From Kitasatospora sp. MBT63 (lineage in GTDB: Bacteria; Actinomycetota; Actinomycetes; Streptomycetales; Streptomycetaceae), in contig NZ_JAIZ01000517.1 in assembly GCF_000710465.2 (NCBI RefSeq), positions 1 through 64,000 on the forward strand: a DNA stretch of 64,000 bases. Direction: 5' to 3'. Numbering within the stretch: the stretch's first letter is position 1; each line of letters opens with the position of its first letter. A program made the translations under genes and the position numbers. The notes under the pieces were generated by a model. That model was not told the DNA's origin and searched no databases. It saw nothing but the letters and a program-made list of their open reading frames with translations. Shown one piece after another: positions 1 through 64,000 of this stretch.

Positions 1-1040
1 CCCACGGCGGGGTCCGGCCGGGGCGGGGTGGCCGCGGGCCGCGCCCAGACGCGCAGGGCGGCGACCCGGGCGGCGGCCTCGGCGAGCCGCTGTTCGGTCA
101 ACCGGCCCTCCCGGAGGGCGAGTTCGACCTCGTGATGGATCTCTGGGAGCAGCTTCTCGGCGTCCGGGGAGCCGAGCAGGACCAGGTCGGCTCCGGCGGC
201 CAGGGCGGCCGCCGCGGCTCCGCCGAAGCCCCAGCGGTCCACGATCGGGGCCATGTCCAGGGCGTCCGTGACGATCACCCCGTCGAAGCCGAGCTCTTCC
301 CGCAGCAGGCCGGTCAGGACCGAGTGGCTGAACGTGGCGGGCAGTTGGTCGATCCTGGGCAGCCGGATGTGGCCGGTCATCACGAGCTTGGCGCCCGCGG
401 CGATACCCGCGGCGAACGGCGGCAGGTCGAGTGCGGCCAGTTGGTCGCGGTCGCGGTCGACGTCGGGCAGGGCGGTGTGCGAGTCGGTCCGGGTGTCGCC
501 GTGGCCGGGGAAGTGCTTGAGGGTGGCGGCGATGCCGTGGCGCTGCAGGCCTGCCACGAAGGCGGCGGTGTGCCGGGCGACCAGTGCGGGTTCGGCGCCG
601 AACGAGCGGACGCCGATGATCGGGTTGTCCGGGCGCGAGTTGACGTCCGCGCACGGTGCCAGGCAGAGGTTGACACCGGCGGCGGCCAGGTCGGCGGCGA
701 TGGCGGCGGCGACCAGGGTGGTCAACTCTGGGTCGTCGACGGTGCCGAGCGCGTGGTTGCCCGGGTAGGCGCTGCCGGTGAGGTAGTCGAGGCGGGTGAC
801 GTCCCCGCCCTCCTCGTCCAGTGCGATCAGGAGGTCGGGCCGGACCGCGCGGAGGCGGTCGGTGATGTCCTCGCGCAGCGGGCCCCGGGCGTCGAGCAGG
901 TTGGTGCCGAACAGGGCGACGCCGGCCAGGCCCTCGTCGGCGGCCCGCAGGATCCAGTCGGCGGGTGTGCGGCCGGCGTACGCGGGCAGCAGGCAGGAGT
1001 TGACGAGCGCCGCGAGGGCGGTGGCGGTGCGGTGGGGCAT
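1..1040 (-). CDS. Glycoside hydrolase family 3 beta-N-acetylhexosaminidase (NagZ-like), 3' end outside window
   Basis: Predicted to remove terminal beta-linked GlcNAc from peptidoglycan or chitin fragments or from glycans. The start ATG at 1040 has an AGGAAGG ribosome site about 10 bases upstream. The 346 visible residues carry the GH3 signature KHFPGHGDT (residues 175-183) followed by TDSH, the loop that supplies the catalytic His in NagZ enzymes, and TDALDM (258-263), whose Asp is the expected nucleophile. No convincing signal peptide is visible, so the enzyme may be cytoplasmic. The C-terminus lies beyond position 1. It follows a methyltransferase gene on the same strand after 127 bp and may share its promoter, next to which a dre-like operator sits. 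Family is secure; the exact substrate is not. Confidence 0.88.
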   Translation of the reverse strand, partial: MPHRTATALAALVNSCLLPAYAGRTPADWILRAADEGLAGVALFGTNLLDARGPLREDITDRLRAVRPDLLIALDEEGGDVTRLDYLTGSAYPGNHALGTVDDPELTTLVAAAIAADLAAAGVNLCLAPCADVNSRPDNPIIGVRSFGAEPALVARHTAAFVAGLQRHGIAATLKHFPGHGDTRTDSHTALPDVDRDRDQLAALDLPPFAAGIAAGAKLVMTGHIRLPRIDQLPATFSHSVLTGLLREELGFDGVIVTDALDMAPIVDRWGFGGAAAAALAAGADLVLLGSPDAEKLLPEIHHEVELALREGRLTEQRLAEAAARVAALRVWARPAATPPRPDPAV

Positions 1041-1167
1041 GGCGGTGCGGTGCCTTCCTGGGACCTGTCGGGTGGGTGGGGTCAGGACGACCGGCGGCGG
1101 TCGGAGCGGTCGGTACGGGGAACGGGCGACGGGATCGGGCGAGGGGGAACGGGCGGGAGCCCCGGGG

Positions 1168-2334
1168 TCAGCCTCGGGTTCGGCGCAGCAGGACGCCCGT
1201 GCTGCCGCGCTTGCTGAGGTAGGCGCGGCCGCCGCAGACCGGCTCCAGCCGGGGGCCGACCAGTTCGGTCTCCTCGGCGGCCCGCCAGTTCCGCGAGCCC
1301 GCCAGCCACGGGCGCAGGCGGGCGTCCAGCGTCGCGGGTTCCAGGGCCACCAGGACCCGTTCGGTGGGCAGCCGGTCGATCAGGTCGAGGTCCTGGCCGT
1401 AGTAGAGCATCTCGATCAGCAGATGGGCCGGGGAGGCCGGGGAGGCCGGTCCGGTCAGTGCGGCGAGGTCGGCGTCGCCGATCCGGACCGCGGGGGTGCC
1501 GGCGAGTGCGGCGGCGAGGCGGGTGCGGAACCGCGGATTGGGCTCGGTGGCCAGCACCTGGTGCCCGGCTGCGGCCAGCCTTCGGGTCAACGCCCCTTCG
1601 CAGGCGCCCACTTCGACCAGTTGCCCGGACTGCGGCGGGCAGTGGCGGGCGATCCAGGCGGCGGTGGCGTCGAGCCGGTCGGCCTCGTACCGGGAGGAGT
1701 CGAACTCCCAGGGGTCGGCGACCGAGGCCGCTTCGTCGTCGAGGCTGGCGAGCAGGGCGAACAGCCGGTCGCGTTCCTCCTCGTCGGCCTCGAAGAAGCG
1801 CTCGGCGGACGGGACCCGGGCGGTGCGGAGCATGTGCTGCGGGTGGTCGCAGGCCAGCAGGTGGGCGCACCAGTGGTTGACGAACTCCAGCTTGGCCGAC
1901 ACGAGTTCGCGGCTCAGCGGGTGGTCGAGGTCGCTGACGAACTGCAGGTACGGCGAGTAGCCCACGGCGTGCCGTACCGGCAGTGCGGCGCCCGCCGCCG
2001 CCCGGGCGACCGACCGGCCGAGGGTGCCGCGGCTGCGGCGGTTGTCGGCCGGGGAGTGGGTCCAGATCCGGGCGGGACGGCCGGCCCCGGCCCGGGCGAT
2101 CAGGGCGGCGGCGTCCGGTCCGGGCCCCGACGGCGCATCGGCCGGGCCGGCCGGGCCGACCAACGGGCCCAGCAGGGCCAGCCGTTCGGCGGGCGGGGCG
2201 CCGGCGGGGAGGGTGAGCACCGTGCCGGATCCGGCGACGACCACCTCGGTCTGCGCCCCGCCGGGGTCGGCCAGCACGGAGAGGAAGTCGAGGACCGCGT
2301 CCTCGGCCCGGAGCACCACCACGATGTCGATCAC
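1168..2334 (-). CDS. SAM-dependent methyltransferase with an extra N-terminal domain (NodS-like)
   Basis: A 388-residue protein starting at GTG 2334. The C-terminal half (about 215-370) looks like a class I SAM methyltransferase: it contains LVEVGACEGALTRRLAA, a glycine-containing motif I after a beta strand, then an acidic residue after the next strand (ATEPNPRF). This resembles NodS-type methyltransferases. The N-terminal half has no catalytic motif I recognise; it includes a segment resembling sugar- or LmbE-associated regions (AVGYSPYLQF), but I cannot name it. The ribosome site is weak. It is divergent from the PI-PLC-like gene across a 316-bp spacer and lies upstream of the GH3 gene on the same strand. 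Substrate unknown. Confidence 0.75.
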   Translation of the reverse strand: MIDIVVVLRAEDAVLDFLSVLADPGGAQTEVVVAGSGTVLTLPAGAPPAERLALLGPLVGPAGPADAPSGPGPDAAALIARAGAGRPARIWTHSPADNRRSRGTLGRSVARAAAGAALPVRHAVGYSPYLQFVSDLDHPLSRELVSAKLEFVNHWCAHLLACDHPQHMLRTARVPSAERFFEADEEERDRLFALLASLDDEAASVADPWEFDSSRYEADRLDATAAWIARHCPPQSGQLVEVGACEGALTRRLAAAGHQVLATEPNPRFRTRLAAALAGTPAVRIGDADLAALTGPASPASPAHLLIEMLYYGQDLDLIDRLPTERVLVALEPATLDARLRPWLAGSRNWRAAEETELVGPRLEPVCGGRAYLSKRGSTGVLLRRTRG

Positions 2335-2431
2335 AGACGGGTCCCGTCGGATTGGCCGGCAGCAGGATCGGGCACGGAGTCCGCCGCTTCGACGTGGCGC
2401 CCGAGCAGGAACACTAACCCTCCGTCAGGGC

Positions 2432-2447
2432 TGTGGTCCAGACCACT
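2432..2447. promoter_or_regulatory. Candidate DasR operator (dre-like palindrome)
   Basis: TGTGGTCCAGACCACT is centred on a perfect GTGGTC-CA-GACCAC palindrome. It matches 13 of 16 positions of the DasR-responsive element ACTGGTCTAGACCACT. DasR is the GntR-family repressor of GlcNAc and chitin genes in Streptomyces and is released by GlcN-6-phosphate. The site lies between a leftward unit that ends in a GH3 hexosaminidase and a rightward secreted phospholipase, so it could repress either or both. The palindrome is seen directly; the regulator is inferred. Confidence 0.62.
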
Positions 2448-2571
2448 GGTTGACTCAATCCGGCACCCGCGGTCCGCCCGCACCGGCACCCGCCACCCGT
2501 CCGCGGCGACCCCCGGCGACCGCGGGAGCCCGGCGGCGGCGGACGCTCACCCCGAAGCATCCGCCAGTTCC

Positions 2572-2600
2572 TTGTCATGTCACCTTCCGTGCGCTCGAAT
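2572..2600 (+). promoter_or_regulatory. Candidate promoter for PI-PLC-like gene
   Basis: TTGTCA (2572-2577) and TCGAAT (2595-2600) are separated by 17 bp, each one mismatch from a HrdB-type TTGACA/TAGAAT pair. The -10 lies 50 bp before the TTG start at 2651. The dre-like palindrome is about 125 bp upstream of the -35. Confidence 0.4.
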
Positions 2601-2650
2601 GGTCGACGCTGGTCCCACCGAACCCCGGCATCCCCCGCCCAGGAGGAACC

Positions 2651-3694
2651 TTGACCGTCCGTCGCACCCTCGCCGCCGCCGTGCTGGCACTGTCGGCCGC
2701 CGCCCTGATCCCCGCCCCGCAGGCGTCGGCCACCGGCACCGGCGACCTCCCGTTCGGCTCCACCACCACCGTCGGCCTGCACAACACCTACGACCCGGCG
2801 GCCTTCTCGTACCTGGCCCAGGCGCTCGACACGGGCACCGGCATGATCGAGCTGGACGCCTGGACGGACACCATCACCAAGGAGTGGAAGGTCAGCCACT
2901 CCAACCCGCTCGGCAACAGCAACAACTGCGTCAACGCGAGCTCCGCCGCCCAGCTCTACAGCGGCGGCGCCAACAAGAACCTGGAGTCCTGCTTCGACGA
3001 CATCCGGGTCTGGCTCGCCGCCCACCCCACCGCCGGCCCGCTGGTGGTCAAGCTGGAGCTCAAGGGCGGTTTCGCCGCCAACCGCGGCATGGGCCCCAAG
3101 GAGCTGGACGCCCTGATAGCCGCCCACCTGGGCGCCGCCGCCTACCGGCCCGCCGACCTGCTGGCCGGGCCCGGCGGCTCGTACGCCACCCTCGACGACG
3201 CGGCCCGGGCCGGGAACTGGCCGAGCCGGGCCGCGCTGGCCGGCCGGGCGGTGGTCGAGGTGATCCCCGGCACCGTCGAGGAGAGCAACCCCTTCGACAC
3301 CCTGCACACCGACGTCGAGTACGGCCGCTACCTGCGCGACCTGGCGGCCGCCGGGAAGCTCGGGCAGGCGCAGATCTTCCCGGCCGTGCACGGCGCCGCG
3401 GCGGCCGACCCGCGCACCCGCTACGAGAGCGCGATCCGGCCGTGGTTCGTCCTGTTCGACGGCGACGCGGCCGCCTATCTGAACGGGATCGACACCTCCT
3501 GGTACGACAGCCGCCACTACCTGCTGGTGATGACGGACGCCCAGAACGTCGCCCCGGCGATCAGCGGCACCGACCCGACCGCCGACCAGGCCCGCGCCCG
3601 GTCCGTCCAGCTCGCCGCCGCCCACGCCTCCGTGGTTTCCAGCGACTGGCGTCACCTGCCGGAGGTCCAGTCCCTGGTCCTCCCCCGGGGCTGA
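2651..3694 (+). CDS. Secreted Ca2+-dependent phosphatidylinositol-specific phospholipase C-like protein
   Basis: A 347-residue secreted protein likely to cleave phosphoinositide or related glycerophospholipid head groups. The start is TTG 2651, set by a perfect AGGAGG at 2641-2646. A signal peptide follows (TVRRTLAAAVLALSAAAL, cleavage near QASA). The mature domain resembles the PI-PLC family known from Streptomyces antibioticus. His44 in LHNTYD and His83 in VSHSN fit the two catalytic histidines, and Glu67 and Asp69 in IELDAW fit the metal-site acids. There are two cysteines near residues 94 and 115. It is monocistronic: a strong hairpin follows the stop codon. A candidate dre site and promoter precede it. 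Family is likely; the true lipid substrate is not visible. Confidence 0.8.
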   Translation: MTVRRTLAAAVLALSAAALIPAPQASATGTGDLPFGSTTTVGLHNTYDPAAFSYLAQALDTGTGMIELDAWTDTITKEWKVSHSNPLGNSNNCVNASSAAQLYSGGANKNLESCFDDIRVWLAAHPTAGPLVVKLELKGGFAANRGMGPKELDALIAAHLGAAAYRPADLLAGPGGSYATLDDAARAGNWPSRAALAGRAVVEVIPGTVEESNPFDTLHTDVEYGRYLRDLAAAGKLGQAQIFPAVHGAAAADPRTRYESAIRPWFVLFDGDAAAYLNGIDTSWYDSRHYLLVMTDAQNVAPAISGTDPTADQARARSVQLAAAHASVVSSDWRHLPEVQSLVLPRG

Positions 3695-3699
3695 CCGCA

Positions 3700-3739
3700 G
3701 GTGCGTGGCCGGCCCGGGGAGACGGGCCGGCCACGCACC
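3700..3739. terminator. Bidirectional hairpin terminator between PI-PLC-like and PNGase A-like genes
   Basis: A perfect 17-bp inverted repeat (3700-3716 with 3723-3739) has a 6-base loop and sits between two convergent stop codons (3694 and 3766). There is no long T run, as is common in high-GC actinomycetes. Confidence 0.8.
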
Positions 3740-3765
3740 GCGGGCGAAGGCCGTACAGGGCGACT

Positions 3766-5427
3766 TCAGGGCACCGGCCACCCGTCCCGGGTGGCGGCGC
3801 TGCGGTGGTAGGGGCCGTCGGGCCCGGTGGAGCGGTAGTCCTCGGTCGCCTCGGCGGTGCGGACGGTGGTGTCGCCGTCGTGGCGGTGGGCGGTGGGGGC
3901 GTAGGTGTGGTCGACGGTGCTGCGGGCCAGGGTGAGCGGGCCGAGGCGCAGACCGTCCTCCTGGTGGCGGCCGAGTGTCATGGTGGTCCGCTGGTCGGTG
4001 TTGCCGGCCGCGTCCCGGACGTAGTGGTAGCCGACGTCCAGCGGGTCGCTCTCGTGGGCGGTGCGGGTGAGGGCGGGGCCGAGACCGGCCCGGGTGGTGA
4101 CGGCGCGGGTCAGGTCGGTCCGGTTGCGCAGGGTCAACTCGTTCCCACCGGAGGCGAGTTGCTCGTCCGAGGAGAAGGCCAGGTCGTCCCGGACCTCGGT
4201 GCTGACCCGGCCGTGCGAGGTCTGCACCCAGCCGGTGGCCGTGTCGTGCCGGGTGGCGGTGACCGTCCAGTGGCCGCTGCCGCCGCCCTGGTCGGTGAGG
4301 GCGGTGGTGACGGTGGCCTCGGGGGCGACCCGGTGGTCGATGAGCCGCCCCTCGGTGCGGGCCCGGCCGTGGTCGACGGTGGCGAACAGGTTGATCTGGC
4401 CGGTCCACAGGTCGTTGCTCTGGCTCTCGGCCGCGTTGACGGCGATGCCGATGCTGTGCGGGCGGCCGTCGAGCAGCAGTCCGACGTACGGGGTCAGGTC
4501 GAGCCGGTAGCCGGGCAGGTCGAAGGCGGCGATGCCGGGGGTGGGCCGCCACAGCAGCGGGTCCCAGCCGCCGGTGTAGATCACCGGGTACGGCCAGACG
4601 GCGCCCGCGCTGCGGCCGTCCACCGACAGCCGAAGCTCCCGGAACGGGCCCTTCCCGCACAGGCCGAGGCCGGGGTTGGCGCTGACGTACGCGTCGGGCG
4701 CGGATGCGTAGGCGAACTCCTCGCAGGCGCCGCCGCCGCGGGTGTAGACCTCGGCGGTGAGGCGTTCCAGGTTCTGCGGGAAGACCAGCGGCACGGCGGC
4801 GGACGGCGCGGCGCCGGTGAGGCCGAACGGGCCGGTGGTGAGCAGCCGGTCGGCGGTGGCGGCGGCCGGGTGCCGGGGGGAGGCGGTGTAGAAGGTGAGG
4901 CTCGCGGTGATCCGGAAGACGCCGGTGTAGGTGGCGTCCGTGACGTTGGCGAGGTCGAGGGCGAAGGGCTGCGGGCGGTCGAGGAGCGGCGCGTAGCGGG
5001 TGACGTCGCGCTCCACGCTCCACTCGATGCCGTCGGCGGAGGGTTCCGGGGTGGAGGAGAGCAGCACCTGGACCCCGCCGATCCGCACCGTGAACAGCCG
5101 GTCGAACTGCCGGCCGGCCACCCGCCCGTGCAGGTCGAGCACCACGGCGGACCAGGGCCCCCGGCAGGCCGCGGGCGGGGTGAGAGTGACGGTGTACGGG
5201 GTGTCCGGCGGGTTGCCGTAGCCGTTGCTGAACGGCTGGTCGTGCATCGTCTCGACGGTGCAGGAGCGGGTGTCCGGCCTGGTCAACGGCTTGGCGACGC
5301 TGAACGGGTCGTGGTAGTCGGTGCCGAAGTCGGCGCTGGCCGGGCCGGCCGCCAGCAGGGTGGCGGCGAGCGCGAGCACGGCGGCCAACAGCCGTGCCGC
5401 GCGCCGGTACAGGGGACGAACGGCCAT
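3766..5427 (-). CDS. Secreted peptide-N4-asparagine amidase A (PNGase A)-like protein
   Basis: A 553-residue predicted exported amidase of the PNGase A family, whose plant members release N-glycans from glycoproteins or glycopeptides. I chose ATG 5427 because GAGGAGAGG lies just upstream; an in-frame ATG at 5481 has no such site. Residues 1-32 form a signal peptide with ASA before Asp33. The body has family-typical segments such as VVLDLHGRVAGRQFDRLF and a second beta-rich domain with IYTGGWDPLLWRP. Several Cys pairs fit an extracellular protein. It shares the region with a GH3 hexosaminidase and a secreted peptidase, suggesting glycoprotein scavenging. Bacterial members are little characterised, so the activity is inferred. 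Confidence 0.8.
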   Translation of the reverse strand: MAVRPLYRRAARLLAAVLALAATLLAAGPASADFGTDYHDPFSVAKPLTRPDTRSCTVETMHDQPFSNGYGNPPDTPYTVTLTPPAACRGPWSAVVLDLHGRVAGRQFDRLFTVRIGGVQVLLSSTPEPSADGIEWSVERDVTRYAPLLDRPQPFALDLANVTDATYTGVFRITASLTFYTASPRHPAAATADRLLTTGPFGLTGAAPSAAVPLVFPQNLERLTAEVYTRGGGACEEFAYASAPDAYVSANPGLGLCGKGPFRELRLSVDGRSAGAVWPYPVIYTGGWDPLLWRPTPGIAAFDLPGYRLDLTPYVGLLLDGRPHSIGIAVNAAESQSNDLWTGQINLFATVDHGRARTEGRLIDHRVAPEATVTTALTDQGGGSGHWTVTATRHDTATGWVQTSHGRVSTEVRDDLAFSSDEQLASGGNELTLRNRTDLTRAVTTRAGLGPALTRTAHESDPLDVGYHYVRDAAGNTDQRTTMTLGRHQEDGLRLGPLTLARSTVDHTYAPTAHRHDGDTTVRTAEATEDYRSTGPDGPYHRSAATRDGWPVP

Positions 5428-5588
5428 CGGGGTGCCTCTCCTCGCTGCCTGGCGGTCGAGGCATCCTCCAGTCCATGGCATGGCCGGGTCAAGAGGGCGC
5501 GACCCCTCCTCCGCCGCTCGTAAAATCTTGTCGACGACACGTCAAAAGACTTCTGGCGCAGCCGGATCCACGACTACCGTCAAAACCT

Positions 5589-7523
5589 GTGACAACCAGC
5601 CGAAAGCGCCTGTCCGCCCTCCTCACCGCCCTGCTCGCGCTCCTCGCCGCCGCCGCGCTGGGCCCGGCCGCCGCGCACGCGAGCACCGGCGGCACCGTCC
5701 GCAGCGGTGCCAGCCAGCCCGTCTACTCCTACGCCGACGCCGTCCGGGAGACCGTCTGGGTCGACACCGGGCTCGACGGTGACGGCAACGGCCGCACCGA
5801 CCGGGTCGCCGCCGACATCGTCCGCCCGCGCGAGCCGGCCGCGGCCGGCCTCAAGGTCCCGGTCATCATGGACGCCAGCCCGTACTACTCCTGCTGCGGG
5901 CGCGGCAACGAGAGCCAGCTGAAGACCTACGACGCGCAGGGCGGGCCGGTGCAGTTCCCGCTCTTCTACGACAACTACTTCGTCCCGCGCGGCTATGCGG
6001 TGGTCCTGGTCGACCTGGCCGGCACCAACCGCTCGGACGGCTGCGTCGACGTCGGCGGCCCCTCGGACATCACCTCCGCCAAGGCGGTGGTCGACTGGCT
6101 GAACGGCCGCGCCGCCGGCTACACCTCCCGGACCGGCACCGGCACCGCCAAGGCGGGCTGGACCGACGGCTCGGTCGGCATGATCGGGAAGTCCTGGGAC
6201 GGCACCATCGCCAACGGCGTGGCCGCGACCGGCGTGCCGGGCCTGCGGACCGTGGTGCCGATCTCCGCGATCAGCTCCTGGTACGACTACTACCGCTCCG
6301 ACGGCGCGCCGCTCTACGGCGGCACCCCGGCCGACCTGTCCGCCGCGGTGGAGAGCCGGGCCACCCTCGGGCACTGCTCGACCGTGCAGAAGCAGCTCGC
6401 CGCCGGCTCCCCCGCCAACGGCAACTGGACCCCGCTGTGGCAGCAGCGCGACTACGTCGCCTCCGCCGCCAAGGTGCGCGCCAGCGTCTTCCTGGTGCAC
6501 GGGCTGCAGGACCTGAACGTCCGGGACATCAACTTCTCCCAGTGGTGGTCGGCGCTGGCGCAGAACGGGGTGGAGCGCAAGATCTGGCTCGCCCAGACCG
6601 GCCACGTCGACCCGTTCGACTTCCGCCGGACGGCGTGGGTGGACACCCTGCACGCCTGGTTCGACCACTACCTGCTGGGCGTCGACAACGGCGTCCAGAA
6701 CGGGCCGGCCGCCGACATCGAGCGGGCCCCCGACCAGTGGACCCAGGACCGGACGTGGCCCGCGCCGGGCACCGTGACCACCACCCTCGGCCTTCGCCCC
6801 GGCACCCTCACCACCGGCCTGGGCAGCGGTACCGCGGCCTTCACCGACGACCCGGCGCGCGACGAGAACGCCTGGGCCGCCGACGCCGACCGCTCCACCC
6901 CGGACAAGACCGTCTTCGCCACCGGCGCGCTCACCCAGCCGCTGCGGATCTCCGGCGGCGGCTCGATCACCCTGACCGTCAAGCCGTCGACCCGCAGCGC
7001 CCGGCTGAGCGCGGTGCTGGTCGACCTCGGCCCGGCCACCGTCCGCGACTACCAGGCCGCGGGCGAGGGCATCACCACCCTCGGCACCCGATCCTGCTGG
7101 GGTGACAGCACCGCGGGCGACAGCGCCTGCTTCCTGGACACCGCCGCCGACACCGCCCAGGTCGGCGCCACGGTCTTCAGCCGGGGCTGGGCCGACCTCG
7201 GCCACTACGCGGGGCTCGACCGGTCCCTCACCCTCACCCCGGGCACCGCGTACCCGATCACCTTCGACCTCGCCGGCACCGACCACGTGGTGCCCGCCGG
7301 GCACCGGCTGGCCCTGATCGTGGCCGGCACCGACCACGGGCTGATCGACCCGCCGTCCACCCGGCCGGCCCTCACCCTCGACCTGGCGCACTCCTCGCTG
7401 CGGCTGCCGCTCACCGGCGGCCCGGGCCCGCTCCCGCAGGCCGTACCGCACGAGGGAGCCGCGCTGCCCGCCCTGACCGGCGGCGCGGGCGGCACCGCGG
7501 CCCGGCCGGAGACCTTCCGGTAG
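5589..7523 (+). CDS. Secreted Xaa-Pro dipeptidyl-peptidase / CocE-NonD family hydrolase (S15)
   Basis: A 644-residue exported serine hydrolase of the S15/CocE family, expected to release X-Pro dipeptides or hydrolyse esters outside the cell. GTG 5589 has no purine-rich ribosome site in front, so it may be translated from a very short or leaderless mRNA. Residues 1-32 form a signal peptide. Ser202 in GKSWDG is the nucleophile motif of S15 enzymes. A later Asp (GLQDLNV) and His (TGHVDPFD) complete an alpha/beta-hydrolase triad. The C-terminal third is the jelly-roll X-Pro domain (TFDLAGTDHVVPAGHRLAL). It is monocistronic and convergent with the Fpg/Nei gene. Confidence 0.88.
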   Translation: MTTSRKRLSALLTALLALLAAAALGPAAAHASTGGTVRSGASQPVYSYADAVRETVWVDTGLDGDGNGRTDRVAADIVRPREPAAAGLKVPVIMDASPYYSCCGRGNESQLKTYDAQGGPVQFPLFYDNYFVPRGYAVVLVDLAGTNRSDGCVDVGGPSDITSAKAVVDWLNGRAAGYTSRTGTGTAKAGWTDGSVGMIGKSWDGTIANGVAATGVPGLRTVVPISAISSWYDYYRSDGAPLYGGTPADLSAAVESRATLGHCSTVQKQLAAGSPANGNWTPLWQQRDYVASAAKVRASVFLVHGLQDLNVRDINFSQWWSALAQNGVERKIWLAQTGHVDPFDFRRTAWVDTLHAWFDHYLLGVDNGVQNGPAADIERAPDQWTQDRTWPAPGTVTTTLGLRPGTLTTGLGSGTAAFTDDPARDENAWAADADRSTPDKTVFATGALTQPLRISGGGSITLTVKPSTRSARLSAVLVDLGPATVRDYQAAGEGITTLGTRSCWGDSTAGDSACFLDTAADTAQVGATVFSRGWADLGHYAGLDRSLTLTPGTAYPITFDLAGTDHVVPAGHRLALIVAGTDHGLIDPPSTRPALTLDLAHSSLRLPLTGGPGPLPQAVPHEGAALPALTGGAGGTAARPETFR

Positions 7524-7533
7524 CCCGCCCGCC

Positions 7534-7555
7534 GGGCCCGCCCCCGGGCGGGTCC
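7534..7555. terminator. Candidate hairpin terminator after S15 peptidase gene
   Basis: A 9-bp stem (7534-7542 with 7547-7555, one G-T wobble) lies between convergent stop codons at 7523 and 7571. Confidence 0.45.
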
Positions 7556-7570
7556 GGCCGGTGCCGGCCG

Positions 7571-8377
7571 TCAGCGCTGCTGGCAGGCCGGGCACCAGAA
7601 GAGGTTGCGGGCCGCGTGCTCCTCGGTGCGCACCGGTGTCCCGCAGACCAGGCACGGCTGGTCGGTGCGGCGGTAGACGTAGACCTCGCCGCCGTGGTCG
7701 TCCACCCGCGGCGGGCGGCCCATCGCCTCGGGGGTGTGCTCCGGACGGACGGTGTCGATCCGGCCGATCCCCGCCCCCTCGTGCATGAGGGCCACCAGGT
7801 CCGCCCAGATCGCGTCCCACTCCGCCCTGGACAGGTCCCGGCCGGCCCGGTGCGGGCTGATGCCGAGCCGGAACAGCACCTCGGCGCGGTAGACGTTCCC
7901 CACGCCCGCCAGCACCTTCTGGTCCATCAGCAGCGCGGCCACCGTGGTGGCGCTGCGCGAGATCCGCTGCCAGGCGGGCACCGGGTCCGCGCCCGCACGC
8001 AGCGGGTCCGGGCCGAGCCTGCGGTGCACCGCGGCCTTCTCCGCCGGGGTCAGCAGCTCGCAGGTGTTGGGGCCGCGCAGGTCGGCGTACGCGTCGTCGG
8101 ACTCCATCCGCAGCCGGATCAGGCCGACCGGCTCGGGCGCCGGGCCCTCGCCGAAGGTGAAGCCGCCGTACAGGCCCAGGTGGATGTGCAGCCACGCCTC
8201 GCCGAACCCGAGGAAGAGGTGCTTGCCGTGCGCCTCGGCCTCGTCCAGCCGACGGCCGTCCAGCAGCGCCGCCCCCTCGGCGAACCGGCCCTGCGGGCTG
8301 GAGACGCGCACCGGCCGCGCCCCGAAGACCCGGAAGTTCTCGGTGGCCAGGCGGTGGATGATGTGGCCCTCGGGCAC
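7571..8377 (-). CDS. Fpg/Nei family DNA glycosylase (Nei2-like)
   Basis: A 268-residue bifunctional base-excision repair enzyme that removes oxidised bases and nicks the strand. It begins MPEGH, giving the catalytic Pro2 and Glu3 after Met removal. It has the conserved helix-two-turn-helix segment DQKVLAGVGNVYRAEVLF and a C-terminal zinc finger with Cys pairs CLVC and CPAC. The finger residue order and overall length fit actinobacterial Nei-type enzymes more than classic Fpg, so the preferred lesion (for example oxidised pyrimidines) is inferred. It is convergent with the S15 peptidase and separated by about 100 bp from the P-loop gene upstream. Confidence 0.9.
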   Translation of the reverse strand: MPEGHIIHRLATENFRVFGARPVRVSSPQGRFAEGAALLDGRRLDEAEAHGKHLFLGFGEAWLHIHLGLYGGFTFGEGPAPEPVGLIRLRMESDDAYADLRGPNTCELLTPAEKAAVHRRLGPDPLRAGADPVPAWQRISRSATTVAALLMDQKVLAGVGNVYRAEVLFRLGISPHRAGRDLSRAEWDAIWADLVALMHEGAGIGRIDTVRPEHTPEAMGRPPRVDDHGGEVYVYRRTDQPCLVCGTPVRTEEHAARNLFWCPACQQR

Positions 8378-8484
8378 GGGCGTCAGCTCCTCGGCAGATC
8401 AGTTGCGACCCGTCCATTCTCGCAGCGGGGTACGACACACCCCGCCGGGCCGGGGAGCCGGGCCGGGGAGCCGGGCCGGCCGGC

Positions 8485-9270
8485 TCAGCCCGCGGGCCGG
8501 CCCGTCAGCCGGGACAGGATCGCGTGGTCCAGCGCGGCGGCCGTGGCGGCCACGTCCAGCTGGGAGTTGTCGATGATCGGCAGGCCGGAGGTGCGCCAGC
8601 CGGCCATCCGCCCGTGGATCCGGGCGACCTCCTCGTCGCTGAGCCGCCGGTTGCCGCTGCGCCGGGCGTTGCGGGCGAGCACCGAGTCGAGGCCCGGCAG
8701 CAGCACCACCGGGATCATGCCGGGGCCGATGTGCCGCTTCCAGCCGCCGAGCCCGATCGCCGGGCGGTCCGGGAACACGGCGTCGTCGATGATGCAGGAG
8801 ATGCCGTTGGCCAGGTAGTTGCGGCAGGCGAAGCCGCAGGTGCGGCGGGCCAGCCGGTACTGCGCCTCGGAGGCGGTGTTCCAGCCCGACTGCGGGTTGG
8901 CGAACCCGGCCTGCACCCACTCCCGGACGTCGTCCAGGCTGATGTGCGCGGTCGCGGTCGGCCGGCGCTCGGCCCAGTGCCGGGCGACGGTGGTCTTGCC
9001 CGCACCGGCCGGGCCGATCAGCAGCACCGCGAGCGGCCCGGTGGGCAGGTGCTGCGGCGGGTGGGCGGGAAGCTGCACGGGGGCTCCGGTCGGCAGCACG
9101 AAGTGGCCGGTCGGCTGCGGCGGTGCGGCGGCGGGCGGCGGGCCGCCCGGGTGCGGCGGCCGGGCCGGGGTGTACGGCGGCGGCTGGTGGCCGCCCTGCG
9201 GGGCCGGGTACGGCGGCGCCAGTGGTCGCGGAGGCACTGGTCCTCCCCCTGCGTACTGCGTCACGGTCAC
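8485..9270 (-). CDS. P-loop ATP-binding protein with proline-rich N-terminus
   Basis: A 261-residue protein with a proline/glycine/alanine-rich, probably disordered N-terminus (about residues 9-78), followed by a kinase-like P-loop domain. Walker A is GPAGAGKTT and a second acidic pair is in CIIDDAVF. The domain resembles small zeta-toxin/adenylate-kinase-like ATPases that phosphorylate small molecules, but no substrate motif is recognised. GTG 9270 follows GGAGG at the correct spacing. It lies just downstream of aroQ on the same strand with a short gap and is common at this place in Streptomyces-type genomes. Function unknown beyond ATP binding. Confidence 0.75.
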   Translation of the reverse strand: MTVTQYAGGGPVPPRPLAPPYPAPQGGHQPPPYTPARPPHPGGPPPAAAPPQPTGHFVLPTGAPVQLPAHPPQHLPTGPLAVLLIGPAGAGKTTVARHWAERRPTATAHISLDDVREWVQAGFANPQSGWNTASEAQYRLARRTCGFACRNYLANGISCIIDDAVFPDRPAIGLGGWKRHIGPGMIPVVLLPGLDSVLARNARRSGNRRLSDEEVARIHGRMAGWRTSGLPIIDNSQLDVAATAAALDHAILSRLTGRPAG

Positions 9271-9339
9271 CTCCCGACGGGGACACTACACGTCGGCCCG
9301 GCGGCGGACATAGTCCGCGGCCGGGCCGATGATCGCACG

Positions 9340-11373
<2,034 letters not shown>

Positions 11374-11377
<4 letters not shown>

Positions 11378-12558
11378 CGGACGATCAGGTTGTCGAGGTA
11401 GCCCTGCACGTTGCGGCGGGTCTCGGAGACGTTGTCGCCGCCGAACTTCTCCGCCACCGCGTCCGCCAGCACCAGCGCCACCATCGCCTCGGCGACGATC
11501 CCGGCCGCCGGCACCGCGCAGACGTCCGAACGCTGGTGGTGCGCCTTGGCGGGCTCACCGGTGCGCACGTCCAGGGTCTGCAGCGCCCGCGGCACGGTCG
11601 CGATCGGCTTCATCGCGGCCCGCACCCGCAGCAGCTCACCGGTGGACAGACCGCCCTCGGTACCGCCCGAGCGACCCGAGGTGCGCCGGACGCCCTCCGG
11701 GGTGGGGACGATCTCGTCGTGCGCCTGCGAGCCCGGCACCCGGGCCAGGTCGAAGCCGTCGCCGACCTCCACGCCCTTGATCGCCTGGATGCCCATCAGC
11801 GCGGCGGCCAGCCGGGCGTCCAGCCGGCGGTCCCAGTGCACGTGCGAGCCGAGACCCACCGGCACGCCGTACGCCAGCACCTCGACCACACCGCCGAGGG
11901 TGTCGCCGTCCTTGTGGGCCTGGTCGATCTCGGCGACCATCCGCTCGGAGGCCTCCGGGTCCAGGCAGCGCACCGGGTCCGCGTCGAGGCGGGCCTCGTC
12001 GGAGGGCAGCGGGTAGACCCCGGCCGGGGCCTTGGCGGCGGCCAGCTCCACCACGTGCGAGACGATCTCGATGCCGCAGGTCTCCTTGAGGTAGGAGCGG
12101 GCGACGGCGCCGAGCGCGACCCGGGCGGCGGTCTCGCGGGCGGAGGCGCGCTCCAGGATCGGGCGGGCCTCCTCGATCGAGTACTTCTGCATGCCGGCCA
12201 GGTCCGCGTGGCCCGGGCGGGGGCGGGTGAGCGGCTCGTTGCGGGCCAGGTTGGCCAGGATCTCCGGGTCCACCGGGTCGGCCGACATCACCTGCTCCCA
12301 CTTGGGCCACTCGGTGTTGCCGACCATGACCGCCACCGGGCTGCCCATGGTGAGGCCGTGCCGGACGCCGCCGAGGAAGGTGACCTCGTCCTGCTCGAAC
12401 TTCATCCGCGCGCCACGGCCGTATCCCAGCCGGCGGCGGGCCAGCGCGTCGGCCACCAGCTCGGTGGTGACCGGCACACCGGCCGGCAGGCCCTCCAGCG
12501 TCGCGACCAGAGCGGGACCGTGCGACTCCCCCGCCGTCAGCCAGCGCAACCTACCCAA
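11374..12558 (-). CDS. aroC: Chorismate synthase
   Basis: A 394-residue FMN-dependent lyase that makes chorismate from EPSP, the last shikimate step. Conserved blocks include [11 protein letters not shown] at the N-terminus, [24 protein letters not shown] and the FMN-binding [13 protein letters not shown]. The start is TTG 12558, placed 5 bases after AGGAG. It is separated from upstream aroE by 190 bp containing a large inverted repeat, so aroC may start its own transcript or be attenuated. aroK follows with a 4-bp overlap. Confidence 0.97.
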
Positions 12559-12575
12559 CGGAGCTCCTTCGTCAG

Positions 12576-12605
12576 CGGCCCGGACCGCAGCTGCGGGCCG
12601 GGCCG
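12576..12605. repeat. Near-perfect inverted repeat just upstream of aroC
   Basis: CGGCCCGG-A-CCGCAG is followed immediately by CTGCGG-G-CCGGGCCG: a 15-base arm repeated with one central mismatch pair and no spacer. It lies about 17 bp before the aroC start, in the aroE-aroC gap. It could end the aroE transcript, form a hairpin in the aroC leader, or be an operator. Confidence 0.5.
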
Positions 12606-12748
12606 GGCGTCTTGGGCGGCCCCGAGGTACCGGGCCCGCCGTCCGTCTCCGATCTTTTCACGTCCGGCGGCCGACCGGGCGCACGGTCCGGGTTCCGGAC
12701 ACCGCACGTCCGCTCCTCGACCGTCGACACCCCTGCTGACCTGCGGGA

Positions 12749-13600
12749 TCAGCGGTACGACCCGGGTAGGGCCAGCTCGGCCTCGCCGGCCGCCCGCATC
12801 GCGGCCAGCGGGCCCGCCACCTTGGTGAACAGTTCGAACTGCAGCACCGCCTGGTGCACCAGCAGGTCGAGACCGCCCAGCACGGTGGCCCCGCGCTGCG
12901 CGCAGGCAGCCGCCAGCGGGGTCGGCCACGGGTGGTACAGCACGTCGAACAGGGCGCCCGGCCGCGCCGGGACGGCCGCCGCCACCTGGTCGGTGGCCCC
13001 GGCCGGCGTGGTCGAGATGGTCAGCGGGGTCTCCAGTGCCTCGGCGGCCCGCGCCCAGTCGGCGGTCCGCAGGTCGAGCCCGAGCCGCTCGCCGAGCGCC
13101 CGCATCTCGGCCGCCCGCTCGGGGCTGCGGACGTACGCCGTCACCGGGCCGTCGCAGATCCGGGCCAGCGCCGCCAGCGCGGAGGAGGCGGTGGCCCCCG
13201 CGCCCAGCACCGCCGCCGACCCGACCTGGTCGATGCCGCGCTCGGCCAGGGCGTTCACCAGGCCGGGGATGTCGGTGTTGTGACCGTGCAGACGCCGGTC
13301 CGGGCCGAACACCACGGTGTTCACCGCGTCGACGCGCAGCGCCGTCGCACTCACCTCGTCCAGCAGCGGGATAACCGCCCGCTTCAACGGCATGGTCAGC
13401 GACAGCCCGGCCCACTCCGGGCCCAGCCCGGCCACGAACGCGGGCAGCGCGGCCTCGTCCAGCTCGAAGCGGTCGTAGTGCCAGCCGTCGGCCAGGCCCA
13501 GCGCCGCGTACCCCGCCCGGTGCAGCACCGGGGAGAGCGAGTGCGCGATGGGCGAGCCGAGTACGGCGGCCCGGTGGTGCGTCGTCACGGAGCTGGTCAC
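12749..13600 (-). CDS. aroE: Shikimate dehydrogenase
   Basis: A 283-residue NADP-dependent enzyme reducing 3-dehydroshikimate to shikimate. It shows the substrate-binding GSPIAHSLSP, catalytic Lys in LTMPLKRAV, AVNTVVF and the Rossmann segment VLGAGATASSAL. The start is GTG 13600 with AGGGA a few bases upstream. It lies 190 bp upstream of aroC and 91 bp downstream of the ABC ATPase gene, on the same strand, making this a five-gene shikimate block. Confidence 0.94.
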   Translation of the reverse strand: MTSSVTTHHRAAVLGSPIAHSLSPVLHRAGYAALGLADGWHYDRFELDEAALPAFVAGLGPEWAGLSLTMPLKRAVIPLLDEVSATALRVDAVNTVVFGPDRRLHGHNTDIPGLVNALAERGIDQVGSAAVLGAGATASSALAALARICDGPVTAYVRSPERAAEMRALGERLGLDLRTADWARAAEALETPLTISTTPAGATDQVAAAVPARPGALFDVLYHPWPTPLAAACAQRGATVLGGLDLLVHQAVLQFELFTKVAGPLAAMRAAGEAELALPGSYR

Positions 13601-13665
13601 CTTTCCCTCTGGATGACCGCCACCCTAGTGCCGCCGCACCGGCGGCCGGGACCGGGACCGGTCGG

Positions 13666-13684
13666 GGTGCCGGACCCCGGCACC
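13666..13684 (-). terminator. Candidate short hairpin after ABC ATPase gene
   Basis: GGTGCCGG (13666-13673) pairs with CCGGCACC (13677-13684) around a 3-base loop, 8 bases beyond the ABC ATPase stop codon and before aroE. It has no T run, so it may be only a partial terminator. Confidence 0.4.
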
Positions 13685-13691
13685 GGCGGGA

Positions 13692-14510
13692 TCAGCGGGC
13701 GGGGGACTTGGCGGCGGCCCGGGCGGCCCAGCGGCCCTCACTGCGGGTGATCCGGATCGGGTGCCGGAAGCACGCGCTGACCAGCTCGGTGGTCAGCACC
13801 TCGTCGACCGGCCCGGCCGCCACCGACTCGCCGTCGCGCAGCAGCAGCGCATGGGTGGTGCTGGCGGGCAGCTCCTCCAGGTGGTGGGTGACCAGCACGC
13901 TGGCCAGCTCCGGGTGGCGCAGCCGCAGGTCGTCCAGGCTGTCCAGGAGCTGCTCGCGGGCGGTCAGGTCGAGACCGGTGGCCGGTTCGTCGAGCAGCAG
14001 CAGACGGGGTGCGGGCATCAGCGCGCGGGCGATCAGCGCCCGGCCGCGCTCGCCCTGCGAGAGCGTGGTCCACGGCGCCTCGGCGCGGTGGCCGATCCCC
14101 AGGGTGGCGATCAGCGACTCGGCGTGCGCGGCCTGGTCGTCAGTGGGCTGCCACCGCGGGTACAGCTCCACGCTGTTGGTGATGCCGGTGAGCACCACCT
14201 GGCGGACGGTCAGCGGCGAGCGCAGCGGGTGCCGCGGATTGACGTGCCCGAGGTAGGAGCGCAGCTCCCGCAGGTCCACCCGGCCGAGCTGCCGGCCCAG
14301 CACCCGCACCTGCCCCCGGGTGGGGTGGGAGAGGGCGCCGAGCAGGGCGAGCAGCGTGGTCTTGCCGGCGCCGTTGGCCCCCAGCACGGCCCAGTGCTCG
14401 CCCGGCCGCACCGTCAGCGAGACCTGGCGCAGCAGGTACCGGCCGTCGCGGACGACGTCCACCTGCTGCGCCTGGAGCAGCGGCTGCGGATCTCCGGTCG
14501 GCTCGGTCAC
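13692..14510 (-). CDS. ABC transporter ATP-binding protein, no partner permease nearby
   Basis: A 272-residue single ABC ATPase. Walker A is GANGAGKTT (about residues 43-51), the signature is LSQGERGRAL, Walker B is LLLLDEPATGLD and the switch His is in LVTHHLEEL. It resembles B. subtilis YlmA-type lone ATPases or a metal/molybdate importer subunit. No membrane or substrate-binding partner lies beside it, so the substrate is unknown. GTG 14510 overlaps the mltG stop by 4 bp (GTGA), so it is co-translated with mltG. Confidence 0.87.
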   Translation of the reverse strand: MTEPTGDPQPLLQAQQVDVVRDGRYLLRQVSLTVRPGEHWAVLGANGAGKTTLLALLGALSHPTRGQVRVLGRQLGRVDLRELRSYLGHVNPRHPLRSPLTVRQVVLTGITNSVELYPRWQPTDDQAAHAESLIATLGIGHRAEAPWTTLSQGERGRALIARALMPAPRLLLLDEPATGLDLTAREQLLDSLDDLRLRHPELASVLVTHHLEELPASTTHALLLRDGESVAAGPVDEVLTTELVSACFRHPIRITRSEGRWAARAAAKSPAR

Positions 14511-16297
14511 TTGCAGTAGTTGCCCTGCTTGTCGAAGCCCTTGCCCTGCGCCTTGCAGTACTCCTCCACGTTCTTGGCGTGCTCGGCACCGGTCGTCGCG
14601 AAGCGGGTCTCGGTACTGGACATCGCGATGAAGAAGACCCAGTCGCCCGGCGTCGGGTTCAGCACGGCCTTGATCGCCTCGTCGCCCGGGTTGGAGATCG
14701 GGGTCGGCGGCAGGCCGGGGTTGACGAAGGTGTTGAACTTGTTGGACCCGTCGTTGATCTCCTTCTCGGTCAGCGCGGTGCGGCCGAGCGAGTACTGGAG
14801 CGTGGTGTCCATGCCGAGCTTGTGCTGCGTGGCGTTGGTGTTGAGCCGGTTGTAGATGACCCGGGCCATCTTGCCGAAGTCCGCGTCGTTGTTGCCCTCG
14901 CGCTGCAGGATGCTGGCCTCGGTGATCACCTCGTAGGCGTTCTTCAGGCCGATCTTCTGCGCGTTCTCGTCGAGCTTGAGGTCCTGGTAGTGCTGGACGG
15001 CGTTGGTCACCATCTGCTTCAGCACGTCCTCGGGCTTCATGCCGTCGGCGATCGAGTAGCGGGTGGGGTAGAGGAAGCCCTCGATGTTGCCCTGGGCGTA
15101 CGCCGGCAGGCCGAGGTTGGCCACCTGCGCCTTGGCGGCGTTGGCCGTGGTGCCCTTCTCGACCTTGAGCTTGCGGTCGATCGCGGCGTAGATGTCGCCG
15201 GAGGGCAGGCCCTCGGGAATCACCAGCACGTTGCCGCCGGCCGAGTCGACCAGGTACTTCACCGCGGCCTCGCCGGACATCTGGTGCTTCATGGTGAAGA
15301 AGCCCGGCTGGATGGTGTTCGCCTTCGGGTTCTTCTGGAACGCGGCGGTGAAGGCCTCGACGCTCTTGACCACGTCGGCCTCCCGGAGCGTCTGTCCCAT
15401 CGCGACGCCGCTGCCCGGCTTGATCTCGATGGTGACCGAGCCGGCGCCGTCGCCCTGGTAGTCCGGCGGCGGGCCGAAGTGGCTCTGGTAGAAGCCGTAG
15501 CCCCACCAGCCGGCGCCGACGACGCCGCCCATCAGCACCAGGGCGACCACCAGGCAGGCGCCGCGGTTGCGGCGGCCGGCCTTCTTGCCCTTCTCCTTGC
15601 GCTTGCGCTCGGCGTCCCGGGAGGTGTCCTGCTCGGCGCCGCCGAAGAAGGACTCGTCCTCGTCGGGGGCCTGCTCGCCCGGCTCGTCGAGGTACTCGTC
15701 CTCGGCGGCGGGGTCGGCCCAGTCGTCGAACTCCGGTTCGGCCTGCGGGCCGTCCAGCGCGGCGGCCTCGGCCTCCCAGTCGATGCCGTCGGGACCGGGG
15801 CCGGACGGCTGCGGCGGCCGCGCCTGCCGCGGCGGCTGCTGCTGCCGCACCTGCTGCGGTTGCTGCTGGACGGGCTGCTGCGGCTGTTGCTGCTGTTGCT
15901 GCTGCTGCTGCGGGATCTGCTGCTGGTACGGCTGCTGCTGGTAGCCGGACCCGGGCTGCGGCTGGCCGTACTGCGGCTGCTGGTAGCCCTGCTGCCCCTG
16001 CTGCTGCCCGTACTGGCCGCCCTGGCCGCCCTGCTGGGGCCAGCCCTGCTGCTGCGGCTGCTGCTGCGGATATCCCTGCTGCTGCGGGTAGCCGCCCTGC
16101 GGGTACCCCTGCTGCTGGGGATAGCCCTGCTGCTGCGGGTACCCCTGCTGCTGGCCGAACGGAACGCCCTGCGGGTTCTGCTGCTGCCAGGCGTCCGGCT
16201 GCCCGCCGGGCCGGGGCTGCTGTCCGCCTGTACCCGGGGACCCCGGGTACCACGGCTGGTCGCCCTGGGGGCGGTAGCCCCCACCCAGATCAGTCAT
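14507..16297 (-). CDS. mltG: Endolytic murein transglycosylase MltG with long Gln-rich cytoplasmic tail
   Basis: A 596-residue inner-membrane enzyme that cleaves nascent glycan strands and helps set peptidoglycan strand length. ATG 16297 follows AGGGG. Residues 30-160 are Gln/Pro/Gly/Tyr-rich with repeated QQQGYP units and a poly-Gln run, then comes an acidic stretch (170-225), a basic patch, one membrane segment (247-270) and the YceG catalytic domain. Glu467 in ASILQRE aligns with the catalytic Glu of E. coli MltG; VIYNRL and NPGLPPTPI are also present. The tail is predicted to be cytosolic and disordered. It lies directly after a second mltG paralogue and overlaps the ABC ATPase. Confidence 0.92.
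   Translation of the reverse strand: MTDLGGGYRPQGDQPWYPGSPGTGGQQPRPGGQPDAWQQQNPQGVPFGQQQGYPQQQGYPQQQGYPQGGYPQQQGYPQQQPQQQGWPQQGGQGGQYGQQQGQQGYQQPQYGQPQPGSGYQQQPYQQQIPQQQQQQQQQPQQPVQQQPQQVRQQQPPRQARPPQPSGPGPDGIDWEAEAAALDGPQAEPEFDDWADPAAEDEYLDEPGEQAPDEDESFFGGAEQDTSRDAERKRKEKGKKAGRRNRGACLVVALVLMGGVVGAGWWGYGFYQSHFGPPPDYQGDGAGSVTIEIKPGSGVAMGQTLREADVVKSVEAFTAAFQKNPKANTIQPGFFTMKHQMSGEAAVKYLVDSAGGNVLVIPEGLPSGDIYAAIDRKLKVEKGTTANAAKAQVANLGLPAYAQGNIEGFLYPTRYSIADGMKPEDVLKQMVTNAVQHYQDLKLDENAQKIGLKNAYEVITEASILQREGNNDADFGKMARVIYNRLNTNATQHKLGMDTTLQYSLGRTALTEKEINDGSNKFNTFVNPGLPPTPISNPGDEAIKAVLNPTPGDWVFFIAMSSTETRFATTGAEHAKNVEEYCKAQGKGFDKQGNYCK
15835..16210 (-). repeat. CAG-rich imperfect repeats encoding the MltG Gln-rich tail
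   Basis: Runs of CAG/CAA-rich codons encode repeated PQQQGYPQ-type units and one poly-Gln stretch near 15880-15911. The repeats are in frame within mltG, so slippage would change tail length rather than destroy the gene. Confidence 0.75.
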
Positions 16298-16423
16298 CGA
16301 TCCCCTTAACGCGTTCCTGCGCCCGTGGCGGACCGCAGACGTCTCGAACCGGCGTGCTAGGGACACGCCCGATGGGAGACGTTACCGTACCGCAGGGAGG
16401 GTCCCGGCCGGTCCCGCAGGTCC

Positions 16424-17611
16424 TCACGGTGAGGCCGGTGCAGGTGAGGCGGGGTGCTCGGCGCGGTAGGCGTTGAACTCGTCGACGTTCTTCTGGTGCT
16501 GCTCGGGGCTGTCGGTGAACCTGGTGTCCCCGGGGCTGACGGTGACGAAGAAGATCCAGTCCCCCTCCGCGGGGTGGGTGGCCGCGTGCAGGCCGTCCCG
16601 GCCGGGGTTGCCGATCGGACCGGGCGGCAGGCCCTTGTGCAGGTAGGTGTTGTAGGGCGAGTCCAGTTTGGTGTCGGTGGCCGTGGTGGTGAGGGTGGAG
16701 CGGCCGAGCGCGTAGTTGATGGTGGAGTCCAGCTGCAGCGGCATCCCCTTGGCCAGCCGGTTGTAGATGACCCGGGCCACCTTGGCCATGTCGTCGGGAT
16801 TGTCCGCCTCCGCCTCGGCCAGGCTCGCGACGATCATCATCTGGTACGCGGACTGGCCCTCGACCCCGACCACACCGTTGGCCTCGGCGGCCTTCCCGGC
16901 CTCCTTCACCATCTCCTGGAGCAGCCCGAGCGGCGTGGTGTCCCCGGTGATCGGGTACGTCGACGGGTAGAGGTAGCCCTCGGGGTTGCCGTGCGCGTCG
17001 GGCGGCAGGCCCAGTTCGCCCGCACGCTGCTTGGCGATCGACTCGGTGGTGCCGGCCGGCAGGTTCAGCCGGGAGTCCACCGCCGCGTAGATCTGGGTGG
17101 TCCGGCGGCCCTCGGGGATGGTCAGCGCATTGGCGTTGCCCGGGTCCAGCAGGACGTTCAGCGCCGCGGCCGCGGACATCCGGTGGTGCAGGGTGTACGT
17201 GCCGGGCTGGATACGGTTCCCGGCCGGGCTCTTGGCGGCGGCCTCGGTGAAGGCCCGGGCGCTGGCCACCACGTCGTTCTTGACCAGGGTCTGCCCGATC
17301 TGGGTCAGCGAGGCGCCCTGGCTCACCGACACCTGGACCGTGCCGCTGCCGTTGCCCGTGTAGTCGGCGGCCGGCGGCCGGCCCTTGGGCCACATCACGT
17401 AGACGGTCGCCATCACCACGGCCACCACCGCCACCAGCGCGACGGCGGTCAGCAGGCAGGCCAGCCCGGTGTGCCGCCGGCGCGGGTCCGGCGGAGGCGG
17501 CTGCTCGCCGCCGCCGAGCAGGGCACGGGGCTCCGGCTCGAGGACCGGCGCACCGAGGTGGCCGGGGCTGAGTCCGGGCGTCAGACCTGGTGCGATGAAC
17601 GGATCGGACAC
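16424..17611 (-). CDS. Second MltG-like endolytic transglycosylase (paralogue)
   Basis: A 395-residue MltG/YceG-family membrane protein with a short proline-rich cytosolic tail (about 45 residues), one membrane helix (49-73) and the YceG domain. Glu268 in ASLAEAE aligns with the catalytic Glu, and VIYNRL and KGLPPGPIGNPG are conserved, so it is probably active. GTG 17611 is preferred because AGAGGG lies 5 bases upstream; longer in-frame starts lack one. It sits between ruvX and mltG, with 86 bp to ruvX and 126 bp to mltG. It is clearly diverged from its neighbour, so this is not a recent duplication. Confidence 0.87.
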   Translation of the reverse strand: MSDPFIAPGLTPGLSPGHLGAPVLEPEPRALLGGGEQPPPPDPRRRHTGLACLLTAVALVAVVAVVMATVYVMWPKGRPPAADYTGNGSGTVQVSVSQGASLTQIGQTLVKNDVVASARAFTEAAAKSPAGNRIQPGTYTLHHRMSAAAALNVLLDPGNANALTIPEGRRTTQIYAAVDSRLNLPAGTTESIAKQRAGELGLPPDAHGNPEGYLYPSTYPITGDTTPLGLLQEMVKEAGKAAEANGVVGVEGQSAYQMMIVASLAEAEADNPDDMAKVARVIYNRLAKGMPLQLDSTINYALGRSTLTTTATDTKLDSPYNTYLHKGLPPGPIGNPGRDGLHAATHPAEGDWIFFVTVSPGDTRFTDSPEQHQKNVDEFNAYRAEHPASPAPASP

Positions 17612-17697
17612 GGCTGCCCTCTGGTCGGCGGGAACGGCCGGGGCCCGTACGGACTCACGTCCGCACGGGCCCCTCACCGCACGCTAGGCCAGAGTGA

Positions 17698-18180
17698 TCA
17701 GCTGACCGGCTCGACGCTCTCACCGGGCGCCCGACCGCTCACCCGTTCGGTCTCAAGGGCGCTCTGCAGGATCACCACGGCCGCCGCCTGGTCGATCACC
17801 GAGCGGCCCTTCTTGCTGCTCCGTCCGGAGGCCCGCAGGCCCTGGCTGGCGGTGACCGTGGTCATCCGCTCGTCCACCAGCCGCACCGGCACCGGCGCGA
17901 GCAGCCCGGCCAGCCGGCCGGCGTACACCCGGACCTTGGCCGCGGCCGGGCCCTCCTTGCCGCTCATCGAGCGGGGCAGACCCACCACCACCTCGATCGC
18001 GTCGTACTCCTCGGCGATCTCCTTGAGGCGGGCCTGGGAGCGGCCCCCCGCGGGGACCGTCTCCACCGGCGTGGCGATCAGCCCGTCGGGGTCGCAGGAG
18101 GCGACCCCGATCCGGGCGTCGCCCACGTCGACGGCGATCCGGCGGCCCCGGCGGAAGACCTTCTCCGGCAGCTCCTCCAT
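17698..18180 (-). CDS. ruvX: Putative pre-16S rRNA nuclease / Holliday junction resolvase-like protein
   Basis: A 160-residue YqgF-type RNase H-fold protein, implicated in 16S rRNA 5'-end maturation and earlier called a Holliday junction resolvase. The first acidic strand is IAVDVGDARIGVA; VVVGLPRSMSG and LVDERMTTV match the conserved core, with the last Asp in VIDQAAAV. Its ATG overlaps the alaS stop by 1 bp, so the two are coupled. The alaS-ruvX-mltG order is usual in many bacteria. Confidence 0.93.
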   Translation of the reverse strand: MEELPEKVFRRGRRIAVDVGDARIGVASCDPDGLIATPVETVPAGGRSQARLKEIAEEYDAIEVVVGLPRSMSGKEGPAAAKVRVYAGRLAGLLAPVPVRLVDERMTTVTASQGLRASGRSSKKGRSVIDQAAAVVILQSALETERVSGRAPGESVEPVS

Positions 18181-20849
18181 CAGGCGGTGCGCTCCGCCAC
18201 CAGGCCGCGGACGGCGGCGATCGCCGCGTCCACGGCGGCCGGGTCGGTGCCGCCGCCCTGGGCGACGTCGTCCTTGCCGCCACCGCCGCCACCGAGCGTC
18301 TTGGCGGCGGTGCGGACCAGCTCACCGGCCTTGACGCCGCGGGCGCGGGCGTCCTCGTTGGTGGCGATGACGGTCAGCGGACGGCCGTTCGCCACGGTGA
18401 AGGCCGCGACCACGGCCGGACGCGAACCCAGCCGGGCCCGGACGTCCAGCACCAGCTTGCGCAGCTCGTCCGCACCGGCGCCGTCGGCGACCCGGGCGGC
18501 GACCAGCGCGACGCCCCGGACGTCCTCGGCCGCGTCGGCCAGACCCGCGGCGGCGGCCAGCACCTTCTCCGCGCGGAAGCGCTCGATCTCCTTCTCGGCG
18601 TCCTTGAGCTTGGCGAGCATGCCCGAGATCTTCTCCGGCAGCTCCTCCGGGCGGCCCTTGACCAGCTCGGTGAGCTGGGAGACCACGGTGTGCTCGCGGG
18701 CCAGGAACTTGTACGCGTCGACGCCGACCAGCGCCTCGACCCGGCGCACGCCGGAACCGATCGAGGACTCGCCGAGCAGCTTCACCAGGCCCAGCTGGGC
18801 GGTGTTGCCGACGTGCGTGCCACCGCACAGCTCCTTGGAGAAGTCGCCGATGGTGACCACCCGGACCGAGTCGCCGTACTTCTCGCCGAACATCGCGATG
18901 GCGCCGGCCTTGCGGGCCTGATCCATCGTCATGACCTCGGCGGTGACGTCGAGTTCGCGGACCAGCACCTCGTTGATCTTCTGCTCGACGTCGGTCAGCA
19001 CACTGCCGGGCACGGCGGCGGGCGAACCGAAGTCGAAGCGGAAGCGGCCCGGGGCGTTCTCCGAACCGGCCTGGGCGGCCGTCGGGCCGAGCGCGTCACG
19101 CAGCGCCTGGTGGGTCAGGTGGGTGGCCGAGTGGGCCCGCGAGACGGCCCGGCGGCGGTCGGTGTCGATGGTGGCGTACGCGGACGCGCCGAGCACCACC
19201 TCGCCGAACAGCACCCCGCCGGAGTGCACGATCACACCCGGCACCGGCTGCTGGACGTCACGGATCTCGACGACCGCGCCGGACTCCAGCCGGATCCGGC
19301 CGTGGTCGGCGAGCTGGCCGCCGCCCTCGGCGTAGAAGGGGGTGCGGTCGAGGATGATCTCGACCTCGTCGCCCTCGGTGGCGGCCGGCGCCGGGACGCC
19401 GTTCACCAGCAGACCGACGACGGTGGCCTCGCCCTCGGTGGCGCTGTAGCCGGTGAAGACGGACGCGCCGGACTTGTCGGCGACCTCGCGGTACGCGGCG
19501 ACGTCGGCGTGGCCCATCTTCTTCTTCTTGGCGTCCGCCTTGGCGGCGTCCCGCTGCGCCTGCATCAGGCGGCGGAAGCCTGTCTCGTCGACCTGGAGGC
19601 CCTGCTCCTCGGCCATCTCCAGGGTCAGGTCGATCGGGAAGCCGTAGGTGTCGTGCAGCTTGAACGCCTGGTCGCCGGAGAGCACCGCGCCACCGGACTG
19701 CTTGGTCTCGGTGATGGCCGCGTCCAGCAGGCTGGTGCCGGACTTCAGGGTCTGCAGGAAGGCGTTCTCCTCGGAGACCACGACCGTCTCGATCCGCTTG
19801 CGGTCGGCCTCCAGCTCCGGGTACTGCGGGGCCATCGCCTTGATCGAGATGTCGATGAGCTCCTTGGCCACCGGCCCGGTGGCGCCCAGCAGCCGCATGT
19901 TGCGGATCGCGCGGCGCAGGATGCGGCGCAGCACGTAGCCGCGGCCCTCGTTGCCGGGGGTGACGCCGTCGCCGACCAGCATCAGCGCGGTGCGGAAGTG
20001 GTCGGTGACCACGCGCAGCGAGACGTCCGACTTGTGGTCGGCGCCGTAGGTGTGGCCGGTCAGCTCGGCCGCCCGGTCGAGGATCATCCGGCTGGTGTCG
20101 ATCTCGAAGAGGTTGTCGACGTCCTGGAGGATCGCGGCGAGGCGCTCGAGGCCGAGACCGGTGTCGATGTTCTTGCTCGGCAGGTCGCCGAGGATCTCGA
20201 AACCGTCCTTGCCGTCACCGTGGCCGCGCTCGTACTGCATGAAGACCAGGTTCCAGATCTCCAGGTAGCGCTCGCCGTTGACGGCCGGGCCGCCCTCCTC
20301 GCCGTACGCGGGGCCGCGGTCGTAGTTGATCTCCGAGCACGGGCCGCACGGGCCGGGGACGCCCATCGACCAGAAGTTGTCCTTCATGCCGAGGCGCTGG
20401 ATGCGCTCGGACGGCACGCCGATGACGTCCCGCCAGATCAGCTCGGCCTCGTCGTCGTCCTGGTAGACGGTGATCCAGAGCTTCTCCTTCTCCAGGCCGT
20501 AGCCACCGTCCGCGACGGGCGTGGTGAGCAGGTCCCAGGCGAACTTGATGGCTCCTTCCTTGAAGTAGTCACCGAAGGAGAAGTTGCCGCACATCTGGAA
20601 GAACGACCCGTGCCGGGTGGTCTTGCCGACCTCTTCGATGTCCAGCGTGCGTACGCACTTCTGCACCGAGGTGGCCCGCGAGAACTGCGGCTTCACCTCA
20701 CCGAGGAAGTACGGCTTGAACGGCACCATGCCGGCGTTGACCAGCAGCAGGGTGGGGTCGTCGGCGACCAGGGACGCCGACGGAACGACGGTGTGGCCGC
20801 GCTCCTCGAAGAAGCGCAGCCAGCGGCGGCGGATCTCTGCCGACTCCAT
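18180..20849 (-). CDS. alaS: Alanyl-tRNA synthetase
   Basis: An 889-residue full-length class II synthetase that charges tRNA-Ala. The N-terminus has the catalytic core ([17 protein letters not shown], then the [19 protein letters not shown] motif). The editing domain has [11 protein letters not shown] and the zinc Cys/His in LCGGTHV. The coiled-coil and C-Ala regions follow, ending with a glycine-rich GGGGGGKDD segment and then [12 protein letters not shown]. The start overlaps the stop of the upstream DUF6167-type gene by 1 bp. It is the centre of a minus-strand operon that continues to ruvX. Confidence 0.98.
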
Positions 20850-21271
20850 CAGTGGTCCTTCCGGTTGGGGCTTCCCGGCAGCTCGTCGAGCCGGCGGGAG
20901 GGCGAATCAATGGCTTGGGGGATGGTGCGGATGGTGCGAGGCGGGGGCAGGGCGGCGCCCGGGGAACCCGGGGCCGCCGGGATAGCTCGGTACGTCGGCT
21001 CGCCGCGCAGGGGCGCTCGCCGGCGCGGCGGCTCGAGGACCGCGGTGCCGTCCAGGCCGAGGTCGCCGCGCAGCTGCTCCTCGCGCTCGGCCATGCCGGC
21101 CCGCACGTCCCGCGCGAACCGCTTGGCGGCGTCGCCCAGGTGCAGGGCGCCGCGCGCCGCGGTGCCCGACAGGCTGTCAGGGGTGAGCCGGTGCACGGCC
21201 TCGTTGGCCTTGTTCATGGCCCAGACGGTGGCGCCCGCGCCGACCGCCATCCAGAAGATCCGTCGAACCAT
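20849..21271 (-). CDS. Small membrane-associated protein (DUF6167-like)
   Basis: A 140-residue protein of unknown function with a hydrophobic N-terminal segment ([18 protein letters not shown]), a basic/amphipathic middle and a proline/arginine-rich tail. It is conserved upstream of alaS in streptomycetes, as far as I know. ATG 21271 starts 2 bases after the stop of the DUF948-type gene, and its stop overlaps alaS by 1 bp, so it is certainly part of the alaS operon. No catalytic motif is visible; a structural or membrane role is possible. Confidence 0.75.
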
Positions 21272-21273
21272 CG

Positions 21274-21753
21274 TCAGCCCCTCACGGCTCGCCGGACACG
21301 GGAGATCAGTCCGCCGCCGCGCGGCGCGGTGGCCGCGCGCACCTCGGCCCGGATCAGGCTGGCCAGCGCCTCCCGCTCGGCCGACTGCGGCGGGACGGTG
21401 ACGGTGCCCTGCTGGCGGCTGACGGCCTTTCGGACGCCGTAGCTGAAGGCAGCGACCTTGACCAGCGGGCCGCCGATGGTGGCCGCGACGGTGGAGGAGA
21501 GCGCGTTGGCGTTGGCGGCGGCGTCCTGCACGTTGGCGGTGATCTCGTCCACCCGCTCCAGCTGCTCGTTGGCGCTGCGCACCGCGGTGCCCGCGTCGAC
21601 CAGCAGCGGCACGGCCTGCTCGGTGACGGCCGACACCAGTACGGTGGCCTCCTTGAGCACCCGCGACAGCCGTACCAGGACGACCGCGAGCAGTGTGACC
21701 AGGACCGCCCAGAACACGGCCACCAGCAGACCGGCCAGCTCTCCCACGGACAC
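21274..21753 (-). CDS. DUF948 domain-containing membrane protein
   Basis: A 159-residue protein with one N-terminal transmembrane helix (ELAGLLVAVFWAVLVTLLA) and a long amphipathic helical region (residues 30-110) like DUF948 proteins, then a basic tail. GTG 21753 is chosen because GAGGGAG lies 8-14 bases upstream; an in-frame GTG at 21777 has no such site. First gene of the alaS operon and divergent from the STAND ATPase gene, with only 45 bp between starts. Function unknown. Confidence 0.77.
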   Translation of the reverse strand: MSVGELAGLLVAVFWAVLVTLLAVVLVRLSRVLKEATVLVSAVTEQAVPLLVDAGTAVRSANEQLERVDEITANVQDAAANANALSSTVAATIGGPLVKVAAFSYGVRKAVSRQQGTVTVPPQSAEREALASLIRAEVRAATAPRGGGLISRVRRAVRG

Positions 21754-21798
21754 CGGTGCGCTCCCTCGCCTCGCCACGTCTGCAGATCTTCCTCAAAG

Positions 21799-24153
21799 GT
21801 GAACCCTATCGCGGCCGGACCCCTTCACCCGACCGGATATCGCCTGGTCGCCCGGCCGGTCGCGCGGACGGCGGGCGTGACCTCGTACGGGCCGTCTCGT
21901 TGGGCCGGGTGGGTCCGCGCGTCGCGGGCCGCCAGGGTGGCCGGCCGGTGTCCGGCCAGGCCGGACGGGGGGCGGCAGTTGTCGAGTGGGCCGACGCCAG
22001 CGCGGGGCGGTACGCCGGCGGGCCGGCTGCTCGCCGACGTGACCAGCTTCGTCGGCCGCCGCGGCGAGCTGGCCGCCCTGACCGCGTTGATGGGCCCGGC
22101 CCGGCTGGTGACCGTCACCGGGCCCGGCGGGGTCGGCAAGACCCGGTTCGCGATGCGCGGGGCCGCCCGGCTGGCCGAGCTGACCGGCCTGTTCCCGGAC
22201 GGCGTCCGGTACGCCGAGGTGAGCGCCGTCCAGGACCCGCTGCTGCTCGGCCACGCGGTGCTCGAGGCGCTCGGGCTGACCGACTCCACCGCCCGCCCAC
22301 CGTACGAGGTCCTGGTCGAGCAGGTGCGCGAGCAGCGGCTGCTGCTGGTGCTGGACGGCTGCGAGCACCTGGTGGGCCCGTGCGCGGAGCTGGTCGACAC
22401 CCTGCTGCGGGCGGCTCCGGGCCTGCGGGTGCTGGCCACCAGCCGGCAGTCGCTGGGGACGGACGGCGAGCACCTGCTGCCGCTGGCCCCGCTGCCGGTC
22501 GACCCGCCGCCGGGCGGCGGCACGCCGGACGCGGTCACGCTGTTCGCCGACCGGGCCGCCGCGGTGCTCCCCGGTTTCGAGCTGACCGAGCGCAACCGCG
22601 CCGAGGTGGCCGTGCTCTGCCGCCGCCTGGACGGCATTCCGCTGGCCGTGGAGCTGGCGGCGGGGCGGCTGCGGGCGCTGTCGGTGGCACAGATCACCCT
22701 CCGGCTGGACGACCGGTTCCGGCTGCTCACCGGCGGTTCCCGGACGGCTCCGGCGCGGCACCAGACGCTGCGCACCACGATCGGCTGGAGCCACGAACTG
22801 TGCACCATGAAGGAACGTTTGCTCTGGGCCAGGCTGTCGGTGTTCGCCGGGACGTTCGACCTGGACGCCGCCGAGTACGTCTGCGGCGGCGAGGGGATCG
22901 ACCCGGACGAGGTGCTCGACCTGCTCGGGGAGCTGGTCGGCAAGTCGGTCCTGCTCCGCGAGGAGGGCCCGCAGCAGGTCCGGTTCCGGCTGCTGGACAC
23001 CCTGCGCGAGTACGGCGCCCGGTGGCTGCGGGCCGGCGGCGACCGGCACCGGCTGCTGCGCCGGCACCGGGACTGGTACCTGGGGGTGGCGTCCTGGGGC
23101 GAGGTGGAGTGGTTCGGCCCGCGGCAGGCGGAGACCGCCGAGCGGACCCGGCTGGCCCACCCGAACCTGCGGGCCGCGCTGGAGTTCTCGCTCTCCGAGC
23201 CCGGCGAGGAGCAGCTGGCCCTGGTGCTGGCCGGGACGCTGTGGTTCTACTGGGTCGGCTCCGGGCACCTCGGCGAGGGACGGCACTGGCTGGACCGGGC
23301 GCTGGCGCTGGCCCCCGCACCGACCGAGGCCCGGGCCAAGGCGCTCTGGGTGACCGGCTACATGGCCACCCTGCAGGGCGACCTGGCGCGGGCCCGGCCG
23401 GCCCTGGAGGAGTGCCGCGAGCAGGCGCTGGCCACCGGCGACGACCGGGCGCTGGCGTACGCCGTCCACCGGCAGGGCTGTGCGGCGTTGATCGGGGACG
23501 AGCCGCAGCGGGCGGCGGAACTGTTCGAGGAGGCGCTGTGGCACTACAAGACCATCGGCGAGCTGAACAGCAACGTCCTGATGGCGATGTTCGAGCTGGG
23601 CATCGCGTACCTGTTCCTGGGCGACGCCGAGCAGGGCGAGCGCTGGATCTCGGAGGTCCGGGAGATCGCCGAGCAGCACGGTGAGCAGTGGGCGTACGCC
23701 TACGGTCTGTACGCGCTGGCCTACGCCCGCTGGTCGTCGGGCGAGGTGCGGCTGGCGCGGGCCCACGCCCGGGAGTGCGTACGGCTGAACCACCTGTTCC
23801 GGGACCTGCTGGGGATCGTGCTGGCGATGGACGTGCTGGCGCTGCTGGAGACCGAGGCCCCGGACGGGGACCTGGTGGAGGCCCGGGTGCTGCAGGGCGC
23901 GGCGCACCGGATCTGGCAGGCGGTGGGCAAGCCGTTCTTCGGTTCGCGGTCGTTCAACGGGCCGCACCTGGAGTGCGAGCGGCGGGCCCGGGACGGGCTG
24001 ACCGAGCAGGAGTTCCACGAGGCGTTCCGCCTCGGCGGGCAGCTGGACCTGGACGCTGCGGTCTCCCGCGCGCTGGGCCGCGGCGACCGGCCGGGGCCGG
24101 AGGGCCTGCCCGGGCCGCGGCCGGTGCGGCCGTCACCGGTACCGGCGTTCTGA
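21799..24153 (+). CDS. STAND-type (AfsR/LuxR-like) ATPase with TPR-like domain but no visible DNA-binding output
   Basis: A 784-residue signal-transduction-type NTPase. After a poorly conserved N-terminus it has Walker A GPGGVGKT (108-115), Walker B LLLVLDGCEHL, a sensor-like LATSRQSLG and the GIPLAVELAA motif of NB-ARC/AfsR-like ATPases, then helical TPR-like repeats from about residue 430. Relatives often end with a LuxR-type helix-turn-helix, but this one ends in a short Arg/Pro tail with none. The start is uncertain: GTG 21799 lacks a good ribosome site and the conserved part begins near residue 80. It lies alone between the alaS operon and rpsD. It may act through a partner or bind an inducer without directly binding DNA. 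Confidence 0.8.
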   Translation: MNPIAAGPLHPTGYRLVARPVARTAGVTSYGPSRWAGWVRASRAARVAGRCPARPDGGRQLSSGPTPARGGTPAGRLLADVTSFVGRRGELAALTALMGPARLVTVTGPGGVGKTRFAMRGAARLAELTGLFPDGVRYAEVSAVQDPLLLGHAVLEALGLTDSTARPPYEVLVEQVREQRLLLVLDGCEHLVGPCAELVDTLLRAAPGLRVLATSRQSLGTDGEHLLPLAPLPVDPPPGGGTPDAVTLFADRAAAVLPGFELTERNRAEVAVLCRRLDGIPLAVELAAGRLRALSVAQITLRLDDRFRLLTGGSRTAPARHQTLRTTIGWSHELCTMKERLLWARLSVFAGTFDLDAAEYVCGGEGIDPDEVLDLLGELVGKSVLLREEGPQQVRFRLLDTLREYGARWLRAGGDRHRLLRRHRDWYLGVASWGEVEWFGPRQAETAERTRLAHPNLRAALEFSLSEPGEEQLALVLAGTLWFYWVGSGHLGEGRHWLDRALALAPAPTEARAKALWVTGYMATLQGDLARARPALEECREQALATGDDRALAYAVHRQGCAALIGDEPQRAAELFEEALWHYKTIGELNSNVLMAMFELGIAYLFLGDAEQGERWISEVREIAEQHGEQWAYAYGLYALAYARWSSGEVRLARAHARECVRLNHLFRDLLGIVLAMDVLALLETEAPDGDLVEARVLQGAAHRIWQAVGKPFFGSRSFNGPHLECERRARDGLTEQEFHEAFRLGGQLDLDAAVSRALGRGDRPGPEGLPGPRPVRPSPVPAF

Positions 24154-24217
24154 GCTCCCCGCGGGCCCGCCGTCCCGGGGCCCCGGTCTTCCGGGGGCCC
24201 GGCGCCCGGAAACGGGC

Positions 24218-24249
24218 CGAGCCCCGCAGCCGGCAGGCTGCGGGGCTCG
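24218..24249. terminator. Strong hairpin terminator between STAND ATPase and rpsD
   Basis: A perfect 14-bp stem (24218-24231 with 24236-24249) has a 4-base loop. It lies between convergent stops at 24153 and 24270 and can act in both directions. Confidence 0.85.
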
Positions 24250-24269
24250 GTGGGGTACGTGCTCGCGGG

Positions 24270-24884
24270 TCAGCGCGAGTAGTACTCGACGACCAGCTGC
24301 TCGTCGCAGATCACGGGGATCTCGCGGCGCTGCGGCTGGCGGTCCAGGCGGAAGGCCAGGGCCTTCAGGTTGACCTCGAGGTACTTCGGGGTCTGGCCCT
24401 CGCCGGCGTTGCCGCCCTCGCGAGCCACCTGGAAGGGGGTCTTCTCCTTGGACTTGTCCTTGACGGTCACGACAAAGCCCGGCTTCATCTGGAACGACGG
24501 CTTGTTGACCTTGCTGCCGTTGACCTCGATGTGGCCGTGCACGACCATCTGACGGGCCTGGTAGATGGTGCGGGCGATGCCCGAACGCAGGACCAGGGCG
24601 TCGAGACGGGTCTCCAGCTCGGCGATCAGCGCCTCACCGGTCTTGCCCTCGACCTTCTTGGCACGGTCGAACGCCCGCGCCATCTGCTTCTCGCTCAGGT
24701 CGTACTGCGCGCGCAGACGCTGCTTCTCGGTCAGACGGACCTTGTAGTCAGAGTTCTGCTTGCGGCCACGGCCGTGCTGGCCGGGCGGGTACGGGCGGGC
24801 CTCGAAGTACTTGACGGACTTCGGGGTCAGCGGGATGCCAAGGGCACGAGCGATCTTGACCTTGGGACGCTTCTGGTTCGCCAT
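24270..24884 (-). CDS. rpsD: 30S ribosomal protein S4 (zinc-free type)
   Basis: A 204-residue primary 16S rRNA-binding protein that nucleates 30S assembly. It has the YPPGQHG motif and the S4 RNA-binding domain from about residue 94 (LVLRSGIARTIYQARQMVVHGHI). The N-terminus lacks the four zinc cysteines of classical S4, so it is a C-minus form. ATG 24884 has AAGGAAGG upstream. Unlike E. coli it is not in the alpha operon but stands alone, as in Streptomyces. Confidence 0.97.
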   Translation of the reverse strand: MANQKRPKVKIARALGIPLTPKSVKYFEARPYPPGQHGRGRKQNSDYKVRLTEKQRLRAQYDLSEKQMARAFDRAKKVEGKTGEALIAELETRLDALVLRSGIARTIYQARQMVVHGHIEVNGSKVNKPSFQMKPGFVVTVKDKSKEKTPFQVAREGGNAGEGQTPKYLEVNLKALAFRLDRQPQRREIPVICDEQLVVEYYSR

Positions 24885-25204
24885 GAACCAAACCTTCCTT
24901 GCTTCACGAATACGGCTTCACCAGGTGTTGACGGAGGTCGCTCCTCGCGACCCGGAGAAAAACCACCCGCGAGGGGTGATCAGCCGCTCTCCGGAGCCGG
25001 GCACATCTGTGCATGCACACGAGTGGCCCACCGACCACGGAGGTGGTGGGCTGCCCGCGACACCGAAAGCCGGTGCGCGACGCTCCAAGGGCCGCTCCCG
25101 GAGGAGTGGCCACGGGCCGGTGCCCCGCTGGTGCGGCCGGTCGGCCGGATTCTCATCCGCCGCCGTACCCGGGACATGGCACTTCGGGACAGTCTACCGT
25201 GCGA
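24885..25204. other. 320-bp non-coding leader upstream of rpsD
   Basis: Region between the rarA stop and the rpsD start. It holds the rpsD ribosome site (AAGGAAGG), a small hairpin (CACCC 24964-24968 with GGGTG 24974-24978) and a candidate rpsD promoter at its rarA end. I see no supported gene. A long leader could allow regulation by S4 itself, but no known S4-binding structure is recognised. Confidence 0.6.
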
Positions 25205-25220
25205 TCAGTCGCCCTTGAGC
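25191..25220 (-). promoter_or_regulatory. Candidate rpsD promoter
   Basis: Read on the minus strand, GCTCAA (25215-25220) and TAGACT (25191-25196) are 18 bp apart. The -10 is good, the -35 weak, and the -35 lies in the last codons of rarA. It would give a leader of about 300 bases. Confidence 0.35.
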
Positions 25221-26554
25221 CGCGCCCTGGTCCACTCCGCGATGTCGGCGTAGCGGGCCTCCCCGCCGCGCCGGGTCGGCCGGTAGTACTCCTTGCCGTG
25301 CACCGGGTCCGGCGCGTACTGCTGCGCGGCGATGCCCTCCGGCAGGTCGTGCGGGTACTGGTAGCCCTGGCCGTGGCCGAGCTTGCCCGCGCCGCCGTAG
25401 TGCGCGTCCCGCAGGTGCGGCGGCACCGCGCCGGCCAGGCCCTGGCGGACGTCGGCGAGGGCCGCGTCGATCGCCAGGTAGGCGGCGTTGGACTTGGGGG
25501 CCAGCGCCAGCGCGATGGCCGCCTGGGACAGGATGATCCGGGCCTCGGGGAAGCCGATCAGCGCCACGGCCTGGGCGGCCGCGACCGCCGTCGGCAGCGC
25601 CGTCGGGTCGGCCAGGCCGACGTCCTCGCTGGCGGAGATCATCAGCCGCCGGGCGATGAACCGGGGGTCCTCACCGGCCTCGATCATGCGGGCCAGGTAG
25701 TGCAGGGTGGCGTCCACGTCACTGCCGCGGATCGACTTGATCAGCGCGCTGGCCACGTCGTAGTGCTGGTCGCCGTCCTTGTCGTAGCGCACCGCGGCCT
25801 GGTCGACGGCGGTCTCGGTGGTGGCCAGGGTGAGCTCGGCCTCGCCCTTGTCCAGGGCGGCGCCGGCCGCGGCCTCCAGGGTGGTGAGCGCCCGCCGGGC
25901 ATCCCCGCCGGCCAGCCGGACCAGGTGGTCCTCGGCCTCGGCGGTCAGCTCGACGCTGCCGGCCAGGCCCCGCTCGTCGGCCACCGCGCGGCGCAGCAGG
26001 GCCCGTACGTCGTCGTCGGTGAGCGACTCCAGGGTGAGCAGCAGCGACCGGGACATCAGCGGGGAGATCACCGAGAAGTACGGGTTCTCGGTGGTGGCGG
26101 CGATCAGGGTGACCCAGCGGTTCTCCACCGCGGGCAGCAGGGAGTCCTGCTGGGCCTTGGAGAAGCGGTGGATCTCGTCCAGGAAGAGGACCGTCTCGCG
26201 GCCGGACATGCCGACGGCCCGGCGGGCGCCGTCGATCACCGCCCGGACCTCCTTGACCCCGGCGGTGATCGCGGACAGCTCGACGAACCGGCCCTCGACG
26301 GCCTGGCTGATCACGTGGGCGAGGGTGGTCTTGCCGGTGCCGGGCGGCCCCCAGAGGATCACCGAACTGGTCGCCGCGGGCCCCTTGGCACCGGAGACCA
26401 GCCGCCGCAGCGGCGAGCCGTCCTTGAGCAGCCGGCGCTGACCGGCCACCTCGTCCAGGGTGCGCGGGCGCATCCGTACGGCCAGCGGCGCGCGGCCGGG
26501 CTCGGCGGCCTGGCGTGCCTCGGCGGCGGCGGTGAAGAGGTCCGGTTCTTCCAC
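25205..26554 (-). CDS. rarA: Replication-associated recombination protein A (AAA+ ATPase)
   Basis: A 449-residue homologue of RarA/MgsA and of eukaryotic WRNIP1, acting at stalled replication forks. It has [13 protein letters not shown], Walker [10 protein letters not shown] (69-77), Walker B LFLDEIHR, sensor 1 ATTENPYFS and the C-terminal tetramerisation/MgsA domain with [14 protein letters not shown] chose GTG 26554 because it gives the usual length; longer in-frame starts reach into the promoter of the divergent VOC gene. The ribosome site is weak. Confidence 0.93.
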
Positions 26555-26648
26555 CTCTGAAGGGTATGCGAGAGCTCCGACAGCCCGGGCGCCCGCCGGC
26601 GGGACCCCCGTAGTTCGAATTTGAACCAGAGGGGCGTAGGGTGGCGCC

Positions 26649-27149
26649 ATGTCCGTACGCCGACTCAACCACGCAGTGCTCTGGATCCGCGACGTCGACC
26701 GCTCGGTCGCCTTCTACCGCGAGGTCCTGGGCTTCCAGCTCGACCACCTGATGCCGGGGCGGGCCGCCTTCCTGAGCGCCGCCGGCAGCAGCAACGACCA
26801 CGACCTCGGCCTGTTCGCGATCGGCGCGGACGCACCCGGCCCCGAGCAGGGCAGGGTCGGCCTGTACCACCTGGCCTGGGAGGTCGGCACCCTCGGCGAG
26901 CTGGCCGAGCTCGGGCGGCGGCTGGCCGAGCGCGGCGCCCTGGTCGGCTCCACCGACCACCTGGTGTCCAAGTCCTTCTACGCCAAGGACCCGGACGGCA
27001 ACGAGTTCGAGCTGATGTGGCGCGTCCCCCGCGAGGACTGGCCGGCCGCCGACTCCGACGCCCGCCCGGGCCCGCTCGACCTCCCCGCCGCCATCGACCG
27101 CTGGGGCCCCGACCGCCCCACCGGAGCCGCAGCCGGCTCGGCCACCTGA
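26649..27149 (+). CDS. VOC family metalloprotein (glyoxalase/extradiol dioxygenase fold)
   Basis: A 166-residue protein with two beta-alpha-beta-beta-beta modules. His8, His74 and Glu121 (in [11 protein letters not shown]) can form the metal site of type I extradiol dioxygenase-like VOC proteins. The short N-terminal [18 protein letters not shown] is typical of the family. Substrate unknown; many such proteins are annotated as catechol-2,3-dioxygenase-like or antibiotic-binding proteins. Divergent from rarA and convergent with ppk2 (9 bp between stops). Confidence 0.85.
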
Positions 27150-27158
27150 CGCGGGCCG

Positions 27159-27968
27159 TCAGGCCTCCAGTGCCGCCGCGTGGTCCGGGACGTAGGTCTG
27201 CAGATCGCGCGGCGGGCGGCGGTAGCCGTGGGAGGCCGGGCGGGGCGGGAGTTCGACCTCGGGGCGGCGGACCTCCCGGTAGGGCACCGAGGAGAGCAGG
27301 TGGGAGATCATGTTGATCCGGGACCGCCGCTTGTCGTCGCTCTCCACCACGTACCAGGGCGACTCCGGGACGTCGGTGTGCACGAACATCTCGTCCTTGG
27401 CCCGGGAGTAGTCCTCCCAGCGGCTGATCGACTCGATGTCCATCGGGGAGAGCTTCCACTGCCGCATCGGGTCCGCCATCCGGTCCCGGAACCGCCGCTC
27501 CTGCTCCACGTCGCTGACCGAGAACCAGTACTTGCGCAGCAGGATCCCGGCCTCGATCAGCATCCGCTCGAAGGTCGGGCACTGGCGCAGGAACTGCTGG
27601 TGCTCCTCCGCGGTGCAGAAGCCCATCACCTTCTCCACCCCGGCCCGGTTGTACCAGCTGCGGTCGAACAGCACGATCTCCCCGGCCGCGGGCAGCTGCT
27701 CCACGTAGCGCTGGAAGTACCACTGGCCGCGCTGGCGCTCGGTCGGCGCCGGAAGTGCCGCGACCCGGGCGATGCGGGGGTTGAGGTACTCGGTCACCCG
27801 CTTGATCGCGCCGCCCTTGCCGGCCGCGTCCCGGCCCTCGAAGACGACCACCAGCCGCACGCCCTCGGCGCGCACCCACTCCTGGAGCTTCACCAGCTCG
27901 TACTGCAGGCGCAGCAGCTCCGCCTCGTACAACTTCCTCGGCAGTCGATCCCTGCGCTTCCCCGCCAC
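27159..27968 (-). CDS. ppk2: Polyphosphate kinase 2
   Basis: A 269-residue PPK2-family enzyme that uses polyphosphate to phosphorylate a nucleotide (a single-domain, probably class I, enzyme making GTP or ATP from the diphosphate). Walker A is GRDAAGKGG (45-53), Walker B is FDRSWYNR and the lid contains RQWKLSPMDIES. GTG 27968 is chosen because GGAGGG lies 5 bases upstream. It converges with the VOC gene and is divergent from a frameshifted LysR gene across 242 bp. Confidence 0.93.
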   Translation of the reverse strand: MAGKRRDRLPRKLYEAELLRLQYELVKLQEWVRAEGVRLVVVFEGRDAAGKGGAIKRVTEYLNPRIARVAALPAPTERQRGQWYFQRYVEQLPAAGEIVLFDRSWYNRAGVEKVMGFCTAEEHQQFLRQCPTFERMLIEAGILLRKYWFSVSDVEQERRFRDRMADPMRQWKLSPMDIESISRWEDYSRAKDEMFVHTDVPESPWYVVESDDKRRSRINMISHLLSSVPYREVRRPEVELPPRPASHGYRRPPRDLQTYVPDHAAALEA

Positions 27969-28210
27969 CGGGCCCTCCGTTCGCACGTGCGGCTGACGGT
28001 CACTCACGCTACGGGGCTTCGCCGTCCGGCGCAGGTCGGCGCGGGTCGGCGCGGGTGGGCGGCAGCGGGGTGCGCGGCGGGTACGGCAGGCCGGGCGGGC
28101 CCGGTTCCGGCACTCCCCTGTGCTGCCGGGGCCGGGCCCGCCCGACGAGTGATCAACTGTCCCCCGGACCCCGCCGTTTCGGCAAATTACCGCTTCCATA
28201 ACCTTGCGGC

Positions 28211-29247
28211 ATGGACATCGACACCCGCCTGCTGCGCTCCTTCGCCGCGGTCTGCGAGGAGGGCCAGCTGACCGGGGCGGCCGCCCGCCTGTTCGTGAGC
28301 CAACCGACCCTGACCAAGCAGATCCGCCAGCTGGAGACCCAGCTCGGGGTACGACTGTTCCAGCGCTCCCGGGAGGGCATGACCCCGACCGCCGCGGGCC
28401 GGGTGCTGGCGGACCGGGTGCCCGCGCTGCTGACCGGCTGGGAGGACGCGCTGCGGGCCACCCGCCGGCCGCCGTCGAGGCGCAGGGCACCCTGCGGGTC
28501 GGGTTCGAGGGCAGCACCATCAACGCGGTCGGCCTGGCCACGGTCGAGGACTTCGGCCGCCGGATGCCCGGCTGGCAGGTCCGGATGCGGCAGAACAACT
28601 GGTTCGACCCGACCTCAGGGCTGGCCTCCGGCGAGATCGACCTGGCGCTGTGGCACGCGCCCGCCGCCATCGCGGCCGCGTACAACTGCGCCGAGCTCGG
28701 TGTGGAGGAGCGCTGCGCGGTGCTGCCGGCCGGCCACCGGCTGGCCGACCGCGAGGTGGTGGACCTGGCGGAGCTGCTGGACGAGGACTTCGTCGCGATC
28801 CCGCGGGAGGCCGGGTTCTGGCGGGACTACTGGCTGGCCGTCGAGGAGCGCGGCGGCCACCCGGTCCGGATCGGCGCGGTCGCGCACAACGCGGACGAGT
28901 GGCTGACCGCGATCGCCTGCGGGCAGGGCATCGGCTTCGCGCCCGTGACGATGAGCCGGCTGGCCTCCCGGCCCGGCGTGGTCTACCGGCCGCTGCGCGG
29001 GGTCAGCGCCAGCCGGGTCGGCCTGTACTGGCCGCTGGACCGGCCGCTCACGCCCGCGATGGCCGCGTTCGTGCGCAGCTGCCGGGAGACCGTGCGGATC
29101 GGGCCGGCCTGCCCCGGACCGTCGCCGCTGGACACCGTGCCCGCCCAGCGGCGCCCCGGCGGCGCGACGGCGCCCGCCGCGCCTGCTCCGGCCCCGGGCC
29201 CGGCGCCCGCCCCGGCCGGTCAGACCTCGGCGAACGGCGCCGGGTAG
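28211..29247 (+). pseudogene. LysR-family transcriptional regulator, frameshifted
   Basis: The N-terminal frame, from ATG 28211, encodes a LysR helix-turn-helix (TGAAARLFVSQPTLTKQIRQ). The substrate-binding domain continues in another frame, from about 28471 (EAQGTLRVGFEG) to the stop at 29247. The two frames join only if one base is restored between about 28440 and 28475; as read, the coding length is 1037 bases, one short of a multiple of three. Without correction the first frame would run out of phase to 28908. The C-terminus is a Pro/Ala-rich tail. Either a real inactivating mutation, a sequencing error in GC-rich DNA or, less likely, a programmed shift. The target is unknown; ppk2 is the divergent neighbour. 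Confidence 0.8.
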
Positions 29248-29726
29248 CGGCACACGCCGTGCGGGCCGCCGTCGTACCCGGGCAGCGGCAGCGCCTGGAA
29301 GTACGCGTCGGGTGCCTCGAACGGGCCGCTGATCCGGTGCCGGGAGGCCGGCTCGAAGCCGAAGCGGCCGTAGTAGTCCGGGTCACCGAGCACCACCACC
29401 AGCCGCTCCCCCGCGGTCTCGGCGGCCGCCAGCGCGGCCCGGACCAAGGCGGCGCCGACGCCCTTGCGCTGCCACTCGGGGGCGACCGCGACCGGCGCCA
29501 TGGACAGGCCGTCGCCGTCGCCGACCCGGAGCCTGGTGAGCAGGACGTGCCCGACGATGAGGTCCCGGTCGTCGACCGCGACCAGCGAGAGAGCCGGTAT
29601 CCAGGCGGAGTCCCGGCGGAGCGCGTCCACCAGGTCGGCCTCCTCGGGGCCGGGGAAGGCCGCCATGTGGACACGTCTGGTGGCGGGGGCGTCCGCCGGG
29701 TTCTCGACTCTGGTTCGGATGGTCAT
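29220..29726 (-). CDS. GNAT family N-acetyltransferase
   Basis: A 168-residue acetyltransferase of the YhbS-like group. The acetyl-CoA-binding segment is VAPEWQRKGVGAALV, preceded by the substrate-side AVDDRDLIVGHVLL, and FYGRFGFEP-like LGDPDYYGRFGFEPAS follows. The acceptor is unknown. Its 3' end overlaps the 3' end of the convergent LysR remnant by 28 bp. ATG 29726. Confidence 0.88.
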   Translation of the reverse strand: MTIRTRVENPADAPATRRVHMAAFPGPEEADLVDALRRDSAWIPALSLVAVDDRDLIVGHVLLTRLRVGDGDGLSMAPVAVAPEWQRKGVGAALVRAALAAAETAGERLVVVLGDPDYYGRFGFEPASRHRISGPFEAPDAYFQALPLPGYDGGPHGVCRYPAPFAEV

Positions 29727-29839
29727 CCTCGACCCCTCTGCTGTGGCACGCCGTTGTGCACCGGCCCCGGGCGGGGCGAGCCTACCCTGAGGCGGATCGC
29801 ACCGGCCGGGGCCGTGAGCATGGTGTTACTGACCGGGTG

Positions 29840-31627
29840 TCAGGCCTTGACCTCGGACGCCGCGGCGGCGTCCGTGCCCTTCGGCTTGGCGTCGACGCCC
29901 GCCTCGCGGCGCTGGGCCGGGGTGATCGGGGTCGGCGCGCCGGTGAGCGGGTCACCGCCGGTGCTGGTCTTCGGGAAGGCGATCACGTCACGGATGGTGT
30001 CGTACCCGCCCAGCAGGGTGACGATGCGGTCCAGGCCGAAGGCGACACCGCCGTGCGGCGGCGGGCCGTAGTTGAAGGCGTCCAGCAGGAAGCCGAACTG
30101 CGACTGCGCCTCCTCCTCGGACAGGCCGATCGCGTCGAAGGCCCGCTTCTGGACGTCCCGCTGGTGGATACGGATCGAGCCGCCGCCCAGCTCGGAGCCG
30201 TTGAGCACCAGGTCGTAGGCGTTGGACAGGGCCGTGCCCGGGTCGGTGTCGAAGGTCGCCAGCGACTCGGCGGTCGGCGCGGTGAACGGGTGGTGCACCG
30301 CGTGCCAGCCCTGGAAGGCGCCCTTGTCGTCCTCGATCGGCTCGAACATCGGGAAGTCGACGACCCACAGGAAGGCCCAGGCCGACTCGTCGATCAGCTC
30401 GCAGCGGCGGCCGATCTCCAGGCGGGCCGCGCCGAGCAGCTCCTGCGAGGCGGTCTTCTTGCCGGCGGCGAAGAACACCGCGTCGCCCGGCTTGGCGCCG
30501 GCCGCGGCGGCCAGGCCCGCCAGGTGCTCCTCGGAGAGGTTCTTGGCGACCGGGCCGCGCAGCTCGCCGGTCTCGGCGTCGACCAGCACGTAGGCGAGGC
30601 CGCGGGCGCCGCGCGCCTTGGCCCAGTCCTGCCAGGCGTCCAGCTGCTTGCGCGGCTGGGAGGCGCCGCCGGGCATGACGACCGCGCCGACGTACGGGGC
30701 CTGGAAGACCCGGAACTCGGTGCCCTGGAAGTACTCGGTCAGGTCGGTGAGTTCCTGGCCGAAGCGGACGTCCGGCTTGTCGGAGCCGTAGCGGTTCATC
30801 GCGTCCGCGTAGGTCATCCGGGGCAGCGGGTTCGGGATCTCGTACCCGTGCACCTCGCGCCAGATGGCACCGACGATCTTCTCGCCGAGGGCCAGGATGT
30901 CCTCCTGGTCGACGAAGGACGCCTCGATGTCGAGCTGGGTGAACTCCGGCTGCCGGTCCGCGCGGAAGTCCTCGTCGCGGAAGCAGCGGGCGATCTGGTA
31001 GTAGCGCTCCATGCCGGCCACCATCAGCAGCTGCTTGAACAGCTGGGGCGACTGCGGCAGGGCGTACCAGTGGCCGGGCTGCAGGCGGACCGGGACGAGG
31101 AAGTCGCGGGCGCCCTCGGGGGTGGAGCGGGTGAGGTACGGCGTCTCGATGTCGAGGTAGTCGTTCTCCTCCATCACCGTGCGGATGATGTGGTTGACCT
31201 TGGAGCGCAGGCGCAGCGCGCGGGCCGGGCCCTCACGGCGGAGGTCCAGGTAGCGGTAGCGCAGGCGCACCTCCTCGTTGACCGTGCCGGGCTCGTACTC
31301 GGCGACCGGGAACGGCACCGGGGCGGCCTCGGAGAGCACCTCCAGCTCGTTCACCACGACCTCGATCGCGCCGGTCGCGATGTCCGGGTTCTCGTTGCCC
31401 TCCGGGCGGACCCGGACCTCGCCGGTGACCTTGACGCAGTACTCGGCGCGCAGGCTGCCGATGGCCTCCAGGTCGCGGGCCACGATCTGCACGGTGCCGG
31501 AGGCGTCGCGGAGGTCGATGAACGCGACTCCGCCGTGGTCACGGCGGCGGGCGACCCAGCCGGCCAGGATGACGGTGGTGCCGGCGTGCTCCGCGCGGAG
31601 CGTGCCCGCGTCGTGCGTGCGGATCAC
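29840..31627 (-). CDS. aspS: Aspartyl-tRNA synthetase
   Basis: A 595-residue class IIb synthetase charging tRNA-Asp (bacterial type, possibly also charging tRNA-Asn if no AsnRS is present). It has the OB-fold anticodon domain ([18 protein letters not shown]), motif 2 ([15 protein letters not shown]), the bacterial insertion domain and motif 3 (GLDRI) near the C-terminus. GTG 31627 overlaps the hisS stop by 4 bp (GTGA), so it is co-translated. The Ala/Lys-rich tail after residue 570 is unconserved. Confidence 0.97.
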
Positions 31628-32901
31628 AGCTGCTTCTCCTTCAGGGTGGTGACGAGTGCTTCGAGGGCGACGGGCGTCTGCTCGCCGGTGGTCATGTCCT
31701 TGAGCTGGACGACGCCTTCGGCGAGGTCCCGGTCGCCGGCCACGAGGGCGTAGCGGGCGCCGGAGCGGTCGGCGGACTTCATGGCGTTCTTGATGCCCTT
31801 GACGCCGAACGCCAGGTCGGTGGCGACGCCGGCCCGGCGCAGCTCCACCACCTTGGCGAACAGGACGTTCTTGGCCGTCTCGCCGAGCGCGACGGCGTAG
31901 ACGGAGGTGGCGGCGGGCAGGTCGAGGACGATGCCCTCGGCCTCCATCGCGAGGAAGGTGCGGTCCACCCCGAGGCCCCAGCCGACCGACGGCAGCGCCG
32001 GGCCGCCGAGCATCTCGGACAGGCCGTCGTAGCGGCCGCCGCCGCCGATCGCGGACTGGGCGCCGAGGCCGTTGTGCACGAACTCGAAGGTGGTCCGGGT
32101 GTAGTAGTCCAGGCCGCGGACCAGCTTCGGGTCGTCGACGAAGGCGACGCCTGCGGCGGTCAGCAGCTCGCGGACCTGCTCGTCGTACGCCTTGCAGTCC
32201 TCGCAGAGGAAGTCCCGCAGCCGGGGCGCGTCGGTGAGCTGGGCCTGGACGGACTCGCGCTTGTCGTCGAGGACCCGCAGCGGGTTGATCTCCGCGCGGC
32301 GGCGGGTGTCCTCGTCGAGGTCGAGGCCGGCCAGGAACTCGACCAGGGCGGCCCGGTAGACCGGCCGGCACTGCCGGTCGCCGAGGCTGTTGAGCAGCAG
32401 CGAGTAGTCGCGCAGGCCCAGCGAGCGGAAGGCGTCGTCGGCCAGGATGATCAGCTCGGCGTCCAGCGCGGGGTCCTCGGCGCCGATCGCCTCGGCGCCG
32501 ACCTGGGCGAACTGGCGGTAGCGGCCCTTCTGGGCCCGCTCGTAGCGGTAGAAGGAGCCGGAGTACCAGAGCTTGACCGGCAGGTTGCCCTGCTTGTGCA
32601 GGTTGGCCTGGAGGGCGGCGCGGACCACCGAGGCGGTGCCCTCGGGACGCAGCGCCAGCTCGTCGCCGCCCTTGGTGGTGAGGTTGTACATCTCCTTGGT
32701 GACGATGTCGGTGGACTCACCGACGCCGCGGGAGAAGAGCTTGACGTCCTCGAAGACCGGCGTCTCGATGTAGCCGTAGCCGGCCCGGCGCGCGGGGCCG
32801 GAGAGCCGCTCGCGGATCGCCAGGAAGGTCGCGGAGCTCGGCGGCAGCAGGTCGTAGGTGCCCTTGGGGGCGCTGAAGGTGCTCAACTTCTCTTCCGTCA
32901 C
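31624..32901 (-). CDS. hisS: Histidyl-tRNA synthetase
   Basis: A 425-residue class II synthetase charging tRNA-His. Motif 1-like GTYDLLPP near the start, motif 2 ([16 protein letters not shown]), the histidine-specific [15 protein letters not shown] (HisA) and GGGGRYDGL (HisB), and the C-terminal anticodon domain are all present. GTG 32901 overlaps the MBL gene stop by 4 bp and its own stop overlaps aspS by 4 bp, giving a coupled MBL-hisS-aspS operon typical of actinobacteria. Confidence 0.97.
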
Positions 32902-33605
32902 ATTCCTCGTCGCGGGAAGGCCGGAGCATCGAGCGCTCCTGCCGCCTGCTGGAGGTAGGGGTTGGTGGCGCGCTCACGGCCGATGGTGGTCTGGGAGCCG
33001 TGGCCGGAGAGGACCACGGTCGCGTCGTCGAGGGGCAGGCACACCCGGGCCAGCGAACGCATGATCGCCGCGCTGTCCCCGCCCGGGAGGTCGGTACGCC
33101 CGATGGAGCCGGCGAACAGCAGGTCGCCCGAGAAGAGCACCGGCGGGATCTCGTCCGATGCGGGCGTCCGGAAGGTCACCGACCCCTTGGTATGGCCGGG
33201 CGCGTGGTCGACGGTGAGCTGCAGTCCGGCCAGCTCCAGCAGGCTGCCGTCCGCCAGCTCGCGGACGTCGTCCGGCTCGCCGACGGTGAGGCTGCCCATC
33301 AGCTGCTGCCCGAGCGAGCGGCCGAGCGCCCGCTCCGGGTCGGCCATCATGTAGCGGTCCTCGGGGTGGATCCAGGCGGGCACGCCGCGGGCGCCGCAGA
33401 TCGGCATCACCGAGGCGATGTGGTCGATGTGTCCGTGGGTGAGGACCACCGCGACCGGCTTCAGCCGGTGCTCGCGGATCAGGTCCTCGACGCCCCGGGT
33501 GGCCTCGTGACCGGGGTCGACGATCACGCACTCCTCACCGGCGGCCGGCGCTACCAGGTAGCAGTTGGTGCCCCAGGCCCCGGCTGGAAATCCGGCGACG
33601 AACAA
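32898..33605 (-). CDS. MBL-fold metallohydrolase (glyoxalase II-like)
   Basis: A 235-residue di-metal hydrolase with the metal motif THGHIDH (about residues 55-61), a third-ligand His in APGHTKGS, Asp in FSGDLLF and a final His in [10 protein letters not shown] 33605 is selected because AGAGGA lies 5-6 bases upstream and known homologues begin at this residue; an in-frame ATG at 33659 would add 18 unconserved residues. Substrate unknown; the hisS-linked position is conserved in actinobacteria, where it is often annotated as a hydroxyacylglutathione hydrolase-like protein. Confidence 0.86.
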
Positions 33606-33854
33606 CGCGAGTCCTCTACGGTCGGGGGCGGGCGCTCGGGTCTCACCGCCTGGTCGCACCAGAGCCTACCGGCGGGACACCACCGCGGGCGAACCCGTTA
33701 CCACGTGCCCCCGCGGGTCGATCGTGTCCCGTGCACATCGCGTTTGACCTCGAACTTACGCACAGACTCCTTACACTTGGCCGCCAACGGATGCGATGAT
33801 CCGCATCGGCACTTTTCCCCCAGACGTCCAGCGCATACGTAGGAGACACGGCCG

Positions 33855-34643
33855 GTGGCCAGCAACGAACAGCGACGGCGACAGCTCGCCCGCGAGAAGT
33901 ACGAGCGCCAGATGGCGCGCCGGGCCCAGGCGCACAAGCGCCGGAAGCAGCGGAACGCGATCATCGGCGGTGCGCTCGCGGTCGTGGTGGTCGCCGCCGG
34001 CGGTGCGTGGGCGGGCGGCGTGTTCGACTCCGCCGACAAGTCCAAGACCCCGCAGGCCGCCCCGACCGCCCCGGTCACCCAGGTCAAGGGCTGCAACCCG
34101 CCGGCCGCGGGCCAGCCGAACGGCAAGCAGTGGAAGACCGAGCCGGCCATGACGGTCGACGGCAAGTCCGCCTACACGGGGACCCTGCAGACCAGCTGCG
34201 GCACGGTGACGGTGTCACTGGACCCGGCCAAGGCGCCGCACACGGTGAACTCCTTCGCCTTCCTCGCCGGCGAGCAGTACTTCGACCACGTCAAGTGCCA
34301 CCGGCTCACCACGGAGGGCATCTACGTGCTCCAGTGCGGTGACCCGACCGGCACCGGTTCCGGCGGCCCGGGCTACCAGTTCGCGGACGAGAACCTGACC
34401 GGCGCCACCTACCCGGCCGGCACCCTGGCGATGGCCAACGCGGGCCCGGGCACCAACGGCAGCCAGTTCTTCCTGGTCTACAAGGACACCCAGCTGCCGC
34501 CGAGCTACACCCCCTTCGGCAAGATCACCGGCGGTCTGGACGTGCTCCAGAACATCGCCGCCGGCGGGGTCCAGGGCGGTGGCGGCGACGGCGCCCCGAC
34601 CGCCGGCGTGGTCCTCGACAAGGTGACGGTCGCCAAGGGCTGA
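33855..34643 (+). CDS. Membrane-anchored cyclophilin-type peptidyl-prolyl cis-trans isomerase
   Basis: A 262-residue protein with a very basic N-terminus (RKQRN), one transmembrane helix (about 35-55) and an extracytoplasmic cyclophilin domain that would help fold secreted proteins. The domain keeps CHRLTTEG, NAGPGTNGSQFFLVYKD and FGKITGGLDVL. Its canonical catalytic Arg is present (HRLT) and the tail is Gly-rich. GTG 33855 follows AGGAGA by 8 bases. It is divergent from the MBL-hisS-aspS operon. Confidence 0.92.
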   Translation: MASNEQRRRQLAREKYERQMARRAQAHKRRKQRNAIIGGALAVVVVAAGGAWAGGVFDSADKSKTPQAAPTAPVTQVKGCNPPAAGQPNGKQWKTEPAMTVDGKSAYTGTLQTSCGTVTVSLDPAKAPHTVNSFAFLAGEQYFDHVKCHRLTTEGIYVLQCGDPTGTGSGGPGYQFADENLTGATYPAGTLAMANAGPGTNGSQFFLVYKDTQLPPSYTPFGKITGGLDVLQNIAAGGVQGGGGDGAPTAGVVLDKVTVAKG

Positions 34644-34650
34644 CCGGCAT

Positions 34651-34684
34651 CGGCGCCGCGGTCCCCGAGCGGGCCGCGGCGCCG
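34651..34684 (+). terminator. Hairpin terminator after cyclophilin gene
   Basis: CGGCGCCGCGG (34651-34661) pairs perfectly with CCGCGGCGCCG (34674-34684) around a 12-base loop, directly after the stop at 34643. Confidence 0.75.
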
Positions 34685-34801
34685 GCGGAAATCGCCCGGC
34701 CCGGATGCGGACAGCACCGGCGCTGGTCGCCTATGTTGCTGTTGTATAGGGTGCCCTGACCGTCGGCCGTCACCCTCGGCGCAACAACGGACGGTCCGGA
34801 C

Positions 34802-34822
34802 GGCGGACTTCATCGGTCCGCC
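34802..34822 (+). repeat. Small inverted repeat in leader of DUF349 gene
   Basis: GGCGGAC and GTCCGCC form a 7-bp stem with a 7-base loop about 70 bp upstream of the GTG. It may be an operator or a leader structure; no regulator is recognised. Confidence 0.35.
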
Positions 34823-34891
34823 GCACATCAACTGTGGACGACGCGCGCGCCCCGCACTGAGCGGGCCGCGGCGTCATGTGGAGGAGGCGCT

Positions 34892-36121
34892 GTGAGCAGC
34901 GACCCGTGGGGCCGTGTCGACGAGCAGGGGACCGTGTACGTCAGGACCGCGGACGGCGAACGCGCCGTCGGCTCCTGGCAGGCGGGCTCCCCGGAGGAGG
35001 CCCTCGCCTACTTCGAGCGGAAGTACCAGGGCCTGGAGGCCGAGATCGGCCTGCTGGAGCACCGCGTCCGCAAGACCGACCTGGCCGCCAAGGAGGCCCA
35101 GGTCGCCCTCGACCACCTGCGCGCCCAGGTCGTCGAGGCGCACGCGGTGGGCGACCTGGACGCGCTGGCCAAGCGCCTCGACACGCTGGCCGGCGAGATC
35201 GAGACCCGGCAGACCGAGCGCCGGGCGGCCCGGGCCAAGGCCCAGGAGGAGACCCGCGCGGCCAAGGAGGCGCTGGTCGCCGAGGCCGAGCGGCTGGCCG
35301 AGTCCACCCAGTGGCGGGAGGCCGGCGACCGGCTGCGTGCCCTGGTGGACAACTGGAAGGCGCTGCCGCGGCTGGACCGCAAGAGCGACGACGAGCTGTG
35401 GCACCGCTTCTCGCACGCCCGGTCGGTCTTCTCCAAGCACCGCAAGGCGCACTTCGCCGCGCTGGACGTCGAGCGCGACCAGGCCCGTGCGGTGAAGGAG
35501 AAGCTGGTCATCGAGGCCGAGGCGCTCTCGGACTCCACCGAGTGGGGTGCGACCGCCGCCGCGTACCGCGACCTGATGACCCAGTGGAAGGCGGCCGGAC
35601 GCGCCCAGCGGGACGCGGAGGAGGAGCTGTGGGCCCGGTTCCGGGGCGCGCAGGACGTCTTCTTCCAGGCCCGCTCCGCGACCTTCAGCGAGCGTGACGC
35701 CGAGCAGGGCGAGAACCAGAAGCTCAAGGAGGCCCTGCTGGTCGAGGCGGAGGCGATCCTGCCGATCACCGACCTCAAGGCCGCCAAGGCCGCGCTGCGG
35801 GACGTCAACGAGCGCTGGGAGGCCATCGGCCACGTGCCGCGCGACGCCCGGCCGAAGCTGGACGCCCGGCTGAACACCGTCGAGCGGGCGATCCGCGAGG
35901 CGGAGGACGCCGAGTGGCAGCGTTCCAACCCGGAGGCCAAGGCCCGCGCGGCCGGCATGACCGGGCTGCTGCAGTCCGCGGTGGACAAGCTCCAGGCCGA
36001 CCTCGACAAGGCCCGGGCGGCCGGCAACGCGAGCAAGGTCGCCAAGCTGGAGAACGAGCTGGCTGGCCGTCAGGCGCTGCTGGACCAGGCGCTGAAGAGC
36101 CTCCAGGAGTTCAGCGGCTGA
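34892..36121 (+). CDS. DUF349 domain-containing protein
   Basis: A 409-residue, largely coiled-coil protein of unknown function. It has several tandem DUF349-type repeats of about 70-75 residues, with recurring W(K/R)A.GRAxRxxxxELWxRF-like patterns (for example DELWHRFSHAR, EELWARFRGAQ). GTG 34892 follows GAGGAGG by 4 bases. The N-terminus has a glycine/arginine short domain (SDPWGRVDEQGTVYV). Widespread in actinobacteria next to relA. No catalytic residues are apparent. Ends before a very strong terminator. Confidence 0.88.
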   Translation: MSSDPWGRVDEQGTVYVRTADGERAVGSWQAGSPEEALAYFERKYQGLEAEIGLLEHRVRKTDLAAKEAQVALDHLRAQVVEAHAVGDLDALAKRLDTLAGEIETRQTERRAARAKAQEETRAAKEALVAEAERLAESTQWREAGDRLRALVDNWKALPRLDRKSDDELWHRFSHARSVFSKHRKAHFAALDVERDQARAVKEKLVIEAEALSDSTEWGATAAAYRDLMTQWKAAGRAQRDAEEELWARFRGAQDVFFQARSATFSERDAEQGENQKLKEALLVEAEAILPITDLKAAKAALRDVNERWEAIGHVPRDARPKLDARLNTVERAIREAEDAEWQRSNPEAKARAAGMTGLLQSAVDKLQADLDKARAAGNASKVAKLENELAGRQALLDQALKSLQEFSG

Positions 36122-36139
36122 CGCCGCCCCCGGCAGCAG

Positions 36140-36177
36140 ACGGGCAGGGCCCCCTCCGCGGAGGGGGCCCTGCCCGT
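36140..36177. terminator. Strong hairpin terminator between DUF349 gene and lipoprotein gene
   Basis: A perfect 17-bp inverted repeat (36140-36156 with 36161-36177) has a 4-base CGCG loop and lies between convergent stop codons at 36121 and 36215. Confidence 0.88.
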
Positions 36178-36214
36178 GTTCCGTCCGGGGTCCGGCGGCT
36201 CAGACCGGGCCGGC

Positions 36215-37012
36215 TCAGACCGGGCTGGCCGCGCCGGTCGCACCGGACTCGCGCTGCAGCTCGTCCAGGTCGAGGGTCCGGTCGGCGGGCGGGGCGGTGG
36301 CGGCGACCTGGGCACCGAAGTCCTTGAAGTCGAGCCGGCCGCCCTCGCTGCCGCCGTTCGTCTCCAGCCGGACCGGATAGGGCCGGCCCTGGACCGCCAC
36401 GTACAGGGTCCCCGGGCTGTCCCCCTGGGTGGTCTGCACGGTGACGACCGGTGTGCCGTCGACCGTGGTGCGGCTGCCCTGGCCGAGCGGGCCGTTGTCG
36501 GTGCCGATCAGGTCGGCGATGGTGTTCAGGTCGCAGAGCGAGCCGACGTCGGCGAAGTCGGTGTTGGCGGTGGTGGTCCGCAGGTACTTGTCGCCGACCA
36601 GGGCCGCGATGGCCGGGCCGCCGTGCGTCTCTAGGAAGGTCTGGTCGGGCTTGATCCAGAGCTGCTCGCCGAGCTGGACCACGCCGAAGCCGCCCTCGCC
36701 GTCCAGGCTCATCGAGCCGGCGCAGTGCGCATCGCCGTCCATTGCGAGGTCGATGGTGACCGCCGAGCCCGCCGAACTCACCTGGCCGGCCACGTGGACA
36801 CTGTGGCTCTCCTTGAGCGCCTGGACCGACTTGTCGACGATCTCGCGCGGGGCCAGCGACTCCACCCCGTTCGGTGCGGACGGGTCGGCCGAGGACGCCG
36901 CGGCCGGCTGGGCCGAGGACCCGCCGCCGCCCGCTCCTCCGCCGCCGCAGCCTGTGGCGGCGGTCAGCCCGGCACCCATCAGCACGGCCACGACGATCTG
37001 CCTGCCACCCAT
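36215..37012 (-). CDS. LppX/LprG-type lipoprotein
   Basis: A 265-residue exported lipoprotein with lipobox LTAATGC; Cys22 would be the lipidated residue. A Gly/Ser/Ala linker follows, then a beta-rich domain resembling LppX_LprAFG/LolA-like lipid-binding folds (SVHVAGQVSSAGSAVTIDLAM; GEQLWIKPDQTFLE). It may bind or shuttle lipid, but no ligand is evident. ATG 37012. Convergent with DUF349 and downstream of relA on the same strand with a 108-bp gap. Confidence 0.8.
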   Translation of the reverse strand: MGGRQIVVAVLMGAGLTAATGCGGGGAGGGGSSAQPAAASSADPSAPNGVESLAPREIVDKSVQALKESHSVHVAGQVSSAGSAVTIDLAMDGDAHCAGSMSLDGEGGFGVVQLGEQLWIKPDQTFLETHGGPAIAALVGDKYLRTTTANTDFADVGSLCDLNTIADLIGTDNGPLGQGSRTTVDGTPVVTVQTTQGDSPGTLYVAVQGRPYPVRLETNGGSEGGRLDFKDFGAQVAATAPPADRTLDLDELQRESGATGAASPV

Positions 37013-37120
37013 GGCGGCCTCCGCGAGTCGACACCCAGCACCGCATCGGACGGTGACATTCTGTGCCGCTCGCGGAGGCCCCGCATCCGCAGCCGCCGCG
37101 GGGGGGCGGGGCCGCCGGAG

Positions 37121-39517
37121 CTACTTGCGGGCCGAGGTCACCCGGTACACGTCGTAGACGCCCTCCACGCCGCGGACCGCCTTCAGGACGTGGCCGAGGT
37201 GCTTCGGGTCGCCCATCTCGAAGGTGAACCGGCTCATCGCCACCCGGTCCCGGGAGGTCTGCACCGCCGCGGAGAGGATGTTGACGTGCTGGTCGGAGAG
37301 CACCCGGGTGACGTCCGACAGCAGCCGCGAGCGGTCCAGCGCCTCGACCTGGATGGCGACCAGGAACACCGAGGACTGGGTGGCCGCCCACTCGACCTCG
37401 ATCATCCGCTCCGGCTGCTGGGTCAGCGCCTCGACGTTGACGCAGTCCGAACGGTGCACCGAGACGCCGTTGCCGCGGGTGATGAAGCCGACGATCGGGT
37501 CGCCGGGCACCGGGGTGCAGCAGCGCGACAGCTTCACCCAGACGTCCTCGACGCCCTTGACGATCACGCCGGGGTCGCCCTTGGCCCGGCGGCGAACCGC
37601 CCGGCTCTGGTGGGTCGGGGTGGTGGTCTCGGAGAGGTCCTCGACCGCGCCCTCCTCACCGCCGAGCGCCTGGACCAGCTTCTGCACGATCGACTGCGCC
37701 GTGACGTGGCCCTCGCCGATCGCCGCGTACAGCGAGGAGATGTCCGGGTAGCGCATCTCGTGCGCCAGGGTCACCAGCGAGTCCCCGGTGAGGATCCGCT
37801 GGATCGGCAGGCCCTGCTTGCGCATCGCGCGGGCGATGGCCTCCTTGCCCTGCTCGATCGCCTCCTCGCGGCGCTCCTTGGAGAACCAGGCGCGGATCTT
37901 GTTGCGGGCCCGCGGCGACTTGACGAAGGTCAGCCAGTCCCGCGACGGCCCGGCGTTCTCCGCCTTGGAGGTGAAGACCTCGACCGCGTCGCCGTTCTCC
38001 AGGGTGGACTCCAGCGGCACCAGCCGGCCGTTGACCCGGGCCCCTATGCAGCGGTAGCCGACCTCGGTGTGCACCGCGAAGGCGAAGTCCACCGGGGTGG
38101 AGCTGGCCGGCAGCGCTATCACGTCACCCTTGGGGGTGAAGACGAAGACCTCGTTGTTGGACAGGTCGAAGCGCAGCGACTCGAGGAACTCGCTCGGGTC
38201 CTCGGTCTCCTTCTGCCAGTCCAGCAGCTGCCGCAGCCAGGCCATCTCGTTGACCGCGTCGGCCTTGTCGTGCTGGCGCCCGTGGGTGGGGGTGTCGGTG
38301 CGGACCTTGGAGGCACCGGCCACCGCGCGCTGCTTGTACTTCCAGTGCGCCGCGATGCCGTACTCCGCCCGGCGGTGCATGTCGAAGGTCCGGATCTGCA
38401 GCTCGACCGGCTTGCCGCCGGGGCCGATCACCGTGGTGTGCAGCGACTGGTACATGTTGAACTTGGGCATCGCGATGTAGTCCTTGAACCGCCCCGGCAC
38501 CGGGTTCCACCGCGCGTGGATGGTGCCCAGTGCCGCGTAGCAGTCGCGGACGGTGTCGACCAGGACCCGGATGCCCACCAGGTCGTAGATCTCGGCGAAG
38601 TCGCGGCCCCGCACGATCATCTTCTGGTAGACCGAGTAGTAGTGCTTGGGCCGGCCGGTGGTCTGGGCGGTGATCCGGGCCCCGCGCAGGTCGCCCTGGA
38701 CCTGGTCGATCACGGTGGCCAGGTACTCGTCGCGCTTGGGCGCGCGCTCGGCGACCAGCCGGACGATCTCGTCGTACATCTTGGGGTAGAGGATCGCGAA
38801 GGCGAGGTCCTCCAGCTCCCACTTGATGGTGTTCATGCCCAGCCGGTGCGCCAGCGGGGCGTAGATCTCCAGCGTCTCGCGGGCCTTCTTCTCCTGCTTC
38901 TCCCGCTTGAGGTAGCGCATGGTGCGCATGTTGTGCAGCCGGTCGGCCAGCTTGATCACCAGGACCCGCGGGTCCTTGGCCATCGCGACGACCATCTTGC
39001 GCACGGTCTCGGCCTGCGCGGCCTCGCCGAACTTGACCCGGTCCAGCTTGGTCACGCCGTCGACCAGCAGCGCGACCGAGTCGCCGAAGTCGCGGCGCAG
39101 GGTCTCCAGGCCGTAGTCGGTGTCCTCGACGGTGTCGTGCAGCAGCCCGGCCATCAGGGTCGGGGCGTCCATGCCCAGCTCGGCCAGGATGGTGGCGACG
39201 GCGAGCGGGTGGGTGATGTACGGGTCGCCGCTCTTGCGCTTCTGGCCGCGGTGCCACTTCTCGGCCACCGCGTAGGCGTTCTCGATGTCCTTGAGCAGCG
39301 CCGGGTCGGCCTTCGGGTCCTGCGCCCGGATGGTGCGGAACAGCGGCTCCAGCACCGGGTTGACCGTGGAGCTGCGCTGGCCGCCGAGCCGGGCCAGGCG
39401 GGCGCGCATGCCGCCGGAGGACGGCCGGGGCGCGGCGGGCGGCCCGGGGCGGACCGGGGCCGTACCGGAGGGCGCGGTCCTGGTCTGGTCAGCCGTGGGC
39501 ACAACCTCGTCGGGCAA
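37121..39517 (-). CDS. relA: Bifunctional (p)ppGpp synthetase/hydrolase, Rel
   Basis: A 798-residue stringent-response enzyme. The hydrolase HD motif is HDTVED (127-132) with KLADRLHN following (189-196); the synthetase carries RFKD (343-346), the RXKD form typical of bifunctional Rel, and [11 protein letters not shown] (about 440-500), zinc-finger/RIS-like and ACT (about 720-795) regions follow. TTG 39517 is chosen because GAGGAG lies 5 bases upstream and it gives the family N-terminus. A sigma-R-like promoter and a hairpin-rich leader precede it; apt is upstream but separated by a strong terminator. Confidence 0.96.
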
Positions 39518-39540
39518 GGACACTCCTCGGGGGCGCGGGG

Positions 39541-39566
39541 CCTGCCCCTTCGCACAACTGGGCAGG
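39541..39566 (-). repeat. Stem-loop in relA leader
   Basis: CCTGCCC (39541-39547) can pair with GGGCAGG (39560-39566) around a 12-base loop, about 24 bases upstream of the TTG start codon and close to the ribosome site. It could modulate translation; there is no evidence beyond pairing. Confidence 0.35.
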
Positions 39567-39581
39567 GGTGAACCTTCATGG

Positions 39582-39607
39582 TACCGAGAGTGCAGGCCGG
39601 GCGTTCC
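39582..39607 (-). promoter_or_regulatory. Candidate sigma-R-like promoter of relA
   Basis: On the minus strand GGAAC (39603-39607) and GTA (39582-39584) are separated by exactly 18 bp, one mismatch from the sigma-R consensus GGAAY-N18-GTT. It sits about 65 bp upstream of the relA start. relA is reported as a sigma-R target in S. coelicolor, which supports the assignment. Confidence 0.4.
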
Positions 39608-39625
39608 GCCGCCCGGCCGGGAACG

Positions 39626-39665
39626 CCCGAGGGGGCGTACGGCCGTGGCCGTACGCCCCCTCGGG
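39626..39665 (-). terminator. Strong hairpin terminator after apt
   Basis: A perfect 18-bp stem (39626-39643 with 39648-39665) and 4-base loop follows the apt stop at 39673, so relA probably also needs its own promoter, though some read-through is possible. Confidence 0.85.
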
Positions 39666-39672
39666 GGAATGA

Positions 39673-40224
39673 CTAGACGGTGACCAGGGTCTCCAGCGGA
39701 GCACCGCCCAGGTGCGGCTCCAGCCGCTCCCGGCCGGGCAGGAAGCCCAGCTCCATCAGGACCACCACGCCCACCAGCTCGGCGCCGGCCTCCCGGACCA
39801 GGTCCACCGAGGCACCGATGGTGCCGCCGGTGGCCAGCACGTCGTCCACCACCAGGACCTTCTCGCCCGGGGTGAAGGCGTCGCACTGCACCTCCAGGGT
39901 GGCGGTGCCGTACTCCAGCTCGTACGAGCGGGCGAAGACCTCGCCGGGCAGCTTGCCCTTCTTGCGGATCGGCACGAAGCCGAGGCCCGCCGCGAAGGCC
40001 GCCGGGGCCGCCAGCACGAACCCCCGCGCCTCCAGCCCGACCACCTTGGTGGCGCCGAGTTCCCGGGCCCGGTCGGCCAGCGCCCGGGTGAGGGCCGCGA
40101 AGGCCTCGGCGTCGGCAAGCAGCGGCGCGATGTCCTTGAACAGCACGCCGGGCTTCGGGTAGTCCGGTACGTCCCTGATCCGGCTGTTGAGCAGCTCGGC
40201 CAGGACGGGGTCAGCGGAGGTCAC
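39673..40224 (-). CDS. apt: Adenine phosphoribosyltransferase
   Basis: A 183-residue purine-salvage enzyme making AMP from adenine and PRPP. It has the PRPP motif [14 protein letters not shown], plus FKDIAPLL and RKKGKLPGE near the active site. GTG 40224 has AAGGA upstream. It starts 23 bp after secF, so it is likely on the yajC-secD-secF-apt transcript. The secDF-apt-relA order is conserved in actinobacteria. Confidence 0.96.
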
Positions 40225-40247
40225 GGGGGTCCTTACGGAGTACGGGC

Positions 40248-41360
40248 TCAGTGCTTGCCGGAGGGGCGGCCCTTGCCGCGGGCGCGGCCGACCGGCTGGT
40301 TGCGCTGACCAACCATACCCGCCGGCTGGCCGGACTCGTCCTCGCCGTGGTCGCCGTGCTCGCCCTGCCCGGCGGCCTGCTCGGCCGCCTTGGCGTCCGC
40401 GGCCCGGCGGGCGGCGACCCGCTTGGCCAGGTCCTTCATCTCCGGCGTCATCTCCTTGAGCTGCGCGAGCAGCGGGGTGGCGACGCAGATGGAGGAGTAC
40501 GCACCGGCCGCGAGGCCGATGAACAGGGCCAGCGAGATGTCGTTCAGGGTGCCGGCGCCCAGCAGGCCGCCGCCGATGAACAGCAGCGCGGCGACCGGGA
40601 GCAGCGCGACCACGGTGGTGTTGATGGAACGCACCAGGGTCTGGTTGAGGCCGAGGTTGGCGGCCTCGCTGTAGGTGCGCTTGTTCTGCTTGGTGATGCC
40701 CTTGGTGTTCTCCTTCACCGTGTCGAAGACGACGACGGTGTCGTACAGGGAGTAACCGAGGATGGTCAGGAAGCCGATCACGGTGCCCGGGGTGACCTCG
40801 AAGCCGACCAGGGCGTACACACCGATGGTGATCAGGAGGTCGTGGATCAGGGCGACCAGGGCGGCCGCCGCCATCCGCCACTCGAACGCGACGGCCAGGT
40901 AGATGGTGACCAGCACCATGAAGATCACCAGGCCGAGCAGGGCCTTCTGGGAGATCTCGTGGCCCCAGCTGGGGCCGATCACCTGGGCGTCGACCTCGTT
41001 GGCCGGCACCGAAAGCTCCTTGGAGAGCTGCTCGGTGAAGGTCGAGGCGTCCACGCCGGAGGCGGAGCTGACCTGGATCCGGACGTCACCCTTGTCGGTC
41101 GACTGCACCACGGCGGTCGAGTCGTGGGTGATCTTGTTGGCGACGTCCTGGGCCTGCGAGACCGACAGGCCGGGCTTGTGCACGGTGTAGACCGAGCCGC
41201 CCTTGAACTCGATGCCCAGGTGCAGGCCCATGGCCAGGCCGATGGCCGCGACCAGGACGATCACGCCGGAGATCGAGTACCAGAGCTTGCGGCGGCCGAC
41301 GAAGTCGAAGCTGATCTCGCCCTGGTAGAGGCGGTGGCCGATGTTGCCGAAGCGCGACAT
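40248..41360 (-). CDS. secF: Protein translocase subunit SecF
   Basis: A 370-residue inner-membrane protein with six transmembrane helices and a large periplasmic loop between the first two. It works with SecD to pull preproteins out of SecYEG using the proton gradient. The N-terminal helix is followed by the GIEFKGGS motif; ATVIGFLTILGYSLYDTVVVFD and QTLVRSINTTV are conserved RND-type helices. A Lys/Arg/Ala-rich C-terminal tail follows. Three bp separate it from secD, indicating coupling. Confidence 0.97.
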   Translation of the reverse strand: MSRFGNIGHRLYQGEISFDFVGRRKLWYSISGVIVLVAAIGLAMGLHLGIEFKGGSVYTVHKPGLSVSQAQDVANKITHDSTAVVQSTDKGDVRIQVSSASGVDASTFTEQLSKELSVPANEVDAQVIGPSWGHEISQKALLGLVIFMVLVTIYLAVAFEWRMAAAALVALIHDLLITIGVYALVGFEVTPGTVIGFLTILGYSLYDTVVVFDTVKENTKGITKQNKRTYSEAANLGLNQTLVRSINTTVVALLPVAALLFIGGGLLGAGTLNDISLALFIGLAAGAYSSICVATPLLAQLKEMTPEMKDLAKRVAARRAADAKAAEQAAGQGEHGDHGEDESGQPAGMVGQRNQPVGRARGKGRPSGKH

Positions 41361-41364
41361 GGCG

Positions 41365-43176
41365 TCAGGCCTCCTTGGGGGCGCTGGGGGCGGAACCGCG
41401 GCGGCGGCTGCTCCGGATCGGCGGGCGCGCGCCCAGCCGCTTCGGGTCCAGGCCGGACCACTTGTGGCCGCTGGAGAAGAACTTGGTGCGCGCCAGCAGG
41501 GTGATCAGCGGCTTGGTGAACAGGAAGATCACCACGACGTCGAGCAGCGTGGTCAGGCCCAGCGTGAAGGCGAAGCCCTGGACCTTGCCGACCGACACCA
41601 GGTACAGCACCGCGGCACACAGGAACGAGACGAAGTCCGAGACCAGGATGGTGCGCCGGGCCCGGGGCCAGGCGCGCTGGACGGCCGGGCGCAGCGGGGC
41701 GCCGTCGCGGACCTCGTCGCGGATGCGCTCGAAGTACACGATGAAGGAGTCCGCCGTGATGCCGATCGCGACGATGGCGCCGCAGACCGCCGGGAGGTTC
41801 AGCGCGAAGCCGATGGTGGCGCCGAGCAGCGACATGATCGCGTAGGTCAGGGAGGCCGAGACCAGCAGACCGGCGATCGACACCAGGCCGAGGCCGCGGT
41901 AGTAGACCAGCGAGTAGATGACCACCAGGATCATGCCGATCAGACCGGCGAGCAGGCCGGCCTTCAGCTGCTCGCCGCCGAGCTGCGGGGAGACGGTGGT
42001 GACGTCGCTCTTGGTGAAGTCGAGCGGCAGGGCGCCGAAGCTCAGCACGTTGGCGAGGCCCTTGGCCTCCTCCTGGCCGAAGTTGCCGGAGATGACCGCG
42101 TTGCCGCCGGTGATCGACTGCTGGACGTAGGGGTGGGAGACCACCTTGCCGTCCAGGACGATGGCGAACTCGTTGGCGGGCTGCGGCTGGGTGGCGAGCT
42201 GGCCGGTGACCGCGGCGAAGGACTTCGAGCCGGCGTCGGTGAAGGACAGCTGGACCTGCCAGCCGGCCGCCTGCTGGGTGTCGAAGCCGGCCTGGGCCTT
42301 GGCGACGTCACCGCCGTTGAGGGCGACCGGGCCGAGGATGAACTTGTTCCAGACCTTCTGGCCCTTGACCGCGGTGTCCTCCTGCTGGAAGGAGCAGGCG
42401 AGCGCGGGCTTGGTCGGGTCGGTCTGCAGGTCCTTGCGCTGGGCCGGGTCCGAGCAGTCCAGCGCGGCGAACTGCTGCTGCAGCGCGGCGATGGCCGGGT
42501 CGGTGGCCGGGGCCGGGGTGGCGGCCGGGTCGGCGGGAGTGCCCGGCGAGGCGGCGGCGCCCGGAGTGGCGGCGGTGCTCGCGCCGGCCGAGGCCGTCGG
42601 GTCGGCCTGCAGGGCGCCGCTGACCGCGCGGCCGGCCTTGCTGGCACTGGCCGAGGCACCGGCGCTCGGGGAGGCCTGGGTGGCGGCCGAGCCGGTGGCG
42701 GAGCTGCTCGGGGAGGCGCCGGGAGAGGGGCTGCCGGTGGCCGGGGCGCTCGGGGAGGCCGACGGGTCCACGGCGGGCTGGCCGCTCGGGGCGAAGGTCA
42801 GGACGGGGCGGAAGTAGAGCTTCGCGGTGTCGCCGACCTGCTTGATCGCGGTCTGCTGGTCACCACCGTCGGGGATGTTGACGATGATGTTGTTGTTGCC
42901 CTGGGTCTGCACCTCCGCCTCGGAGACACCCAAGCCGTTGACGCGCTGCTGAATGATCCCGACCGCGATGTCCATGCTGGACTTGTTGATCGCGGACGGG
43001 TCCTTCGACGTAGCGGTCAGCGTGATGCTGGTGCCACCGGCGAGGTCGATTCCGAGACGCGGGGTCTTGTGACCCGTCCCGAACATGAGGGCGACCAGTC
43101 CGACGGTCGCCACCAGGATGAGGGCCAGCGCCCGTCCGGGGTAACCGTCGCGCGGACGCGACTTTGGTGTTGCCAC
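41365..43176 (-). CDS. secD: Protein translocase subunit SecD, with low-complexity insertion
   Basis: A 603-residue partner of SecF. It has the first transmembrane helix and IDLAGGTSITL (43-53) motif, the RND core (VCGAIVAIGITADSFIVYFERIRDE) and six membrane helices. Residues 130-230 form an Ala/Ser/Pro/Thr-rich linker within the extracytoplasmic domain, longer than in most SecD. GTG 43176 is set by homology: the preceding AGGGAG is 11 bases away. Between yajC and secF on one operon. Confidence 0.95.
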   Translation of the reverse strand: MATPKSRPRDGYPGRALALILVATVGLVALMFGTGHKTPRLGIDLAGGTSITLTATSKDPSAINKSSMDIAVGIIQQRVNGLGVSEAEVQTQGNNNIIVNIPDGGDQQTAIKQVGDTAKLYFRPVLTFAPSGQPAVDPSASPSAPATGSPSPGASPSSSATGSAATQASPSAGASASASKAGRAVSGALQADPTASAGASTAATPGAAASPGTPADPAATPAPATDPAIAALQQQFAALDCSDPAQRKDLQTDPTKPALACSFQQEDTAVKGQKVWNKFILGPVALNGGDVAKAQAGFDTQQAAGWQVQLSFTDAGSKSFAAVTGQLATQPQPANEFAIVLDGKVVSHPYVQQSITGGNAVISGNFGQEEAKGLANVLSFGALPLDFTKSDVTTVSPQLGGEQLKAGLLAGLIGMILVVIYSLVYYRGLGLVSIAGLLVSASLTYAIMSLLGATIGFALNLPAVCGAIVAIGITADSFIVYFERIRDEVRDGAPLRPAVQRAWPRARRTILVSDFVSFLCAAVLYLVSVGKVQGFAFTLGLTTLLDVVVIFLFTKPLITLLARTKFFSSGHKWSGLDPKRLGARPPIRSSRRRGSAPSAPKEA

Positions 43177-43314
43177 CTTGCTCGTTTCTCCCTGTCCATG
43201 CCGTCGCGCGGACCGGTCCGGTCCGGCTCGTGGCGGACGGGATCGGCGGCGGACGGCCCTGAGGTCCTGTTGGCCAGCGGCGGGTGCCGCTCGGCCGGGC
43301 AAGGCCCGACCGTA

Positions 43315-43728
43315 CTACTTGCTCTCGGGAGCCCCACCGTCGGCGCTGCTGTTGCCCGACTTGTCCTTGTCAAGGCTGAGCGGCTTGTCCTCGGCGTCGT
43401 GCGCGTCAACGTCCTCGACCGGCTCGCCGAGCTCGTCCGCGTCGTCCTCGGCCGGGCGGCCGTTGATGATCGCGTCGTACTCCAGCGGGTCCAGCACGGC
43501 CGCGACGGCGCCCTTGGTGAAGTGGGTGACCACACCCGGCGCGATCTCCAGCTCGACGGTCTCCTCGTTGACCGACTTCACCAGGGCGTAGAGGCCGCCG
43601 ATGGTGCGCACGCCCGCGCCCGGCTCCAGTGCCTGCTGCATCGTCTGCATCTGGGACTGGCGCTTCTTCTGCGAACGGAACAGCAGGAAGATCGCCAGGA
43701 GCGGGAGGAGGAGGATGATGAAGTTCAC
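43315..43728 (-). CDS. yajC: Preprotein translocase subunit YajC
   Basis: A 137-residue protein with one N-terminal membrane helix (FIILLLPLLAIFLLF), the conserved cytosolic YajC domain (RTIGGLYALVKSVNEETVELEIAPGVVTHFTKGAVAAV is the region, residues about 41-78) and an acidic tail. It associates with SecDF. GTG 43728 has AAAGGA at 8 bases spacing. A good HrdB-type promoter and a leader stem-loop lie just upstream. It is the first gene of the yajC-secDF-apt transcript. Confidence 0.95.
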   Translation of the reverse strand: MNFIILLLPLLAIFLLFRSQKKRQSQMQTMQQALEPGAGVRTIGGLYALVKSVNEETVELEIAPGVVTHFTKGAVAAVLDPLEYDAIINGRPAEDDADELGEPVEDVDAHDAEDKPLSLDKDKSGNSSADGGAPESK

Positions 43729-43784
43729 AGCCAGGGTCCTTTACAGGCCGCCCGCCCGGGCGGCCAGGGTATGCGTCGGCCCAT
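43725..43784 (-). other. Possible 19-codon upstream ORF overlapping the yajC start
   Basis: ATG 43784 opens a 19-codon frame (MGRRIPWPPGRAACKGPWL) whose TGA overlaps the yajC GTG as GTGA. There is no good ribosome site before it, and it spans the leader stem-loop. Proline-rich composition is compatible with slow translation. Chance occurrence is quite possible. Confidence 0.3.
43746..43765 (-). promoter_or_regulatory. Stem-loop in yajC leader
   Basis: GGCCGCCC (43746-43753) pairs with GGGCGGCC (43758-43765) with a 4-base loop; the hairpin ends a few bases before the yajC ribosome site (AAAGGA). If formed it could affect yajC translation or act as an attenuator. It lies downstream of the candidate promoter, so it is in the leader, not at the end of an upstream gene. 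Confidence 0.5.
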
Positions 43785-43808
43785 CGGGTGAGAGGGGCGG
43801 TCCGGCGG

Positions 43809-43837
43809 AGTCTAGGCGACCCTTATCGATCGGACAA
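43809..43837 (-). promoter_or_regulatory. Promoter of yajC-secD-secF operon
   Basis: Read on the minus strand, TTGTCC (43832-43837) and TAGACT (43809-43814) are separated by 17 bp, a good HrdB-type promoter. Expected transcript start is near 43802, giving an ~74-base leader to yajC. Confidence 0.65.
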
Positions 43838-43928
43838 CGCCAAGCATCGCATCCTGCCGCCGAAAGTGGCGACCCTCTGCCTGCACAGTTTCTGTGCGCT
43901 TCGCTCACGACCCCGTCGCCGGGCCCGC

Positions 43929-45023
43929 TCAGACCTGACCCTTTCCGTGCCACAGGCCGGGCTGGACCGCGCCCGCCCCGCCGGGCTGCTGGAGCGGCGG
44001 GGTCATCCCCAGGTGCTGCCAGGCCGCGGCGGTGGCGACCCGGCCGCGGGGGGTGCGGGCCAGCAGTCCCTCGCGGACCAGGAACGGCTCGGCCACCTCC
44101 TCGACCGTCTCCGACTCCTCACCGACCGCGACCGCCAGGGTGGACAGGCCGACCGGGCCGCCGCCGAACAGCCGCAGCAGGGCGTCCAGCACTGCCCGGT
44201 CCAGCCGGTCGAGGCCGCGGGCGTCGACCTCGTACACCTCCAGGGCCCGGGCGGCGATCTCCCTGGTGACCACGCCGTCATGCCTGACCTGCGCGAAGTC
44301 CCGGACCCGGCGCAGCAGCCGGTTGGCGATCCGGGGGGTGCCGCGGGAACGCCCGGCGATCTCGGCGGCGCCGGCCGGGTCGATCTCCACGTCCAGCAGG
44401 GCGGCCGAGCGGTGCACCACCCGCTGGAGCTCGGCGGGCGCGTAGAACTCCATGTGGCCGGTGAAGCCGAAGCGGTCGCGCAGCGGGGGCGGCAGCAGGC
44501 CGGCCCGGGTGGTGGCGCCGACCAGGGTGAACGGCGGCAGCTCGAGCGGGATGGCGGTGGCGCCGGGACCCTTGCCGATGATCACGTCGACCCGGAAGTC
44601 CTCCATCGCCAGGTAGAGCATCTCCTCGGCGGGCCGGGACATCCGGTGGATCTCGTCCAGGAAGAGCACCTCGCCCTCGGTCAGCGAGGAGAGGATCGCG
44701 GCCAGGTCGCCGGCGTGCTGGATGGCCGGGCCCGAGGTGATCCGGATCGGGGCGTTGAGCTCGGCCGCGATGATCATCGACAGGGTGGTCTTGCCGAGCC
44801 CGGGCGGGCCCGAGAGCAGCACGTGGTCCGGGGCGCTGCCGCGCCGCCGGGCGGCCTGGAGCACCAGCGAGAGCTGCTCGCGCACCCGCTCCTGGCCGAT
44901 GAACTCGTCCAGCAGCTTGGGCCGCAGCGCCGCCTCGACCGCCTGGTCCTCGCCGTCGGCGGCCGCCTGCACCAGCCGGTCGGCGGCCAGGCGGTCGGCG
45001 GGCTCGGGATCGTACGGGCTCAT
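43929..45023 (-). CDS. ruvB: Holliday junction branch migration helicase RuvB
   Basis: A 364-residue AAA+ motor of the RuvABC resolvasome. It has Walker [10 protein letters not shown], Walker B LFLDEIHR, sensor [18 protein letters not shown] and the winged-helix C-terminus, then a Gly/Pro/Gln-rich tail. ATG 45023 is preferred: GGAG lies 9 bases upstream. In-frame ATG 45038 and TTG 45047 lack a ribosome site. 52 bp after ruvA. Confidence 0.94.
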
Positions 45024-45075
45024 CGGGACGGGCTCCATTGTCGACAAAGTAACAGGTCGTCAGATCGGTACGGCG

Positions 45076-45687
45076 TCAGCGGGCGCGGTTCAGGCCGCGC
45101 AGGGCGGCCTTCAGCAGCACCCCGATGTCGGGCACGCCCTGCGCCTCGGCCTCCGGGGTGACGGCGGTGACCGCGTCGTCCGCCTCGCGCGGGGCGTAGC
45201 CGAGCCCGACCAGGGCGGCGTGCAGCTGCTCGTGCCAGGGGGCGGGCCCGGTGGCGACCGGCTTCTGGGCGGGCACCGTGCCGTGCGGGGCGCCCAGCTT
45301 GTCCTTGTACTCCAGCAGCAGCTTGGCCGCCTTGGCCTTGCCGATGCCGGGCACCGCGATCAGCGCCTTCTCGTCCCCGCCGGCCACCGCGACGCGCAGC
45401 GCCTCCGGGCTGTGCACCCCGAGCATGGCCTGGGCGAGCCGGGGGCCGACGCCGGGCGCGGCCTGGAGGACCTCGAAGGTGGCCCGCTCGTCGTCGTCGG
45501 CGAAGCCGTACAGGGTGAGCGAGTCCTCCCTGACGACCAGTGAGGTCGCCAGCCGGACGCTCTCGCCGAGCCGCAGCCGGGCCAGCGTGGCCGGGGTGCA
45601 CTGGACGGCCATCCCGACACCGCCGACCTCGACGACGGCGGTGCCGGCGGCGACAGCCGCCACCGGACCCTGGACGAAGGCGATCAT
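45076..45687 (-). CDS. ruvA: Holliday junction DNA helicase subunit RuvA
   Basis: A 203-residue tetrameric Holliday-junction-binding protein. It has the N-terminal OB fold ([10 protein letters not shown]), the double helix-hairpin-helix region with [11 protein letters not shown] and [14 protein letters not shown], and the C-terminal domain ([12 protein letters not shown]) that contacts RuvB. ATG 45687 overlaps the ruvC stop by 4 bp. Confidence 0.96.
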
Positions 45688-46259
45688 CGGCGGCGCTCCT
45701 GGTGGACGGCGGGTGCCCGGCGGGCGGTACGGGGTGCGGGGGCGGCCGCGGCGGCCTGGGCGATGGCGGCGGTGAGCCGGTTGGTGGTGCCGCCGCGCCA
45801 GATGTGACAGATGGCCAGCGCCAGCGCGTCGGCGGCGTCGGCCGGCTTCGGCGGGGCGTCCAGCCGCAGCAGCCGGGTGACCATGGCCGTGACCTGCGCC
45901 TTGTCGGCCCGGCCGGAGCCGGTGACGGCGGCCTTGACCTCGCTCGGGGTGTGCAGGGTGACCGGGATGCCGCGCCGGGTGGCGCAGAGCATCGCGACCG
46001 CGCTGACCTGCGCGGTGCCCATCACGGTGCGGACGTTGTGCTGGGCGAAGACCCGCTCGACGGCGACCAGGTCCGGCCGGTGCTCGTCCAGCCACTGCTC
46101 GATGCCCTGCTCGACCAGCAGCAGCCGCGGCCCGATCTCGGCCTCGGCGGGAGTGCGGACCACCCCGACCCCGATCATGGTCAGCGGCCGCCCGGGCGCA
46201 CCGTCGACCACGCCGACGCCGCACCTGGTCAGCCCGGGGTCCACCCCTAGTACGCGCAA
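45684..46259 (-). CDS. ruvC: Crossover junction endodeoxyribonuclease RuvC
   Basis: A 191-residue resolvase that cuts Holliday junctions. The four catalytic acids fall in VLGVDPG (Asp7), VAVERVF, and DAADALALA near the C-terminal core. TTG 46259 (reading LRVLGVDPG) is the best start: AAAGG lies about 10 bases upstream and no nearer ATG/GTG is in frame. Ala/Arg-rich tail. First gene of ruvCAB; an upstream terminator separates it from yebC. Confidence 0.94.
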
Positions 46260-46325
46260 TGCCGTGCCGCCTTTCCGTGACCCGTGCAGGCTACCGCCCG
46301 CCACCGACAGCCGGGGAGGACGACA

Positions 46326-46359
46326 CCGGCCCGGCGGTCCTGGCGGACCACCGGGCCGG
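46326..46359 (-). terminator. Hairpin terminator after yebC
   Basis: A 15-bp stem (46326-46340 with 46345-46359, one G-T pair) with a 4-base loop follows the yebC stop. It implies that ruvCAB can be transcribed separately. Confidence 0.8.
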
Positions 46360-46374
46360 GGAGGTGCTGCCTGG

Positions 46375-47133
46375 TCACTCGGCGTCGAGCTCGGCACCGA
46401 CCTCGTCGCTGATGTCGAAGTTGGCGAAGACGTTCTGGACGTCGTCGCTGTCCTCGAGGGCGTCGATCAGCTTGAAGATCTTGCGGGCGCCGTCGGCGTC
46501 CAGCTCGACCTGCATGCTGGGGACGAAGTTGGCGTCGGCCGAGTCGTAGTCGATCCCGGCGTCCACCAGCGCGGTGCGGACCGCGACCATGTCGGTGGCC
46601 TCGGAGATCACCTCGAAGGTCTCGCCGAGGTCGTTGACCTCCTCGGCGCCGGCGTCGAGGACGACCTCGAAGACCTTGTCCTCGTCCACGCCGTCCGACT
46701 TCGGGACGATCACCACGCCCTTGCGGTTGAACAGGTACGACACCGAGCCCGGGTCGGCCATCGAGCCGCCGTTGCGGGTCATCGCCACGCGCACGTCGGA
46801 GGCGGCGCGGTTGCGGTTGTCGGTGAGGCACTCGATCAGCACCGCGACGCCGTTGGGGCCGTAGCCCTCGTACATGATCGTGGAGTAGTCGGCCCCGCCG
46901 GCCTCGGCGCCCGAACCGCGCTTGACGGCGCGGTTGATGTTGTCGATCGGGACGGAGCTCTTCTTCGCCTTCTGGATGGCGTCGTACAGCGTGGGGTTAC
47001 CCGCCGGGTCGCCGCCGCCGGTGCGCGCCGCCACCTCGATGTTCTTGATCATCTTGGCGAAGAGCTTGCCGCGCTTGGCGTCGATCACGGCCTTCTTGTG
47101 CTTGGTGGTAGCCCACTTAGAGTGGCCGGACAT
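46375..47133 (-). CDS. YebC/PmpR family DNA-binding protein
   Basis: A 252-residue protein of the YebC family, with proposed roles in transcription regulation or in rescuing ribosomes at difficult sequences. The N-terminus [22 protein letters not shown] is the family hallmark; the middle domain has [21 protein letters not shown] 47133 follows AAAGGAG by 6 bases. pdxT-yebC-ruvCAB order is conserved in actinobacteria. Confidence 0.95.
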
Positions 47134-47183
47134 CGCCAGCTCCTTTACGTCGCCAGATGGAAATGAACAGAGGAGATCTTACC

Positions 47184-47201
47184 GGTGTCGTCACCGACAC
47201 C
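47184..47201 (-). repeat. Inverted repeat at the yebC promoter / pdxT end
   Basis: GGTGTCG and CGACACC flank a 4-base spacer. Just downstream (minus strand) is TAAGAT (47176-47181), a possible yebC -10. The repeat starts 11 bases after the pdxT stop, so it may be a terminator or an operator. Confidence 0.4.
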
Positions 47202-47211
47202 TCGCACACGG

Positions 47212-47826
47212 TCAGTGCGCGTTCTCGACCATCGCCACGAAGTACGCGTGCACCCGGTGATCACCGGTCAGTTCGGGGTGGAACGAGGTGGCCAGCAGGT
47301 TGCCCTGGCGCACCGCGACGATCCGGCTGTCCGGGCCGTCCGCGGCGGGCACCTCGGCCAGCACCTGGACGCCCTCGCCGACCGACTCCACCCAGGGGGC
47401 CCGGATGAACACTCCGTTGACCGGCTCGTCGCCCAGCCCCTGGAACGGGATCGCACTCTCGAAGGACTCGTTCTGCCGGCCGAAGGCGTTGCGGCGCACC
47501 GTCATGTCGATGCCGCCGACCGTCTCCTGGTCGTCCCGGCCGTCCAGGATCTTGTCCGCCAGCATGATCATGCCGGCGCAGGTGCCGTAGACCGGCATCC
47601 CGGCCGCCACCCGCTCGCGCAGCGGGTCCATCACGCCGAACAGCAGCGCCAGCTTGGACATGGTGGTGGACTCGCCGCCGGGGATCACCAGCGCGTCGAC
47701 CTCGGCCAGCTCCTCGGCCCGGCGCACCGGCCGGGCCAGCGCGTCCGCGGCGGCGAGCGCGATCAGGTGCTCGCGGACGTCTCCCTGGAGGGCCAGGACG
47801 CCGATGACTGGGTTGTTGGTGGACAC
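47212..47826 (-). CDS. pdxT: Pyridoxal 5'-phosphate synthase glutaminase subunit
   Basis: A 204-residue class I glutaminase feeding ammonia to PdxS. It has [20 protein letters not shown] (oxyanion region), nucleophile Cys83 in GTCAGM, and the His/Glu pair in [12 protein letters not shown] 47826 has AAGGGG upstream. Ninety bp after pdxS and on the same strand. Confidence 0.97.
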
Positions 47827-47916
47827 GGTTGCTACCCCTTGGGAAATCGGTGCGGATGCGTGGCGCGGCCCGCCGCGCGGTGGAGCCGCGGCGGGCCGGC
47901 GGGCGAGGAGGGAGGC

Positions 47917-48828
47917 TTACCAGCCGCGGTTGGCGTAGCGCTCGGTCTCCGGCAGGGTGTCGCAGTTGATGCCGACCATGGCCTCGCCCAGGTTGCGGGA
48001 GGCGTCCGCGATGATCTTCGGGTCGTCGTAGAAGGTGGTGGCCTTGACGATGGCGGCGGCACGCTTGGCCGGGTCGCCCGACTTGAAGATGCCGGAGCCG
48101 ACGAAGACGCCCTCGGCGCCGAGCTGGCGCATCAGCGCGGCGTCGGCCGGGGTGGCCACACCGCCGGCGGAGAACAGCACGACCGGCAGCTTGCCGAGCT
48201 CGGCGACCTCCTTGACCAGCTCGTAGGGGGCGCGCAGCTCCTTGGCGGCGGCGTACAGCTCGTTGTTGTCGAAGCCGCGCAGCTTGGCGATCTCGTTCTT
48301 GATCTGGCGCAGGTGGCGGACGGCCTCGACCACGTTGCCGGTGCCGGCCTCGCCCTTGGAGCGGATCATGGCCGCGCCCTCGGCGATGCGGCGCAGGGCC
48401 TCGCCCAGGTTGGTGGCGCCACAGACGAAGGGGGTGGTGAAGGCCCACTTGTCGGAGTGGTTGACCTCGTCGGCCGGGGTCAGCACCTCGGACTCGTCGA
48501 TGTAGTCGACACCGAGCGACTGCAGGACCTGGGCCTCGACGAAGTGGCCGATCCGGGACTTCGCCATGACCGGGATGGAGACGGCCGCGATGATCTCCTC
48601 GATCATGTTGGGGTCCGACATCCGGGCGACGCCGCCGTCCTTGCGGATGTCCGCGGGGACGCGCTCCAGGGCCATGACGGCCACCGCACCGGCGTCCTCG
48701 GCGATCTTCGCCTGCTCGGCGTTGACCACATCCATGATCACACCGCCCTTGAGCTGCTCGGCCATGCCGCGCTTGACGCGGGCGGTGCCGATCTGCGGCT
48801 GGTCTGCGGTGATGGGGGTGGTGGACAC
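47917..48828 (-). CDS. pdxS: Pyridoxal 5'-phosphate synthase lyase subunit
   Basis: A 303-residue (beta/alpha)8 enzyme that builds PLP from ribose 5-phosphate, glyceraldehyde 3-phosphate and ammonia. It has [20 protein letters not shown] near the start with the catalytic Lys in GGVIMDV region, [17 protein letters not shown] and [12 protein letters not shown] 48828 follows GAGG by 6 bases. A long leader (48829-49003) contains a possible -10 TACGAT. No MocR-type pdxR gene is in the window. Confidence 0.97.
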
Positions 48829-49003
48829 GTGAGACCTCACTCGAAGATGAACCAGTGCTATCGCCCTATCGTAGGCCCGAACGGCCTCTGATCCACGCGC
48901 CATCCGGTCCACTGGGACCTTCGGCATACGACAAAGAGGCTGGATCCGGACCAAAGCTCCGTACGAGAAGCTGTGCCGTTCCCCGGGCCCGGTGAGCCCG
49001 GAC

Positions 49004-49549
49004 CTAGGCCGGAGCGCCTTCCGGGGTCAGCGCCGCCGGAGGCTCGTCGTCCATCTCGAACGCGAGCGGGAACGGCGCCCGGCCGGCCAGCCGGAAGTAC
49101 CGAACCAGACGGTGCTCGCGTACCGCTCGGGCCGCCCGCACCGCGTCGTTGTGGAACCGCCGCGCCATCGGCACCCGGCGTACCGCCGCCGTCAGCTCCT
49201 TCAGCGCCTCGGCCCCGCCGGGCGCCGCCAGCAGCGCCCGCACTTGCTCGGGCTCGGCCAGCACCGCGCGCAGCGCGAGGCTCAGCTCGCTCTCGGCCAC
49301 CTCGCGGTGCTCGTCCTCGCTCTGCCGGGCCGCGTGCGAGGCCTCGTACAGCAGGATCGAGGCGGCCGGGTCCAGCAGCGAGGAGGTGGCCAGCTCCAGC
49401 GCCACCGAGGCCCGCCGGACCAGTTGGGCGTCCAGCGAGGCCCGCGCCGCGTCGATCCGCGCGTGCAGCCGGTCGAGCCGGCCCGCCGTCCAGCTGAGGT
49501 AGACGGCGAACAGCACGACGGCCGCGGCGGCCCAGATCCAGGTAGTCAC
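49004..49549 (-). CDS. LemA-like membrane protein
   Basis: A 181-residue protein with one N-terminal transmembrane helix ([21 protein letters not shown]) and a helical domain with [21 protein letters not shown] and [32 protein letters not shown], resembling LemA. Function unknown. GTG 49549. It starts 11 bp after the CHMI-like gene and is probably co-transcribed with it. Confidence 0.78.
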
Positions 49550-49560
49550 AGGCCGTTACG

Positions 49561-49923
49561 CTACCCCGCCGCCGAAACCGACTTCCGGTAGGTCCGCCGG
49601 TCCATCTCCACCACATCGACCGCCAGGTGCAGTTCGACCCCTTCGGCGGCCACCGCGGAGCGCTCCAGCAGTCCCAGCAGCGCCTCCGCCAGCGCCGTCC
49701 GCTGCTCGACGGTTCGGCCGTCCAGGATCCGGATCTCCAGCAGCACCACCTCGCGGGCGGCGGCACCGTCACCGATGTAGCTCTCCTCGACCCGCCGGAA
49801 CCGCGTCTTGCACTCCGCCACCGCCGCGCCGATCACCTCGCCGACCAGCGGGTGCAGTTCGGCGGCGAACGCCCGCCGGTCGAGCTTCACGTCCACGGAG
49901 TGGTCGACGGTGATCTGCGGCAT
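49561..49923 (-). CDS. 5-carboxymethyl-2-hydroxymuconate isomerase-like tautomerase
   Basis: A 120-residue tautomerase-superfamily protein. After Met removal the N-terminus is Pro (PQITVDHS), the catalytic Pro1 of this superfamily; the rest resembles CHMI, which isomerises a homoprotocatechuate intermediate. No other aromatic-degradation gene is nearby, so the real substrate is uncertain. ATG 49923 follows GGAGG. Followed by the LemA-like gene; 84 bp after pimA on the same strand. Confidence 0.8.
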   Translation of the reverse strand: MPQITVDHSVDVKLDRRAFAAELHPLVGEVIGAAVAECKTRFRRVEESYIGDGAAAREVVLLEIRILDGRTVEQRTALAEALLGLLERSAVAAEGVELHLAVDVVEMDRRTYRKSVSAAG

Positions 49924-50007
49924 GGGGCCCTCCCCTGGGCACGGTGTCGGTACCGCGCCATCCTCCCCCACCGGCGCCGCCCGCGGGGCCGTCGGGCCGG
50001 ACCCGGC

Positions 50008-51189
50008 TCAGTCGCGGGCCAGCCCGAACCGCTCGCGCCAGCCGGAGCGCTCGTCCTCGGCGACCGGCGGCATGCCGTCCGTCACCGTCTCGTAGACGGA
50101 CAGGATGTCCGCACCGACCGTCTCCCAGTCGAACCGCCGCACGTGCCGCGAGGCCGCTTCCCGCAGTTCGGCCAGCCGCTGCGGGTTGCCCAGCAGCTTC
50201 ACCGCGGCGCCCGCCAGCGCCTCGGCGTCCTCCACCGGGAACAGTTCGCCGGCCGCCCCGCCGTCCAGCACCTGCCGGAACGCGTCCAGGTCGCTGGCCA
50301 GCACCGGCGCGCCCGCCGACATCGCCTCGACCAGGATGATCCCGAAGCTCTCGCCACCGGTGTTGGGCGCCACGTACAGGTCCACGCTGCGCAGCAGCCG
50401 GGCCTTCTCCGCGTCGCTGACCATGCCGAGGAACTCCACCTGGGCCCGCACCTCGGGCGCCAGCCCGGCCACGGCCTCCTCCTCGTCGCCCTTGCCGGCC
50501 ACCAGCAGCCGCACCCCCGGGCGCTCCGCGAGGATCCGCGGCAGCGCCGCCAGCAGCGTGGGCAGGCCCTTGCGCGGCTCGTTGATCCGGCCGATGAAAC
50601 CGATCGTGCCGGCCCCGCCGTCGGGCGCCGCGCCCTGCCAGCGCGGGTCCGGCTCGGCGTCCGCGAAGAACCGCACGTCGACGCCGTTGGGGATGACCAC
50701 CGCGTCGCCGCCCAGGTGCTCGACCAGGGTGCGCCGGGCGTACTCGCTGACCGCGATCCGGGCGCTCATCTTCTCCAGGCCGGGCTGCAGGATCGGCGAG
50801 GCCGCGATCATCGCCCGGGAGCGCGGGTTGGAGGTGTGGAAGGTGCCGACCATCGGCCCGGAGGCCGACCAGGCGGCCAGCATCGACAGGCTCGGCGAGT
50901 TCGGCTCGTGCACGTGCAGGATGTCGAACCGCCCGTCGTGCAGCCACCGCCGCACCCGCGCCGCCGACAGGATGCCGAAGCTCAGCCGCGCCACCGACCC
51001 GTTGTACGGCACCGCGACCGCGCGGCCCGCCGAGACCACGTACGGCGGCAGCGCCTCGTCGTCCTCGGCCGGGGCCAGCACCGACACCTGGTGGCCCAGC
51101 CCGATCAGGTGCTCGGCCAGGTCGCGGATGTGGAACTGCACCCCGCCGGGGACGTCCCAGTCGTACGGGCAGACGATGCCGATCTTCAC
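50008..51189 (-). CDS. pimA: Phosphatidylinositol mannosyltransferase (GT4)
   Basis: A 393-residue GT-B glycosyltransferase that transfers mannose from GDP-mannose to phosphatidylinositol, the first step of PIM synthesis. GPGGVQ-type VPGGVQFHIRDLAEHL at the N-terminus, IGRINEPRKG near the sugar-donor site and the ESFGIILVEA E-x7-E motif are seen. GTG 51189 overlaps the acyltransferase stop by 4 bp and has GGGGGAG upstream. Last gene of the pgsA-acyltransferase-pimA operon. Confidence 0.92.
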   Translation of the reverse strand: MKIGIVCPYDWDVPGGVQFHIRDLAEHLIGLGHQVSVLAPAEDDEALPPYVVSAGRAVAVPYNGSVARLSFGILSAARVRRWLHDGRFDILHVHEPNSPSLSMLAAWSASGPMVGTFHTSNPRSRAMIAASPILQPGLEKMSARIAVSEYARRTLVEHLGGDAVVIPNGVDVRFFADAEPDPRWQGAAPDGGAGTIGFIGRINEPRKGLPTLLAALPRILAERPGVRLLVAGKGDEEEAVAGLAPEVRAQVEFLGMVSDAEKARLLRSVDLYVAPNTGGESFGIILVEAMSAGAPVLASDLDAFRQVLDGGAAGELFPVEDAEALAGAAVKLLGNPQRLAELREAASRHVRRFDWETVGADILSVYETVTDGMPPVAEDERSGWRERFGLARD

Positions 51190-52100
51190 TGGCTCCCCCT
51201 CGGGGCCCGCGGACCGGTGAGGTCCGCCAGCCACAGCTTCTGCAGCATGTGCCAGTCCACCGAGTGCTCCCGGATGCCCTCGGCCCACACGTCGGCCAGC
51301 TCCTGGACCATCGCGGCCGTCCGCGAGCGCCGGTCGCCCTCGGCCGGCACCGCGATCTCCGGGTGGATCTCGGCCCGCAGCACCGGACCGTCGTACCAGA
51401 GCGTCACCGGGAACAGCGCCGCGCCGGTCTGCTGGGCCAGCGCCGCCGGGCCGGCCGGCATCCGGGTCGCCTCACCGAAGAAGTCCACCTGGATCCCGGC
51501 CTCGGACAGGTCCCGGTCGCCGACCAGGCAGACCAGGCCGCCCGCGCGCAGCCGCCGGGCCAGGGTGCCGATCACCGAGACCTCGCCGCCGGTGAGCGCC
51601 AGCACCTCCATGCCCAGGCCCTCGCGGTAGGCCACGAACCGGTCGAACAGCGACTCCGGCTTCAGCCGCTCGGCGACCGTGGTGAACGGGTAGCCGCCGG
51701 CCGAGGCGATCCACGCCCCGGCCAGGTCCCAGTTGGCCATGTGCGGCAGCGCCAGGACCGCGCCGCGCCCCGCCGACATCGCCTCGTTCAGCGGCTCGAG
51801 GTTCTTCACCGTTATGGCGTCGGCGATCCGGGCCAGGCTCCAGGCCGGCAGCCGGAACGACTCCATCCAGTACCGCAGGTAGGACCGCATGCCCGCGCGC
51901 GACAGCTCGCGCAGCCGGGCCGCGTCCGCCTCCGGGTGCACCCGGGCGAGGTTGGCCTCCAACTGCCGCACGCCCTTGCCCTGCTTGCGCCAGGCGGTGT
52001 CCGCGATCCGGTTGAACAGGCCGCGCGCCACCGGCTCGGGCAGCCGCTTCACGGCCGCCCAGCCCAGCGCGTAGGCCGAGTCGGCCAACCGCTCCTTCAC
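51186..52100 (-). CDS. Phosphatidylinositol mannoside acyltransferase (LpxL-type)
   Basis: A 304-residue LpxL/HtrB-family acyltransferase matching mycobacterial PatA, which acylates PIM. The HX4D motif is HMANWD in ALPHMANWDLAGAW; GDRDLSEAGI and the C-terminal QELADVWAE region are family-typical. One N-terminal membrane segment is possible. GTG 52100 overlaps pgsA by 4 bp, and its end overlaps pimA by 4 bp. Confidence 0.9.
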   Translation of the reverse strand: MKERLADSAYALGWAAVKRLPEPVARGLFNRIADTAWRKQGKGVRQLEANLARVHPEADAARLRELSRAGMRSYLRYWMESFRLPAWSLARIADAITVKNLEPLNEAMSAGRGAVLALPHMANWDLAGAWIASAGGYPFTTVAERLKPESLFDRFVAYREGLGMEVLALTGGEVSVIGTLARRLRAGGLVCLVGDRDLSEAGIQVDFFGEATRMPAGPAALAQQTGAALFPVTLWYDGPVLRAEIHPEIAVPAEGDRRSRTAAMVQELADVWAEGIREHSVDWHMLQKLWLADLTGPRAPRGSQ

Positions 52101-52765
52101 TCCGCCCCCTCGGCCGCGGCCGCCACCGCGGCGGCCCGGTCCAGCTCGATCGACTCCCGGCGGACCGTCAGGATCCGCTGCAGCATGGTCACCAGGCTGC
52201 CCGCCGCCACCACCCACAGCGCGAACGGCAGCAGCCACTCCACGTACGGCAGCCCGAAGGTGTGCAGCCCCGCGACACCGGCCGCGACCAGCGTGATCAC
52301 CAGCCGCTCGGCCCGCTCGACCAGACCGGAGACGTCCACCGGGAAGCCCAGGCTCTCGCCGCGCGCCTTGGTGTACGACACCACCTGGCCACTGGCCAGG
52401 CAGAAGATCGCGACCACGCAGAGCAGGTTGTTGTCGCCCTTCCCGGCGTACCACATCGCCAGGCCGCCGAAGATCGCCGCGTCCGCGACCCGGTCCAGCG
52501 TGGAGTCCAGGAACGCGCCCCACTTGCTGGAACGCCCCGCCTGGCGGGCCATGTTGCCGTCGACCAGGTCGGAGAAGATGAACAGGGTGATCGTGATGGT
52601 GCCCCAGAAGAACTCGCCCCGGGGGAAGAACACCAGCGCCCCGGCGACCGAGCCGGCGGTACCGATCAGCGTCACCGCGTCCGGGCTCACACCCCAGCGG
52701 AGCAGCAGGGCGGCGAACGGCGTCAGGACACGTGTGAAGAAGGCACGCGCGTATTTGTTGAGCAT
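52097..52765 (-). CDS. pgsA: Phosphatidylinositol phosphate synthase (CDP-alcohol phosphotransferase)
   Basis: A 222-residue membrane enzyme forming phosphatidylinositol phosphate from CDP-diacylglycerol and inositol phosphate. It holds the signature D66..D69-G70..A73-R74..G83...D87...D91 (SDLVDGNMARQ and KWGAFLDSTLDRVAD) and about six membrane helices. ATG 52765 follows GGAAGG closely. First gene of the PIM operon. Divergent from EF-G2. Confidence 0.93.
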   Translation of the reverse strand: MLNKYARAFFTRVLTPFAALLLRWGVSPDAVTLIGTAGSVAGALVFFPRGEFFWGTITITLFIFSDLVDGNMARQAGRSSKWGAFLDSTLDRVADAAIFGGLAMWYAGKGDNNLLCVVAIFCLASGQVVSYTKARGESLGFPVDVSGLVERAERLVITLVAAGVAGLHTFGLPYVEWLLPFALWVVAAGSLVTMLQRILTVRRESIELDRAAAVAAAAEGAE

Positions 52766-53012
52766 GGCCTTCCGGACCGCTCCGATTCTCGGGATCACGC
52801 TCCGGACCCTTGGCGGCACCGGGCGGCCGAGCGGATCGTCCCACCCGGCTGGACAATGGTATCCACGCTGCTCGCGCGCTCCGTCGCCCCACGCCCGCGA
52901 GCGGGTTCCCGGGCCAACTGGCCGCCACCGAGGGCAGTTCGGCACCAACGGGACGTGATCACCCCGTCCCCGACAGTAACGGACCAATGGGGCGTACGGA
53001 GGTGAGAAGAGC

Positions 53013-55055
53013 ATGCCGGACCGGACAGTCACCCACAGCCCCGCCCCCACCGTCGAGCGCCCCGACCAGCTGCGCAACGTCGTGCTGGTCGGCGCCAGCG
53101 GGGCCGGCAAGACCACGCTGGCGGAGTCCCTCGCGCTCACCGCCGGCGCCCTCACCAGGGCCGGAAGCGTCCCCGACGGGACCACCGTCGGCGACCACGA
53201 GGAGATCGAGCACCAGCAGCAGCGCTCCGTCCAGCTCTCGCTGATCCCGCTCGCCTGGCGCGACACCAAGATCAACCTGCTGGACGCGCCCGGCTACGCC
53301 GACTTCGCGGGCGAGCTGCAGGCCGCCCTGCGCGCCGCCGAGGCCGCCCTGTTCGTGATCTCCGCCACCGAACCCGTCGGACCGGCCGTACTCGCGCTCT
53401 GGCGCCAGTGCGCCGATGCGGGCCTGCCGCGGGCCGTCGTGCTCACCCACCTCAACGCGGCCCGGGTCCGCCTCGACGAGACCCTCACCGCGCTGCGGGC
53501 CGACCTCGCCGACGGCCGCACCGACACCCTGCTGCCGCTGCACCACTACACGCTCACCGACGGGCACCTGACCGGCTCGGTCGAACTGCTCACCGGCACC
53601 CGCCGCGGCGACCCGGGCGACAGCGGCGACCTGACCGCCGAGCGCAGCCTGCTGGCCGAGGCCATCGCCGGCGAGGACGACACCCTGCTGGAGCGCTACC
53701 TGGCCGGCGAGGAGCTCGACACCGGGGCACTGACGGCGGCGCTGCGCCGCGAACTGCGCCAGGACACCCTGCACCCCGTCCTCGCCACCGCGCCGCCCGC
53801 CGAACCCGGCGGCCCGGCCCCCGGCGCCGAGGAGTTGCTCGACCTGATCGCCGCCGCCTTCCCTTCCCCGCTGGAGCGGGCCGACGACCTCCCCGCCTGC
53901 GACGCCGACGCCCCGCTCGCCGCCCAGGTGATCCACACCGGCGAGGACCCGTACGTGGGCCGGCTCAGCCTCACCCGGGTGTTCTCCGGCACCCTGCGGC
54001 CCGACACCACGGTCGGGCTGCCGGGCCGCCCCGACGAGCGGATCACCGGCCTGAGCTGCCCGTTCGGCCGCCAGCAGCGCCCGGTCGGGCAGGGCACGGC
54101 GGGCGACATCGTCTGCGTCGCCAAGCTCGCCGGCGCCCGCACCGGCGACACCCTCACCACCGGACCCGACGTGCTCCCGCCCTGGCCGCTGCCGGAGTCC
54201 CTGCTGCCGGTCGCGGTCGAGGCGCACAGCAAGGCCGACGAGGACCGGCTCTCGCAGAGCCTCGCCAAGCTCGCCGCCCAGGACCCGGCGCTGCTGGTCG
54301 AGCAGAACCCCGACACCCACCAACTGGTGCTCTGGTGCACCGGCGAGGCCCACCAGGCGGTCGCCCTGGACCGGCTGCGCTCGCGCTACGGCGTGCACGT
54401 GGACGCGGTCCCGTACCGGGTGGCGCTGCGGGAGACCTTCGGCAGCCGGGCCGAGGGCCACGGCCGGCACGTCAAGCAGTCCGGCGGGCACGGCCAGTAC
54501 GCGATCTGCGACCTGACCGTGGAGCCGCTGCCCGGCGGCGGCTTCGAGTTCGTCGACCACGTGGTCGGCGGTTCGGTGCCGCGCAACTTCATCCCGTCCG
54601 TGGAGAAGGGGGTACGGGCCCAGCTCGCCCACGGGGTGCTGGCCGGCTACCCGGTGACCGACATCCGGGTCACCCTGACCGACGGCAAGGCGCACTCGGT
54701 GGACTCCTCCGACGCCGCGTTCCAGACCGCGGCCGCGCTCGCCCTCAAGGAGGCCGCCGGCCAGGCCAAGGTACAGCTGCTGGAACCCGTCGACGAGGTC
54801 CAGGTGATGCTGCCCGACGAGTACCAGGGCGCCGTGCTGAGCGACCTGTCCGCCCGGCGCGGGCACGTACTGGGCACCGAGCCCTGCGGCCCGGGTCTCA
54901 GCCTGGTCCGGGCCGAGGTCCCCGAGATCGAGCTGACCCACTACCCGGTGGACCTGCGCTCGCTCTCGCACGGCACCGGCAGCTTCTCCCGCAGCTACCT
55001 GCGGCACGCACCGATGCCGGCGGCGGTCGCGGCCCGCTACGAGAAGGCCTCCTGA
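53013..55055 (+). CDS. EF-G2-like translation GTPase (FusA2 type)
   Basis: A 680-residue EF-G paralogue. Domain I has P-loop GASGAGKTT (27-35), but G3 is DAPGY (91-95) instead of DTPGH, so the catalytic His is Tyr, and G4 NKxD is replaced by THLN. Domains II-V follow (for example GGHGQYAICDL and VDSSDAAFQTAAALA). This matches actinobacterial EF-G2, which in mycobacteria binds nucleotide but lacks ribosome-stimulated GTPase activity. It is not the main translocase. Function unknown. ATG 53013 follows GGAGG by 10 bases. Confidence 0.9.
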   Translation: MPDRTVTHSPAPTVERPDQLRNVVLVGASGAGKTTLAESLALTAGALTRAGSVPDGTTVGDHEEIEHQQQRSVQLSLIPLAWRDTKINLLDAPGYADFAGELQAALRAAEAALFVISATEPVGPAVLALWRQCADAGLPRAVVLTHLNAARVRLDETLTALRADLADGRTDTLLPLHHYTLTDGHLTGSVELLTGTRRGDPGDSGDLTAERSLLAEAIAGEDDTLLERYLAGEELDTGALTAALRRELRQDTLHPVLATAPPAEPGGPAPGAEELLDLIAAAFPSPLERADDLPACDADAPLAAQVIHTGEDPYVGRLSLTRVFSGTLRPDTTVGLPGRPDERITGLSCPFGRQQRPVGQGTAGDIVCVAKLAGARTGDTLTTGPDVLPPWPLPESLLPVAVEAHSKADEDRLSQSLAKLAAQDPALLVEQNPDTHQLVLWCTGEAHQAVALDRLRSRYGVHVDAVPYRVALRETFGSRAEGHGRHVKQSGGHGQYAICDLTVEPLPGGGFEFVDHVVGGSVPRNFIPSVEKGVRAQLAHGVLAGYPVTDIRVTLTDGKAHSVDSSDAAFQTAAALALKEAAGQAKVQLLEPVDEVQVMLPDEYQGAVLSDLSARRGHVLGTEPCGPGLSLVRAEVPEIELTHYPVDLRSLSHGTGSFSRSYLRHAPMPAAVAARYEKAS

Positions 55056-55078
55056 ACGCGGCGCCCACGAGGAGCCCG

Positions 55079-55109
55079 GGCGCGGACGGGTGTCAGCCGC
55101 GTCCGCGCC
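55079..55109. terminator. Candidate hairpin between EF-G2 and DCC genes
   Basis: GGCGCGGACG (55079-55088) pairs with CGTCCGCGCC (55100-55109) around an 11-base loop. It overlaps the last codons of the minus-strand DCC gene and could end EF-G2 transcription. Confidence 0.4.
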
Positions 55110-55527
55110 GCGGCAGCGCGCAGGCCGCGGTGCCGCCCGGGAAGCGGTGGCGGTTGCGGGCCGTGAAGCGGTAGACCGCCGCCGCCAGCGGCCGTACCGG
55201 CGCCAGCGTGAGGAACCCGCCCAGGTACGCCCAGGCGCCGCCGGAGCGCAGCAGCAGCCGGGCGGCCGCCTGCGCGCCCCCGTACACCTCGCCGGTCGGC
55301 GTCACCCACAGCACCTCCTGCCCGGCCCGCTCCTCGGTGACCAGGCCGCGTCCGCCGGCCCGCCGGTCCAGCGCCGCCAGGTCGGCGAACTGGTACGGCA
55401 CGGCGCTCCAGCCGCCCGAGGCGAGGGTCGCCCGCGGGTAGCGCTCCGCGAAGTTGACGCAGGTGGTGCAGAAACCGCAGTCGCCGTCGAAGACCAGTAC
55501 CGGGTCCCGCCGCATGTCCTCAGCCAT
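55093..55527 (-). CDS. DCC family thiol-disulfide oxidoreductase
   Basis: A 144-residue thioredoxin-like protein of the DCC family. The family motif is FDGDCGFC (13-20), giving the CxxC pair Cys17-Cys20, with a third Cys at 23. A C-terminal ARNRHRFPGG segment is also typical. Redox function is inferred; target unknown. ATG 55527 has AGGA upstream. It is convergent with EF-G2 and divergent from the unknown membrane protein. Confidence 0.85.
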   Translation of the reverse strand: MAEDMRRDPVLVFDGDCGFCTTCVNFAERYPRATLASGGWSAVPYQFADLAALDRRAGGRGLVTEERAGQEVLWVTPTGEVYGGAQAAARLLLRSGGAWAYLGGFLTLAPVRPLAAAVYRFTARNRHRFPGGTAACALPRRGRG

Positions 55528-55720
55528 GCCCCGATCCTGCCTCATCCGGACGCCCCCGGAAGACAACCGATCGGCGGAGGATCGAAGCGCGCCGCGAACG
55601 GGCACCATCAGGGACGGGACCGGTGGTGGCCGAGATGTGACAGCGGTTCAGACGATCATCCACGCGACGGGGCGGCGGCACGGTAACCTGCCGCTGACAA
55701 GGGGAGGAGGGCCTGCCACA

Positions 55721-57361
55721 GTGAGCCAGCTCGACATGACCCCGGGTGCGCAGATACCCCGGACGGACGTCGGCAACCAGACCGCGGTCACCCAGGCGCT
55801 CTCCTCGGCGGCCTACCGCGACGGCGACTACAAGGTGCTCGGCGACCTCGCCGGGGTCAAGGTCAAGGAGGGCAAGTTCGCCCTCTTCCGGCCGAGCGCC
55901 GGTGAGGCCTTCAGCCGCGCCCTGCTCGACCGCACCCTGCCGCCCAAGCGCAATCCGCTGGTGCCCTCCTTCGGCACCGACGTCCGGATGGTGGTCGAGC
56001 ACTGCCTGGCCGCCCAGGACCTGCGGGACGCCCGGGACCGCCAGCTCAGCACCGTCACCGTGCTCTGCGGCGGGATCTTCCTGCCCGGCACCCTGATCTG
56101 GCTGGCCGCCTACCAGGTGCGCGCGTACTTCGCCAAGGCCGGTTCGGCCCGCGACGGCTTCTTCGGCACCCTGGCCCTGCTGGCCGCCGCCGCGCTGGCC
56201 GTGCTGTTCGCCGTCCGGCCGCCGGTCGGCGGGGTCTGGGGGCTGTACTTCCGGGTCATGATGCTGGGCCCGGTGGCCGGCTGGTTCCTGGCCAAGCGGA
56301 TCGCGCTGCGCTCCACGGTCGAACTCCGTTCGCGCTGGGGCGGTCTGGTCGAGGGCAGTGCGGTCGCCGCCACCGTGCCCAAGGCGGTCCCCCGGGACCA
56401 CCTCGACAAGAAGGCCACCGAACTCAAGGGCTCGCTGGACCGTCTGACGGCGGAGCAGGAGACCAACGTCCACCACTACGCCGGCACCAAGGGCATCCTG
56501 GGGGTCGGCGCCCGCTGGGCGAACTGGGACCTCTCCGAGGACCTGCGGCCCGCCGAGGGCCACGAGGACTTCCGCACCTTCCACATCTACGACCTGGCCC
56601 GCAAGATCGCCGACCGGCTCGGCTCGCTGGCCACCAGCGAGATCCCGAACGGCGCGATGCCCCGGCCCGCCGTCCACCAGTGGGTGGTCCAGGACATCCC
56701 GGAGGGCGCGGACGAGATCGGCCGGCCCGGCGGCAGCGAGATGGACGGCTTCCGGATGCGCGACTTCGCCGTCGGCGAGGTGGCCAATCGGCAGACCTAC
56801 GGCACCGACCTGCGGCACCGGATCGCGGTGCAGTTCGTGCTGCACAAGGGCCAGCTGGTGGCGACCCTGCTGGTGGACATCTCGGTGCTGCACAACAACC
56901 TGCGGGTCAGCGTGGCCGGCCACGCGCTGGGGCCGATCGCCGGCTACTTCACGGGCAAGCCCAAGCCCAAGGAGAAGAACGTCGCCAAGCCGGTCCGGTT
57001 CTGGGAGGAGCAGACCGTCCAGCTCTCCCTGGTGGACAACGACGAGGTGGTCCGGCAGGCGGTGCGGGCGCCGTTCATGCGCATCCCGACCCTGCTCACC
57101 TGGCTGGGCGGCTCGGTCGGGCTGCCGGAGCCGTTCAGCCTGCGCGCGTCCTGGGCGGACAAGACCTGGCCGAGCCGGTTCAAGTCGGACGACGTGATCC
57201 AGGGGGCGACCCCGGTGGTGAACGTCATCCTGGCCGCAACGATGGACTTCCTGGACGAGCACGACGTCTCCACCGACCGCTTCACCAACCGCTCGAACAT
57301 CATGAAGTCCGAGATGCAGGGCGCCCGTCCGTACCACGCGGACCGCTACGACGCCGGCTGA
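55721..57361 (+). CDS. Large membrane protein of unknown function
   Basis: A 546-residue protein I do not recognise. GTG 55721 lies 10 bases after GGGGAGGAGG. It has three probable transmembrane helices (about 110-131, 147-165 and 173-193) between an N-terminal soluble part (to 108) and a long C-terminal region (195-546) with no clear catalytic motif, rich in Arg/Asp/Glu and ending in KSEMQGARP. The C-terminal domain may be cytoplasmic. It stands alone, ending at a bidirectional terminator shared with the HIT gene. Probably specific to actinobacteria. Confidence 0.75.
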   Translation: MSQLDMTPGAQIPRTDVGNQTAVTQALSSAAYRDGDYKVLGDLAGVKVKEGKFALFRPSAGEAFSRALLDRTLPPKRNPLVPSFGTDVRMVVEHCLAAQDLRDARDRQLSTVTVLCGGIFLPGTLIWLAAYQVRAYFAKAGSARDGFFGTLALLAAAALAVLFAVRPPVGGVWGLYFRVMMLGPVAGWFLAKRIALRSTVELRSRWGGLVEGSAVAATVPKAVPRDHLDKKATELKGSLDRLTAEQETNVHHYAGTKGILGVGARWANWDLSEDLRPAEGHEDFRTFHIYDLARKIADRLGSLATSEIPNGAMPRPAVHQWVVQDIPEGADEIGRPGGSEMDGFRMRDFAVGEVANRQTYGTDLRHRIAVQFVLHKGQLVATLLVDISVLHNNLRVSVAGHALGPIAGYFTGKPKPKEKNVAKPVRFWEEQTVQLSLVDNDEVVRQAVRAPFMRIPTLLTWLGGSVGLPEPFSLRASWADKTWPSRFKSDDVIQGATPVVNVILAATMDFLDEHDVSTDRFTNRSNIMKSEMQGARPYHADRYDAG

Positions 57362-57376
57362 CCCGGCGGCGCACGG

Positions 57377-57409
57377 AAGAGGGCCGGTCCCGGTGGGGCC
57401 GGCCCTCTT
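57377..57409. terminator. Bidirectional terminator between unknown membrane protein and HIT gene
   Basis: AAGAGGGCCGG (57377-57387) pairs with CCGGCCCTCTT (57399-57409) around an 11-base loop, between convergent stops at 57361 and 57426. Confidence 0.8.
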
Positions 57410-57425
57410 GCGTGGGCGGTCCGGC

Positions 57426-57974
57426 TCAGTCCTGCGGCCAGAGCTCGGCCAGCATCTTGCGGGTGTCGGCGAGCAGTTGCGGCAGCACCTTGGTGTGGCC
57501 GACCACCGGCATGAAGTTGGTGTCCCCGCCCCAGCGCGGCACCACGTGCTGGTGCAGGTGGGCGGCGATCCCGGCACCGGCCGCGGCGCCCTGGTTCATC
57601 CCGATGTTGAAGCCGTGCGCGCCGGCCGCGGCCCGCAGCGCGGTCATCGCGCGCTTGGTGTAGTCGGCCAGCTCGGCGGTCTCCGCCGGGTCGAGGTCGG
57701 TGTAGTCGGCGACGTGCCGGTAGGGGACGACCATCAGGTGGCCGCCGTTGTACGGGTACAGGTTGAGCACCGCGAAGACCGAGCCGCCGCGCGCGATGAT
57801 CAACCCGTCCTCGTCGCTGAGCTCGGGGATCGAGCAGAACGGGCAGCCGTCGCCGGGGGCCGGCCCGGTGGGCTTGTTCTCACCCTGGATGTACGCCATC
57901 CGGTGGGGGGTCCACAGGCGCTGGAAGCCGTCCGGCTCCCCCACGCCCTGCTGCAGTTCCGGCTCGCTCGTCAT
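57426..57974 (-). CDS. HIT family hydrolase/phosphorylase (Ap4A phosphorylase-like)
   Basis: A 182-residue histidine-triad nucleotide hydrolase-type protein. The triad is HLHQH (139-143) with a zinc CPFC (44-47). LWTPHRMAYI near the N-terminus is shared with the mycobacterial Rv2613c Ap4A phosphorylase, which also sits next to pgsA1. ATG 57974 is used, though it lacks a ribosome site. A hairpin separates it from thrS. Confidence 0.88.
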   Translation of the reverse strand: MTSEPELQQGVGEPDGFQRLWTPHRMAYIQGENKPTGPAPGDGCPFCSIPELSDEDGLIIARGGSVFAVLNLYPYNGGHLMVVPYRHVADYTDLDPAETAELADYTKRAMTALRAAAGAHGFNIGMNQGAAAGAGIAAHLHQHVVPRWGGDTNFMPVVGHTKVLPQLLADTRKMLAELWPQD

Positions 57975-58012
57975 GCTGATCAGCATAGGCGCCGGAGCCC
58001 GCCGGGAAACCA

Positions 58013-58046
58013 GTGCGGGGCAGACTCGTTCGAGCCTGCCCCGCAC
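58013..58046 (-). terminator. Hairpin terminator after thrS
   Basis: An 11-bp stem (58013-58023 with 58036-58046) is extended by a CTCG/CGAG inner stem. It lies between the thrS stop (58065) and the HIT start. Confidence 0.7.
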
Positions 58047-58064
58047 CGTGCCACCGCCGCCGGA

Positions 58065-60044
58065 TCACACCTGGATGCGGCGCTCCACGGCGTCGACGAT
58101 CTCGGCGACCGCCTCGGCCACCGGGACGCCGTTCTTCTGCTCGCCGTTGCGGTAGCGGAAGGAGACCGCACCCGCCTCGACGTCGTCGTTGCCCGCGATC
58201 AGCATGAAGGGGACCTTCTGCTTCTGCGCGTTGCGGATCTTCTTCTGCATCCGGTCGTCCGAGGCGTCCACCTCGACCCGGATACCGTGCTTCTTCAGCT
58301 CGGCCGCGACCTCGCGCAGGTACGGGATGTGCTCGTCGGTGATCGGGATGCCGACCACGGTGACCGGGGCCAGCCACGGCGGCATGGCGCCGGCGTAGTG
58401 CTCCAGCAGCACCGCGAAGAACCGCTCGATCGAGCCGAACAGCGCCCGGTGGATCATGACGGGCCGCTGCCGGTTGCCGTCCGAGCCCTGGAACTCCAGC
58501 TCGAAGCGCTGCGGCAGCTGGAAGTCGACCTGGATGGTCGACATCTGCCAGGTCCGCCCGATCGCGTCCTTGGCCTGCACCGAGATCTTCGGGCCGTAGA
58601 ACGCCGCACCGGCCGGGTCGAGGACGAGCTCCAGGCCCTGCTTCTCGGCGGCCGCCCGCAGGGTCTCGGTGGCCTCCTCCCAGTCCTCGTCCGACCCGAT
58701 GAACTTCTCCGGGTCCTTGGTCGAGAGCTCCAGGTAGAAGTCGTTCAGGCCGTAGTCGCGCAGCAGGTTCAGCACGAAGGTGAGCAGCGAGTCCAGCTCG
58801 TCCGCCATCTGCTCACGGGTGCAGTAGATGTGCGCGTCGTCCTGGGTGAAGCCGCGGGCCCGGGTCAGGCCGTGCACCACGCCCGACTTCTCGTACCGGT
58901 ACACGGTGCCGAACTCGAAGAGCCGCAGGGGAAGTTCGCGGTACGACCGGCCGCGCGAGCGGTAGATCAGGTTGTGCATCGGGCAGTTCATCGGCTTGAG
59001 GTAGTAGTCCGTCTCGCCGTCGAGCTTCATGGGCGGGTACATGCCGTCGGCGTACCAGTCCAGGTGGCCGGAGAGCTCGAACAGGGTGCCCTTGGTGGCG
59101 TGCGGCGAGTAGACGAACTCGTAGCCGGACTCCTCGTGGCGCTTGCGCGAGTAGTCCTCCATCACCCGGCGCATCACGCCGCCCTTGGGGTGGAAGACCG
59201 CGAGGCCGGAGCCGATCTCCTCCGGAATGGAGAAGAGGTCGAGCTCGCTGCCGAGCTTGCGGTGGTCGCGCTTGGCGGCCTCCTCCAGGAACTCCAGGTG
59301 CGCCTTCAGCTCGTCCTTGGTCGGCCAGGCGGTCCCGTAGATGCGCTGCAGCATCGGGTTCTTCTCGCTGCCGCGCCAGTAGGCGGCCGCGTTGCGCATC
59401 AGCTTGAAGGCCGGGATGTGCCGGGTGCTGGGCAGGTGCGGGCCGCGGCAGAGGTCGCCCCAGCAGTGCTCGCCGGACTTGGCGTCCAGGTTGTCGTAGA
59501 TGGTCAGCTCGCCGGCGCCGACCTCGACGTCGGCGCCCTCGCCGGCGGTCGCGGCGCTGCCCTTGAGGCCGATCAGCTCCAGCTTGTACGGCTCGGCGGC
59601 CAGCTCCTCGCGGGCGGCCTCGTCGGTGACCGCACGGCGGGAGAACTTCTGCCCGCGCTTGATGATCTCCTGCATCTTCTTCTCGATGGCCTTGAGGTCA
59701 TCGGGGTGGAAGGGCTTCTCGACGTCGAAGTCGTAGTAGAAGCCGTCCTTGACCGGCGGGCCGATGCCGAGCTTGGCCTCCGGGAAGAGCTGCTGCACGG
59801 CCTGCGCCATCACGTGCGCGGTGGAGTGCCGCAGGATGTCCAGGCCGTCCTTGCTGGAGATCTCGACCGGCTCGACCTCGTCGCCGTCCTGCACCTGGTA
59901 CGCGAGGTCCTTCAGCGCGCCCGCCACCCGCGCCGCGATGATCGAGCGGTCGTCGGCGAAGAGATCGGCGGCGGTGGTGCCCGTGGTCACCACGCGCTCT
60001 TCCCGATCGGGTTCGCGGTTGATGATGATCCGGACGTCGGTCAC
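58065..60044 (-). CDS. thrS: Threonyl-tRNA synthetase
   Basis: A 659-residue class II synthetase with TGS domain, editing domain ([17 protein letters not shown] with the HxxxH and [14 protein letters not shown] zinc/editing residues), catalytic core ([21 protein letters not shown]) and anticodon domain. GTG 60044 follows AGGAGA by 5 bases. No T-box is evident upstream. Divergent from the DEDDh exonuclease. Confidence 0.98.
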
Positions 60045-60317
60045 CGGTCTCTCCTGACATCTGTGTGCCGCAGCACTCTGCTGCGCAACCCGATGGTAAC
60101 GGGACGGGGCCGTCCACCGTGCACCGATACCACCCCGGCGCACCAGTGACACCGCCCTCACGTTCCGTGACACCGCCCCGGCGGGCGACCGGTCCGCGAC
60201 GGGGATTGAGCGGCCGTCAACTGCGGTATCACCACTGCGTAACGCCGCTGGGCGCGGCGCGCCGCTGGTCCTCGGCGGAGCGCCGCGCCCCGCCAGGTGG
60301 CACCGTGAGGGGCAGTC

Positions 60318-61091
60318 ATGCAGCAGTCTCGGCACTGGTACGAAGGTCCGCTCGCCTCATTCGACACCGAGACCACCGGCGTGGACGTCGAGTCCGACCG
60401 GATCGTCTCCGCCGCCCTGGTCCTGCAACGCGCCCCCGGCCTGCCCGCCCGCACCACCACCTGGCTCGCCGACCCGGGGGTGCCGATCCCCGACGGCGCC
60501 CGCGCCGTGCACGGCATCAGCGACGAGCAGGTCCGCGCCCACGGCCGCCCGGCCCGCGCGGTGGTCGGCGAGATCGCCCGCGCGCTGGCCGAACAGGCCC
60601 TGGCCGGCGTCCCGGTGGTGGTGATGAACGCCCCGTACGACCTCACCCTGCTCGACCGCGAGCTGCGCCGGCACCGCGGCGGCTCGCTGGCCGCCGGCCT
60701 GGCCGGCACCGAACTCCTGGTGCTGGACCCGTGGGTGCTGGACAAGCACGTGGACCGCTACCGCAAGGGCCGGCGCACCCTGACCGACCTGTGCGCGCAC
60801 TACGACATCAGCCTGGTCGGCGCCCACGACGCCGCCGCGGACGCCACCGCGGCGCTCAACCTGGTGCGCGCCCTCGGCTCCCGCTTCCCGGACCGGCTCG
60901 GCACGCTGACCCCGCCGGAGCTCCACCTGCGCCAGGCCGTCTGGCACGCGGCCCAGGCCCGCGGCCTGCAGCGGTGGTTCGAGCGGTCGGGCAGCGAGGA
61001 GCGGGTCGACTTCGCCTGGCCGCTGCGGCCGGCCCGGTGCGGCTGCGGCCGTACCCTGACCGCCGACCACCGCTGCGAGCTGGCGGCCTGA
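60318..61091 (+). CDS. DEDDh-family 3'-5' exonuclease (DnaQ-like)
   Basis: A 257-residue nuclease with the DnaQ/epsilon fold. Exo I is SFDTET (Asp16, Glu18), Exo II is [13 protein letters not shown] and Exo III is [12 protein letters not shown], giving the DEDDh set. It may act in repair or on RNA. ATG 60318 follows GAGGGG by a few bases. It lacks polymerase-associated domains. It is not the replicative epsilon by context alone. A terminator follows before the tRNA genes. Confidence 0.88.
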
Positions 61092-61125
61092 ACGCCCGGG
61101 GGCGCCCCGAGGGGGCCCCGAACAG

Positions 61126-61164
61126 CAGTCAGGCCCCGACCAACTGGTGGTCGGGGCCTGACTG
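61126..61164. terminator. Hairpin between exonuclease and tRNA-Val genes
   Basis: A 17-bp stem (61126-61142 with 61148-61164) with a 5-base loop lies after the exonuclease stop and downstream of the leftmost tRNA-Val copy on the minus strand. Confidence 0.7.
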
Positions 61165-61174
61165 TTGTGCTCGG

Positions 61175-61246
61175 TGGGCGATACTGGGATCGAACCAGTG
61201 ACCCCTTCGGTGTGAACGAAGTGCTCTCCCGCTGAGCTAATCGCCC
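61175..61246 (-). tRNA. tRNA-Val(CAC), copy 1
   Basis: A 72-base tRNA with acceptor stem GGGCGAT/ATCGCCC, anticodon stem CTTCG/CGAAG and loop TTCACAC giving CAC, TpsiC arm with GGTTCGATCC. It decodes GUG. Terminal CC is present but the A of CCA is not encoded. Identical in sequence to copy 2. Confidence 0.97.
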
Positions 61247-61260
61247 GGGCAACGAGAAGA

Positions 61261-61291
61261 AGACTAGCACTACTTGGCCCTGGGTCCGCAA
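61261..61291 (-). promoter_or_regulatory. Candidate promoter of tRNA-Val copy 1
   Basis: On the minus strand TAGTCT (61261-61266) is a fair -10 about 15 bases before the tRNA 5' end; a TTGCGG (61286-61291) lies 19 bp upstream. The spacing is on the long side. Confidence 0.35.
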
Positions 61292-61389
61292 TCCGCTTCC
61301 ACCGGCCCGGCCCGACGCCCCCACAGATCCCGCTGCGCACCCCACTGGTGAATAGGCATCAGGAGTTACGGCCGCAGATATAAAAAGCA

Positions 61390-61420
61390 AGGGCCCCGGC
61401 CAATGAATGGCCGGGGCCCT
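61390..61420 (-). terminator. Rho-independent terminator after tRNA-Val copy 2
   Basis: A 13-bp stem (61390-61402 with 61408-61420) and 5-base loop followed on the minus strand by TTGCTTTTTA: the only clear T-run terminator in the window. Confidence 0.9.
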
Positions 61421-61441
61421 ACGCCTTACCCTGCATTCCGG

Positions 61442-61513
61442 TGGGCGATACTGGGATCGAACCAGTGACCCCTTCGGTGTGAACGAAGTGCTCTCCCGCT
61501 GAGCTAATCGCCC
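61442..61513 (-). tRNA. tRNA-Val(CAC), copy 2
   Basis: A 72-base tRNA identical to copy 1, anticodon CAC. With a few flanking bases the two copies form a 78-bp direct repeat (61172-61249 and 61439-61516). It has its own promoter and terminator. Confidence 0.97.
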
Positions 61514-61526
61514 GGGTGCAGGGAAA

Positions 61527-61556
61527 ACATTACCCCATCTGCGGGGGTGCTCCGAA
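61527..61556 (-). promoter_or_regulatory. Candidate promoter of tRNA-Val copy 2
   Basis: On the minus strand TTCGGA (61551-61556) and TAATGT (61527-61532) are 18 bp apart, ending 14 bases before the tRNA 5' end. Confidence 0.45.
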
Positions 61557-61577
61557 CACTCCCCGGGCGGGCCCCGG

Positions 61578-61988
61578 CTACCAGGGCAGCGCCGCCCCGT
61601 AGCGCCACAGGTACCAGCCGACGCCCGCGGCGAGCGCCGCCACCACCAGCGCGGTGATCACCAGGTTGCGGCGGCGGACCTTCGGGTCCATCGCCCGGTG
61701 GGCCGCCTCGGCCACCTTCTGCCTGGTCCAGCGCAGAACCCGGCGGGCCCACTCGAACTCGGTCGCCCAGATGCCCATGCCCAGGAAGATGACCACCCAG
61801 CCGGGACCGGGTAGCGGCAGCATCGCGACACCCAGCACGACCACCGCCAGCCCCGCCACGAAGACGATCACCCGCCAGCTCTGGTGCAGCGCGGGCGAGC
61901 GCCGGACGAACCGCGGCGCCCGGGAGCCGGTCCACCGGTCCCCGGCGTCGCCGCCACCGCCGCCGGGGCCGTCGTCGCCGGCCGTCAC
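61578..61988 (-). CDS. PGPGW-motif transmembrane protein (TIGR02611-like)
   Basis: A 136-residue membrane protein of unknown function, with two or three helices and the hallmark LPLPGPGWVVIFLG followed by IWATEFEWARRV. GTG 61988 is preferred: AAGGAA lies 7 bases upstream; the in-frame ATG 62018 has none. The N-terminus is Gly/Asp-rich. Conserved beside ssgB in streptomycetes and divergent from it. Confidence 0.82.
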   Translation of the reverse strand: MTAGDDGPGGGGGDAGDRWTGSRAPRFVRRSPALHQSWRVIVFVAGLAVVVLGVAMLPLPGPGWVVIFLGMGIWATEFEWARRVLRWTRQKVAEAAHRAMDPKVRRRNLVITALVVAALAAGVGWYLWRYGAALPW

Positions 61989-62128
61989 AGCCTGTTCCTT
62001 GTCACTTCGTACAGCCATGCCGCGAAAAGTACCCGAGTTCCGGGCGGGACGGGGGCGAGCGGGGTGGCCGTGGCGATTCCGCAATGCGCCGGAAGGGGTA
62101 CGACTCGCACCTGAATCGGGACAGACGG

Positions 62129-62155
62129 GTTTACAGCGGGCTTAGAGGTGGGATG
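62129..62155 (+). promoter_or_regulatory. Candidate sigma-H/sigma-B-type promoter of ssgB
   Basis: GTTTAC (62129-62134) and GGGATG (62150-62155) are separated by 15 bp. This fits the Streptomyces sigma-B/sigma-H consensus GNNT-N14-16-GGGTAY with one or two changes, 58 bp upstream of the ssgB start. ssgB is reported to be sigma-H-dependent in S. coelicolor. Confidence 0.5.
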
Positions 62156-62213
62156 GTCCGTTCGCCGACGTGCGATTCCCCGAGCGCACACTGAGCGAAA
62201 GGCCCTGGCGCTT

Positions 62214-62627
62214 ATGAACACCACGGTCAGCTGCGAGCTGCACCTGCGCCTCATCGTGTCCAGCGAGTCCTCACTGCCCGTCCCCGCGGGCCTGCGCTAC
62301 GACACCGCCGACCCCTATGCCGTGCACGCGACGTTCCACACCGGTGCCGACGAGACCGTTGAGTGGGTGTTCGCCCGTGACCTCCTCGCGGAGGGGCTGC
62401 ACCGACCCACCGGCACCGGCGACGTGCGGGTGTGGCCCTCGCGCAGCCATGGACAGGGGGTGGTCTGCATCGCCCTGAGCTCTCCGGAAGGAGAAGCACT
62501 GCTGGAAGCCCCGGCACGTGCGCTCGAGTCGTTCCTCAAGCGCACCGACGCCGCCGTGCCGCCCGGCACCGAACACCGTCACTTCGACCTCGACCGGGAG
62601 CTGTCCCACATCCTCGCCGAGAGCTGA
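62214..62627 (+). CDS. ssgB: Sporulation-specific cell division activator SsgB
   Basis: A 137-residue SsgA-like protein that localises FtsZ to sporulation septation sites in aerial hyphae. It is nearly identical over its length to what I recall of S. coelicolor SsgB: MNTTVSCELHLRLIVSSES, SRSHGQGVVCIALSSPEG and the C-terminus ELSHILAES. Residue 128 is Arg, where Streptomyces SsgB has Thr or Gln. ATG 62214; the GAAAGG site is 11-13 bases upstream. A sigma-H-like promoter precedes it and a hairpin follows. Confidence 0.96.
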   Translation: MNTTVSCELHLRLIVSSESSLPVPAGLRYDTADPYAVHATFHTGADETVEWVFARDLLAEGLHRPTGTGDVRVWPSRSHGQGVVCIALSSPEGEALLEAPARALESFLKRTDAAVPPGTEHRHFDLDRELSHILAES

Positions 62628-62640
62628 TCCGACCGGGGTG

Positions 62641-62662
62641 CCCGCCGCCGGCGAGCGGCGGG
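62641..62662 (+). terminator. Candidate terminator after ssgB
   Basis: CCCGCCGC (62641-62648) pairs with GCGGCGGG (62655-62662) around a 6-base loop, 14 bases after the ssgB stop. Confidence 0.6.
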
Positions 62663-62814
62663 GCGAACCTCACACTGCGTCCGTCCAACTCGGGGGCACG
62701 GACGCGCACCGGGCCGCCCTGCGGCGGCACCGGGGGCGGCCCAGAGCGAGGAGCACCATCCGCGGCCACGGCGGGCGACAGTCCGCCGCGACCGCGGCGA
62801 GGAACGCGCCCGGC

Positions 62815-62854
62815 GGCGCGGCCTCCACCCCTCACCGGGTGTGGCGGCCGCGCC
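62815..62854. repeat. Inverted repeat upstream of CGNR regulator gene
   Basis: Arms GGCGCGGCC (62815-62823) and GGCCGCGCC (62846-62854) flank 22 bases that themselves can pair partly. It could be an operator or leader hairpin. Confidence 0.35.
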
Positions 62855-62998
62855 GTCGGCGTCGCTGCGGCCCGGCGCCCGGCCGCCGGGCTGGCGCGTA
62901 CCTGCCCGTTCACCGCCGGGTGACGGTGGCTCCCGGTAGAGTCACAGGTGATGACCGACGCGGGAGGCACCGGCCCCCGCCGCGTGAGGAGCCCCCAC

Positions 62999-63568
62999 GT
63001 GCTGATCACCCATGACACCGAGTGCGCCCTGAGCATTCTGGTCGAGCTGCTCAACACCGCGCCCGAGGCGTGCGGCGCCGAGCAGCTGCCGGACCTGGCC
63101 GCGCTGGCCGGGTTCGTGGTGCGCCAGGAGATCAGCGAGGTCGACGCTCTCACCGCCGCCGACCTGGCCGCCGTCCAGGAGCTCCGCGGCCGGCTGCGCG
63201 AGGTGTTCTCGGCGGGCTCCACCGACCGGGCCGCCGAACTGGTCAACGCCGTGGTGGCGGCGGCCGGCACCACGCCCCGGCTGACCAACCACGACCACCA
63301 CGGCTGGCACATCCACTACTTCGCCCCGCACGCCGCCCTCGGGGACCACCTGGCGGCGGAGCTCGGGATGGCGCTGGCCTTCATCGTGATGGCCGGCGAG
63401 CGCGAGCGGCTGCGCCGCTGCGAGGCGCCGGACTGCGCCCGGGTCTTCGTCGACCTCTCGCGCAACCGCTCCCGCCGCTACTGCGACAGCCGGACCTGCG
63501 GGAACCGGCTGCACGTCGCCGCCTACCGGGCCCGGCAGCGCTCCGCGGAGACGGTCGCCACCGGCTGA
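62999..63568 (+). CDS. CGNR zinc finger domain-containing regulator
   Basis: A 189-residue protein with an N-terminal ABATE-type domain and a C-terminal CGNR zinc finger: Cys pairs in CEAPDCARVF and YCDSRTCGNRLHVAAYRARQ near residues 145-185. Such proteins are predicted stress or developmental regulators that may bind RNA or DNA. GTG 62999 follows GAGGAG by 7 bases. Role beside ssgB unknown. Confidence 0.87.
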   Translation: MLITHDTECALSILVELLNTAPEACGAEQLPDLAALAGFVVRQEISEVDALTAADLAAVQELRGRLREVFSAGSTDRAAELVNAVVAAAGTTPRLTNHDHHGWHIHYFAPHAALGDHLAAELGMALAFIVMAGERERLRRCEAPDCARVFVDLSRNRSRRYCDSRTCGNRLHVAAYRARQRSAETVATG

Positions 63569-63637
63569 GGCCGTTCCCGGCCCGGTCAGCGCCCGCACGT
63601 CGTCCAGGCCGGCGCGGCCCGGTGGGAGACTGGGGCC

Positions 63638-64000
63638 ATGACCGAAGCCCCCCTCCCCCGCCTCGAGCTCTGGTGCGAGCTCCAGTGCCCGGACTGCCGC
63701 ACCGCCCTGGACGACGTGCGGGCGCTGCGCGCGCAGTACGGCGACTCCCTCACCGTCGAGCTGCGGCACTTCCCGCTGGAGAAGCACAAGCACGCCTACC
63801 AGGCCGCCGAGGCCGCCCAGGAGGCCTTCGACCAGGGCCGCGGCTGGGAGTACGTGGAGGCCGTGCTCGGCCGGATCGCGGAGCTGGAGCGGGGCGGGGC
63901 GAAGTTCCTGGTGGCGGTGGCCGAGGAGATCGGGCTGGACGCCGACGAGGTCGACCTGGCGCTGATCGACGGCCGGCACATGCTGCTCGTCGACGCCGAC
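63638..64000 (+). CDS. DsbA-family thioredoxin-like protein, 3' end outside window
   Basis: First 121 residues of a thioredoxin-fold protein of the DsbA/FrnE family. CPDC (17-20) is the redox motif, and RHFPLEKHKHAYQAAEAAQ matches the helical insertion. ATG 63638; GGTGGGAGACT lies upstream as a weak ribosome site. The gene is open at the window edge. Confidence 0.8.
   Translation, partial: MTEAPLPRLELWCELQCPDCRTALDDVRALRAQYGDSLTVELRHFPLEKHKHAYQAAEAAQEAFDQGRGWEYVEAVLGRIAELERGGAKFLVAVAEEIGLDADEVDLALIDGRHMLLVDAD

Follow-up and report, generated by a model that had tools for sequence, protein, structure and literature searches.

EF-G2 genes of one Kitasatospora clade lack the guanine-reading acid of the G4 motif

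What does an EF-G-like protein do when its G3 and G4 motifs depart from the canonical ones? The question is raised by an open reading frame of 680 aa at 53013-55055 (forward strand) of a 64,000-nucleotide stretch from Kitasatospora sp. MBT63, called here the window. An earlier note took this gene for an EF-G2 with mutated G3 and G4 motifs, in the middle of phospholipid genes, and left its role between a nucleotide-binding ribosome factor and a non-translational sensor. The translation of the frame bears out the two motifs, DAPGY at residues 91-95 and THLN at residues 145-148. The features of the locus are the following; clade A is the Kitasatospora clade of the window gene, described below.

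52097..52928, reverse strand: phosphatidylinositol phosphate synthase (pgsA-like); the start is approximate, 52928 being a rough upper limit (the mechanical ORF runs to 53275).
52998..53005, forward strand: Shine-Dalgarno-like GGAGGTGA, 7 nt 5' of the ATG at 53013, read from the sequence.
53013..55055, forward strand: EF-G2 (EFG II) gene, 680 aa with five EF-G domains, from profile matches and the tree.
53091..53117, forward strand: G1/P-loop GASGAGKTT (residues 27-35), with Gly32 and Lys33 identical in 26/26 clade A rows.
53214..53231, forward strand: switch I QQQRSV (residues 68-73), the actinobacterial EFG II version of RGITI, from the alignment.
53283..53297, forward strand: G3 DAPGY (residues 91-95), with Tyr95 at the position of E. 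coli His91, from the alignment.
53445..53456, forward strand: G4 THLN (residues 145-148), with Asn148 in place of Asp/Glu, from the alignment.
54417..54770, forward strand: domain IV (residues 469-586), with strongly conserved tip loops SGGHGQ and KAHSVDSSD, from Pfam and the alignment.
55454..57361, forward strand: protein without Pfam or NCBIfam match, probably a membrane protein (judged by eye); the start is approximate.

The match to NF009377, the position on the EF-G2 side of the tree and a locus shared with EF-G2 of the Streptomyces type together identify the gene, by its sequence, as an actinobacterial EF-G2 (EFG II) ortholog. NF009377 (elongation factor G-like protein EF-G2) is the best NCBIfam model of the protein (E 8e-265); the score of 880.6 bits lies 9.4 bits below the cut-off of 890, which is a naming threshold and not a biological feature. 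The cut-offs of the canonical EF-G model TIGR00484 (376.4 against 659.4 bits) and of the tetracycline ribosomal protection protein model NF012153 (252 against 775 bits) are not reached. By Pfam the protein contains the GTP-binding domain together with EF-G domains II, III, IV and V. Contigs C424 and C575 of the same genome each carry another EF-G-type gene with DTPGH and NKLD, and the window protein groups with EF-G2 and apart from both of them (SH-aLRT 100, with a long outgroup branch). The gene on C575 was first labelled a ribosomal protection protein in the tree; this label was rejected, since NCBIfam names it EF-G and it passes TIGR00484 with 758.4 against 659.4 bits. The nearest named relatives of the window EF-G2 are mostly from Kitasatospora, with some filed as Streptomyces or Saccharothrix. 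The gene has a GC3 of 97% and contains no TTA codon, and a sigma-70-type scan of 52700-55700 found no promoter-like site.

For the motif counts, 178 proteins longer than 600 aa were taken from the loci numbered up to L183, with the shorter proteins of L067-L069, L071 and L072 excluded (the genes of L068, L069 and L071 are cut by contig ends). Removal of L001-L003, L073, L105 and of identical sequences leaves 146 rows, to which 44 rows from L214-L257 were added; L184-L213 stand outside these counts. Since L234 and L250 are one gene, the 190 rows represent 189 genes. The sample is non-exhaustive: 296 genomes of the class were drawn, and the figures come from among the best matches listed.

The Tyr of DAPGY is what most members of the family have. 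Of the 189 genes, 143 carry Tyr as the switch-II residue, 44 His, one Phe and one Arg; His occurs in two Kitasatospora clades, in Rhodococcus and in two rows of one other family. Hence, the reading of the G3 Tyr as a new mutation of the window gene was rejected.

The G4 motif behaves differently, and here the mutation supposed by the earlier note is real. Outside clade A the fourth G4 residue is an acid in 163/163 genes (Asp in 118, Glu in 45), whereas in the 26 clade A rows it is N (21), G (2), H (2) or S (1) and never an acid, with Thr145 and His146 identical in all of them. Thus, among the 189 genes examined only the Kitasatospora clade of the window is without the guanine-reading acid. Because the missing acid is itself what defined clade A, the 26/163 split draws its meaning from the tree. 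Calculated without the G3 and G4 columns, the tree unites the 13 rows of the clade that it contains (SH-aLRT 100) and needs a single loss. The same loss throughout a whole supported clade is more than chance, and at the level of sequence we regard G4 as a clean clade-specific loss. The conserved acids specific to clade A are E110, which replaces an Asp, and D291 and E311, which lie after G5; by sequence position none of these sites places a new acid beside G4 or G5. EFG II has been described as having a qqRSV switch I and a conserved NKxD (PMC3150367, section 13). The window protein has the former and not an NKxD-type G4, so clade A departs from the published picture. A passage on M. tuberculosis EF-G2 likewise gives G1, G3 and G4 as conserved, with QQRSV in place of RGITI (PMC8446442).

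Gly32, Lys33, Thr34, Arg71, Ser72, Asp91, Pro93, Gly94, Asp97 and Phe98 are identical in 26/26 clade A rows, and Ser72 of the window protein occupies the position of the Mg-binding Thr of switch I. Judging from these residues, the phosphate and Mg side of the pocket is kept in clade A and the base side is not. Measured against domain IV, the G core of clade A has about double the rate of evolution seen in the other groups. On a fixed topology of 67 rows, with the four G4 columns included in the G core, the G core/domain IV ratio of tree lengths is 2.13 in clade A against 1.14, 1.00, 1.07 and 1.27 in four other groups, and in none of 60 site bootstraps did it come down to the value of another group; the ratio of pairwise distances is 1.93 against 1.23-1.40. 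For the G core, Nei-Gojobori dN/dS reaches 0.51 in clade A against 0.17-0.30 in the other groups, values which are rough at GC3 of about 97% and come from non-independent pairs. It is highest in clade A in four of six domains, domains III and V being the exceptions. Domain II also evolves fast in the Kitasatospora groups; the change thus extends beyond the nucleotide pocket. The tip loops of domain IV are strongly conserved in all five groups compared.

A predicted model of the window EF-G2, built on a 55-sequence alignment, has a mean pLDDT of 87.2 and a pTM of 0.85. The closest solved relative by sequence is 9k0z, entitled EF-G2 bound 70S ribosome complex of M. smegmatis (55% identity, 652 residues aligned, Z 40.5, rmsd 3.3); by Z it ranks 13th, behind canonical and mitochondrial EF-Gs with values up to 46.0. 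It shows ribosome binding for a member of the family and not for the window protein itself, for which binding may be proposed by analogy. Our literature search found no publication on PDB 9K0Z or on MSMEG_6535, and the passages obtained contained no treatment of Streptomyces EF-G2.

Known systems resemble the window protein to different extents. M. smegmatis EF-G2 (FusA2) is of the same ortholog family, with QQRSV in switch I and Tyr in G3 in the form DTPGY, but has TKLD in G4; passages of PMC3832671 and PMC3150367 state that it binds guanine nucleotides and is without ribosome-dependent GTPase. The Streptomyces-type EF-G2 (THLE/THLD) shares the locus, the G3 Tyr and the Lys to His change of G4, but retains an acid as the last G4 residue in 49/49 rows. 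For the M. smegmatis protein, Seshadri 2009 is said to be the source of both the guanine-nucleotide binding and the lack of ribosome-dependent GTPase. Canonical EF-G (EFG I) has the same five-domain fold, P-loop, DxPG and domain IV and differs by His in G3, NKxD in G4 and a switch I of the RGITI type. The EF-G2 of Bacteroides thetaiotaomicron (BT2167, PDB 8dmf) is also an EF-G paralogue, itself solved on the ribosome, but has 27% identity and, according to passages on it, is induced by carbon limitation; it is said there to enable GTP-independent translation (PMC10294740). Such a mode has thus been claimed elsewhere already. A ribosome-dependent GTPase is described for Thermus EF-G2, another EFG II, and a passage of PMC4342817 says that EFG II can replace EF-G with slow translocation; lack of hydrolysis is thus no property of the whole subfamily.

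We suggest, with slightly less than even confidence, that the window protein is an EF-G paralogue which binds the ribosome and hydrolyses nucleotide weakly or not at all, and that in clade A its nucleotide pocket has either lost its base specificity or become optional. By analogy with the M. smegmatis complex it would bind the factor site and the A site of the 70S ribosome. It would not run the canonical ribosome-triggered GTPase cycle, with hydrolysis weak or absent; a nucleotide may still be held via its phosphates without selectivity for guanine, or occupancy of the pocket may be optional. The protein would then act by binding, either as a ribosome occupier or as a slow, hydrolysis-independent translocase, and its setting, by analogy, might be starvation, stationary phase or development, beside the two EF-Gs with canonical motifs. 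The earlier note had expected both nucleotide specificity and hydrolysis to differ from EF-G. The former expectation probably stands, since G4 is without the guanine-reading acid; the latter is not new, lack of ribosome-dependent GTPase having been reported already for M. smegmatis EF-G2 in the passages cited above. Its proposal of a nucleotide-binding ribosome factor remains, given the nearest solved relative on the M. smegmatis 70S, what we take for the best reading.

The phospholipid surroundings are confirmed as well. EF-G2 is divergent from the genes of the phosphatidylinositol phosphate synthase, a PIM acyltransferase and a GT4 glycosyltransferase, and on its 3' side lie the protein of no known family, a HIT protein and ThrRS. 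The pgsA gene is found upstream of EF-G2 in 26/26 clade A loci, 25/25 of Kitasatospora clade D, 42/43 of the Streptomyces type (Actinacidiphila counted in) and 20/25 of the TKxD type, mostly from other families, but in 0/13 of Kitasatospora clade BC, 0/7 of Rhodococcus and 0/5 of Nocardia. The protein at 55454-57361 follows EF-G2 directly on the same strand in 26/26 clade A, 44/44 Streptomyces-type and 22/24 clade D loci tested. This context is an old gene order, and as EF-G2 copies away from the locus exist, it is no argument for a role in phospholipid synthesis. EF-G2 is common, not universal: at least 181 of the 296 class genomes have it over the cut-off among the matches listed, 236 of 249 family genomes have a match below E 1e-100 (counted by eye) and 13 have none, and one of 70 genus genomes is without an EF-G2-like match.

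Other explanations have to be weighed against a base-unspecific or optional pocket. It is conceivable, though in our view rather unlikely, that G4 has drifted neutrally: GTP would still be bound specifically via other contacts, THLN would be a tolerated variant of THLE/THLD, and the protein would function as other actinobacterial EF-G2s do. The K to H and D to E changes are found already in Streptomyces-type relatives, and the identity of T145 and H146 throughout clade A also fits. Moreover, 43.3% of 298 solved GTP-protein complexes are reported to lack NKXD and yet to bind guanine, which also counts against the reading that we prefer. Neutral drift has to be reconciled, however, with an acid that is missing in 26/26 clade A rows and in 0/163 others, with a fourth position that then varies among N, G, H and S, with the accelerated G core and with the absence of a new acid near G4 or G5 among the clade-specific sites. 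In EF-Tu, D to N in NKxD is the classical laboratory switch from GTP to XTP; our literature search found no paper on EF-Tu D138N with xanthosine. By this precedent the same replacement could retune the pocket to XTP, ITP, ATP or an alarmone, so that the factor would read a different metabolite on the ribosome. Although N occupies the position in 21/26 clade A rows, G, H or S stands there in five, so a precise new specificity is hardly likely, and we consider such a switch improbable.

Decay, with EF-G2 dispensable in Kitasatospora and its G domain eroding toward gene loss, also appears quite unlikely. It agrees with the raised dN/dS in four of six domains, with the lack of an EF-G2-like match in 1/70 genus and 13/249 family genomes (the latter by eye, E above 1e-100), with a frame break near the C terminus of L029, one of the 26 clade A rows, and with frame breaks in L067, a gene of less than 600 aa outside the 26 whose neighbours are intact. 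It has against it that 25/26 clade A rows, selected at 600 aa or more, reach the normal C terminus or stop a few residues short of it (L023, L027), and that the P-loop, G3 and switch I residues have not changed and the tip of domain IV is conserved. Adjacent genes are broken too in L072 and at the second copy of L073, which points to sequence or assembly error, and frame-broken copies were rejected as firm evidence of decay. The non-translational sensor of the earlier note would tie nucleotide sensing to phospholipid synthesis, as the stable place beside the PI-phosphate synthase and PIM genes might suggest. We found no positive evidence for it; the conserved domain IV tip, the M. smegmatis relative solved on the 70S and the copies of Kitasatospora clade BC, Rhodococcus and Nocardia away from phospholipid genes all argue against it, and we regard it as very improbable. 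At L073 (G010) itself there are two equally scoring EF-G2 copies plus another stretch that is frame-broken and has broken neighbours, probably an assembly artefact.

It is possible, although we hold it doubtful, that clade A has naturally given up guanine specificity and kept the phosphate grip and the ribosome-reaching domain, being an EF-G gated by any NTP or working without a nucleotide cycle, while the sister clade with His and a Lys/Asp G4 probably returned to the canonical state. Why EF-G needs GTP hydrolysis is a long-standing question, and a natural series for asking what this GTPase is for would then be available: the natural differences among EF-G2s in switch II (Tyr/His) and G4 (TKLD, THLE, THLN, AKLD) allow a side-by-side comparison. 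The Tyr half of the original observation is ordinary; the G4 half is worth testing.

We note several observations on the other groups. The sister Kitasatospora clade D (L031, L036, L054 and others) occupies the same locus and has the canonical-looking DPPGH with AKLD/AKFD, to which it probably reverted from Tyr and His. In the tree the root separates the Kitasatospora-Rhodococcus clades from everything else, which contradicts the expected species relations and comes with a very long outgroup branch; for clades D and BC, a change from Tyr to His is therefore the direction that gene order and species relations suggest. In clade BC (L033, L055, L060, L116, L121 and others) EF-G2 is of the TRMD/THMD type and away from the pgsA locus in 13/13 cases, by relocation or replacement.

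The five Nocardia genes (L142, L148, L159, L173, L179) are of the THLD type and all at another locus, and the two of them included in the tree fall next to the Streptomyces type; transfer is possible. Rhodococcus EF-G2 nests in clade D, and in the seven Rhodococcus genomes no other gene exceeds 860 bits for the EF-G2 model (the runner-up reaches about 510), which points to lateral transfer, by the look of the locus into the region of smpB and tmRNA. Six of the seven loci (L118, L125, L126, L129, L137 and L167, not L123) have a tmRNA gene about 2.3-2.4 kb upstream of EF-G2, and in the two inspected, L118 and L125, an smpB-like gene (Pfam SmpB for L118) runs convergently toward EF-G2 and abuts or almost abuts it.
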